Below, in pieces: positions 1-31,152 of a stretch of DNA of 31,152 nt (the stretch's first letter is position 1; every line of letters starts with the position of its first letter). The notes beneath the pieces are model-generated. The model did not search any database. It had not been told where the DNA came from and saw nothing but the letters and a program-made list of their open reading frames with translations. The stretch is from a virus. The position numbers were made by a program, and so were the translations under genes. The stretch is from positions 1 through 31,152 of the IMG/VR virus record IMGVR_UViG_3300044695_003472; one strand, 5' to 3'.

Positions 1-238
1 CGGTGGCAGAGTCACGCAGCTTCAACGCTTCGCTCCATCCGTCCTGCGACTGCTTCGCGTTCAACAGCGCCGCCTTGGATTGTCCCCGCAGCCGCTCCAC
101 CTCGGCGCGGAGTTGGTCGCGCTCGGCTTCATGCTCACGCCAATACTGACCCAACTGCCGCTCAACGGCCTCCGATTGTTCCAGGAATTGGTGGATCATT
201 TGCAGATCACCGGCGAGTTCTTTGAGTGTTTCACGCAT
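1..238 (-). CDS. Hypothetical coiled-coil protein, C-terminus cut by window edge
   Basis: An open frame starts with ATG at 238 and runs off the left edge, giving at least 79 residues. A clear Shine-Dalgarno (AAAGAGG) lies about 7 bases upstream, and the start overlaps the stop of the preceding gene by 8 bases, as in translationally coupled phage operons. The visible part is rich in E, R, Q and A with heptad-like spacing (for example AEVERLRGQSKAA), so it is probably a long coiled coil. No family is recognised. It is the last visible gene of the leftward early operon. Confidence 0.7.
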   Translation of the reverse strand, partial: MRETLKELAGDLQMIHQFLEQSEAVERQLGQYWREHEAERDQLRAEVERLRGQSKAALLNAKQSQDGWSEALKLRDSAT

Positions 239-800
239 TGTGTGCCTCTTTCCATTTGGCGATTGCGGCGAAAGCGGCGGCCATCATTTCCCTCTCATCT
301 GAAGTAAAATGCTCCCACTTCCCACACCGCAGCGCCCGCTCCGCCGCCGCGATCACCTCCGCCGCCGTGATCTCCTCATGCTTCGACACCACCACCCCGG
401 CGCAGGCTTCCCGCAGTCCGGCGATGGTTTCGGAGAGCGTGAGGGTACCCGTGCCGGTTGCAGCTGACGGCCCGCGCTTCACCCCACGCCGCAAGTCCTC
501 AGCCCGGTTGCGGCAGATACGCCGGATGTCATCGCGGGCGTCGTCTGGTCCGATGTACTGCTGGATATGAGCGGCCAGCATGTCCAGCTCGTCCGCCACA
601 GCAAGGTCCGCCGCCGTGGGCACGCTGGCCTCGCGGGCTTCGGCTTCGGCGAGAAGGGTTTTCAGTTCCTCCGCGCGCTCACACAAGGCCATGCGAGTGA
701 TGTGCGGCTCGCCACGAAATACCACGTCGCATTCCCCTTCTAGGCGGCGAACCTCTTCGCGGGCACCTCTCAACCACTCCGCGCTACGCTCCTGCGACAT
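231..800 (-). CDS. Hypothetical early-operon protein, 189 aa, mostly helical
   Basis: The ATG at 800 has an SD-like GAGGTG 5 bases upstream, inside the end of the preceding gene. The protein is charged and alanine-rich, without membrane segments or recognisable motifs. A central segment (about residues 70-105, containing LDMLAAHI and later RRICRNRAEDLRR) resembles the small protein at 3088-3294 (FDALAAHV ... DQLISIAKDRGR). Both genes follow a copy of the same PRPGDV-type gene and share an almost identical start junction, so this looks like a diverged and enlarged duplicate. Function unknown. Confidence 0.75.
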   Translation of the reverse strand: MSQERSAEWLRGAREEVRRLEGECDVVFRGEPHITRMALCERAEELKTLLAEAEAREASVPTAADLAVADELDMLAAHIQQYIGPDDARDDIRRICRNRAEDLRRGVKRGPSAATGTGTLTLSETIAGLREACAGVVVSKHEEITAAEVIAAAERALRCGKWEHFTSDEREMMAAAFAAIAKWKEAHNA

Positions 801-990
801 ACAGCACCTCGTCGCTCTCCGATGTCTCGATCCACCACGAGAGAGACATGTCCATTCCTAGACCAGTGCCGACAATGAAACTGACGATATCCCCGTCGCG
901 ATTTGTCACTCGGATAATCGACTCGCCAAACATGCTCTTTTCTTTCGTTACATCCCCCGGCCTCGGGTCGTTCCTCGGGTCACGCTCCAC
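784..990 (-). CDS. Small PRPGDV-type protein, copy 2
   Basis: 68 residues. The start is GTG at 990, supported by GGAGGTG about 5 bases upstream and an 11-base overlap with the stop of the preceding gene. The N-terminus (MERDPRNDPRPGDV) and C-terminus (ESDEVLYV) match the gene at 3281-3493 (MVRDPRKDPRPGDV ... ETDEVLHV), so the two are paralogues. The short beta-rich central part (IRVTNRDGDIVSFIV) suggests a small SH3-like or barrel fold, which is only a guess. The PRPGD motif recurs in small phage accessory proteins of unknown role. Confidence 0.75.
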   Translation of the reverse strand: MERDPRNDPRPGDVTKEKSMFGESIIRVTNRDGDIVSFIVGTGLGMDMSLSWWIETSESDEVLYVAGA

Positions 991-1162
991 GCTTCACCTC
1001 CGCTTCCAAATACTCCCGCATCTTCGCTTCCCGCGTTATCGCCGCGTCCCGATTCGCCGCCGCCCAGGCCGCGATGTAGTTCCACGCCTGCGCCCGCGTT
1101 GGCTTCCAGCGCAGGTAGGCGCCGCCGCCCAGCAAAAACAGTCCGATCGTTGCTATTTCCAT
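980..1162 (-). CDS. Small membrane protein, 60 aa
   Basis: The ATG at 1162 is preceded by GGAGAGGG at good spacing. Residues 3-17 form one hydrophobic segment (IATIGLFLLGGGAYL), followed by a basic, alanine-rich helix with several Arg and Glu residues. It is therefore likely a single-pass inner-membrane peptide with a cytoplasmic helical tail. It sits in a tightly packed series of small early genes, overlapping the next start by 11 bases. No family recognised. Confidence 0.65.
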   Translation of the reverse strand: MEIATIGLFLLGGGAYLRWKPTRAQAWNYIAAWAAANRDAAITREAKMREYLEAEVKRGA

Positions 1163-1171
1163 GTCCCTCTC

Positions 1172-1390
1172 CTATTCCGCCGCCGGCCGCGTCGTCTTGC
1201 GGCCAAACTCGTATTTGGCCATCTCTGCCAACGGGCAGATGTAGCGTTGCAACTGCCAGTCTTCCGTCGGCGCTTGCGCCGCCCATGCTGCAGGTAGCGG
1301 CCCGCGGATCTTCCGCCATCGCCACGCGGCCATATACGCGCGTCGGTGGCACCGTTGGCACTCTCCGCAATGGCATGTTTCGCGTGGCAT
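1172..1390 (-). CDS. Small Cys/His-rich (zinc-ribbon-like) protein
   Basis: 72 residues from ATG 1390 with a strong SD (AAGGAG). The N-terminus holds a tight cluster C-H-C-G-E-C-Q-R-C-H (residues 6-15) followed by RRAYMAAWRWRK. Such a compact Cys cluster plus an aromatic/basic stretch is common in small phage proteins thought to bind zinc and perhaps nucleic acid. It lies downstream of ssb and is separated from it by about 195 bases with two hairpins (1409-1433 and 1562-1581), so it may be expressed at a different level from ssb. Confidence 0.7.
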   Translation of the reverse strand: MPRETCHCGECQRCHRRAYMAAWRWRKIRGPLPAAWAAQAPTEDWQLQRYICPLAEMAKYEFGRKTTRPAAE

Positions 1391-1408
1391 AACTCTCCTT
1401 TGTTTTCA

Positions 1409-1433
1409 GCGGGCCAGTGTCTCCCCGGCCCGC
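1409..1433 (-). promoter_or_regulatory. Hairpin directly upstream of an SD
   Basis: A perfect 7-bp inverted repeat (gcgggcc / ggcccgc) with an 11-nt loop lies 19 bases before the ATG at 1390, immediately followed on the minus strand by a spacer and AAGGAG. There is no T-run, so it is better read as a 5' mRNA structure than as a terminator. The placement matches hairpins before several other genes in the window. Confidence 0.45.
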
Positions 1434-1561
1434 CTCAAGAATCCAAATCCAACAGGTTTTCAGTGGTTCGTGACGGACTACCTCTTTTCCGGGAGCTTTT
1501 CGCGCCCGGTCTGCCGTCCCGCGCGGATTTCCGAGATCGTGCGCTGATTTGGAACGGCAGG

Positions 1562-1581
1562 CCGCGGGCGGTTGCCCGCGG
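1562..1581 (-). terminator. Strong GC hairpin just after the ssb stop, no T-run
   Basis: A perfect 8-bp stem (ccgcgggc / gcccgcgg) with a 4-nt loop lies 3 bases past the ssb stop codon. No T-tract follows on either strand, so a classical intrinsic terminator is unlikely. It could pause transcription or protect the 3' end of the ssb message. Together with 1409-1433 it is the only notable content of the 1391-1584 gap. Confidence 0.35.
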
Positions 1582-1584
1582 AGA

Positions 1585-2013
1585 TCAGAAGGGAACGTCG
1601 TCGTCTGAGATACCGCTGTCGATGGGCGGTCGCTGTGCCGTGCGCGGCTGGCTCACCAGCCCGCCTCCGTCCTGCTTCTCGCCACCGCCGCCCAGCAGAA
1701 TCACCTCGTCCGCCACCACTTCCGTCGAATACCGCTTTTCCCCGTCCTTGTCATAGCTGCGAGTTTGCAAACGCCCTTCAACGTAGACCTGCTTCCCCTT
1801 GGTGAGATACGGCACAAGGTTTTCAGAGCGCCATAGGGATACGTTCGTCCACTCCGTCTCCTCTTTCCACTCGTCCGAGCCCTTGTCTTTCCACCGACGG
1901 CTGGTCGCCACTGAAAACCGCGCCACATGCACGCCGGACGGCGTGAACTTCCCCTCCGCGTCTTTTCCCAGGTGCCCGATGAGGGTTACTTTGTTTATGC
2001 TTCGTGATGCCAT
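1585..2013 (-). CDS. ssb: Single-stranded DNA-binding protein
   Basis: 142 residues, the normal length for a bacterial/phage SSB. It opens with SINKVTLIGHLGKDAEGKFTPSG, shows the OB-fold signatures (VARFSVATSRRW, EWTNVSLW, QVYVEGRLQTRSY), has a short Gly/Pro-rich linker, and ends in the acidic tip DDDVPF used to recruit replication and repair partners. It coats ssDNA during phage replication and recombination. It directly follows the Sak4/AAA_24-type ATPase (stop codon adjacent to the start codon at 2013), and Sak4-type annealing recombinases are known to act with their cognate SSB, so the two are probably a functional pair. Confidence 0.95.
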   Translation of the reverse strand: MASRSINKVTLIGHLGKDAEGKFTPSGVHVARFSVATSRRWKDKGSDEWKEETEWTNVSLWRSENLVPYLTKGKQVYVEGRLQTRSYDKDGEKRYSTEVVADEVILLGGGGEKQDGGGLVSQPRTAQRPPIDSGISDDDVPF

Positions 2014-2901
2014 TTATTGGGCCTTTCCGGCTTTCGCCATGAGCGCCTTATAGCAGGCGGTTGCTTGTGCTTTTTCTGTGAAGTCCTGCGGCCGCGCCAC
2101 GCCGAAGTCGTTCAATGTCGCCATCACATCATCGGCAGATAGCTCTTTGGCCGCTTCCGTGAACGCCGCAATCATCGGCTCATTCGGTGCCCACGCTGGC
2201 GGCTCAGGCCGGTCGTCCGGCGCCCCTTGCAGCCACTCGCGCAGCGTTTCCGCCATCTCCACCCCAGGCCGATTGATAACCGCGCCGCTCAACTTCGGGC
2301 AGCGCGACTTGGTGACCGTGAGGGTGTTGTCCTGGTCGATCTCCCCGCACACGTCAAACTCGAACTCAATGCCGTCGCGCATGACTGGCGCAAGTCCGAC
2401 CTTGCGCGGTGCCCGCTTGCCGTTCACTTCCTCTATCACCCATTCGGTTTTCGTCCGCATGGAAACGAGGACGTGAATCTTCGCGGATAGAATCTTGTCC
2501 ACTAGCGCCTGATGGTATGGCGTGACGTTCTTCCATGCGGCAAATGTATTCCCGCCGCTCGACCGCTTCGCCGCCGCGTCCACCATGTCCAGTTCGCCGC
2601 CCTTGCCCATCCAGTAATGGGATAGCGAATCCACGACGATGACCGCATAGCCGCCCTCCACGGCTGCGTCAAGGGTTTTGACGAGTTCGCGCGGGTCAAA
2701 TGTGGACGGCTCCACCACGTCGAACTCAAACAGATCCGCGTACTTGCTGGCGGAGCCGTGTTCCGTGTCGATCACGGCCACCTTCCCGCCGCCAGCCAGG
2801 TTCTTCGCCAATTCAAGCAGGGAATAGGTCTTGCCCCCGCCCGCCGGCCCGCAAATCGCAAACCGTAGTTTTGCGTTCCTCTTTACTGCTCGCTCAAACA
2901 T
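2014..2901 (-). CDS. AAA_24 / Sak4-like ATPase, probable recombination protein
   Basis: 295 residues from the ATG at 2901, chosen over an in-frame ATG at 2925 because GGAGG lies 5 bases upstream. A P-loop G-P-A-G-G-G-K-T spans residues 18-25, a Walker B-like strand AVIVVDSLSH lies near residue 90, and a RecA-like core runs to about residue 200, with a variable C-terminal helical tail. This architecture fits phage nucleotide-binding proteins of the AAA_24 / Sak4 group, RecA-like single-strand annealing or recombination mediators. Its coupling to ssb supports that role. The exact biochemical activity is inferred from family and context. Confidence 0.82.
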   Translation of the reverse strand: MFERAVKRNAKLRFAICGPAGGGKTYSLLELAKNLAGGGKVAVIDTEHGSASKYADLFEFDVVEPSTFDPRELVKTLDAAVEGGYAVIVVDSLSHYWMGKGGELDMVDAAAKRSSGGNTFAAWKNVTPYHQALVDKILSAKIHVLVSMRTKTEWVIEEVNGKRAPRKVGLAPVMRDGIEFEFDVCGEIDQDNTLTVTKSRCPKLSGAVINRPGVEMAETLREWLQGAPDDRPEPPAWAPNEPMIAAFTEAAKELSADDVMATLNDFGVARPQDFTEKAQATACYKALMAKAGKAQ

Positions 2902-3101
2902 GATTCCTCCGTTGTTGTCTTGCAATCTTCAACCGCCTGCTGGAACGCCGCGTCCAGCTTTTCCACTAGCGCTAGTAGCCCGGCGTTTCGCGCATCGTGC
3001 ATCAGTTGGTCAAGCGCCGCCGCCGCTATCATTGCGGTGTTCTCTGGACTGCCAATTGTCGGCACTCCGAGCTCGCGCCGTTGGTCATTAACCGCGCCCA
3101 T
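2883..3101 (-). CDS. Hypothetical helical protein, 72 aa
   Basis: The ATG at 3101 has GGAG 7 bases upstream, and the stop overlaps the start of the ATPase gene by 19 bases. The sequence is mostly helical (IAAAALDQLMHDARNAGLLALVEKLD in outline), acidic, and without Cys pairs or membrane segments. Its position immediately before the ATPase and ssb suggests a small accessory of the recombination module, but no family is recognised. Confidence 0.65.
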   Translation of the reverse strand: MGAVNDQRRELGVPTIGSPENTAMIAAAALDQLMHDARNAGLLALVEKLDAAFQQAVEDCKTTTEESCLSEQ

Positions 3102-3294
3102 CTTCGCGCTCCTTCACCGCTTGCGCCAACGCCTTTTTAAGCAGCGCGGCCACTTCCACCCGTCCACGGTCCTTCGCTATGGAAATAAGCTGGTCGATTT
3201 CGTACACCAGCTCATCGGCTCCGCAGTCCGGCACATGCGCCGCCAACGCGTCGAAGCGGGGGGCGTTGATGAATGTGGCGTCAGCTTTCGACAT
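3088..3294 (-). CDS. Hypothetical helical protein, 68 aa (duplicated junction)
   Basis: The start is taken at ATG 3294 (MSKADATF) because GAGGTG lies 5 bases upstream, within the end of the previous gene; an upstream in-frame start lacks an SD. The protein is predicted helical (DELVYEIDQLISIAKDRGR). It resembles the middle of the 189-aa protein at 231-800, and both genes begin in the same context (GAGGTGCTG, one base, ATGTCG) after a PRPGDV-type gene. It overlaps the next gene by 14 bases. Confidence 0.65.
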   Translation of the reverse strand: MSKADATFINAPRFDALAAHVPDCGADELVYEIDQLISIAKDRGRVEVAALLKKALAQAVKEREDGRG

Positions 3295-3493
3295 GCAGCA
3301 CCTCGTCAGTTTCTGAGCCAACAATCCAATCTTCTACATAGGTATCGTGCTCGGTGGTTGCGCCATTGATCGTCTCGAAAAAGTAGACCAGGCGTCCCTG
3401 TAGGCGTGTCACGCGGTAAAGAATCGTCAGCCCCGGTTCGCTGTACGTCGTGACATCCCCCGGCCTCGGGTCTTTCCTCGGGTCTCTCACCAT
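3281..3493 (-). CDS. Small PRPGDV-type protein, copy 1
   Basis: 70 residues. The start at ATG 3493 is preferred over an ORF start 45 bases upstream because GGAGGTG lies 5 bases before it and the upstream stretch is occupied by another small gene. It shares R-D-P-R-x-D-P-R-P-G-D-V at the N-terminus and S-E/D-T/S-D-E-V-L at the C-terminus with the gene at 784-990. The middle (TILYRVTRLQGRLVYFFE) is beta-rich. Function unknown; the duplication is the notable point. Confidence 0.75.
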   Translation of the reverse strand: MVRDPRKDPRPGDVTTYSEPGLTILYRVTRLQGRLVYFFETINGATTEHDTYVEDWIVGSETDEVLHVES

Positions 3494-3591
3494 GCCAGCA
3501 CCTCCAAACCCCACGAGCCAATCGCCAGCGCAAAGCACAGCCAGAGCGCGAGCATGAGAGTCTCCGGCGTATCGTCGCGGCGCCGGCTCAT
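3487..3591 (-). CDS. Tiny membrane peptide, 34 aa
   Basis: ATG 3591 to TGA 3487. Its start overlaps the previous stop as ATGA, and its end overlaps the next gene's ATG by 7 bases, so it fills the gap between two coupled genes exactly. A charged N-terminus (MSRRRDDTPET) is followed by one hydrophobic helix (LMLALWLCFALAIGSWGLEVLAW, broken here only by description). It is predicted to be a single-pass membrane peptide of unknown function. Confidence 0.6.
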   Translation of the reverse strand: MSRRRDDTPETLMLALWLCFALAIGSWGLEVLAW

Positions 3592-3770
3592 CGCTTCACC
3601 GCCGATTTAAAGCAGTGGATCGTAGCCGCCGCTGTGACCGCAAGCGCAAAAGCGGCCAAGGCGTTCAACCACCACGGCGTGTTATTCGCGATCCCCCAAG
3701 CCAGAGATCGCCGGTTCAGTACAACGCAGATGGCGTTCGCGGCTGCAAGTACCCCATACAGCGCTTTCAT
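3588..3770 (-). CDS. Small two-helix membrane protein, 60 aa
   Basis: The ATG at 3770 overlaps the upstream stop as ATGA. Two hydrophobic segments are visible, about residues 3-18 (ALYGVLAAANAICVVL) and 33-50 (WWLNALAAFALAVTAAA), separated by a short polar loop, with a basic tail (KSAVKR). The length and topology resemble small phage holin-like or membrane-stress proteins, but its early-operon location argues against a lysis role. Confidence 0.65.
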   Translation of the reverse strand: MKALYGVLAAANAICVVLNRRSLAWGIANNTPWWLNALAAFALAVTAAATIHCFKSAVKR

Positions 3771-4012
3771 CGGGACACCGCCACCGCGACAATCACCAGC
3801 AAGAGGCTGATAGCTAAACCGAGGAGCGAAAACCGTAGCCGGCGCAGATTGGACTGCACATCAACAAGACTGAGTAACTTTCCGTCTTGCGCAAGCGCCA
3901 GTGCCTCCACACGCATTTCCAGCGCTTCAATCCGTCGCATCAGCCGATCTTCCACGTCGCGGCCAATTCCTTCTGCTTCCGCCCGCCAATTCGCCCGCCG
4001 TTGGCCGCTCAT
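3767..4012 (-). CDS. Coiled-coil protein with C-terminal membrane anchor, 81 aa
   Basis: The start at ATG 4012 (MSGQRRANW) follows GAGGTGACGCG and overlaps the preceding stop as ATGA; a longer in-frame start upstream has no such support. Residues 10-45 form a charged heptad-rich helix (DRLMRRIEALEMRVEALALA), and residues 58-79 are a strong C-terminal transmembrane segment (LLGLAISLLLVIVAVAV). It is therefore a tail-anchored coiled-coil protein with most of its mass in the cytoplasm. Function unknown. Confidence 0.65.
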   Translation of the reverse strand: MSGQRRANWRAEAEGIGRDVEDRLMRRIEALEMRVEALALAQDGKLLSLVDVQSNLRRLRFSLLGLAISLLLVIVAVAVSR

Positions 4013-4227
4013 CGCGTCACCTCGCAAATAGGGCAGGTGTAGACGATGTGATATGCCGCGCAATGTCCGTACAGTTGCCGCTCGCGTTTCAGAGATGGCT
4101 GAGTCTCACCGGCCTCCCATCTCGAGACCGTCTTGATAGACCCGCCAAGGCTTTTTGCAAACTCTTCCTGCGTCATGCCTGCCGCCAAGCGGTAAATCAG
4201 CGGCAATGATTCCTTGTGCTTCTTCAT
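4009..4227 (-). CDS. XRE-family helix-turn-helix protein with Cys/His tail
   Basis: 72 residues from ATG 4227 (GGTGAC upstream and ATGA coupling). Residues 12-45 read as an XRE/Cro HTH (RLAAGMTQEEFAKSLGGS, then KTVSRWEAGETQPS), the classic scaffold with Q-E-E-F-A and the recognition helix before W-E-A-G. The C-terminus carries H55, C56, H60, C65 and C68 (C-P-I-C), which could bind a metal. It resembles the MqsA/HigA-type antitoxin DNA-binding domain as well as phage Cro-like regulators. It probably represses an early promoter, but its operator cannot be assigned. Confidence 0.78.
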   Translation of the reverse strand: MKKHKESLPLIYRLAAGMTQEEFAKSLGGSIKTVSRWEAGETQPSLKRERQLYGHCAAYHIVYTCPICEVTR

Positions 4228-4337
4228 CGCGTCACCGCCCAAGCCACCACCCACACCAGCGCAGCCGCCGCCGCGATCCAATCCGAGCGCCGCTGCAGCA
4301 TGCGCAGGTCTTCCGGCCCGCCGCCCCAGCCGATCAT
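4224..4337 (-). CDS. Tiny membrane peptide, 37 aa
   Basis: ATG 4337 to TGA 4224, with stop-start overlaps on both sides (TGA/ATG upstream, ATGA downstream). A polar N-terminus (IGWGGGPEDLRMLQRRS) is followed by one transmembrane helix (WIAAAAALVWVVAWAV) and a basic end. Coupling to the XRE gene implies co-expression. Function unknown. Confidence 0.55.
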   Translation of the reverse strand: MIGWGGGPEDLRMLQRRSDWIAAAAALVWVVAWAVTR

Positions 4338-4471
4338 GCCGCACCGCCAGCCGCCAGCAGCGCGGCAATAACCGCATGCCAGCTCGCGCCCGTGCGCCGC
4401 TTCATCGAGCGCATGGCGCCCCAATAGTCACCGCAGCGAGCGGCCTTGAGTTCGTCGGCGTTCGGCTTCAC
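4334..4471 (-). CDS. Small basic protein with GTG start, 45 aa
   Basis: GTG at 4471 to TGA at 4334. GGAGG lies 6 bases before the GTG, the start overlaps the preceding stop as GTGA, and the stop overlaps the next ATG, so it fits the coupled operon exactly. The protein has a polar first half with CGDYWGAMRSMKRR and a short Ala/Leu-rich C-terminal helix (VIAALLAAGGAA), possibly membrane-associated. No family recognised. Confidence 0.55.
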   Translation of the reverse strand: MKPNADELKAARCGDYWGAMRSMKRRTGASWHAVIAALLAAGGAA

Positions 4472-4704
4472 AGTGCGCCTCCGTTAGCCTGAACCATGGC
4501 GCGCGCCTCTTCAAGTAGCACCTCAACCGCGTCAAAGTCGCCGCGATCGTTGGCGCGAATGGCCCGCGTCCAGAGGTCGTGATACGCCGGACCGGCGTCC
4601 ATTTGCTTCATCAAGCGGTCGTTCAGCTCCCCCGCGCGCTTTGCCCCGGCTGGCAGCGGTAGCGCGGCGGCGTTTGATGGGCAGCGTGTGGCTCCGAGGC
4701 TCAT
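4468..4704 (-). CDS. Hypothetical protein, 78 aa
   Basis: ATG 4704 overlaps the preceding gene's stop. The sequence is mixed helical, with AGELNDRLMKQMDAG and a C-terminal acidic helix (DFDAVEVLLEEARAMV). There are no membrane segments and one Cys near the N-terminus. It is part of the coupled early operon between the DUF7303-like small protein and the 45-aa protein. Function unknown. Confidence 0.65.
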   Translation of the reverse strand: MSLGATRCPSNAAALPLPAGAKRAGELNDRLMKQMDAGPAYHDLWTRAIRANDRGDFDAVEVLLEEARAMVQANGGAL

Positions 4705-4937
4705 GCGGTCCTCCAGATGCCGAGTCGGCCGTCTGACACCTTCCGCACGGTCAACGTGCGTTGGCTCTTCTTCCTTACAATTGACGCTAGGTTGCGGTTG
4801 GATGCCGTGTCCTCCACCTCAATCATTCCGCCCAGTGGCAGGGCCTCTAACGCTAGGCGGAAGGCACCTTTTGGCGCTCCGTTAGCCGGGCGTATTCCTG
4901 GCAATGGCACGCCCATCTTGACCTCGTAGGTCGTCAT
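4701..4937 (-). CDS. Small phage protein resembling the DUF7303-like family
   Basis: 78 residues from ATG 4937, chosen because GAGGGAG lies 7 bases upstream. The pattern is a short beta N-terminus with a G-x-P-x-x-G-x-R motif (MGVPLPGIR), then AFRLALEALPLGGMIEV, a basic helix (LASIVRKK), a TLTVRKV strand and the terminal GRLGIWRT. This matches, from memory, a widespread family of small phage proteins ending in (V/I)WR. The biochemical role of that family is unknown. It is preceded by a hairpin leader shared with the gene at 4997-5266. Confidence 0.65.
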   Translation of the reverse strand: MTTYEVKMGVPLPGIRPANGAPKGAFRLALEALPLGGMIEVEDTASNRNLASIVRKKSQRTLTVRKVSDGRLGIWRTA

Positions 4938-4958
4938 AGTTGCTCCCTCTCTTTTGTG

Positions 4959-4976
4959 CGCCCGTCGGCATGGGCG
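4959..4976 (-). promoter_or_regulatory. 5' hairpin leader, copy B
   Basis: A 5-bp stem (cgccc / gggcg on the plus strand) encloses gtcggcat, which reads AUGCCGAC in the mRNA. It lies about 10 bases upstream of AGAGAGGGAGCAA and the ATG at 4937. The gene at 4997-5266 has the same loop and the same SD tail but a different stem that still pairs, which suggests a conserved RNA structure. Confidence 0.5.
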
Positions 4977-4996
4977 GTTGTGTTGTGTGGTTACGG

Positions 4997-5266
4997 CTAG
5001 ATCGCCGATGCTCGATTGAACTCGGCCTCTAGCCGCTGTGATGCCTCTATGCGCGCTTCTAGATCGCGCTGCCATTCAAGCGACAGAAACACTTCCACGT
5101 CCTGCACGCACGCGGAAAGGTACTCAGGCAGTGATAGCTTCTCATCGCCCATCGCCAGATACCTCTTTTCGTGCCAAAAACGATGGAAGCTCGCCACGTT
5201 CTCCAAGACGGCTTTTCGTGCCTTGATTCGAGCGTCAAGGCGTTCACTGTCTGACATCTTTTGCAT
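4997..5266 (-). CDS. Hypothetical early protein, 89 aa
   Basis: Start at ATG 5266 (MQKMSDSE), with GAGGGAGCAA upstream in a leader shared with the next gene; a longer in-frame start would put the hairpin and SD inside the coding region. The protein is largely helical and charged (RLDARIKARKAV ... DLEARIEASQRLEAEF), probably cytoplasmic. It is the second gene of the early operon, after the ribbon-helix-helix gene. No family recognised. Confidence 0.65.
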   Translation of the reverse strand: MQKMSDSERLDARIKARKAVLENVASFHRFWHEKRYLAMGDEKLSLPEYLSACVQDVEVFLSLEWQRDLEARIEASQRLEAEFNRASAI

Positions 5267-5287
5267 AGTATTTGCTCCCTCTCTTTC

Positions 5288-5306
5288 CCACGTCGGCATT
5301 GCGTGG
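5288..5306 (-). promoter_or_regulatory. 5' hairpin leader, copy A
   Basis: A 5-bp stem (ccacg / cgtgg) with a 9-nt loop containing the sequence shared with 4959-4976 (AUGCCGA in RNA sense). It is followed by the same AGAGAGGGAGCAA tail before the ATG at 5266. The stems differ between copies at several positions but remain paired. Confidence 0.5.
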
Positions 5307-5311
5307 TCTGT

Positions 5312-5491
5312 TTACTTAGCGCGTTCCGTCTCCGGTTTGCGCTTGCTTGCAACACCCCACGCCCACTCCACCAGCCGCCCGGGGTGCTGTCCACGCTCCT
5401 CGGCCCGTTCAATAATGTCCTTGTGAACGCTTGGCAGTATCGTGATTTGTACCGCTTTCCGCCGCTCTTGTGTGGTTCCTGTGTTGCTCAC
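5312..5491 (-). CDS. Ribbon-helix-helix-type regulator with GTG start, leaderless
   Basis: 59 residues, GTG 5491 to TAA 5312. Residues 12-20 form a beta strand (KAVQITILP), followed by two helices (HKDIIERAEERG and RLVEWAWGVAS), the layout of MetJ/Arc-type DNA-binding proteins, with a basic tail. It is the first gene of the early operon. No good SD is present; instead a -35/-10 pair lies so close that transcription should begin at or next to the GTG. An autoregulatory or early/late switch role is plausible but inferred. Confidence 0.65.
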   Translation of the reverse strand: MSNTGTTQERRKAVQITILPSVHKDIIERAEERGQHPGRLVEWAWGVASKRKPETERAK

Positions 5492-5497
5492 AACCCA

Positions 5498-5526
5498 ACC
5501 TTAACCCAGCCCGCCGCGCCGGTCAA
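5498..5526 (-). promoter_or_regulatory. Probable early-operon promoter
   Basis: On the minus strand TTGACC (5521-5526) and TAAGGT (5498-5503) are separated by exactly 17 bases, with 6 bases between the -10 and the GTG at 5491. The -35 matches the sigma70 consensus at 5 of 6 positions, the -10 at only 3 of 6. The geometry is identical to the two plus-strand promoters at 7896 and 8914, which strengthens the call. Confidence 0.55.
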
Positions 5527-5576
5527 CACTAAACCTCACGCGCCGCAAACAAACCGCTATATAGCACTTGAGACGC

Positions 5577-5613
5577 AAAAAAGCCGCCCCACCTGTTATG
5601 GAGGAGCGGCTTT
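5577..5613 (-). terminator. Intrinsic terminator of the late/appendage transcript
   Basis: An 8-bp perfect stem (AAAGCCGC ... GCGGCTTT in minus-strand sense) is followed by a run of six T residues overlapping the stem base. This is the clearest rho-independent terminator in the window. It closes leftward transcription after the fibre and fibronectin-like genes and insulates the early-operon promoter just downstream. The A-rich opposite side could also let it act on plus-strand transcripts. Confidence 0.85.
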
Positions 5614-5769
5614 GATGTCGTGAAATGTGGTTCCGGGCGGAGCTCTCTCCAACCCCCGCACCAGCCCCCAGCCAGTGCCGGTGATCGTCGGATCAGGCAC
5701 CCCTTCAGGCCAATAGAACGTGTCGCCTTTGCGGCCGTAGCGGCCGACGAAGCCATCGGGGACGATCAG
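5596..5769 (-). other. In-frame coding-like extension after a UGA stop
   Basis: The 57 codons after the TGA of the fibronectin-like gene stay open in the same frame and end at a TAA inside the terminator hairpin. The translation is protein-like (IVPDGFVGRYGRKGDTFYW, then a Pro/Gly/Trp-rich stretch and THFHDIKAAPP-like end) with GC-rich third positions like its neighbours. There is no ATG, GTG or TTG start with an SD near the 5' end. It may be a nonsense-mutated C-terminus or a readthrough domain, since UGA followed by C is a leaky context. Confidence 0.45.
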
Positions 5770-6075
5770 TCACGGCGGTGATGCTGCGGCGACGGCGGGC
5801 GTGGCTGTAAGCCCAGTTGCAGCCATGGGCGCAACGATCATGCCCACCGCTGCCGATGGTGGCGATTCCAGCCCGCCAGATAGGGCCGTGACGCGGTAGC
5901 ACCAGTTACCCGGCCCAGGCGAATCCCGGTAGGTTTTGACGGCCACAGGGTCCACTGTGACGCGATCAAACCGGGATGTGGTGGCACAGACACCCGCGGC
6001 CCGGTAGACGTGGTAGGTCGTCGCAGGCGGGTTGATGGCGTCGAGCCAGACGAGGAGGACGGTGGCAAGTAGCAT
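5770..6075 (-). CDS. Fibronectin type III-like protein, possibly truncated
   Basis: 101 residues from ATG 6075, with AGGAG 7 bases upstream. The pattern is a single FN3 domain: a first strand with the usual Trp (TVLLVWLDAI), an N-P-x-x-T-x-Y-x-V-Y-R motif, a Tyr-containing strand (WCYRVTALS) and a closing SPPSAAV. The two cysteines (residues about 30 and 58) could form a disulfide. It follows the tail fibre gene by 27 bases and is probably a virion decoration or fibre accessory. The frame continues for 57 more codons beyond the stop, so the present TGA may be recent or leaky. Confidence 0.65.
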   Translation of the reverse strand: MLLATVLLVWLDAINPPATTYHVYRAAGVCATTSRFDRVTVDPVAVKTYRDSPGPGNWCYRVTALSGGLESPPSAAVGMIVAPMAATGLTATPAVAAASPP

Positions 6076-6102
6076 TACTCACTCCTGGCGGCGATGCCGC
6101 GT

Positions 6103-7872
6103 TTACTGCGCATACAGGCCCTCTACTACTAATGCGGCGGTTCCACTTACCCCCGCCATATTACAGCCATAGCCATAGTGCGTTGCCGTCAAAAAATCGG
6201 TTCGTGTATGTTGGGCTACTTGCGTCCAATTGATTCGATCAACAGACGTGGACCAAGTTCGATTCGTATTATCGTCTACCAGTTTGAAGGAAATCTTGCC
6301 CCTCGGCGTAGAAGTTGCATAGTCGAAATAAGCCGAGTTCCCGGTCGTAGCGTTAGTATACTTCGCCATTCCGAGTTTCGCATTAGTATAGTGAAGACCA
6401 ATAGCTTTGTTGGAGGCTGCTGTTGTACCCTCCGTTATGAAGAATCCACACGCATTAGACGCCGTTGATGCAAGTTGGATGTCCAGGTCAATGATGATCG
6501 TGTATGGCGCGGTAGGAATAGCCTTGATATACAACCGCAGCGCATCAGATCCAGCCGCAGATCCCCCATCGTATAGAACTGATCCAGTTGTCGCCGTTAC
6601 AGATGCGCCAGAACCATAGGCTGTTCCGTTCGACCAGGGCAGCGTTGGGATGTACTTCTGCCCAGACCAATAAGCGTACGAAGTCCCATTGCAGTGCGCG
6701 CTGTAAATCGAATCCGTCAGCACGTATTGGTAATTGGTGTTGCTCCCACCGCACGCCGGAAGCGAGGCGTAGGTGGTGCGCAGCACGCTCCCGCCAGACG
6801 CCGCTCCCTGCGCCACCCAGGTATTCGTGGACTCGCACAGGTACCAGCGCGAGCCCGTCGTCGCGTCCGTGTCCATATACGCGTCGCCGACGGTGCAGGC
6901 GCCGGGAAGGAAGATGCCGTTGGGAACGCGGAGGGTTTTCGAGCTGAGGTTGACCGTCGAAGGTAGCGACAACGTTACCGCGCCCGTACTCGCCGACGCC
7001 GTGATTTCATTGGCCGTTCCGCTGATCGTGGTTGGGAGGGCTGTGCAGGTTTCGGAGGCCCCGGAGGCATCGACGCCCAGCGGGAAGCTTCCCGCGGAAC
7101 AGTTTGCGCCGTTGGCGGCCAGCGCCGTGGCTGTCGCTGCATTGCCGCTTGTGTTTGCGGCGTTGGCCGGGATGTCGGCCGATGCCAGCGCGCGGAACGT
7201 CGGAGTCGCGGCACCGCCAGAGGTTGGCCCGGCGAAAACTTGGTTGGCCGTCTGCGTTGCGAGCGAAAACGCCAGGGTACCACTGGAGGTGATTGGCGAG
7301 CCCGTCACGGCGAGGATAGACGGCACGGTTGCCGCCACGCTCGTGACAGTGCCAGAGCCGCCGCCAGAGGCGCAGGCCGCGGGCTCCCAGGTGGTGCCGT
7401 CGTACACTAGGCAGTTGCCGTTAGAGGCTCCGCCCGCCGTCAATTGAGACGGCTGGAACATGACTGTTGGAGAAGGTACGGCGGTGGCGCGGATCTGGTA
7501 GAGCTTCGTGTCAGCCGCCTCGACCGTCCACACCTCAGACCATGCGGCACCCTTTGCCGGCTGGAACCGCGCGGAGTAGCTGGTGCCCGCCGGTGTGATG
7601 GTGCTGTTGGCAAACAGCGTCGCCGCAAAAGTGCCCGCGCTGGTCGTCGTCGTGCAATCCGCGCCCGTGACGCCGATACAGTAGACGGCTTGCCAACCGG
7701 TCAGGCTGGTGGTCGAGTAGTAAAGCGGCGAAGCGCTGCCGGGAGCGTTGAGGGTTACCGTCACGCGCCCGGTGAATGAGCCCCCGCCAACCGCGTTGGT
7801 GAGCGTGTCGGACAGGCTCACGGTTTGGCCGTAGGCGGCAAGCGCGCCAAGGAAAAGTAGTAGTTTTTTCAT
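6103..7872 (-). CDS. Tail fibre / receptor-binding protein with signal peptide
   Basis: 589 residues from ATG 7872; an in-frame TTG at 7887 is an alternative, and neither has a good SD, though the leader is A-rich. Residues 1-15 form a signal peptide (KKLLLFLGALAAYG|Q). The middle carries the very common fibre motif GTVTSVAATVPS ... VFAGPTSGGAATPTFRALASADIP. The C-terminal ~160 residues are beta-rich and resemble a concanavalin-like binding domain (YTIIIDLDIQLAS, SVDRINWTQVAQ). Twelve cysteines occur after the signal peptide, mostly in neighbouring pairs. The DNA encoding the C-terminus (about 6110-6600) is noticeably AT-richer than the N-terminal part, suggesting exchange of the binding domain. 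Confidence 0.75.
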   Translation of the reverse strand: MKKLLLFLGALAAYGQTVSLSDTLTNAVGGGSFTGRVTVTLNAPGSASPLYYSTTSLTGWQAVYCIGVTGADCTTTTSAGTFAATLFANSTITPAGTSYSARFQPAKGAAWSEVWTVEAADTKLYQIRATAVPSPTVMFQPSQLTAGGASNGNCLVYDGTTWEPAACASGGGSGTVTSVAATVPSILAVTGSPITSSGTLAFSLATQTANQVFAGPTSGGAATPTFRALASADIPANAANTSGNAATATALAANGANCSAGSFPLGVDASGASETCTALPTTISGTANEITASASTGAVTLSLPSTVNLSSKTLRVPNGIFLPGACTVGDAYMDTDATTGSRWYLCESTNTWVAQGAASGGSVLRTTYASLPACGGSNTNYQYVLTDSIYSAHCNGTSYAYWSGQKYIPTLPWSNGTAYGSGASVTATTGSVLYDGGSAAGSDALRLYIKAIPTAPYTIIIDLDIQLASTASNACGFFITEGTTAASNKAIGLHYTNAKLGMAKYTNATTGNSAYFDYATSTPRGKISFKLVDDNTNRTWSTSVDRINWTQVAQHTRTDFLTATHYGYGCNMAGVSGTAALVVEGLYAQ

Positions 7873-7895
7873 GGTGTTTTTTTTCAAAAAAAGAC

Positions 7896-7924
7896 TTGAC
7901 GCTAGAACGTTAAGCGCTTATAGT
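7896..7924 (+). promoter_or_regulatory. Sigma70-type promoter of moron cassette 1
   Basis: TTGACG (7896-7901) and TATAGT (7919-7924) are separated by 17 bases. Six bases (TAAAGT) separate the -10 from the ATG at 7931, so the mRNA should be leaderless or nearly so. A perfect 10-bp palindrome, taagcgctta (7911-7920), overlaps the spacer and -10 and could be an operator. It faces away from the fibre gene. Confidence 0.8.
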
Positions 7925-7930
7925 TAAAGT

Positions 7931-8263
7931 ATGAACAGCGCACACAACACCAACCGACGGACCAAGACAAATTTCAAGAGTTTCATCAAGAAAAACGCAG
8001 CTAACCTGCTCGTGAAAGTAAACGCCGAATTTGACAGCATGTCCGATTGCGTGCGCATCGCTGACGGCGCATGGCGCATGGTCGATCAAAATGCTATTCA
8101 GATTGAAACGCCATACACGATGGGAATTGAAGGCGTTTGGCTGGTCGGTGGTGGGCGTGACTGGTTCGAGCACTACGAAACGGCAAACGCGATCGGCATT
8201 CGCGGCTTCAACTGCTGCGGCTCTTTTACGGTGGCGGTAGCCAAGCAGCAACACGCCGCCTAA
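7931..8263 (+). CDS. Moron gene A1, hypothetical 110-aa protein
   Basis: The ATG at 7931 lies 6 bases after a -10 box with no SD, so a leaderless start is likely. The first codons (MNSAH) match gene A2 (MNSAQ), after which the two differ. The N-terminal third is basic (RRTKTNFKSFIKKN); the rest is beta-rich with several aromatic residues (WRMVDQ, GVWLVGGGRDWFEHYE) and a C-C pair near the end. No family recognised. Its orientation opposite to the late genes and its own promoter suggest expression during lysogeny or early infection. Confidence 0.7.
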   Translation: MNSAHNTNRRTKTNFKSFIKKNAANLLVKVNAEFDSMSDCVRIADGAWRMVDQNAIQIETPYTMGIEGVWLVGGGRDWFEHYETANAIGIRGFNCCGSFTVAVAKQQHAA

Positions 8264-8280
8264 CCCCCACCCCAACGCCA

Positions 8281-8298
8281 GCGGGCGGCATAGCCCGC
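8281..8298 (+). promoter_or_regulatory. Hairpin upstream of the SD of gene B1
   Basis: A 6-bp stem gcgggc / gcccgc with a 6-nt loop is followed at once by agaggaga (SD) and the ATG at 8313. The same stem and SD occur at 9138-9157 with an 8-nt loop. It lies in the 49-base gap between genes A1 and B1. Confidence 0.55.
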
Positions 8299-8312
8299 AG
8301 AGGAGATGAGAG

Positions 8313-8582
8313 ATGCGAGTAAGCACTGAAATGATTCCCGCTGAAATCGCCGCTGAATGCGCGGAAATCGGCAAGACGTGGGCCGCGCATGAGTTTGACG
8401 TGGCGGCGGATGAGGGCCGTAAGCGGCATAATTGGGGGCGCGGAGACTATTGCGGAAATTACCCCGAAGTGCCAGCTTTCCCGGAAGACGAACAACCGCA
8501 CTACGAACTCGACCAGATGATTGATGATGCGGCGATCCCGGTTTGGGAAGCGCTGTGGGATGCCAAAGAGGCCACCCGATGA
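8313..8582 (+). CDS. Moron gene B1, hypothetical acidic 89-aa protein
   Basis: ATG 8313 is preceded by AGAGGAGATGAGAG. The protein is acidic, with a central aromatic/His-rich part (HNWGRGDYCGNYPEVPAF) and an acidic helical end (YELDQMIDDAAIPVWEAL). The last four codons (EATR-stop) belong to a segment shared with gene B2 (KATR-stop), and the stop overlaps the C1 start as ATGA. No family recognised. Confidence 0.65.
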   Translation: MRVSTEMIPAEIAAECAEIGKTWAAHEFDVAADEGRKRHNWGRGDYCGNYPEVPAFPEDEQPHYELDQMIDDAAIPVWEALWDAKEATR

Positions 8583-8770
8583 CCACACCGAAAAACCCCG
8601 CCGCCGTCGCCCTCGGACGGCGCGGCGGGCGCGCGAAAGTCTCCAAGGGCCCCAACGCCGCCAAGACGCCGGAACAGCGCGCGGAGTGGGCTGCAAAAAT
8701 GGTGGCGGCGCGACGGGCGAAGGCTACCGCAACCGCTCCCACTCTCGGCAAACCGCCCGCCACTGCTTGA
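8579..8770 (+). CDS. Moron gene C1, small basic Gly/Arg-rich protein
   Basis: 63 residues from ATG 8579, coupled to B1 by an ATGA overlap. The first 12 residues (MTTPKNPAAVAL) are identical to C2. It continues with GRRGGRAK and PEQRAEWAAKMVAARRAK, a pattern seen in small bacterial and phage proteins of the NPAAVALG-(K/R)-x-GG type that are basic and helical, possibly nucleic-acid binding. The function of that group is not established. Its 3' end overlaps the minus-strand gene at 8724-8906. Confidence 0.65.
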   Translation: MTTPKNPAAVALGRRGGRAKVSKGPNAAKTPEQRAEWAAKMVAARRAKATATAPTLGKPPATA

Positions 8771-8906
8771 GGTCGATCACGCCGATTTTCAGGCGTTCGA
8801 CATACTCATTCCAGAGCCCGGCGAACCGGTTCATGGCCTGCTCGCTGACGGGTGGCGGTTTGTCCGGTTCAGCGGCGGCCAGAAAAAATAATGCGCGGCG
8901 GGTCAT
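8724..8906 (-). CDS. Possible small exported protein between the moron cassettes
   Basis: 60 residues from ATG 8906, convergent with C1 (47-base overlap) and divergent from promoter 2. It begins MTRRALFFLAAAEPDKPPP, a short twin-Arg plus hydrophobic stretch like a minimal export signal, and ends in an aromatic/basic helix (LWNEYVERLKIGVIDLKQW). No SD is seen, and a longer upstream frame would run through the promoter. It is the only candidate gene in the 8771-8913 gap and may not be expressed. Confidence 0.4.
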   Translation of the reverse strand: MTRRALFFLAAAEPDKPPPVSEQAMNRFAGLWNEYVERLKIGVIDLKQWRAVCREWERLR

Positions 8907-8913
8907 TTTGTTG

Positions 8914-8942
8914 TTGACAGTAATCCAGCGTTGGTTTATAGT
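8914..8942 (+). promoter_or_regulatory. Sigma70-type promoter of moron cassette 2
   Basis: Consensus TTGACA (8914-8919), a 17-base spacer and TATAGT (8937-8942), then TAAAGT and the ATG at 8949. From the second base of the spacer end through codon 5 it is identical to cassette 1, but the spacer lacks the 10-bp palindrome, so regulation may differ. Confidence 0.85.
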
Positions 8943-8948
8943 TAAAGT

Positions 8949-9122
8949 ATGAACAGCGCACAACAAACCACCCAAGACGCACTCAACGCCGCTTACGCCA
9001 AGTGGCAGCGAGCCATTGAAAAATACGCCAACCCGCTAATCACCCCGACCACGGCCAAGCGCTATCTGCGCGCCGCTGAACAAGCCAAGGCCGCGTACTT
9101 GGCCGCGAAGTCTGCCCGCTAA
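8949..9122 (+). CDS. Moron gene A2, hypothetical helical 57-aa protein
   Basis: ATG 8949 to TAA 9122, starting 6 bases after a -10 box and probably leaderless. The protein is alanine-rich and helical (DALNAAYAKWQRAIEKYA, then AKRYLRAAEQAKAAYLAAK), with a basic C-terminus. Only MNSA is shared with A1. No family recognised. Confidence 0.65.
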   Translation: MNSAQQTTQDALNAAYAKWQRAIEKYANPLITPTTAKRYLRAAEQAKAAYLAAKSAR

Positions 9123-9137
9123 CCACCCCCAACGCCA

Positions 9138-9157
9138 GCGGGCGGCGTGAAGCCCGC
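9138..9157 (+). promoter_or_regulatory. Hairpin upstream of the SD of gene B2
   Basis: A gcgggc / gcccgc 6-bp stem with an 8-nt loop, then agaggaga and the ATG at 9172. The stem sequence is identical to 8281-8298 while loop length and sequence vary. Confidence 0.55.
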
Positions 9158-9171
9158 AGAGGAGACAAAAA

Positions 9172-9351
9172 ATGATCAGGCTTGAATTTTTTCGCTACTA
9201 CGCCCCGCAAAAAGGCTGGGTTGACACAGGCAAAAGCTATGACAATATCGCCGTTGCAAAATACGCGGCCAACATGGGCCGAACCAACTACCGTATCGTT
9301 GAAGACGGCAAGGTGATCTGGTATCAGGACCAGCCCAAGGCCACCCGATGA
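9172..9351 (+). CDS. Moron gene B2, hypothetical 59-aa protein
   Basis: ATG 9172 follows AGAGGAGACAAAAA. The pattern is strand-helix-strand: IRLEFFRYYAPQKGWVDTG, a helix around NIAVAKYAANMGRTN, then YRIVEDGKVIWYQD. It resembles small phage proteins with a tryptophan near the end, but no function is known. The stop overlaps the ATG of C2, in the block shared with cassette 1. Confidence 0.65.
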   Translation: MIRLEFFRYYAPQKGWVDTGKSYDNIAVAKYAANMGRTNYRIVEDGKVIWYQDQPKATR

Positions 9352-9515
9352 CCACACCCAAAAACCCCGCCGCCGTCGCCCTGCAAGCCCTCCGCAAGAC
9401 CAAGACCGGAGGGCGCAACGGAGGCCCGCCGCTGCGGTACCCACGTTGCCCCTGCGGGCTTATGACAGCCGCGCGGGCGTTGCAGCGGAACCATAAGTGC
9501 CAGCCCGCCGCTTAA
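9348..9515 (+). CDS. Moron gene C2, small zinc-ribbon-like protein
   Basis: 55 residues from ATG 9348 (ATGA overlap with B2). The N-terminal 12 residues equal those of C1. The C-terminus has C34-P-C36-G and H49-K-C51, spaced like a short metal-binding knuckle (YPRCPCGLMTAARALQRNHK). Small phage proteins of this CPCG...HxC type are widespread but uncharacterised. Its end overlaps the convergent metallopeptidase-like gene by 56 bases. Confidence 0.65.
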   Translation: MTTPKNPAAVALQALRKTKTGGRNGGPPLRYPRCPCGLMTAARALQRNHKCQPAA

Positions 9516-9801
9516 GCGCCACTAGCGCCGCCGCAACGTCGCAGATCCACGCCTCATGCGTGGCGTCGGTGAGCCCGGTGCGGACATGTAGCAGCTCGTG
9601 GCAGATGATGAGGTCGGGGTCTTTGTGGAGGCCGCGGCGGATCTTAACTGTCCACTGCGTCGCCCGGCAGTCGTCGAAGTCGGCGCGCGCGTCGTCGCCT
9701 GGAATTTCGGACGCCGGGACGATCAGGAGGCGCGGGCGCTCGGTGATGCCGAGGATTGCGGCCCATTCGCCGGCTAACAGGTGCCAGGCTTCGCGGGTCA
9801 T
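9460..9801 (-). CDS. Putative zinc metallopeptidase (HELLH)
   Basis: 113 residues, ATG 9801 overlapping the preceding stop as ATGA. The core is a helix with H68-E69-L-L-H72, the HExxH zinc-binding and catalytic motif, followed ten residues later by H82-E83, a possible third ligand in the gluzincin manner. The domain is minimal and lacks a signal peptide. It is the last gene of the leftward late accessory cluster. Candidate roles are maturation of a virion protein, turnover of a regulator (as for ImmA/IrrE-type proteins) or lysis; the sequence does not decide among these. Confidence 0.65.
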   Translation of the reverse strand: MTREAWHLLAGEWAAILGITERPRLLIVPASEIPGDDARADFDDCRATQWTVKIRRGLHKDPDLIICHELLHVRTGLTDATHEAWICDVAAALVALKRRAGTYGSAATPARLS

Positions 9802-10664
9802 GCCGCAATTGCCTCCAGCCGGAAGTCAGGCGAGTTTTGCCCGTGCCGCGATCCTGGCGTTACGCGCAGCCACCAGCCGCCCTTTGGCCGTGCCGCGCGC
9901 CCGCGCTCCACGTGCCATCCGCCGTCGCCGTCCTCGTCTTTGTAGCAGGAGCCGCGCAGCATGAGCTGGTGGCGCCGCTCACAGGTGCCCTTGGCGGATA
10001 CGCCGACGATGATATTCTCGTCCATGTTGCGCCGGTGGATGTGCCCGGCATAGTAGACATCAGCCGAGTACATCCCGCGCGTCCGGTTCCAGTCGATAAA
10101 GCCGCGCGTGACTTCGCCGCCCCCGCCACTGCCGTGGTGGAAATGGAGTAGAATCGTGCGGATTGTGTTTCCGTACTGGCAATTGATGCGGACGAATCCG
10201 GTGTAGCCGAGCTTCTGGACCGGGCTCCCAGCTTGCCGTAGGCGGTCTACAAGGCGCTCTACCAAGTCAGTCTGGTGGTGGTTTTGGATGCTGGTTTCGT
10301 GGTTGCCGTAGCCGATGGCGGCGATGGTCGCGGCATACGGCAAATATAGGCCAGCGTGGAAGCGTACCAGCTCGTCCAGGTAGTTCGCCCCGCGCAACTC
10401 CTCGCGCAACTGGCTCGGGTCCGCGCGCTTGTCCCAACGGCCCTGCATGGCACAGAAGGTGTCGCCAAACTTCAGAACTGGTGCGCCGCGCTCGACGGCT
10501 TCCGCCATGTGCCGGCGGATGAGGTCGAGGTCGGAGTGCTGGTTGTCGGCGTGCTCGTCGGATTGCAGGAGCACCCAGCGCTCATCATTGACCGAGGCGA
10601 ACTTTTCCAGGCGGAGGGTTGCCACCATGTCGGAATCGCGCGTGATCGACCATTTCTGAGTCAT
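9798..10664 (-). CDS. Calcineurin-like metallophosphoesterase
   Basis: 288 residues from ATG 10664, chosen because it follows GGGGG and overlaps the upstream stop as ATGA. All five family blocks are present: D36-E-H38, G67-D68, G120-N-H-E, a His-rich strand LLHFHHG (172-178) and G207-H-I-H210. These bind two divalent metals and hydrolyse phosphodiesters or phosphomonoesters. SbcD-type nucleases and small phage phosphoesterases share this fold. Substrate unknown: DNA ends, RNA or nucleotide signals are all possible. Its place among holin-like and peptidase genes in the late operon is unusual for a DNA-repair enzyme. Confidence 0.85.
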   Translation of the reverse strand: MTQKWSITRDSDMVATLRLEKFASVNDERWVLLQSDEHADNQHSDLDLIRRHMAEAVERGAPVLKFGDTFCAMQGRWDKRADPSQLREELRGANYLDELVRFHAGLYLPYAATIAAIGYGNHETSIQNHHQTDLVERLVDRLRQAGSPVQKLGYTGFVRINCQYGNTIRTILLHFHHGSGGGGEVTRGFIDWNRTRGMYSADVYYAGHIHRRNMDENIIVGVSAKGTCERRHQLMLRGSCYKDEDGDGGWHVERGRAARPKGGWWLRVTPGSRHGQNSPDFRLEAIAA

Positions 10665-10972
10665 TTGCCCCCGTGATTCGCCAGCCAGGTGAAGATCGAC
10701 GCCACTAGCGCGGCTGGTATCGACGCGATAAGCGCGACAAACTTCCACGCCCCGCGCTGTTCGGCCCGGTCGTTTTCGAGCGATGAGAGGCGGTCTTCGG
10801 ACTTGCCGAGCCGCCCGTTAACCCGCGCCAGGTGGTCTAAAATGTGCTTGATGTCCGAGGTCTGGACAGCTTGGGACGTGGTGAGAGCACTCACGTCCTC
10901 GCGCATATTATCGAGGGTCCCCGCAATACGTTCGAGTTGTTCCAATTCATTCTCCGGCATTGGAGTTTTCAC
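10661..10972 (-). CDS. Coiled-coil / C-terminal TM protein, XhlA- or holin-accessory-like
   Basis: 103 residues; the GTG at 10972 overlaps the previous stop as GTGA (ATG 10960 is an alternative). Residues 8-70 form a heptad coiled coil (ELEQLERIAGTLDNMRED ... RLGKSEDRLSSLEND), and residues 78-97 a transmembrane helix (FVALIASIPAALVASIFTWL). This topology matches XhlA/haemolysin-like phage lysis accessories, and the neighbour is another small membrane protein, so a lysis role is reasonable though unproven. Confidence 0.7.
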   Translation of the reverse strand: MKTPMPENELEQLERIAGTLDNMREDVSALTTSQAVQTSDIKHILDHLARVNGRLGKSEDRLSSLENDRAEQRGAWKFVALIASIPAALVASIFTWLANHGGK

Positions 10973-11166
10973 TTCTCGGGCGGTGGTGCCTCGGGCTTGA
11001 TCGGTGACTGTTTGAGGTACCCAGCAACGGCCACAGCGGCCCCAATGGCGGCCTTGGCGGCAAGTTGCTTGGGGTGAGTGGTGCCGTCGAACATGAGCGC
11101 GTCAGATGCTGCCGTAGCGGCCCCACCGAGCGCGGCGGCGAGAATGGCTTTCCATGCGGTACGCAT
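10969..11166 (-). CDS. Small membrane protein, holin-like
   Basis: 65 residues from ATG 11166 (AAGG upstream). Two hydrophobic, Ala/Gly-rich segments are visible (WKAILAAALGGAATAAS and AAIGAAVAVAGYL), separated by a short polar loop, with a proline- and glutamate-rich tail (IKPEAPPPEK). It resembles small phage proteins annotated as holins with a GxLGGAATA N-terminal helix. It is coupled to the XhlA-like gene. No endolysin was recognised beside it. Confidence 0.6.
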   Translation of the reverse strand: MRTAWKAILAAALGGAATAASDALMFDGTTHPKQLAAKAAIGAAVAVAGYLKQSPIKPEAPPPEK

Positions 11167-11169
11167 CGC

Positions 11170-11535
11170 TTATGCCTTCTCGATCAGTTTTTCGATAGCC
11201 TTTGCGGCGCCGGGGATGTTCAGGATTGCCGATCGCCAATCGGTCGCCAGATCGGCCGCGATGCGCTTAAACTCCTCGACACTGCCGCCGCCGAACATCT
11301 GCGCCAGCATGGCCAGGTTGTGCCAATCACCACCGGCGAAAGCGACGAGGTTGTATTTCTCGCCCGGTTCCAGCGCCAGTTCTTCGACGGGCACGTAGTC
11401 CGCCGCTTCCGAGGCCGCCATTCCGTTTGCGTGCAACTTGCCCACCGGGAAGCCGAGCGCGCGGAGTTTGGCGACGAACTTCTCAGCGGCTTCGACGGTC
11501 ATGTTGTGCGCACTGTTGGTTGCCTTGTAGGTCAT
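11170..11535 (-). CDS. Hypothetical protein, 121 aa
   Basis: ATG 11535 with GGAG 9 bases upstream, overlapping the previous stop. The N-terminal half is a helix plus a short beta region (EAAEKFVAKLRALGFPVG); the C-terminal half is helical (EEFKRIAADLATDWRSAI ... AAKAIEKLIEKA). No membrane segment, no cysteine and no recognised motif. It lies between two exported-type genes and the holin-like gene in the late accessory cluster. Confidence 0.7.
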   Translation of the reverse strand: MTYKATNSAHNMTVEAAEKFVAKLRALGFPVGKLHANGMAASEAADYVPVEELALEPGEKYNLVAFAGGDWHNLAMLAQMFGGGSVEEFKRIAADLATDWRSAILNIPGAAKAIEKLIEKA

Positions 11536-11693
11536 AGTTTTTGCTCCGGTTTCTTGATGTCCAGCGGCCCGTATTCGCGGGCGAGTTCTTTTATTTCCTG
11601 TTTTGCGGGTTGGTCCAGCGGGAGGAAGTACGGCCCGCCGATCTTGTCGCCGTTGTCGGTGGTGGCCACTACGGCAGCGGTGCGGAGTTTCAC
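11532..11693 (-). CDS. Small protein with GTG start, 53 aa
   Basis: The GTG at 11693 is preceded by GGAGGA and overlaps the previous stop as GTGA, which rules out the longer upstream frame. The product begins VKLRTAAVVATTDNGD, has GGPYFLPLDQPAKQEIKEL and ends in a charged tail (IKKPEQKL). Probably cytoplasmic. No family recognised. Confidence 0.6.
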   Translation of the reverse strand: MKLRTAAVVATTDNGDKIGGPYFLPLDQPAKQEIKELAREYGPLDIKKPEQKL

Positions 11694-12049
11694 TCCTCCA
11701 CCGCCCGGTACACCTTGACGGTCACCGCCTTGTAGTCCACGCCGTCGAATTGGACGAGCGCAATCAGCCGGCCCCAAGCGTCACGAATGAGATCGGCGAA
11801 TTTCTGCACGCCATCGACTGTCACGCGCACGGCGTCGCCTTCGCGGATATGAACGAGGACCTGCGTCACCTTGCCCACCGGCCACGGGAAGTCCGGCGCC
11901 TGCGCGCGGAGCCGGTCGAAGTCGATGCAGGACACCTGGACGAGATCGACGTTCGGCGTGGGGTTGCGGTCGTCCTTGCCGCAGATCGACTCGCCCCGCA
12001 GCGCCACGACAGCCAGCAGAATAGCCGGGATCAGCTTTGCGGAGATCAC
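11690..12049 (-). CDS. Exported protein with one cysteine pair, 119 aa
   Basis: The GTG at 12049 overlaps the upstream stop as GTGA; longer frames would read through the upstream gene. Residues 1-20 form a signal peptide (ISAKLIPAILLAVVALRG). The mature part carries two cysteines about 20 residues apart (SICGKDD and VQVSCIDFD), then a beta-rich domain (VTQVLVHIREGDAVRVTV) with a C-terminal ALVQFDGVDYKAVTVKVY. Export plus a single Cys pair suggests a periplasmic protein with a disulfide. Function unknown; superinfection exclusion or envelope modification are possibilities. Confidence 0.6.
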   Translation of the reverse strand: MISAKLIPAILLAVVALRGESICGKDDRNPTPNVDLVQVSCIDFDRLRAQAPDFPWPVGKVTQVLVHIREGDAVRVTVDGVQKFADLIRDAWGRLIALVQFDGVDYKAVTVKVYRAVEE

Positions 12050-12306
12050 TTTTTCGACTCCGGTTTCGGCGGTTCCGGCAGCGTCAGAAACGTGCCGTCC
12101 TGTTGCAACCGGCAGCGATCCTTGGGGATGCTGCGGTCGGCGCAAGCCTCGGTGAGGATGACGTCGATTTGCTTGTTGAGTTCGGCGACTTTGGCGGAAA
12201 GCTCCGACAGCGCCATACGTTCGGCGGTCTTCAGGGGGGCGGGGGGTTTCGGCGCTTCGGCCGCCCCGGCCATGCCCATGGCCAGGAGTGCGAGTAGGGT
12301 ACGCAT
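12046..12306 (-). CDS. Exported coiled-coil protein, possibly spanin-like
   Basis: 86 residues from ATG 12306; a longer frame upstream crosses a hairpin. The signal peptide MRTLLALLAMGMAGAAEA is followed by a proline-rich stretch, a coiled coil (MALSELSAKVAELNKQIDVI), a cysteine pair (EACADRSIPKDRC) and a proline/lysine tail. Size and layout recall small periplasmic spanin or Rz1-type proteins, but no lipobox is present. There is no SD; TATTCT lies 6 bases before the start, suggesting a weak promoter and a leaderless start. First gene of the eight-gene cluster. Confidence 0.6.
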   Translation of the reverse strand: MRTLLALLAMGMAGAAEAPKPPAPLKTAERMALSELSAKVAELNKQIDVILTEACADRSIPKDRCRLQQDGTFLTLPEPPKPESKK

Positions 12307-12329
12307 AAATTGAGAATACCAAGGAGTCT

Positions 12330-12348
12330 GGCGGCGCATAACGCCGCC
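12330..12348. terminator. Hairpin in the 12307-12452 gap
   Basis: A perfect 7-bp stem (ggcggcg / cgccgcc) with a 5-nt loop, without a T-run on either strand. A second, weaker hairpin (gggtgt / acaccc, 12383-12400) lies nearby. The gap separates the spike gene and the plus-strand moron from the accessory cluster, so one or both may attenuate leftward transcription. Confidence 0.35.
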
Positions 12349-12440
12349 GTTACTGTTTCCGCGCGTGGCGGATCAGATAGCAGGGTGTTTTCGCACACCC
12401 CGCGAAGCACCCGCGCGGGAGAGGGCACGCGGGGAGGGCG

Positions 12441-12446
12441 TAGAAT
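12441..12446 (+). promoter_or_regulatory. -10-like box of the lone plus-strand gene
   Basis: TAGAAT matches the sigma70 -10 at 5 of 6 positions and is followed by TAAAGC and the ATG at 12453, the same 6-base spacing and nearly the same discriminator as the moron promoters. No good -35 is seen 16-18 bases upstream. Confidence 0.5.
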
Positions 12447-12452
12447 TAAAGC

Positions 12453-12590
12453 ATGACCGTCAAGGAACTCATCGAAAGATTACAGGCGATGCCGCCCGAT
12501 GCCCCGGTGTTTGTCGCGCAAGGTGAATACCCTGACGAGGAAGCTGTTGAAATAGTGTTACTCGGCGGTGAGACAGTGGCGATCTATTAG
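12453..12590 (+). CDS. Small plus-strand moron, 45 aa
   Basis: ATG 12453 to TAG 12590, without an SD and 6 bases after a -10-like TAGAAT, so probably leaderless. The sequence (MTVKELIERLQAMPPDAPV, then FVAQGEYPDEEAVEIVLL) belongs to a recurrent type of small phage and bacterial protein, TV(K/R)ELIE-L-x-PxD-PV, whose function is unknown. It is convergent with the spike gene and their stop codons overlap by 4 bases. Confidence 0.65.
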   Translation: MTVKELIERLQAMPPDAPVFVAQGEYPDEEAVEIVLLGGETVAIY

Positions 12591-15500
12591 CAGGTGCCGC
12601 CGGTCAGGATGCCGCCGCTGAAGATCAGCGTGCAGGTGCCGGTACCGGCGGAGTCGCGCACGGTCTTTGTCGACGTGATGCCCGCGGAACCGGACGGGGT
12701 GGTGATGGTCCCGGAGATGTTGACGTTCGTGGTAGCAACGGTGGACCAGCGGAAGGATGTATTCCCAAGCGCGTAAAAGTTGTTGGTCGTTGGGACGAGC
12801 GTGCCGGATAGCGATGTGCCGGAACTCAATGCGATATCCCCGTCAATATCGACATGAAAGGTCGAGACCTTGCCCCACCGGTACGTGTTGGACCCGCTTA
12901 CGTATGCGCCAGTCGTAGTGGGGAGCACGTCGCCAGTGATGCTGCCTCCCAGGGTCACAGTGCCAGACGCATTCAGATCGATGGCGTAGATCGTGCTGGG
13001 GCGAAAGCTGGGATGGCCGAAGGTGTAGGCGTTATTTGAATCTGGAACGAGATTACCGCCGGCTGATATATCCCAGCGGACGACGTTGTTAGTCTTGAAA
13101 TACACGGGGAAGTTGTCGGAAGTCCCAAGTATCGCGGCCGTTCCGAATGAATTTCCGGATTGAACGTAGCAGGTTGGGCACGCGGCCGCAGCTTGCCATG
13201 AACCAGCGCCGCCCGTGGATGTCGCGGTCCAGACATAGCCTACGGTCGTGGTATCGGTAAGGATGAAGCCAGAGGCAGAGAAGTAGCCAGCCCCATACGA
13301 ATAGCCAGAGTCGCCGATTGAGCCAGTTCCGCCGAATAGCGGCTTCATTGTGCCCGCCATCGTCCCGCTGTTGAAGCTGAACGTAGCCGAGCCAGTGGCG
13401 GCGATGCTTCCGAGGATCGTCACCGCTTGATTCTTGATCGTGATAGCGTCCTGATACGTTCCCGAGCCAGTTGCTGTTTGGATGGCAAATTTCTCATCTG
13501 TGAATGCTGCCGACTCGTACCCAGAGCACACCCGCGCGGCTCCATAGATAGTGCTGGTGACGGTATCGGTAGAGGCAAGCACAAGGCACGCCGGATCATA
13601 AAACCCGCTGTTGTTGGTCTGCGATAAGGTGAGCTGGTTCTGGACGCTAGCGATAGCCACCGTTTGCGGATTGACGAAGGTCTGATTGATGTTGAGCCCG
13701 GCGAGCGTATGATCTCCGTCCTGCACTGTGAGCACGCGCGTCGTTCCGGTAGTCAGCCCGTCCACCTCAAACCGCACGATCTTGCTGGCGTCACTGGAGC
13801 CCTTTGCGATGCCGGTAGTATCGACGACAGGCAGCGATGAGCCGCCGCTGGCGGCCTGCCAGGAGCCGGCCCCGCCCGTACTCGTGGCCGTCCAGACGTG
13901 CCCAACCGTGGCCGCCCCCGTGTTGATCGTAAGCCCAACGGTGGAAAGTGTTCCGCTATAGTCACCATCGACACTGTAGACATTCGACCAGCGCTTTGAG
14001 GAGTCGCCAAATTGCGCTCCGCCGTTTACTTTAGGCTCAATAATCGATGTGGCGGTTATGGAACCGACGAACAACTCGTTCCACTCATTGCCAGTTGCGC
14101 CTATATCGCGCGTGCCAGATGGGACCACGTTTCCGGCTATTGTCACTTGTCCGCTGGAATTGATTTGCAGGTAGGAGACGTTGTTGGTTTCGAGGGATAG
14201 CGTTTGCGCGTCATTCGTGCCAATCGTCAGCATCGCTCCGGTGGTGTTTCCACCGTTGACGATACAAGTCGAACACGGCGCGGGGGCGGCCCATGAAGCA
14301 TTTCCGCTTGCGTCTGAAGTCAGGATGTAGTTATTTGTTGCCCCCGTGCGAATGGTAATGGTGTTGGTGTCTAAAATACTTCCAAACACGTACGACCAGC
14401 GGTTTGACAGGTTCCCAATGGTTGGAAGTGTTCCGTCGTCCACAGCGTCACCGCCCGCAATGGTGCGGCCAGCTGGCAGCCAGTTGGCGTATACAAACGT
14501 GTCATTCGAAGGCAACGACGATAGCGCCCGATAGCCGCGAATCCAACGAGAGCCAGAGTTATCAAGGATGTTAATGGACGATGTGCCAGTGGTGGCGTTG
14601 GCCGATAGATACCAAAAGCCAGTAGCGCCGCCTGTGTCGGCAAGTTGCAGCTTTCGCGTCTGCATGTAATCGCCGGTACCGCCAGCCAGCGCCGTGTCCA
14701 CGATTTTGCTATACACCCCACGCACGCGAAGAGGCGTTGTTAGGTCGCCAATGTTGTAGGTGTCCGTAGCCATCGGCACATACATGCCCGCCGCCGTCCA
14801 CTGCCACCGCGCCGCGGAGTCGGTGTAGATCGTGACAGGATGCAACGAGAACGCCCCCAGCCCAACGCCGCTGGATAGACCGGCCCCTAAGCGCCCCGTG
14901 ATGGTGCCGGAAAGGGAGTACAAGGAACCGTAGGAAATGAAATTTTTGTCTTTATCGAACGACGCGGCAATCGTCTGCCCGCTGTTGTTTTTAGATATCA
15001 ACACATCGAAGCGCGGATAACGGTTGGCCGCGGTCGAATCCTCCCAGAGCACCTGCCAGCCGCCGGCAATAATGCCGGTTCCAGCGTCATCCTCCAGTGT
15101 CACGGCTTGCTGCACGCCGAAGCCGGTTGCGGTGGTGCCGGTCGAATGGCGCTCAATTGATCCCACCGACGCGGTGTTATTGGTGCCAGAATCTTTGAGG
15201 TACGTGCTGGACTGCACCCCGTCGCGGATCGTGCCCGACGTGCTAACACGCGTGGACGGAGCGCCTACTACCGCCGCCATGGTGGCCGTTGTGCCGCTTC
15301 CCCCGTTGAATCCCGTCGTGCAGGCCGTGCCGAGATCAACGCCCACGAACGTGATGTTCGTTCCCGCCGCCGCGTCTACAGCCGTGCCGCTGGTCGCGCA
15401 GGTAATCTCTCCCCCGTTGATCGCCACGCGGTCAGTGGATGCCCCGCTGATGGAGACGGCGGTGGAATAGTTGCGAATTTTGTTGCTGGTGACATTGGCG

Positions 15501-17209
15501 CCAATGGCGTTTGCCAGCTTGACTCCCTGTGTGCCCGCTTCGCCCGCGCCGTAAAACTCGTTATCACTGATTTGCGCTCCCGTGCTAGAGCCGTCCAGGT
15601 CGAGGTGTAGGCTGTATTTATGCGCTCGAAACGTGTTGCCTGAAATCTTGATATCCGGGCCCGCGTGGTCTGCGTAGATGCCCGTGTGGTCGTAGGTGAC
15701 GCCCGACAGGTTCGCCATCCGATTGTCGAGTATGTCGAACTGGGCAAAGCGCGGCCCGGTCAGCTTGATGGCGGTGTATGCTTCGGCGTTGAAAAAGTTG
15801 CTAAATGAATTGTTGTGGATCTGCGCGCCAGCAAATGGCACCTTGCTATCGAACCAAACGCCCGTGCGGTTCTGATTGTCGAAATTGTTCCCGTAGAAGT
15901 GGAATTGACCGGTCGATTGTCCCACCTTTGCGCCGGTCAGCGTGCCAAGGTTATCGGCAAGGGTGACATGGGTTGCGTCGGTATACGCTGCAATTGTCGT
16001 GAGATTGCCGTCCACGTAGACAGCCAATCCGACTTGTATCGGCCAGAAGCGGCCCGTGGTGGCGGTGGCGGCTGTGCCGGATACATTAACAGTGGCAAAA
16101 GCCAGATCGGCATAGAAGCTGTCCCGGCAACCAAGAAAGTAATTATTGGCAAATGTTGCCGCGCCTGGCGAGTGAAAAAACACGCCTTTAGAGTCGGTAT
16201 CTGACGTGCAGACGAAGTTGTTTTCAAGCGCCGTCAATCCGCCTTGATCGGAGTTGATTTCGTTGGCCACCTCAAACCCAACGCGCGTAGAGTAGAACCG
16301 ATTGCCGATCACATACAATTCCGTCGCGGTCCGGTGGTTGATGCCTACCGCGTGATTTTGCAAGAAATTGTCAATAAAGCGGTCGGACCCACCGTTACTT
16401 ACCAGCGCTTGCGCATAGATTCCCGTGGTGGTGGTGTCACCCACAATCGACATCCGTATCACGTCGAGCGTGTTGTTCGAGTTTTTGCAGATGCCTTGCT
16501 GGTTTGGCGTGGTTAGGTAGATTGCCGATCCGGTTCCCTGCCCCAAGAACGTCACGTTTTTGCCGTTAGTGCAGGCGCGCGTCTTCCACGACGGGTTACC
16601 GATGGGATACGAGAGCGTCACCGAGCTAGACGCCGCGTTGATTGCTTCCTGTGCACCGACGCTGCCGCTGGCAATGGTCGTGGTGCCCGTGTGGCTGTTG
16701 GCCGTCGTGACTTCGATAGTGCAAGACGTTTGCCCGGTGCCGTCACAGGTGCCAGTGCCGGTCGATGTCACCGCCTCAGACGAGCCCGGCGTGCCAACGA
16801 GCCAATACTGGCTTGCAGTATCGGTCGCGATGACGCCCAGCGGTCCAGGGGTCAGTGTAATGGTGCGGGTACCAGCCGCGCCCGGAGCGGTGATGGTTTG
16901 AGACCAATCGTAGTCGCCAGGATTGACGTTACCGCCAGCTCCGCACGTGCTCCAACCCCACTGGCCAGCGCCGTCGGTCGAGAGGCATTGGTTGGCGGTG
17001 CCGTCGGCGGTGGGAAGCGTCCAGACGGTATTTGCCGCCACGGATTGCGGCGCCTTGATGCCGACGTAGTTTGTCCCGTTCGTGCGCCGCTCCTGCATCC
17101 GCAGTTCGCCCGTAGCGCTTCCGGCGCTTTGGGTGATGGTAAGAGGCGTCTGTGACTGCCCGAACGCCGCCAGGGCGGCCAGGGCGCAAAGGATGATGGG
17201 TTTATTCAT
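12587..17209 (-). CDS. Giant tail spike / fibre with signal peptide and beta-helix
   Basis: 1540 residues from ATG 17209 (the frame is open further upstream, but this start overlaps the preceding stop by 8 bases and begins a signal peptide MNKPIILCALAALAAFG|Q). About residues 200-640 form a right-handed parallel beta-helix of the pectate-lyase type (repeated N-x-F and G-N-x-F turns such as ISGNTFRAHKY, ISDNEFYGAG), often depolymerase-like. The C-terminal half has at least eight copies of a ~40-residue repeat with an I/L-G-x-x-x-x-R-W-x-x-V core, typical of fibre shafts. It carries 18 cysteines after the signal peptide, mostly paired. It probably binds or degrades host surface glycan; enzymatic residues cannot be assigned. 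Confidence 0.75.
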   Translation of the reverse strand: MNKPIILCALAALAAFGQSQTPLTITQSAGSATGELRMQERRTNGTNYVGIKAPQSVAANTVWTLPTADGTANQCLSTDGAGQWGWSTCGAGGNVNPGDYDWSQTITAPGAAGTRTITLTPGPLGVIATDTASQYWLVGTPGSSEAVTSTGTGTCDGTGQTSCTIEVTTANSHTGTTTIASGSVGAQEAINAASSSVTLSYPIGNPSWKTRACTNGKNVTFLGQGTGSAIYLTTPNQQGICKNSNNTLDVIRMSIVGDTTTTGIYAQALVSNGGSDRFIDNFLQNHAVGINHRTATELYVIGNRFYSTRVGFEVANEINSDQGGLTALENNFVCTSDTDSKGVFFHSPGAATFANNYFLGCRDSFYADLAFATVNVSGTAATATTGRFWPIQVGLAVYVDGNLTTIAAYTDATHVTLADNLGTLTGAKVGQSTGQFHFYGNNFDNQNRTGVWFDSKVPFAGAQIHNNSFSNFFNAEAYTAIKLTGPRFAQFDILDNRMANLSGVTYDHTGIYADHAGPDIKISGNTFRAHKYSLHLDLDGSSTGAQISDNEFYGAGEAGTQGVKLANAIGANVTSNKIRNYSTAVSISGASTDRVAINGGEITCATSGTAVDAAAGTNITFVGVDLGTACTTGFNGGSGTTATMAAVVGAPSTRVSTSGTIRDGVQSSTYLKDSGTNNTASVGSIERHSTGTTATGFGVQQAVTLEDDAGTGIIAGGWQVLWEDSTAANRYPRFDVLISKNNSGQTIAASFDKDKNFISYGSLYSLSGTITGRLGAGLSSGVGLGAFSLHPVTIYTDSAARWQWTAAGMYVPMATDTYNIGDLTTPLRVRGVYSKIVDTALAGGTGDYMQTRKLQLADTGGATGFWYLSANATTGTSSINILDNSGSRWIRGYRALSSLPSNDTFVYANWLPAGRTIAGGDAVDDGTLPTIGNLSNRWSYVFGSILDTNTITIRTGATNNYILTSDASGNASWAAPAPCSTCIVNGGNTTGAMLTIGTNDAQTLSLETNNVSYLQINSSGQVTIAGNVVPSGTRDIGATGNEWNELFVGSITATSIIEPKVNGGAQFGDSSKRWSNVYSVDGDYSGTLSTVGLTINTGAATVGHVWTATSTGGAGSWQAASGGSSLPVVDTTGIAKGSSDASKIVRFEVDGLTTGTTRVLTVQDGDHTLAGLNINQTFVNPQTVAIASVQNQLTLSQTNNSGFYDPACLVLASTDTVTSTIYGAARVCSGYESAAFTDEKFAIQTATGSGTYQDAITIKNQAVTILGSIAATGSATFSFNSGTMAGTMKPLFGGTGSIGDSGYSYGAGYFSASGFILTDTTTVGYVWTATSTGGAGSWQAAAACPTCYVQSGNSFGTAAILGTSDNFPVYFKTNNVVRWDISAGGNLVPDSNNAYTFGHPSFRPSTIYAIDLNASGTVTLGGSITGDVLPTTTGAYVSGSNTYRWGKVSTFHVDIDGDIALSSGTSLSGTLVPTTNNFYALGNTSFRWSTVATTNVNISGTITTPSGSAGITSTKTVRDSAGTGTCTLIFSGGILTGGTC

Positions 17210-19073
17210 AGAGAACCGAATAGGGCGCGCATACCGCCCACCACTTGCCGTCGGCACGCCCGCGGAACTGGAAGCACGTCACCGAGCCATTTTTTCCAGG
17301 GAGCGTAGAGCCGAAATTTGTATTGAAATCGGAATCGAAGCTGATCGTGTACGGCCCAGCTCCCTGCGTCACGTAGACCGTCAGCAGGTCGGCCGCCGTG
17401 GGCGTATACGGGCTAGCGATGGTGGTATTGGCCGTCAGCGTAATTTCGATGGGCGTTGAACTGCCGCCAGTGCCGGTCGAGCCGCCGGCCACAAACGAGC
17501 CGGTGGCACCGCCGCCAGACGAGCCGCCCGCAATGGCCCTCCAGAACTCGACCGCGCCGCCCAGCCGGTTTGTGCTGATGGCTTTGACGGTGAACTGCAA
17601 CCACTGCCCATAGACATCGCGAAGGGAAACTTCGCGGATCAAATATGTGCCGCTGGAGACGTTGAAGTAGCTATTAGCGATGGTCTGAAGTTGCCCAGGC
17701 CGCAGCGTGTGGCACGTCGCCTCTACTTGCTGGTCGGTTTCGTAGGTGATCTCGACGGCGTTGTTCTTGCGCGCGGAAACCAGCGTCAGGGCTTCCACGC
17801 TGGCCTGTTGCTGCCCGATGCCTGGACGGTCAAACGGTAGCGCGTAGATGCCGCTATTGCCTTCGAGCGTGGCGGTGGCGGAGATGTCTGCGCTATCCTC
17901 TTCGGCAATCGTGTTTGCGCCGAACTTGCGGTATACCACGCGGAGCGTATCGGCCGCGGTGAGCACGGTTTCGTCGGCATCCTGCCGAATGTAGACCTTG
18001 CCGATTTCGTAGTAGTACGCCCGGTCGGAGTCGGTGAGCCACTGGGCGAACTCTTTGTCCTCGTCGTTCACCTGGATGCGCACAATTTGCCCGACAGGGT
18101 TGGCGAGGGACCATTTGACGGTGGAGCCGTCGCCCGTGAAGGATTCGTCCTCGTAGCCTATTTGCTCGATGTCCACGTTGACGAGCGCGGAGTTGCATTT
18201 GTCCTCGCGCGTCGTGCGCACGCGAATGTTTCGATAGTTGCCGCTGGTGTTGTTGATCGAAAACGGCGCCGTTGCATACGTGCGCGGCTTGAAAAATAGA
18301 TCGCGCTCCTCGTCAATCCACCACACGTAGTTTGAGGCGTCGGCCAGGGCGGCGATAGCTTCAGAGACGGACGTTCCGGCGTCAAAAATGACGGTATCCA
18401 CCACGGCGCCGCTGTCGATGTTGGCGGTGCCGATCGGCTCGGATGTGGCCGCGTCGGTGAGTAGAGCGGATACGATCAGCCCGGCCCGGTTGCTGATGAG
18501 AATTTGGTCAAGCGTGCCAGCGTCGGTGATGTTGACGGCGGCGCCACCGCTGGTGAGGGAGAGCTGCAGCGCCGCGCCGCTGGCCGATATCACGAAGTAT
18601 TCGACGGTGGCCGAGAGCCCGCCCGGTATCGCGCCATTGGCGTGGGCCTTGACGCGCACTTTGTCGCCGTTGCTGAGGCTATGCGCCACCGTGCAGGTCA
18701 GCGTGTCCGTGCCCGCGTTGGCGGTGTACTCAAAGTTTCGCTCATAAATCAGCGGGCGGCCGGTGCTGGTGTTGTAGCAGAAGCGGCGGTCAAGGTACTG
18801 TTCCCACGAAACGGCGCGGATGGCATAATAGCGCCCGGTCGGGTTGGCTTCCGTGATCGAAAATTCGTCTACTTCGTCCACTGAGCCAGCCCATAGTTTC
18901 GTCGCTCCCTCGAATAGTTCGAGGTCTTTGCCGACGACCGGGCGATAGCTGCCGTTTTCGCTGATAACCGTCACGCTTAACCCGGCGCGGGAGCCGAGCG
19001 AGTAGGACATATCTAGCGTGCCTTGTTTCGCGGAGACGGTGGTTCCGTCGATTTTTACGATGGGGGTTGGCAA
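17202..19073 (-). CDS. Tail-tip / baseplate-type structural protein, 623 aa
   Basis: The TTG at 19073 is the first possible start after an in-frame stop (the tape-measure stop is in the same frame), so coupling by reinitiation is likely; no SD is seen. The protein starts PTPIVKIDGTTVSAKQGTL, consists of beta-rich modules, including a middle region near SNRAGLIVSALLTDAATSE and a later YLIREVSLRDVYGQW strand, a Gly/Ser-rich linker and a small C-terminal beta domain (TISFDSDFNTNFG). Position after the tape measure and before the spike fits a distal tail or tail-associated hub protein. The family assignment rests mainly on synteny. Confidence 0.7.
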   Translation of the reverse strand: MPTPIVKIDGTTVSAKQGTLDMSYSLGSRAGLSVTVISENGSYRPVVGKDLELFEGATKLWAGSVDEVDEFSITEANPTGRYYAIRAVSWEQYLDRRFCYNTSTGRPLIYERNFEYTANAGTDTLTCTVAHSLSNGDKVRVKAHANGAIPGGLSATVEYFVISASGAALQLSLTSGGAAVNITDAGTLDQILISNRAGLIVSALLTDAATSEPIGTANIDSGAVVDTVIFDAGTSVSEAIAALADASNYVWWIDEERDLFFKPRTYATAPFSINNTSGNYRNIRVRTTREDKCNSALVNVDIEQIGYEDESFTGDGSTVKWSLANPVGQIVRIQVNDEDKEFAQWLTDSDRAYYYEIGKVYIRQDADETVLTAADTLRVVYRKFGANTIAEEDSADISATATLEGNSGIYALPFDRPGIGQQQASVEALTLVSARKNNAVEITYETDQQVEATCHTLRPGQLQTIANSYFNVSSGTYLIREVSLRDVYGQWLQFTVKAISTNRLGGAVEFWRAIAGGSSGGGATGSFVAGGSTGTGGSSTPIEITLTANTTIASPYTPTAADLLTVYVTQGAGPYTISFDSDFNTNFGSTLPGKNGSVTCFQFRGRADGKWWAVCAPYSVLYE

Positions 19074-19076
19074 GGT

Positions 19077-21656
19077 TTAGCCGCGTGGGATGACGCCGTA
19101 CTGCTTCAGGGTTCGAGTGATTTCTTCGAGCGCGGCTTTCGGATCGCCGCCGTTGAGGTTGATGACGACCGACGCGCCGCCGCCCGCCACCGCACCACGG
19201 CCAAGTAGGTCGTAGATGCCGAGGTTGGTCTTCCACATGTCGTCCAATTTGGCCATCAGGTGACCTTCGCGCAGCCATTCATCGGCGCGGAGGTTGGCGA
19301 GGTCGTTGGCGGTCTGGAGCGTGTGCTTTGCGATGATATCGAGCGTTTTATTCATGCCCATCATCTGCAGGTTTCCGATGACGCCGGAGATAGCCGAGAT
19401 GACCGATCCCACCGCGCCGACGACGGCGGTCAAGCTACCGCTGGCGGCAGACGCCGCGCCACCGATGCCACCAGCAGCACCGCCAATTCCGCCCGCCGCA
19501 GAACCAGCCGCGCTCGCCACGCTCCCGCCTGCGCTTCCGGCCGCTCCACCGGCCCCGCCGAACACCTTGCCCATCAGCCCGCCAACGTCAAATAGCTTAT
19601 CCGTCAGCTTTTTCAGCGCGCCTTCAATGAGTAGCCGCGTGATGGACTGCGCGGCCTGCTTTGCCACGTTGGTCAGCATGTCGCCCAGCTTGCCGCCCTT
19701 GAAGATGATGTCGGTGATGCCGCGCGATAGGTCAGTGACGACGGTTGAGACTTGCTGGTAGGCCGCTTTGCCTACCTTGCCCAGCTCCTTCATTTTTTGC
19801 TTTTGGGCTTCGAGTTGCTCCCGCGTCATCATGCCAGTCGGCCCGATATTCGGGAAGGCTTTACCCATGCCGGGGAAATCCGAAGAGCGGCCCACGTTGC
19901 CCGGATCGGTTGGAAGGCCAGGGAACCCAACCGGGCGACCGATGGCCTGCACTGCAGCCGTCGAATTTGCCAGCTTGTCGAGTTCTTGCCGATACAGCAT
20001 CGTGGCGAGCGCCATTTGCTCCATCGGGTCTTTGTGAGTCTCTAGCGTCTTCCCGAGCAAGGTGCCCGCGATGGAATACTCATACATCACGTCCTTTGCC
20101 TTACTAACAGCGGCCTTGACGCGCTCAAGAGACTCGACGTAAACCAGTGAGTTTTTGGACAGTTGCCCGTTTTGGTCGAGCATCACCGTATTGACTTTGA
20201 TTAGATTCGACGCCGCTTCCGCTGTCTTCTTGTGGGCATCGGCCACGCCAGCCAACTTTGGAATCAAATCTCCTGCCGCGCCGTTAAAGTTCTTCATGTC
20301 GGCGGCCAGCTTGATGTTTTGCGCGCCCTGCTCTATGGTCCGCTGGTTGAGGTTGGCAATCGCGGAATCCATTTCCTTCGACCGTCCGGTGGCTGCGGCC
20401 GTGGCGGTATTGATGGCATCCAGCGCCGCCTTAAACAACCCAAAGCCCGGGAGCATGGTCGCGTCAGACAGAACGCGGATGGCGTCGTATGCTCGCTTGA
20501 TATTGCCAGACAGGTCCGGGAACTTCCCTGACAGGTCAACAATTACGGCGCGGAAGAACTCCACGTTCTTTTTTGCGTCAGAACACGCCCCGGTCAGCCG
20601 TTCAAACTGATAGCCGGTTTCCTTGAGCTTTTCGTAAATCAGCAGTGTTTCATCTGCCGATTTCAGCCCGAGTGCCAGCGTCCCAAGCGCAGCGCCAAAG
20701 GTCGCGCCCGTAATCCCAGCTTTATTCAAAACGCCAGCAAGAATCGCTGCTTTTTCCGCAAGCGTACCCAGTACAGCCACGACCAGCGGCGCCGCCGTCG
20801 CCACGGCGGTAAGCCCGAGCGCCCAATCCTGCGTAGGCTGCGGCAAATCACGGAACGCCGTAGCCAGCGCCTTCGCCTTCTCGATGCCCGGCGTCAGGAA
20901 GTCATCGAGCACACGCTGCGCGATTGGGAGGAGTGTCTTCCCAAACTCGGCCGCCGCGTCCTTCGCGGCCATCTGAATGTTCTCCCAGGAGTTCTTGTAC
21001 GTGTTCCCCGCGCGCTCGCCCTTTGCCAGTTCGTCGGTGATGATCTGGATAAACTTCTGCGACGAAATCCCCATGCGCTCAAACGTCTTTGCCGGATCGC
21101 CCAGCGCTTCGGCTCCAAACTTTTCCTTGATAATGGCGGCGAGTTGCGGGATGCGCTCGATGATCGGGTCAAGGTTTTCTTTCGTCACCTTGCCGACGGC
21201 GCCCAGTTGGGAAAGCTGGCGGATCACCTCGTTGAAGTCCTCGCGCCCGCCACCGACGACGGCCAGCGCGTTGCCGAGTTCGGCCATGATCCGGCGCGAT
21301 TGATCGGCGGAATTGCCAAGGATTTGAAGGCGAACGGTGCCCTTGACAGCTTCCTCCAGCCCGAGGCCCGGCAGCTTCGCCACTTCACGCAGCTTCGCCA
21401 TTTCGGCCGCCGTGGCTTCGCTAGTTTTCATCACGGCCTTCAAACCCATGGTGAGCGATTCCATATCGGAACCGGCCTTGATGGCGGCGGCGCCGGCGGC
21501 GATCAGCGGCGCGGAAAAGCCAATGGATAGCGCGGTGCCCGCCGCTGTGACGTCGGACGCAAACCGCTTCACTTTGTTTAGTGAGCGGTCCACCTTCTTG
21601 TCGAAATCGTCGGTGCTCGCGCCAATGCGCACAATGAGATTTGAGAGAATTGGCAT
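19077..21656 (-). CDS. Tape measure protein
   Basis: 859 residues, ATG 21656. It shows the TIGR02675-type N-terminal region (KKVDRSLNKVKRFASDVTAA, then SAPLIAAGAAAIKAGSDMES), long amphipathic helices, hydrophobic stretches (ALGLTAVATAAPLVVAVLG; LAGVLNKAGITGATFGAALG) and a Gly/Ala/Ser-rich hydrophobic region near residues 695-760, then a short C-terminal domain. The tape measure sets tail length and is threaded through the tube, helping DNA entry. It follows the G/GT chaperone genes as in most siphoviruses. Its length would correspond to a tail of roughly 130 nm by the usual proportion, a rough inference. Confidence 0.92.
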   Translation of the reverse strand: MPILSNLIVRIGASTDDFDKKVDRSLNKVKRFASDVTAAGTALSIGFSAPLIAAGAAAIKAGSDMESLTMGLKAVMKTSEATAAEMAKLREVAKLPGLGLEEAVKGTVRLQILGNSADQSRRIMAELGNALAVVGGGREDFNEVIRQLSQLGAVGKVTKENLDPIIERIPQLAAIIKEKFGAEALGDPAKTFERMGISSQKFIQIITDELAKGERAGNTYKNSWENIQMAAKDAAAEFGKTLLPIAQRVLDDFLTPGIEKAKALATAFRDLPQPTQDWALGLTAVATAAPLVVAVLGTLAEKAAILAGVLNKAGITGATFGAALGTLALGLKSADETLLIYEKLKETGYQFERLTGACSDAKKNVEFFRAVIVDLSGKFPDLSGNIKRAYDAIRVLSDATMLPGFGLFKAALDAINTATAAATGRSKEMDSAIANLNQRTIEQGAQNIKLAADMKNFNGAAGDLIPKLAGVADAHKKTAEAASNLIKVNTVMLDQNGQLSKNSLVYVESLERVKAAVSKAKDVMYEYSIAGTLLGKTLETHKDPMEQMALATMLYRQELDKLANSTAAVQAIGRPVGFPGLPTDPGNVGRSSDFPGMGKAFPNIGPTGMMTREQLEAQKQKMKELGKVGKAAYQQVSTVVTDLSRGITDIIFKGGKLGDMLTNVAKQAAQSITRLLIEGALKKLTDKLFDVGGLMGKVFGGAGGAAGSAGGSVASAAGSAAGGIGGAAGGIGGAASAASGSLTAVVGAVGSVISAISGVIGNLQMMGMNKTLDIIAKHTLQTANDLANLRADEWLREGHLMAKLDDMWKTNLGIYDLLGRGAVAGGGASVVINLNGGDPKAALEEITRTLKQYGVIPRG

Positions 21657-21659
21657 GAT

Positions 21660-22177
21660 TTACCGGCGTCGCGTGGGAGTAGAAGGGGTTTGCTGGGACT
21701 TCGCGGCCTTGTCCATCTCCGCGTTTTTGATGCGCAGGTAGGCGGCCCATTCGGTCATCTCAGAGGAGGACATCCGCGTGCTGAGTTCGCACACGGGCAT
21801 ATGGAGGAGTTCGGCGAGCGCGAAGAGGCTTAGGCGCTCGCCGGTGAGTTTTTTTCAAGCTCTTCGGCGGATTCCTTGAGGATGCCGGAGAGCTTGAGGA
21901 TCTTTTCGCCGATCAGCTCGACGGCCGCGGCTGATTTCGTAACGAGCATGTCCACGTGGGCACGCTCGAAGATTGGATTGTCGTTCTCAGGGTCAAGCGT
22001 ACACGCGATGACCGCGCGCACGGTCGCCACGCGGGTCTGCCCTTGGGCATCCTTCACGAAGTCCACGCGTTCGCCCGCGTTGAACTCGCGCACGCGGACC
22101 GTCTCGCCCCATTGGGGAACGAACAGGTCTTCAGTCTTCAATTTGGCCGCTACTACGCGGTCCAGGATCTTGCTCAT
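21660..22177 (-). CDS. Tail assembly chaperone GT (frameshift product)
   Basis: Produced by a -1 shift at A-AAA-AAC (21848-21854): 110 residues in the G frame then 62 in the T frame, ending at the TAA of 21660, just before the tape-measure ATG. The T segment (ERLSLFALAELLHMPVCE, RMSSSEMTEWAAYLRI) shows the characteristic (A/L)-x-E-L ... R-M-S-S-x-E-x-x-E-W-x-A-Y pattern of GT chaperones. G and GT chaperone the tape measure during tail assembly, and no independent start with an SD exists for the T part. Confidence 0.88.
21830..22177 (-). CDS. Tail assembly chaperone G
   Basis: 115 residues from ATG 22177 with a strong SD (AAAGGAG). The 0-frame product begins MSKILDRVVAAKLKTEDL, has the typical beta then helical layout of phage TAC proteins (VRVREFNAGERVDFVKDA) and ends EELEKNSPASA immediately after the slippery site. 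It is found between tail-tube and tape-measure genes as expected. G is normally made in large excess over GT. Confidence 0.85.
   Translation of the reverse strand: MSKILDRVVAAKLKTEDLFVPQWGETVRVREFNAGERVDFVKDAQGQTRVATVRAVIACTLDPENDNPIFERAHVDMLVTKSAAAVELIGEKILKLSGILKESAEELEKNSPASA
21848..21854 (-). promoter_or_regulatory. Programmed -1 frameshift slippery heptamer
   Basis: In the G reading frame the codons are GAA AAA AAC, giving the heptamer A-AAA-AAC, a standard -1 slip site. The T frame has a clear GT-type coding sequence immediately downstream. No obvious pseudoknot was traced by eye. Confidence 0.85.
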
Positions 22178-22322
22178 TGGGCTCCTTTGCCGTGATCGTG
22201 ATAGTTCCGGGAAGGTTCAGCACCCACCCGTTCTTGAAGTCGATTTCCGCGCCGTCGCGCTCAACGCGGTTGATTTCGGACGCGGGCACGACGAGCGCCC
22301 GCGCCTGTTTGTCGTAGTGCAT
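22131..22322 (-). CDS. Small protein between tail tube and chaperone, 63 aa
   Basis: ATG 22322 overlaps the last base of the preceding stop (TAATG), and the 3' end overlaps the G gene by 47 bases. The first 45 residues are beta-rich with conserved-looking turns (RALVVPASEINRVERDG, KNGWVLNLPGTITI); the last part is polar and proline-rich, encoded in the overlap with G. It may be a small tail accessory. No family recognised. Confidence 0.65.
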   Translation of the reverse strand: MHYDKQARALVVPASEINRVERDGAEIDFKNGWVLNLPGTITITAKEPNEQDPGPRSSGQIED

Positions 22323-22933
22323 TACGTGGTTGAAAAGTCCACTTCGCCGTGAAGCGCGAAAGAGACGTTTTCCTTGATGAGTTCGTTTTCGCCCGACGTG
22401 ATTCCAGCGCTCGACATATGCCCGGCCGCCATGAAGCGATCATTTCCGGCGAGGTTCGTGTAGAGGTAGAGCACGTAGTAGCTGCCGAGGTTCGTATTGG
22501 CGAAGTAGGCGTTATTGTAGAAGCGCTGGAATGAAATCGTGCCGGATTTCATGACCAACGTGCGCTCTTTCCACGTGTCCCCGAACGTCTGCGACTCCTC
22601 GGTGATGACCTCGGAATCATAGGACCACTCAAACGCCTGCGCGGCCTGCGCCAGCGTCAGGTATTCGGCGGTGATCGTGATGGTTCCGCCCGCCGTGTAC
22701 CCGTTCGTGAGCGTGATCTTCCCCGATGCCCAGCCAATTTGATAGTTGGACTTCGGCACGGTCGAGACGCCATCGAGCACGGTCACGGCCGCGTTGGGAT
22801 TGATGGCACGCTTCGCCGTGTCCGTGATCTGGTAGACGCCGCCACCGAGGGAGGTTACTGCCTCCCCCGTCATGGCGGTGCCCGATCCGGTGGCGATGTA
22901 GATGTCGGCTGCGTTTCCTGCGAGTACGGCCAT
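22322..22933 (-). CDS. Tail tube protein paralogue 2, with insertion, 203 aa
   Basis: ATG 22933 with AAGGAG 7 bases upstream. It shares with paralogue 1 the start M-A-V-x-x-G-N-A-A and the core E-(T/S)-Q-x-F-G-D-T-W-K-E-R-T followed by (W/F)-S/T-G-S/I-x-S/G. Between these, residues 12-100 hold an extra beta-rich domain (VYQITDTAKRAINPN, YQIGWASGKITLTNGYTAGG). A second tube-like protein could form part of the tail shaft, a decorated ring or the tail terminator; the inserted domain probably projects outward. Two tandem tube-type genes are unusual. Confidence 0.75.
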   Translation of the reverse strand: MAVLAGNAADIYIATGSGTAMTGEAVTSLGGGVYQITDTAKRAINPNAAVTVLDGVSTVPKSNYQIGWASGKITLTNGYTAGGTITITAEYLTLAQAAQAFEWSYDSEVITEESQTFGDTWKERTLVMKSGTISFQRFYNNAYFANTNLGSYYVLYLYTNLAGNDRFMAAGHMSSAGITSGENELIKENVSFALHGEVDFSTT

Positions 22934-22942
22934 GATGGCTCC

Positions 22943-23323
22943 TTAGGTGTAGGACAGCGCGCCGGTGCCGGTGAAGGTGTAGGAGGCGGTGATGATGCCG
23001 TTTTCCGGCGCGGAGAATGACGCCTGAACAAAGGCGTTCCCGCTGTAGTAATTCGTGCCGTCCACGTAGAAGCGGATCGCCACGGTGGAACCGGCGAGGA
23101 AGGCGGTCTTCAACGCAACATGGCCGTTGGTATCGGCGGTGTCGAGACGGCCGGAACCGCTGCCGCTCCATTCCTTGATGGTCGAGGTGCGTTCCTTCCA
23201 GGTGTCGCCGAAGGCTTGCGTCTCTTCAAGTCCGGTCTGAACGTCGAGAGACCAATTGTCCATCTCGCCAATTGTGTTCGTGCTGATCTTGAGCGCGGCA
23301 GCATTGCCTACCATTACAGCCAT
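22943..23323 (-). CDS. Major tail tube protein, paralogue 1, 126 aa
   Basis: ATG 23323 with AAAGGAG at ideal spacing, plus a tetraloop hairpin just upstream, suggesting high expression. The sequence NWSLDVQTGLEETQAFGDTWKERTSTIKEWSGS fits the phage tail-tube signature (W-S-L-D ... T-x-F-G-D-x-W-K-E ... W-S-G-S), then a beta domain with VRFYVDG and a C-terminal FTGTGALSYT. It is short for the family and is followed at once by its longer paralogue. It polymerises around the tape measure. Confidence 0.82.
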   Translation of the reverse strand: MAVMVGNAAALKISTNTIGEMDNWSLDVQTGLEETQAFGDTWKERTSTIKEWSGSGSGRLDTADTNGHVALKTAFLAGSTVAIRFYVDGTNYYSGNAFVQASFSAPENGIITASYTFTGTGALSYT

Positions 23324-23334
23324 AGGGGCTCCTT

Positions 23335-23348
23335 TCGCCTTACGGCGA
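23335..23348 (-). promoter_or_regulatory. GNRA-loop hairpin before the tail-tube SD
   Basis: On the minus strand a 5-bp stem (TCGCC / GGCGA) carries a GTAA loop and runs directly into AAGGAG of the tail-tube gene. The 23324-23400 gap also holds a second hairpin at 23382-23394 just after the preceding gene's stop. Such 5' structures can protect mRNA of abundant proteins. Confidence 0.5.
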
Positions 23349-23400
23349 TAGCTAAAAGTGGGTGGCGGAACATCTCACGACGTGCCGCCGGCACCCGCGC

Positions 23401-23826
23401 CTAAATGGCGTGGATGATGTCAAATTCAAGGACCACAGAGTAGAGTTTTGCGCTCGTCTCCAGGTCGTGCTCAAACTCATTGCGCCGCCCGTTGAGGTGG
23501 GTGCTGTGAACCGTCAGTGAGCCGGCCGCCGTGGTGATTTCGGCGGCGTGGTTGATGACGTTGGTGTAGACCAGATCGGCCAGGTCTTCGGCGGCCTTCG
23601 GGTTGCCTTGCGCCATGCAATACAGCGCCACCGGGCGCCGTGTGGCCGTTGGCGCGGTGCTGCCGATGGAGTGGAACGGCGCGGAGTCGATGACCTCGAT
23701 GACGATGGCCGGGTAGTCCACCACGCGGCCCTGATCGGCGTGCATGTCGTACACCCGCGTACCGGTCAGGTTAGTGATGGCGGAAACGGTCTGGAGGTAC
23801 TTATAGAGCGCCTGGTAGATTCTCAT
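23401..23826 (-). CDS. Tail completion protein, DUF3168-like
   Basis: 141 residues from ATG 23826, overlapping the previous stop as ATGA. The start MRIYQALYKYLQTVSAITNLTGTRVYD is the typical DUF3168 opening (helix, then ...I..L.G.R.y). It continues with YPAIVIEVIDSAP and a C-terminal KLYSVVLEFDIIH strand. Members form the head-tail or tail-terminator ring in siphoviruses. The order between the gp10-like gene and tail tube matches HK97-type genomes. Confidence 0.85.
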   Translation of the reverse strand: MRIYQALYKYLQTVSAITNLTGTRVYDMHADQGRVVDYPAIVIEVIDSAPFHSIGSTAPTATRRPVALYCMAQGNPKAAEDLADLVYTNVINHAAEITTAAGSLTVHSTHLNGRRNEFEHDLETSAKLYSVVLEFDIIHAI

Positions 23827-24332
23827 GCAGCCCGCCCAAGCGCGTCAAATGCGGCCTTAACGCGCGCTTCTAGGAGCCGCTTCACGTTGTTTCGCTGTGC
23901 ACGGATGGCGTCACGGAAGAACGGAATCGGCCGGCTGCCAGGATGCTGCGTTTTCTTGGCGAAGCGTTTGAACAGGTTGCCGAACATGAGGAACTTTTTA
24001 TCCTTTGGCGCTACCGTGTGCGCCTTCGTTCCGAACTCAACCAGATGCGCGTGCGGTGCCGCCTGCTTGAGCGTGTAGGCGTAGGCTTGCAGGAAGTTCT
24101 TGAATTGCCGCCCAGCAGCCGCCGCAAGCGATCTTTTCAGCCCGCCCGGTGCGATGGCCCGGCCCCGGTAATTCGTCGCGTAGGGTGCCACTGGCGCGCG
24201 AGCTTTGGCCGCGTCGCTGATGAGGTTCGCCCCGTCGAGGAGCGCAGCGCGCACTTCGGCCCCTTGCGCGGTTTTCTTGAGCTTTTCCAGTTGCCCGGCG
24301 AGTTCCGTGAGCCCTTCGATTTTGATGTTCAA
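23823..24332 (-). CDS. HK97 gp10-like head-tail protein
   Basis: 169 residues; TTG 24332 overlaps the previous stop (TTGA). N-terminal LTELAGQLEKLKKTAQGAEV is the usual gp10-type amphipathic helix, followed by a basic middle (KARAPVAPYATNYRGRAIAPG), a conserved-looking HLVEFGTKAH and RPIPFFRDAIRAQRNN near the end. The last two are the characteristic E-x-G-T-x-x-x-x-P/A ... P-F-x-R-P/D motifs. It connects head and tail. Confidence 0.85.
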   Translation of the reverse strand: MNIKIEGLTELAGQLEKLKKTAQGAEVRAALLDGANLISDAAKARAPVAPYATNYRGRAIAPGGLKRSLAAAAGRQFKNFLQAYAYTLKQAAPHAHLVEFGTKAHTVAPKDKKFLMFGNLFKRFAKKTQHPGSRPIPFFRDAIRAQRNNVKRLLEARVKAAFDALGRAA

Positions 24333-24670
24333 ATCGTGACCTCAGAGCATTGCAGCGCGAGCATTTCGTTGCGCTCGTCCGGGTTGGCGATGGCGCGGAT
24401 GTTGAAGTAGCGGGCTGCGTTCGAGTTCTTTGGGTCGGTGAATTTCACCCGCATATCGGGCGTGTACCCGGCCTTGTAGCGGACGGTGATGGAGTGCGAG
24501 AGGTCGGAAATCGTCTGCTTCGCCTGGAAGAACTCGCGCCCGCCGCTGGTTTCGATTGAGCCCCAGCACTCGGAAAATGTCGCCCATGTTTCCGTGCGGT
24601 CGCCGTTGACATCGACGGATAGGCTTTTCTGTTCGATCAGGAGCCAGTGGCGGAGGGTGCCGGCGCGCAT
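24329..24670 (-). CDS. Head closure / head-tail adaptor protein
   Basis: 113 residues from ATG 24670, which overlaps the upstream stop as TAATG and has GGAGG 8 bases away; an in-frame start 15 bases upstream lacks support. It begins MRAGTLRHWLLIEQ, followed by DVNGDRTETWATFSECWGSI, GREFFQAKQTISDLSHSITVRY and a closing NPDERNEMLALQCSEV, the standard pattern of phage head-tail joining (SPP1 gp16 / HK97 gp7-type) proteins: R-x-G-x-L ... W-x-x-x-x-x-x-W-x-x-I. Position fits. Confidence 0.88.
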   Translation of the reverse strand: MRAGTLRHWLLIEQKSLSVDVNGDRTETWATFSECWGSIETSGGREFFQAKQTISDLSHSITVRYKAGYTPDMRVKFTDPKNSNAARYFNIRAIANPDERNEMLALQCSEVTI

Positions 24671-25260
24671 TACCAAATCCTCCAATTAGCCAGCAGCGCC
24701 CGGCTGCCGAGTTCCAGCGCCTTGCTTTCAACGCTGGCCGAGTTGCCGAGGACGACATCTTCACGGTGCTCGTAGAGGTGCGCGGCGATGAGGAGGATTG
24801 CCGCCTGGATCTCGTATGGCGCATCCGCTGCCGTGGTCCACCCGCAAACGAACTGAATTTCGATAGGGTCGAGGACGCGCAGGGTTGTAGATGGCCAGGA
24901 TTGGTTGTAGGACAGCGCCAGGACGCCTGGATCGCGGGCGGTGGATACTTCCCAGTAGTCAGCGGAAAACGTCGTCTGCGTGCCCGCCGTGTCGGTGTAT
25001 TTCACGTGGGTGACGCTTTGAAGTTGGCCGAACGGCAGGGTAAGCCGGTCAGTGTAGGGGAAGCCGTCGAGGAACCACTTCCACGTCTGCGTCACTAGCT
25101 TGCGCCCGGTGATCGTTTCCACGTACGCCTGCGCCGCCCGCACGTAGGGTTGGTACTGCTCGGCTGGTTGCCCGGCCGCGCGCGCGTGCGCCTCCATCTG
25201 CGCATCGGTAATGGCAAATTCGGTTGGCGCGGTGACGAGTTGGTAGGCGTGGGAGGTCAT
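24670..25260 (-). CDS. gp6-like head-tail connector protein
   Basis: 196 residues from ATG 25260. It has the family plan of helix, charged linker and a three-helix core: FAITDAQMEAHARAAG, AAQAYVETITGRKLVTQTW (A-x-x-x-v-e-x-x-t-g-r-x-l), a beta part (PFGQLQSVTHVKYTDTAG ... WEVSTARDPGVLAL) and a C-terminal helix AAILLIAAHLYEHREDVV. It forms the connector ring under the portal. No strong SD is seen, although coupling is possible. Confidence 0.85.
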   Translation of the reverse strand: MTSHAYQLVTAPTEFAITDAQMEAHARAAGQPAEQYQPYVRAAQAYVETITGRKLVTQTWKWFLDGFPYTDRLTLPFGQLQSVTHVKYTDTAGTQTTFSADYWEVSTARDPGVLALSYNQSWPSTTLRVLDPIEIQFVCGWTTAADAPYEIQAAILLIAAHLYEHREDVVLGNSASVESKALELGSRALLANWRIW

Positions 25261-25356
25261 AAAAAGAAGCAGCTAGCGGCGGCAAGGGATCAGCCACTTG
25301 ACGGGGTGCCACTGGTTGTCGCCTTCCAGGTAGCTGCGAATGGCTCGAACAAAGGC

Positions 25357-25375
25357 GGGGCGGAGGAGCCGCCCC
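25357..25375 (-). terminator. Strong hairpin between head accessory and connector genes
   Basis: A perfect 7-bp stem ggggcgg / ccgcccc with a 5-nt loop lies 20 bases after the head accessory gene's stop. The T-run that should follow on the minus strand is weak (CCTTTGTT). It may partly terminate transcription or stabilise upstream head mRNA. The rest of the 25261-25395 gap holds only a start-less reading frame. Confidence 0.45.
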
Positions 25376-25395
25376 GGTCAGGAGAGAGGAGCGGA

Positions 25396-25869
25396 CTAGT
25401 CGATCACGGAGTTGGTCGTGGAGTAGCCGAATTTGGGGTTGTTTAGCACGATCAGAATGCCGCCCAGAACGGGGGAATCGACAACTTCCACCATCTTGAG
25501 GCGCACGTACTTGTACCCGGCGCTGGCGAGTTCCTGCTCGTCCACTTCGACCACGTACACCTGCGAACTGCCCGCCGTGGTGGCGAAGCCAGCCGTAGTG
25601 GCAGCCGTCATGGCGCCGTTCGTGTCATTGGACGTGATGGCGCGGTAGTAGAACGGAACCGCCGTTGTGTTGGACGGGGTCACGTCGTCGCAGGCTTCGA
25701 CGGTAACGGTCGAGGTGCCCGTTGCGCCCACGCCCTTGTAGATGATAAAGGTGGCGGACTGGTGCCCGGTGATGTCCACGATATCCGAGCCGGTCGTGCC
25801 GGCGAACGCATCGGCCACCGGGTCCAGGCCCTTGACCACATGCTTCGTAGCGAGAGATTCGTAACGCAT
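25396..25869 (-). CDS. Head accessory (decoration-like) protein, 157 aa
   Basis: ATG 25869 with AAGGAAAA upstream. It lies directly after the capsid gene. The sequence is beta-rich (ATFIIYKGVGATGTSTVTVE, SQVYVVEVDEQELASAGYKY, VRLKMVEV) and resembles a frequent phage protein with D-I-V-D-I-T ... A-T-F-I-I-Y/V-x-x-G and Y-V-R-L-K/R near the end, probably a capsid decoration or minor head protein. Function inferred from context. Confidence 0.65.
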   Translation of the reverse strand: MRYESLATKHVVKGLDPVADAFAGTTGSDIVDITGHQSATFIIYKGVGATGTSTVTVEACDDVTPSNTTAVPFYYRAITSNDTNGAMTAATTAGFATTAGSSQVYVVEVDEQELASAGYKYVRLKMVEVVDSPVLGGILIVLNNPKFGYSTTNSVID

Positions 25870-25897
25870 AGTGAGTTTTCCTTGTGGTTTTGTAGGC

Positions 25898-25920
25898 GAG
25901 GGCGGTAGTTAGCCGCCCTC
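25898..25920 (-). promoter_or_regulatory. 8-bp hairpin between capsid and head accessory genes
   Basis: gagggcgg / ccgccctc with a 7-nt loop, lying 8 bases after the capsid stop and before the SD of the next gene. It lacks a T-tract, so it is more likely a message-stabilising or partial pause structure that keeps capsid mRNA abundant. Confidence 0.5.
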
Positions 25921-25927
25921 CGGTGGA

Positions 25928-27241
25928 TTAGGCGCGAACGGCGGTGGTGACGAACGGCGACACCGTGTTACTGCCCTTGAATTGCGTGATGGGCTTTTTG
26001 ATCGACGGCATTCCGTTGATGTCGTAAGACCACTTGAACGCCATTTCGTCGTAAATGAAACGGACGTGCATGGACGTAGCGGAGCGAAGGCCGGAGCCCT
26101 GCGTGATGACGACGTACTGGCTGAAGTCGGCCAGAACCATGTCGCCAGCGGTGCCGAGGGTTTCGGCCTGCTCCACGATCACGACCGGATAGCCGAACAA
26201 CGTACCGAAGTACGGCGAGCCGGCGGCGTTGCCGTTGGGAAGGAACACGGGCATCTGCCCGACGGTCATGAGCGGCAACTGGCCGACAACATCGCGGTTC
26301 AGGAACCACGCCGGATTCGAGCCGGGGACCGTCCGCAGACGGGACAGCATGGCGGTGGCGTTTTCAATGACGAAGGTGGCGGCGGTCTGCGCGGCCTTCT
26401 TCGCCACGCTCACCAGCAACGCCGTTCCTTCATGGGCGGCGGTGCTGAAGCCGAGGCACTGGCCGACGCCGGTACCGCGCCAAATTTCGTTATCGACCGT
26501 GAACGCGAACTCCGAGGAAAACGAGTCTTCCAGGATGGAGGCGTAAGCCGGACCATTGCGCAATTGGCGTTCGGAGGCGTAGGCAAGGCCCTTGAGCGTT
26601 TCGAGCTTCAATTCCGACCGGTTGATAGTCGGCTTGGTGGACGTCGGCGCATCGGTTTCCGAGGTGCGATAAACCCGGATGCCGCCCCAGCGGGAGCCGG
26701 TCGCGCGGCTGGTTTCGTCAATGAACGGCAGTTCGACGCTATCGCTGCCTTCGCCAATCGGAATCTCTTTGCAGAACGGCAGAATCTTCGCGGATTCGCG
26801 GGCCTTCGCCAGCAACGCCGTCGAGAACTCCGTACCGATCAAAAAACCGCCGTCGGCCGGAACCGTAGCCGAGCCACCGGAAGCGGCAAGGTTCTGCTCA
26901 AACAGGCGCTTGTCCACCTGCCCGCCACGTCCATGGAAGGCGCCGGCAGGAGACTGCGCATAGGCGATGGCGGAAAGCTGCTCGCCGAAGTTGGCAAACG
27001 GCCGCTTCGCTTCGTTGTCGCTGGTCACCCGGCCCGATTCGCGCGTCGCGTTGGCCTTCGCCTTCGCTTCCAGCGCCTCGACCGCGGCCAGTTCCTGCTT
27101 GGCGGTGTTCAGTTCGGCTTCCTTGGTGTCCACCGCGGCGAGGTGCGCGACGACATCGGCCGCGGCGTCGGACGCCTTCAGCAGCGCTTCATATTCGGCC
27201 GTGGTTGCGGCCAGCTTCTCAATGAGTAGCTTCTTTTTCAT
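25928..27241 (-). CDS. Major capsid protein, HK97 fold
   Basis: 437 residues, ATG 27241, AAGGGG upstream. Residues 1-65 form a charged coiled-coil delta/scaffold domain (KKLLIEKLAATTAEYEALL ... EAKAKANA). The mature-type region begins near TVPADGGFLIGTEFST and shows the HK97 blocks LPFCKEIPIGEGSDSVELPF, ELKLETLKGLAYASERQLR and a C-terminal DFSQYVVITQGSGL followed by HVRFIYDEMAFK. The protease is expected to cleave before or near residue 118. It forms the icosahedral shell. Confidence 0.93.
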   Translation of the reverse strand: MKKKLLIEKLAATTAEYEALLKASDAAADVVAHLAAVDTKEAELNTAKQELAAVEALEAKAKANATRESGRVTSDNEAKRPFANFGEQLSAIAYAQSPAGAFHGRGGQVDKRLFEQNLAASGGSATVPADGGFLIGTEFSTALLAKARESAKILPFCKEIPIGEGSDSVELPFIDETSRATGSRWGGIRVYRTSETDAPTSTKPTINRSELKLETLKGLAYASERQLRNGPAYASILEDSFSSEFAFTVDNEIWRGTGVGQCLGFSTAAHEGTALLVSVAKKAAQTAATFVIENATAMLSRLRTVPGSNPAWFLNRDVVGQLPLMTVGQMPVFLPNGNAAGSPYFGTLFGYPVVIVEQAETLGTAGDMVLADFSQYVVITQGSGLRSATSMHVRFIYDEMAFKWSYDINGMPSIKKPITQFKGSNTVSPFVTTAVRA

Positions 27242-27280
27242 GGTTGCCCCTTTGCGCTTGTGGCGCGGGTTGATTGTTGG

Positions 27281-27913
27281 TTAGCGGCCAAGGACGCGGA
27301 AACGGCGTTGCTTGATCTGCAGCGCCAGGCGTGCCTTTTGTTCGCTCTGATCTGCTTCGCTGGCCGCGCCAGTGGGTGCAGAGAGGTCGGTGAAAAGCTC
27401 TGCCGGTACTTCGATTTGGCAGTCACTCAGAAATTGGGCGGACGGGTCGGCCCCGCGCGAGACAAGCGAGACGTGGAACGGCTGCCACTTAATAGCGCGA
27501 AGGTGCGGAATGCCAGTTTCGACCGGCTCGGCCTTTACGAGTTCACCGGTGATTCGCGCGCCCATGGAGACGTTGGCCAGCACGCCGCTTTTGATGTCGC
27601 CGATCAGCCCGGCCATCTCCTGTCGGTCTGAAAAGCGGACGAAGGCCCGACCGGTTCCTTTGATTTCGGCGCGCTCGATCACGCCGAGCGTGTGGTCGAT
27701 ATCTTCGACGTGATCCACAACGAACGGAGCCCGGCCGCTGTTCAAGAGCGAAAGGTCCACCGCGTCCGGTTCCATGGAAAACGAAAGGTGGAACATCTTC
27801 CGGCCGTCGGTGCGTAGCACGGGCGTGCCCGCGTAGAACATGATCTCGCGCGGTGCTTTCGCGTCGGCACTTTCGGCGAGGACTTGCCCGCCTAGAATGA
27901 ATGTCGTTTTCAC
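27281..27913 (-). CDS. Prohead protease, S78 family
   Basis: 210 residues; GTG 27913 overlaps the portal stop as GTGA. The family catalytic pair is visible: H68 in APFVVDHVEDIDHTLG and S116 in GVLANVSMGARI. The frame FHVSLVSRGADPSAQF near residue 165 fits the usual V-S-L-V-x-x-x-A-D/P segment. It cleaves the capsid delta domain and itself during head maturation. The order portal-protease-capsid is canonical. Confidence 0.93.
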   Translation of the reverse strand: MKTTFILGGQVLAESADAKAPREIMFYAGTPVLRTDGRKMFHLSFSMEPDAVDLSLLNSGRAPFVVDHVEDIDHTLGVIERAEIKGTGRAFVRFSDRQEMAGLIGDIKSGVLANVSMGARITGELVKAEPVETGIPHLRAIKWQPFHVSLVSRGADPSAQFLSDCQIEVPAELFTDLSAPTGAASEADQSEQKARLALQIKQRRFRVLGR

Positions 27914-29142
27914 TGCGCCACCGCCTTCTGTTGTGTCTCCCCGGCCATCGCCACCGGGATCATCGCGCCCTGCACCATGTACACTTCGCCGCCCGGGTAA
28001 TCGTTCAAGTTTTCAAACTGCCGGATTTCGTTCGCGTTTAGCGCGCCGATGTTGCGGAGCGAGGAGTAGAACGCCGCGCGCGCCGCGCTATCGCCGCGCA
28101 TCAGCGCGTCAAGATTGAACTCCACGAAATACCGGCTACCTTCGCGTGGCCCCAGGAGCTGCATATTGCAACGGCTTTCGATGCGCTTGCACTCCGGTCC
28201 GATGGTGTCGGTCTTCCACTCAATGCCCTGGTGCTCGATGTTGTTGTTGGTCGAGCGGGTCAATTCGCCGATCTTGTGCGGGGGGACACGGTAGCCGCGG
28301 GCGATAGCCTCGACTGATAACTTCCGGCCCTCGATGAATTGCATGTCCGTGTGGTTAATGGGAACGGTTTTAATCTCCATTCCCTCTTCCAAAATGCCTA
28401 GCTTGCCCGCGTTGCGGACGCCGCCGAACTTGTCCATCATGTAGTCGAGGATTGTGTCTTTGGCCTTTGGCGAAAGCGTGTTGGGATGTGCGATATAGGC
28501 GCGCGGGGCGGCGTTGTTGCGGAAATACTGCTCCGCATAGCCCTCCTGGAAGCCGGCAATGGCAATATCTTGCGCCATGTAGGCAATTGGTGACATGCCT
28601 TTAAGCCGCTTCACGCCATCGTAGCCACGGCCGGGGATATGCAGGATTTCATCGCGGAGATACGGCGTGACGGTCGGCCCGTCCTTGTAGAGATAGACGA
28701 GGATGCCGGTTTGCTTATCGCGCTGCACGTCCATCTTCGACGGGTCAAGCGGGTACAGCCCGGAAACGTCGTTGCGGCCGTCGGTCTGAATACGGGCGTA
28801 GAAATTGCCGTCAATGCAGAGGTCTTGCTCGCACGTCTGCCAAAACTCAAACGCGCTCATGTCCTCATTGGGCGAGTCGTGGAGGATATGGTATAGAGGG
28901 TGGTTGCGGTCGGCTTCGCGCCCGTCTTTCGTGCGCTTGAACACCTGGCAGGGCAAGGAAGCGATGGTTTCAGACCGCAGGGAGACGCAAGCGGACACCG
29001 CAGAGATACGGAGCGCCGTGTCGCCGCTCGCGTACTGCGCAAGAAATGAGCCATAAGGGGCGTTTACAGGCTGATACCAAAAGTCGTTATCTGGAGGAGG
29101 TGTAGCGCCCAGCTTCACTAGTAGTTTCCCGAATGTGTTCAA
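27910..29142 (-). CDS. Portal protein, HK97 family
   Basis: 410 residues; TTG 29142, with AGGAG 8 bases upstream and a TTGA overlap with the terminase stop, is the supported start. The blocks SAVSACVSLRSETIASLP, then HPLYHILHDSPNEDMSAFEFW, NFYARIQTDG, ILHIPGRGYDG and IARGYRVPPHKIGEL are standard for HK97-type portals. It forms the dodecameric channel for DNA packaging. The last ~25 residues are variable. Confidence 0.94.
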   Translation of the reverse strand: MNTFGKLLVKLGATPPPDNDFWYQPVNAPYGSFLAQYASGDTALRISAVSACVSLRSETIASLPCQVFKRTKDGREADRNHPLYHILHDSPNEDMSAFEFWQTCEQDLCIDGNFYARIQTDGRNDVSGLYPLDPSKMDVQRDKQTGILVYLYKDGPTVTPYLRDEILHIPGRGYDGVKRLKGMSPIAYMAQDIAIAGFQEGYAEQYFRNNAAPRAYIAHPNTLSPKAKDTILDYMMDKFGGVRNAGKLGILEEGMEIKTVPINHTDMQFIEGRKLSVEAIARGYRVPPHKIGELTRSTNNNIEHQGIEWKTDTIGPECKRIESRCNMQLLGPREGSRYFVEFNLDALMRGDSAARAAFYSSLRNIGALNANEIRQFENLNDYPGGEVYMVQGAMIPVAMAGETQQKAVAQ

Positions 29143-30725
29143 ACTGGCGCTCCTCTCGTTTCCCAGATGGATTTTTTGTCTGTGGTGATAATCGCAATCC
29201 CAGTAGCCATCGCAATGGCAATCACCGGGTCGATTCGCTTCGAATTCTTCATGCGCTCGGGCTTCACCGGCTTGATGAGGTCGCCCGGCGCCTGCGTGAT
29301 CTGCGTGCAGTCAACGGACCAGCGGACCAGCGGCGAGCCTTCATGTACGGCGGCCCGGTCGTAGACCAGCTTTTCAAACCGCCGGCACGCTGGACTCATT
29401 GACTGGTAGCCCTGCCCGAAGTCGATCACGTCTAGGCCGGCGTCTTGCAATTCGCGGGCGGTGTCGCGCGCCCCGTAGCGGTCAAACGCTATGGCCTTGA
29501 TGTCGTACTCGTCGGCCAGTTCTTTGATGTGGGCGGTGACATAGCGCCAGTCGGTTGTAGTTCCCGGCGTAAGCCGGATGTGGCCGTCGGCCGCCCACTG
29601 TGCGTAGGGCACGCCGTCGCGTTTGCTCCGGTCCTCGATACGCTCGCCGGGCAGGTATGCCCAGACTTTGTAGTAAACTTTTTCGCCCACTGGCCAGCAC
29701 AGCGCGAAGGCCGTGAGATCGTGAACCGCGGCGAGGTCGAGCCCGCCGTAACAAGGATATCGGCGAAGTTCAGCCCAGTCAATCGGTGTTGGTGAGGCAC
29801 AGGCGTCCCATTCGTGAATCGGAATCCATTGGGTTTCTGCGGAGGTCCACTGGTTCAGGTACAGGCGCCGGAACTGGTTTTGCAGGTCCGGGCGGGCCAT
29901 GGCCTCGTCAAACTTGCGCTCGTACTCTTCAATCTTCTGGTGCCCGGTTTCAAGCAGCGGGAGCGCCAACGGCCAGAGCTTTTTATCGGTCCAATCGGCG
30001 TCCTTTGGGACTTCGTAGATCAGCGGCAGGTAGGAGGGGTCCGTGACATCGCCCGAGAGAACCCGGCGCGCGTATTCGTATTCGCGGTAGCAGATTGTTT
30101 CTTGGCTACTTCCGGCCGTCGTGATGATGATTTCCAGCGGCTCCCGGCGCGACATACTGCCGGTGGTGAGCGCGGCCAGTAGTTCCTGCTCGGCTGGCCC
30201 CCAGGCGTGGAGCTCGTCAAAAACTACGAGCGAAGGGTTGTAGCCGTGCTTTCCCTTGCCGTCAGCGGACAGCGCCCGAATCATCGAACCGGTTTCCCGG
30301 TGGACGATCTTTTTCTGCGAGAGCGTCGGTTCGACCAACTCTAGCAGCGCTGGGTTCGTGCGAATCATCGACCAGATGGCCTCGAAGCAGATCGACGCCT
30401 GCGGCGCGTCTGTCGCGGCCATGTACAGTTCCTGCTCAGGCTCGGGGTCCAGGAAAAACACGATCAGCGCGATGATGGCGGCGGTCTGCGTTTTGGCCTG
30501 CTTGCGGCCGAATGAGGCAAACACCTTGCGGATCAGCCGCGATGCGTCGGCCCGTTTCCAGCCGAAGATGTTAGCCACCAGCTTTTTGCTGTGCGGTAGG
30601 AGTACCAGCGGCTCAGGGCGCCGACTCTTTGTGGACTTCGTGAGTGTCAGCGTTTCAGCGAAGGCGCAGGCGGTGTCAACAGCCTCAGCGTCAAACCATG
30701 TTCCCTCGTTGTTTTGCACGTGCAA
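29139..30725 (-). CDS. terL: Terminase large subunit, HK97-like
   Basis: 528 residues. TTG 30725 or GTG 30719 are possible starts within a 29-35 base overlap with terS; neither has an SD. ATPase: a deviant P-loop at S71-F-G-R-K-Q-A-K-T79, with A in place of the usual G of GK(S/T), and Walker B LVVFDE at 166-171. Nuclease: D330 (GGLDLAAVHDLTAF), D415 (AIAFDRYG) and D499 (RIDPVIAIAMA). It pumps DNA into proheads and cuts concatemers. Confidence 0.92.
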   Translation of the reverse strand: MHVQNNEGTWFDAEAVDTACAFAETLTLTKSTKSRRPEPLVLLPHSKKLVANIFGWKRADASRLIRKVFASFGRKQAKTQTAAIIALIVFFLDPEPEQELYMAATDAPQASICFEAIWSMIRTNPALLELVEPTLSQKKIVHRETGSMIRALSADGKGKHGYNPSLVVFDELHAWGPAEQELLAALTTGSMSRREPLEIIITTAGSSQETICYREYEYARRVLSGDVTDPSYLPLIYEVPKDADWTDKKLWPLALPLLETGHQKIEEYERKFDEAMARPDLQNQFRRLYLNQWTSAETQWIPIHEWDACASPTPIDWAELRRYPCYGGLDLAAVHDLTAFALCWPVGEKVYYKVWAYLPGERIEDRSKRDGVPYAQWAADGHIRLTPGTTTDWRYVTAHIKELADEYDIKAIAFDRYGARDTARELQDAGLDVIDFGQGYQSMSPACRRFEKLVYDRAAVHEGSPLVRWSVDCTQITQAPGDLIKPVKPERMKNSKRIDPVIAIAMATGIAIITTDKKSIWETRGAPV

Positions 30726-31107
30726 TAATCGCCAGCGTCGGGTTTACGGCCGTCGGCTTACGAGTGTCCTTGATTCCGGCCCGTTGCCGGTTGCGCGGCC
30801 CGATGTTGAGCTGGCTGCGTAGTTCGTCGATCTGCCGGCCCCAGGCCAGTTTCGTGCGGCCGTCGGTTTCGTTCCGCCGCTCGATCATGGCGTCGGCCAG
30901 TTCGGCGTATTGGTCTGCGTCCACCTGCCGGATAGCCACGCCCGCGGCGCGGTTCTCGGCGACGAGCTTTTGGAAGAGCTTCAGCCGATCGGATTTGCAC
31001 CAGACGGGCGGGGTGATGTCTTCCTGGATCGGCTCGGGGATGACGCCGCCGTTGGCGACGGTGCCGCGTTTGCTGTCCGGTCTTGGTTGGAATCCTCTAG
31101 CGCCCAT
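30691..31107 (-). CDS. Terminase small subunit, P27 family
   Basis: 138 residues, ATG 31107, with only GAG about 9 bases upstream as a weak SD. N-terminal MGARGFQPRPDSKRG is the typical (M/K)-G-x-R-G-x-x-P-x-P of P27-type small terminases; a central W-C-K-S-D-R-L-K-L-F-x-K-L-V and a late basic helix (ELRSQLNIGPRNRQRAG) follow the family plan. It recognises DNA for packaging. It begins about 45 bases from the window edge; nothing certain is visible in 31108-31152. Confidence 0.85.
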   Translation of the reverse strand: MGARGFQPRPDSKRGTVANGGVIPEPIQEDITPPVWCKSDRLKLFQKLVAENRAAGVAIRQVDADQYAELADAMIERRNETDGRTKLAWGRQIDELRSQLNIGPRNRQRAGIKDTRKPTAVNPTLAIIARAKQRGNMV

Positions 31108-31152
31108 ATTGATAACTCGAAATCAGAAAGTTGGGAAAAACTTGCACGTGAT

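Follow-up and report, generated by a model that had tools for sequence, protein, structure and literature searches.

We propose that two neighbouring gene cassettes in the DNA of a bacterial virus are small ported operons whose cargo genes are swapped at short stretches of identity, which is the best explanation of our observations and, in our judgement, a probable one. Like all sequences analyzed here, the window (the whole stretch of DNA under study, 31,152 nt) is a metagenomic virus contig from IMG/VR. Its two slots each carry a promoter, two cargo genes (A and B) and a gene C, joined by three near-constant border blocks that we call ports:

1585..2013, minus strand: SSB-like protein with C-terminus DDDVPF, identified by eye, directly downstream of the Sak4-like candidate
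2014..2925, minus strand: Sak4-like annealase candidate (phrog_124 Sak4-like, E 2.8e-12; phrog_1366, no assigned function, E 8.2e-76; PF13479)
6103..7887, minus strand: fixed protein of 594 aa left of slot 1, 'tail-like' by position only
7896..7924, plus strand: slot 1 promoter P1, TTGACG-17-TATAGT (promoter scan)
7918..7944, plus strand: port 1 of slot 1; -10 box, 6 nt, then ATG AAC AGC GCA, with the start predicted to be leaderless
7931..8263, plus strand: cargo A of slot 1 (ORF; A1 family, 110 aa, MNSA start)
8270..8306, plus strand: port 2 of slot 1; hairpin GCGGGC-GGCATA-GCCCGC, then a Shine-Dalgarno (SD) sequence
8313..8582, plus strand: cargo B of slot 1 (ORF; gene B1, of the B2 family, 89 aa)
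8569..8613, plus strand: port 3 of slot 1; the ATGA overlap, preceded by the end of B and followed by about 11 initial codons of C
8579..8770, plus strand: gene C of slot 1 (ORF; C1, 63 aa from ATG, 'kgg1' tail)
8724..8906, minus strand: gene D, fixed, 60 aa (MTRRALFF...), separating slot 1 from slot 2
8914..8942, plus strand: slot 2 promoter P2, TTGACA-17-TATAGT (promoter scan)
8936..8962, plus strand: port 1 of slot 2, by identity to port 1 of slot 1
8949..9122, plus strand: cargo A of slot 2 (ORF; A2 family, 57 aa)
9127..9165, plus strand: port 2 of slot 2, hairpin and SD
9172..9351, plus strand: cargo B of slot 2 (ORF; gene B2, of the B4 family, 59 aa)
9338..9382, plus strand: port 3 of slot 2, by identity to port 3 of slot 1
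9348..9515, plus strand: gene C of slot 2 (ORF; C2, 55 aa, 'zn' tail CPCG..HKC)
9460..9801, minus strand: fixed protein bounding slot 2 on the right, named 'protease-like' solely for its HELLH motif

The cassettes and the late genes lie on opposite strands, and the two slots sit on either side of gene D, with C1 running antisense into the 3' end of gene D and C2 into that of the protease-like gene. The HELLH protein had no PHROG match, and the 594 aa protein a single one, to a PHROG with no assigned function. A sequence-only reading of this DNA had described an identical chassis around unrelated A and B genes, and our analysis bears out its reading frames and lengths (A1 110, A2 57, B1 89 and B2 59 aa) together with all three border blocks. 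Block 1 is identical at 27/27 nt (7918-7944 and 8936-8962; 0 matches expected by chance, from 100 shuffles with up to 3 mismatches). Block 2 repeats at 20/20 nt (8270-8289 and 9127-9146), followed by a 24-nt SD part at 83%, and block 3 matches at 44/45 nt (8569-8613 and 9338-9382), the same match as the 43 of 44 nt reported earlier. Neither A1 and A2 nor B1 and B2 gave a BLASTP alignment, and comparison of their shallow profiles (3-6 close sequences) returned probabilities of 0.7%, with only the NSA residues aligned, and 0.3%, respectively. The C genes too part ways after about 11 codons, a point that had been missed, as had gene D and the antisense overlaps of the C genes.

The blocks coincide with expression signals. 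Only two sigma-70-like promoters were found in 7600-9700, one per cassette, against 0.5 expected, and they agree with the consensus at 10/12 and 11/12 positions. The palindrome TTAAGCGCTTA in P1 spans the spacer into the -10 box; we rejected it as an operator of the phage's own repressor, as its sites were seen only at the cassette promoters and therefore show no link to an immunity region. The stability of the hairpins in the two cassettes was not above that of shuffled sequences (z -1.07 and -0.93). No plus-strand terminator-like site was found after either C gene; the sole one found lies inside A1.

Scans with the border blocks alone, ORFs left out, which had been proposed as a check, returned 23, 37, 20 and 36 stretches, some of them chance matches. 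They show that the borders are not confined to this genome and that many different A and B genes lie between them: 35 contigs carry the chassis (29 after removal of six duplicates), their A genes falling into 15 families and their B genes into at most 18. Two of these contigs (G004 and G010) match blocks 1, 2 and 3 exactly, with TerL proteins 50 and 53% identical to that of the window. We dropped as chance L043-L053 (no blocks, except one block 1 with 4 mismatches in L048), L028, L029, L035, L036, L039 and L040 (block 2 motif, with only stray SD-like matches beside it in L035 and L040), and L094-L096 and L097. Three matches to the promoter-start pattern in the genome collection, none with blocks at the thresholds used, were likewise judged to be chance. 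In the annotated phage collection, the cassette region matched 15 records, each over at most 4% of the query, the C1 protein gave no match, and TerL matched 2255 records, of which the 12 matches listed are 33.8-36.7% identical; no host assignment followed. In two cassette-free relatives (L110 and L112), which contain no cassette blocks, the D-like gene directly follows and overlaps the protease-like gene, with the next gene close by. Judging from these relatives, the cassettes appear to be inserted between otherwise contiguous genes, as morons are. The earlier label 'moron' thus suits their insertion site and their own promoter and fails for the terminator. Phage morons share with the cassettes this placement, a promoter of their own and an orientation opposite to the late genes, whereas the cassettes are multi-gene and have exchangeable parts.

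Few of the cargo proteins could be tied to known families. Among 36 representatives, Pfam at E < 1e-3 returned only DUF5710 (1.8e-5; one member, A7 by eye), and the three PHROGs matched at this threshold have no assigned function: phrog_18666 (A8), phrog_12127 (B6 and one other member) and phrog_6319 (one member). NCBIfam returned 0 families at 1e-3, and the single weak PADLOC match (E 0.02) does not connect these proteins to known defence families, so that the proposed role in defence or host interaction found no support. Predicted structures were poor (pLDDT 39.7 for the A1 cargo; 66.2, with pTM 0.28, for the B2-family cargo).

The assortment of these families indicates exchange. The 29 dereplicated A-B cassettes contain 23 distinct A-B pairs, with seven four-gamete sets for A x B and four for B x C tail; the seven A x B sets imply that A and B recombine. 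Cargo also crosses between slots: families A1, A2, A3, A5 and A7 are present in both slot contexts, A2 occupying slot 2 in the window and slot 1 in other phages, and A1 occurring in 10 contigs, in slots 1 and 2 and behind a third promoter class. In all 15 two-slot lineages, the C tail of slot 1 is kgg1 and that of slot 2 is zn (13) or kgg2-zn (2). Promoter spacers and C tails mostly remain with the slot; cargo moves between slots. None of these 15 lineages carries the same A or B family in both slots; we do not read this as avoidance, since only about 1.5 and 0.8 such cases are expected by a hand estimate and the deficit is not significant. At the level of the contigs compared, we regard it as established that the ports are nearly constant, that they hold many cargoes, that A and B assort freely, that cargo crosses slots and that relatives have an empty site, and the claim that cargo is exchanged between conserved borders is supported accordingly.

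Such combinations might instead be assembly chimeras, with different phages joined at the blocks by an assembler working through short repeats. The contigs are all metagenomic, the blocks repeat inside genomes, and 12 of the 35 contigs end less than 1 kb from a cassette gene, one (G002) within an A gene. However, dropping the cassettes less than 2 kb from a contig end leaves 21 cassettes and 18 pairs, and all seven four-gamete sets persist. Several pairings also recur among non-duplicate contigs (A5-B1 in three; A2-B1, A2-B3, A4-B7 and A1-B2 in two each, the last two in close relatives). Moreover, the ports are 24-45 nt long, and usual sequencing reads are longer than that. We consider chimeras highly improbable.

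A more serious alternative is that the blocks are kept only as needed signals: illegitimate recombination would strike anywhere, and selection would retain the junctions that preserve the signals. Since the ports are also expression signals, function alone could maintain them, and a plausible regulatory reading exists for every block. In addition, because the cassettes were found by matching blocks, the identity within blocks is partly built in; this bias affects neither the four-gamete sets nor the swap between G008 and G012 described below. Across 75 cassette pairs with different A genes and different slots, identity reaches 98-100% at +0..+9 and falls to 0.24-0.35 past +25; on the upstream side, the -35 box and the region from -15 to the start stand out. 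Cassettes with unrelated cargo share identity only at about -12..+11 and in the -35 box. Against signals alone, codons 2-4 have a single synonymous spelling also in the six contigs that were found without block 1 scans (ATGAACAGCGCA in G025, G026, G027, G030 and L027; L098 ends in GCG). In one of these, G025 (TerL 50% identical to that of the window), the promoter at port 1 is of a different class, which counts against recombination at ports. Port 3 likewise conserves about 30 nt within coding sequence, seemingly more than a start signal needs. Moreover, the A1 gene of the window (first 12 nt excluded) is 100% identical in G031 behind another promoter class, and the break falls within port 1. 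The same gene is 99.7% identical in slot 2 of G022, where gene D is 89.4% identical. Between G022 and G031 themselves, A1 is 99.7% identical, with a different promoter and a different B.

Near-identical pairs of contigs bear on this alternative from both sides. G008 and G012 are 99.80% identical over 7845 nt, and the single gap between them is the A gene of slot 2. On the left, 133 identical bases precede the ATG and identity stops one base past codon 4; on the right, it returns at the stop codon, except for a one-base indel. We read this as a recent single-gene swap bounded by ports on both sides, established for this one near-identical pair. In G000 and G011 (99.19% identical over 17,684 nt), the breaks fall outside the ports, and we rejected this pair as a port-bounded swap. 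Here the entire slot 2 interior differs: the replaced stretch opens just past the -35 box and closes midway through C, with B a diverged allele (92%). These breaks were seen via G014, which is identical to G000 over 13,728 nt. After removal of redundant pairs, near-identical contigs show 8 gaps outside the cassettes and 4 inside; mosaicism extends beyond the cassettes. On balance, we judge the maintenance of blocks as signals alone unlikely.

Under the preferred reading of ported operons, each cassette would be a small, moron-like accessory operon docked opposite the late genes, and its ports would double as regulatory signals and stretches of identity. Port 1 would supply the -10 box, a short leader and the four initial codons of A with a predicted leaderless start, port 2 the hairpin and the SD, which lie between A and B, and port 3 the ATGA junction with about 11 codons of C. 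Recombination at two ports would swap A, B or both, and the incoming gene would thereby gain a promoter, a start, a ribosome site and a coupled C. The outer ends of the slot (promoter spacer and C tail) would stay mostly fixed, the C tail lying antisense to the fixed neighbour. Coinfecting phages, or prophages, may exchange cargo through annealing at short homologies, probably with cargo diversity under selection.

Short-homology recombination is the likeliest route, and we infer its probable enzymes to be the phage's Sak4-like protein with SSB, or RecT or ERF in relatives. The Sak4-like annealase candidate and its SSB-like neighbour, for which homologues were found, are perhaps the acting pair; the phrog_1366 and PF13479 searches also match all 14 control genomes. 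In 11 long contigs, PF13479 occurs in 4, RecT in 1 and ERF in 1, and none of the three was found in the other 5 (G010, G013, G015, G025 and G031). The size of the ports is about that of the minimal pairing lengths given in the available text on Red-beta (23-27 bp, versus 31-34 for RecA; PMC3945230).

A dedicated site-specific system, such as an integron-like recombinase or a retroelement, could also have moved the cargo, and the short constant borders, together with the port 2 hairpin, have the general layout of a recombinase site. The three ports, however, are unlike in sequence, and different port pairs are apparently used. Of 28 records, 2 contain a PF00589 integrase, and one of these two is a cassette-free relative (many contigs are fragmentary); the window has no PF00589 match. 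We give this explanation very little credence.

Several known systems resemble the ported operons. Promoter-stem-loop (PeSL) cassettes in T4-type phages were reportedly described by Arbiol in 2010 and Comeau in 2014. A PeSL is one composite element, an early promoter plus a stem-loop terminator, between genes. In the available portions of two citing reports, these short regulatory elements are said to mediate gene shuffling among related T4-like phages (PMC4503421, PMC3797505). To this extent they are alike, but here the promoter belongs to one port and the hairpin to another, an SD and a start codon come after the hairpin in place of a T run, and three distinct ports, two of which enter coding sequence, serve a two-slot operon with mostly fixed ends. 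The SAS/ESAS of cluster K mycobacteriophages are short repeats just upstream of the starts of various gene families, with 11-19 sites per genome, about half of them with inverted repeats, although the authors, in the sections available, see little support for hairpins at SAS sites (PMC3203893). The sections available track no exchange at these sites. As described there, SAS lack coding ports and slots, and their 13-bp GGGATAGGAGCCC consensus was absent from the ports when compared by eye.

The closest parallel is offered by the boundary sequences of lambdoid phages, which are said to go back to Clark and Juhala. According to the accessible part of one account, mosaics arise by homologous recombination at short conserved junctions, an old idea for which most mosaic junctions offer little to see (PMC3029335). 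The cassettes appear to combine short conserved junctions, non-homologous modules and breakpoints at the junctions, with G000/G011 as an exception. We rate the platform as belonging with boundary-sequence mosaicism, already known in kind. Unlike lambdoid boundary sequences, triple borders are common to two slots of one genome, and the exchange among diverged phages is combinatorial (A x B x slot). No published platform of this kind appeared among the matches listed, mostly outside subscription journals. Taken as a whole, the earlier interpretation is partly supported, and neither of the two findings named beforehand as refuting it came up.

A bolder reading, which we hold tentatively and think somewhat doubtful, is a recombinase-independent docking platform with two (sometimes three) slots, evolved for trading host-takeover or counter-defence genes, in effect an integron without an integrase. 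If true, three interchangeable ports would be common to phages with TerL proteins only about 50% identical, and each incoming small gene would be expressed immediately upon exchange. Because the junctions are well kept, are common to many phages and show a swap against a 99.8% identical background, the boundary-sequence hypothesis becomes directly testable. The ports may serve as a DNA-only probe for finding small accessory genes, and the genes so found as a natural library for host-takeover and counter-defence screens. In these uncultured bacterial viruses, two fixed docking slots with near-constant edges, between which small genes are swapped, reveal one route by which viruses reshuffle their accessory genes.

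The window is a 31,152-base IMG/VR virus record whose minus strand encodes the terminase, the portal, the capsid and the tape measure protein. The sequence-only reading had described two cassettes of genes A, B and C and three conserved blocks in it, and we found both to be real and correctly placed:

between the 594 aa gene (6103-7887) and the protease-like gene (9460-9801), plus strand: the two cassettes, in slot 1 and slot 2
8724-8906, minus strand: small gene D, between the two cassettes

The blocks form three ports: port 1 holds the -10 box and the start of A, port 2 a hairpin with a Shine-Dalgarno sequence (SD), and port 3 the ATGA junction and the start of C. The same reading had seen no similarity between A1 and A2 or between B1 and B2, and relatedness within either pair was undetectable by both alignment and profile comparison; among the A families, the sole aligned stretch was NSA, residues encoded by the port itself.

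Exact scans of IMG/VR with the blocks, leaving the ORFs out, returned 23 stretches for block 1, 37 for block 2, 20 for block 3 and 36 for a shorter block 1, and this border-only check showed that the same borders recur around other cargo. Dropping chance hits left 33 related contigs (G handles), to which L027 and L098 were added (35 in total); removal of six duplicates, 99.4-100% identical to their counterparts wherever the two overlap (G014 and G024 of G000, G009 of G011, G013 and G019 of G003, and G029 of G027), left 29. Clustering yielded 13 A and 14 B cargo families, and reading added two A and four B. TerL was detected in 9 of the 33 records, with identities to that of the window from 96-98% down to 50-59%, and portal identity ranged from 22 to 97%. 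Blocks 1, 2 and 3 are all exact in G004 and G010 (TerL 50 and 53%), while G025 (TerL 50%) matches block 2 exactly and block 3 with one mismatch, and its promoter is of another class. Contigs end less than 1 kb from a cassette gene in 12 out of 35 cases, as expected if strains of the same sample differ there.

The 29 dereplicated A-B cassettes represent 23 distinct pairs, with six B families partnering A1. Seven A x B and four B x C tail four-gamete sets among the dereplicated cassettes demonstrate recombination between cassette parts; when cassettes less than 2 kb from a contig end were excluded, 21 cassettes with 18 pairs and all seven A x B sets were retained. Both slot contexts host A1, A2, A3, A5 and A7, as well as B1, B2, B3 and B15. 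In L098 (7600-9600), a gene of the B5 family occupies the A position, fused directly to the MNSA start, so cargo can also move from B to A. The C tail is slot-bound in 15 out of 15 two-slot lineages (kgg1 before D; zn in 13 or kgg2-zn in two before the protease-like gene). The window offers a reason for this: the antisense end of C1 lies in D, and that of C2 in the protease-like gene. In no two-slot lineage (0 of 15) did slots 1 and 2 share an A or a B family, which is not significant by a hand estimate. Chimeric C genes were also observed in G011 slot 2 (kgg2 body and zn tail), in G026 (B6-like start and zn tail) and in G027/G029.

Several contig pairs record recent events. Over 7845 nt, G008 and G012 share 99.80% identity, and the single differing segment is the slot 2 A gene (A2 versus A5): the 133 bases upstream of the ATG are identical, and identity is lost one base past codon 4 and regained at the stop codon. 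A1 is 99.7% identical between G022 and G031 with different upstream promoters and downstream B genes, and the window A1 matches that of G031 at 100% identity under a different promoter class. G000 and G011 share 99.19% identity over 17,684 nt, but their slot 2 interior differs from just past the -35 box to mid-C, including a diverged B4 (92%; breaks mapped with G014); this replacement extends past the ports. By our own non-redundant count, near-identical pairs carry 8 gaps outside cassettes versus 4 inside, so mosaicism is a general trait of these phages.

We then profiled the ports by comparing cassettes that carry different cargo. At the start of A (75 different-slot pairs), identity was 98-100% at positions +0 to +9; it was also raised at the -35 box and between -15 and the start, and near chance elsewhere. 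At port 2 (321 pairs differing in both A and B), it was close to 1 across AACGCCAGCGGGCGGC, against 0.23-0.33 in bins more than 10 bases upstream of it, and at port 3 (271 pairs with different B and C tail) it was 0.85-0.99 between the ATG and about +30, against 0.17-0.41 beginning at +35. Identity within the ports is partly built in, because the motifs themselves, with a few mismatches allowed, served to locate the sites; not built in are the sharp drop outside the motifs and the ATGAACAGCGC(A/G) with which A begins in six contigs obtained from block 2 or D scans, not block 1. In port 1, six bases separate the end of the -10 hexamer from the ATG, so the transcript would begin at or beside the ATG and a leaderless start of gene A is predicted. 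Port 2 is a GC hairpin of ordinary folding energy directly followed by the SD, with both arms intact in 45 of 47 copies (duplicates counted; sites sought at up to one mismatch per arm) and a variable loop of 6 or 8 bases.

In two relatives, retrieved at 71 and 61% identity via their protease-like gene, the protease-like and D-like genes overlap and the cassettes are absent, an arrangement that, as read from gene order, is an empty site. In some contigs (G001, G028), slot 2 is followed by a third slot whose promoter belongs to another class. In G005 and G031, slots 1 and 2 appear to have fused with loss of D. A further promoter class, P3 (...TTATGGTTATTATGG...), precedes ATGAACAGCGCA in G001, G022, G028, G031 and L027, and is the third-slot promoter in G001 and G028. 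Between -35 and -10, the window (7911-7920) and promoters of related contigs carry a palindrome-like TAAGCG(C/G)TTA or TAACGCTTA, possibly an operator; its 13 exact sites in 17 contigs scanned all lie at cassette promoters, and slot 2 promoters of class P2 are without it.

With regard to the recombination machinery, a Sak4-like protein of the window (phrog_124, E 2.8e-12) adjoins an SSB-like gene, and Sak4 of phage HK620 is described as an annealase stimulated by its own SSB (PMC5928155). Exact pairing is reported to require 23-27 bp for Red-beta and 31-34 for RecA (PMC3945230), which places ports of 24-45 nt within reach of phage annealases. We infer that the Sak4-like protein, with its SSB-like partner, is a candidate enzyme for port exchange. 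Among 11 long contigs, PF13479 (Sak4-type domain) was found in four, RecT in one and ERF in one, and none of the three in 5 out of 11. The best family of the window protein, phrog_1366, occurs in 10 of 28 records (one cassette-free), and all 14 control genomes match it too. PF00589 integrases were found in 2 of 28 records; a tyrosine integrase-like ORF in the cassette-free L110 (7353-8765) suggests a temperate relative, and the cassette-bearing G026 also has one.

The proposed defence role of the cargo found no support here, though it may still hold: 36 cargo representatives gave few family matches at E <1e-3, to families without known function, and one weak match in PADLOC. The A7 cargo (DUF5710-like) has an in-frame stop in G004 (37534-37629) and is uninterrupted in G023. 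The opposite strand and own promoter suggest that expression of the cassettes is separate from that of the late genes, as it is for morons, from which they differ in that a scan of the window cassettes found no terminator after the C genes. The nearest known kinds, as far as their accounts describe them, are the short-boundary idea, the PeSLs of T4-type phages and the SAS/ESAS of cluster K phages; compared with these, the ports here are triple, serve two slots and extend into coding sequence, and the cargo is free while the ends are mostly slot-bound.
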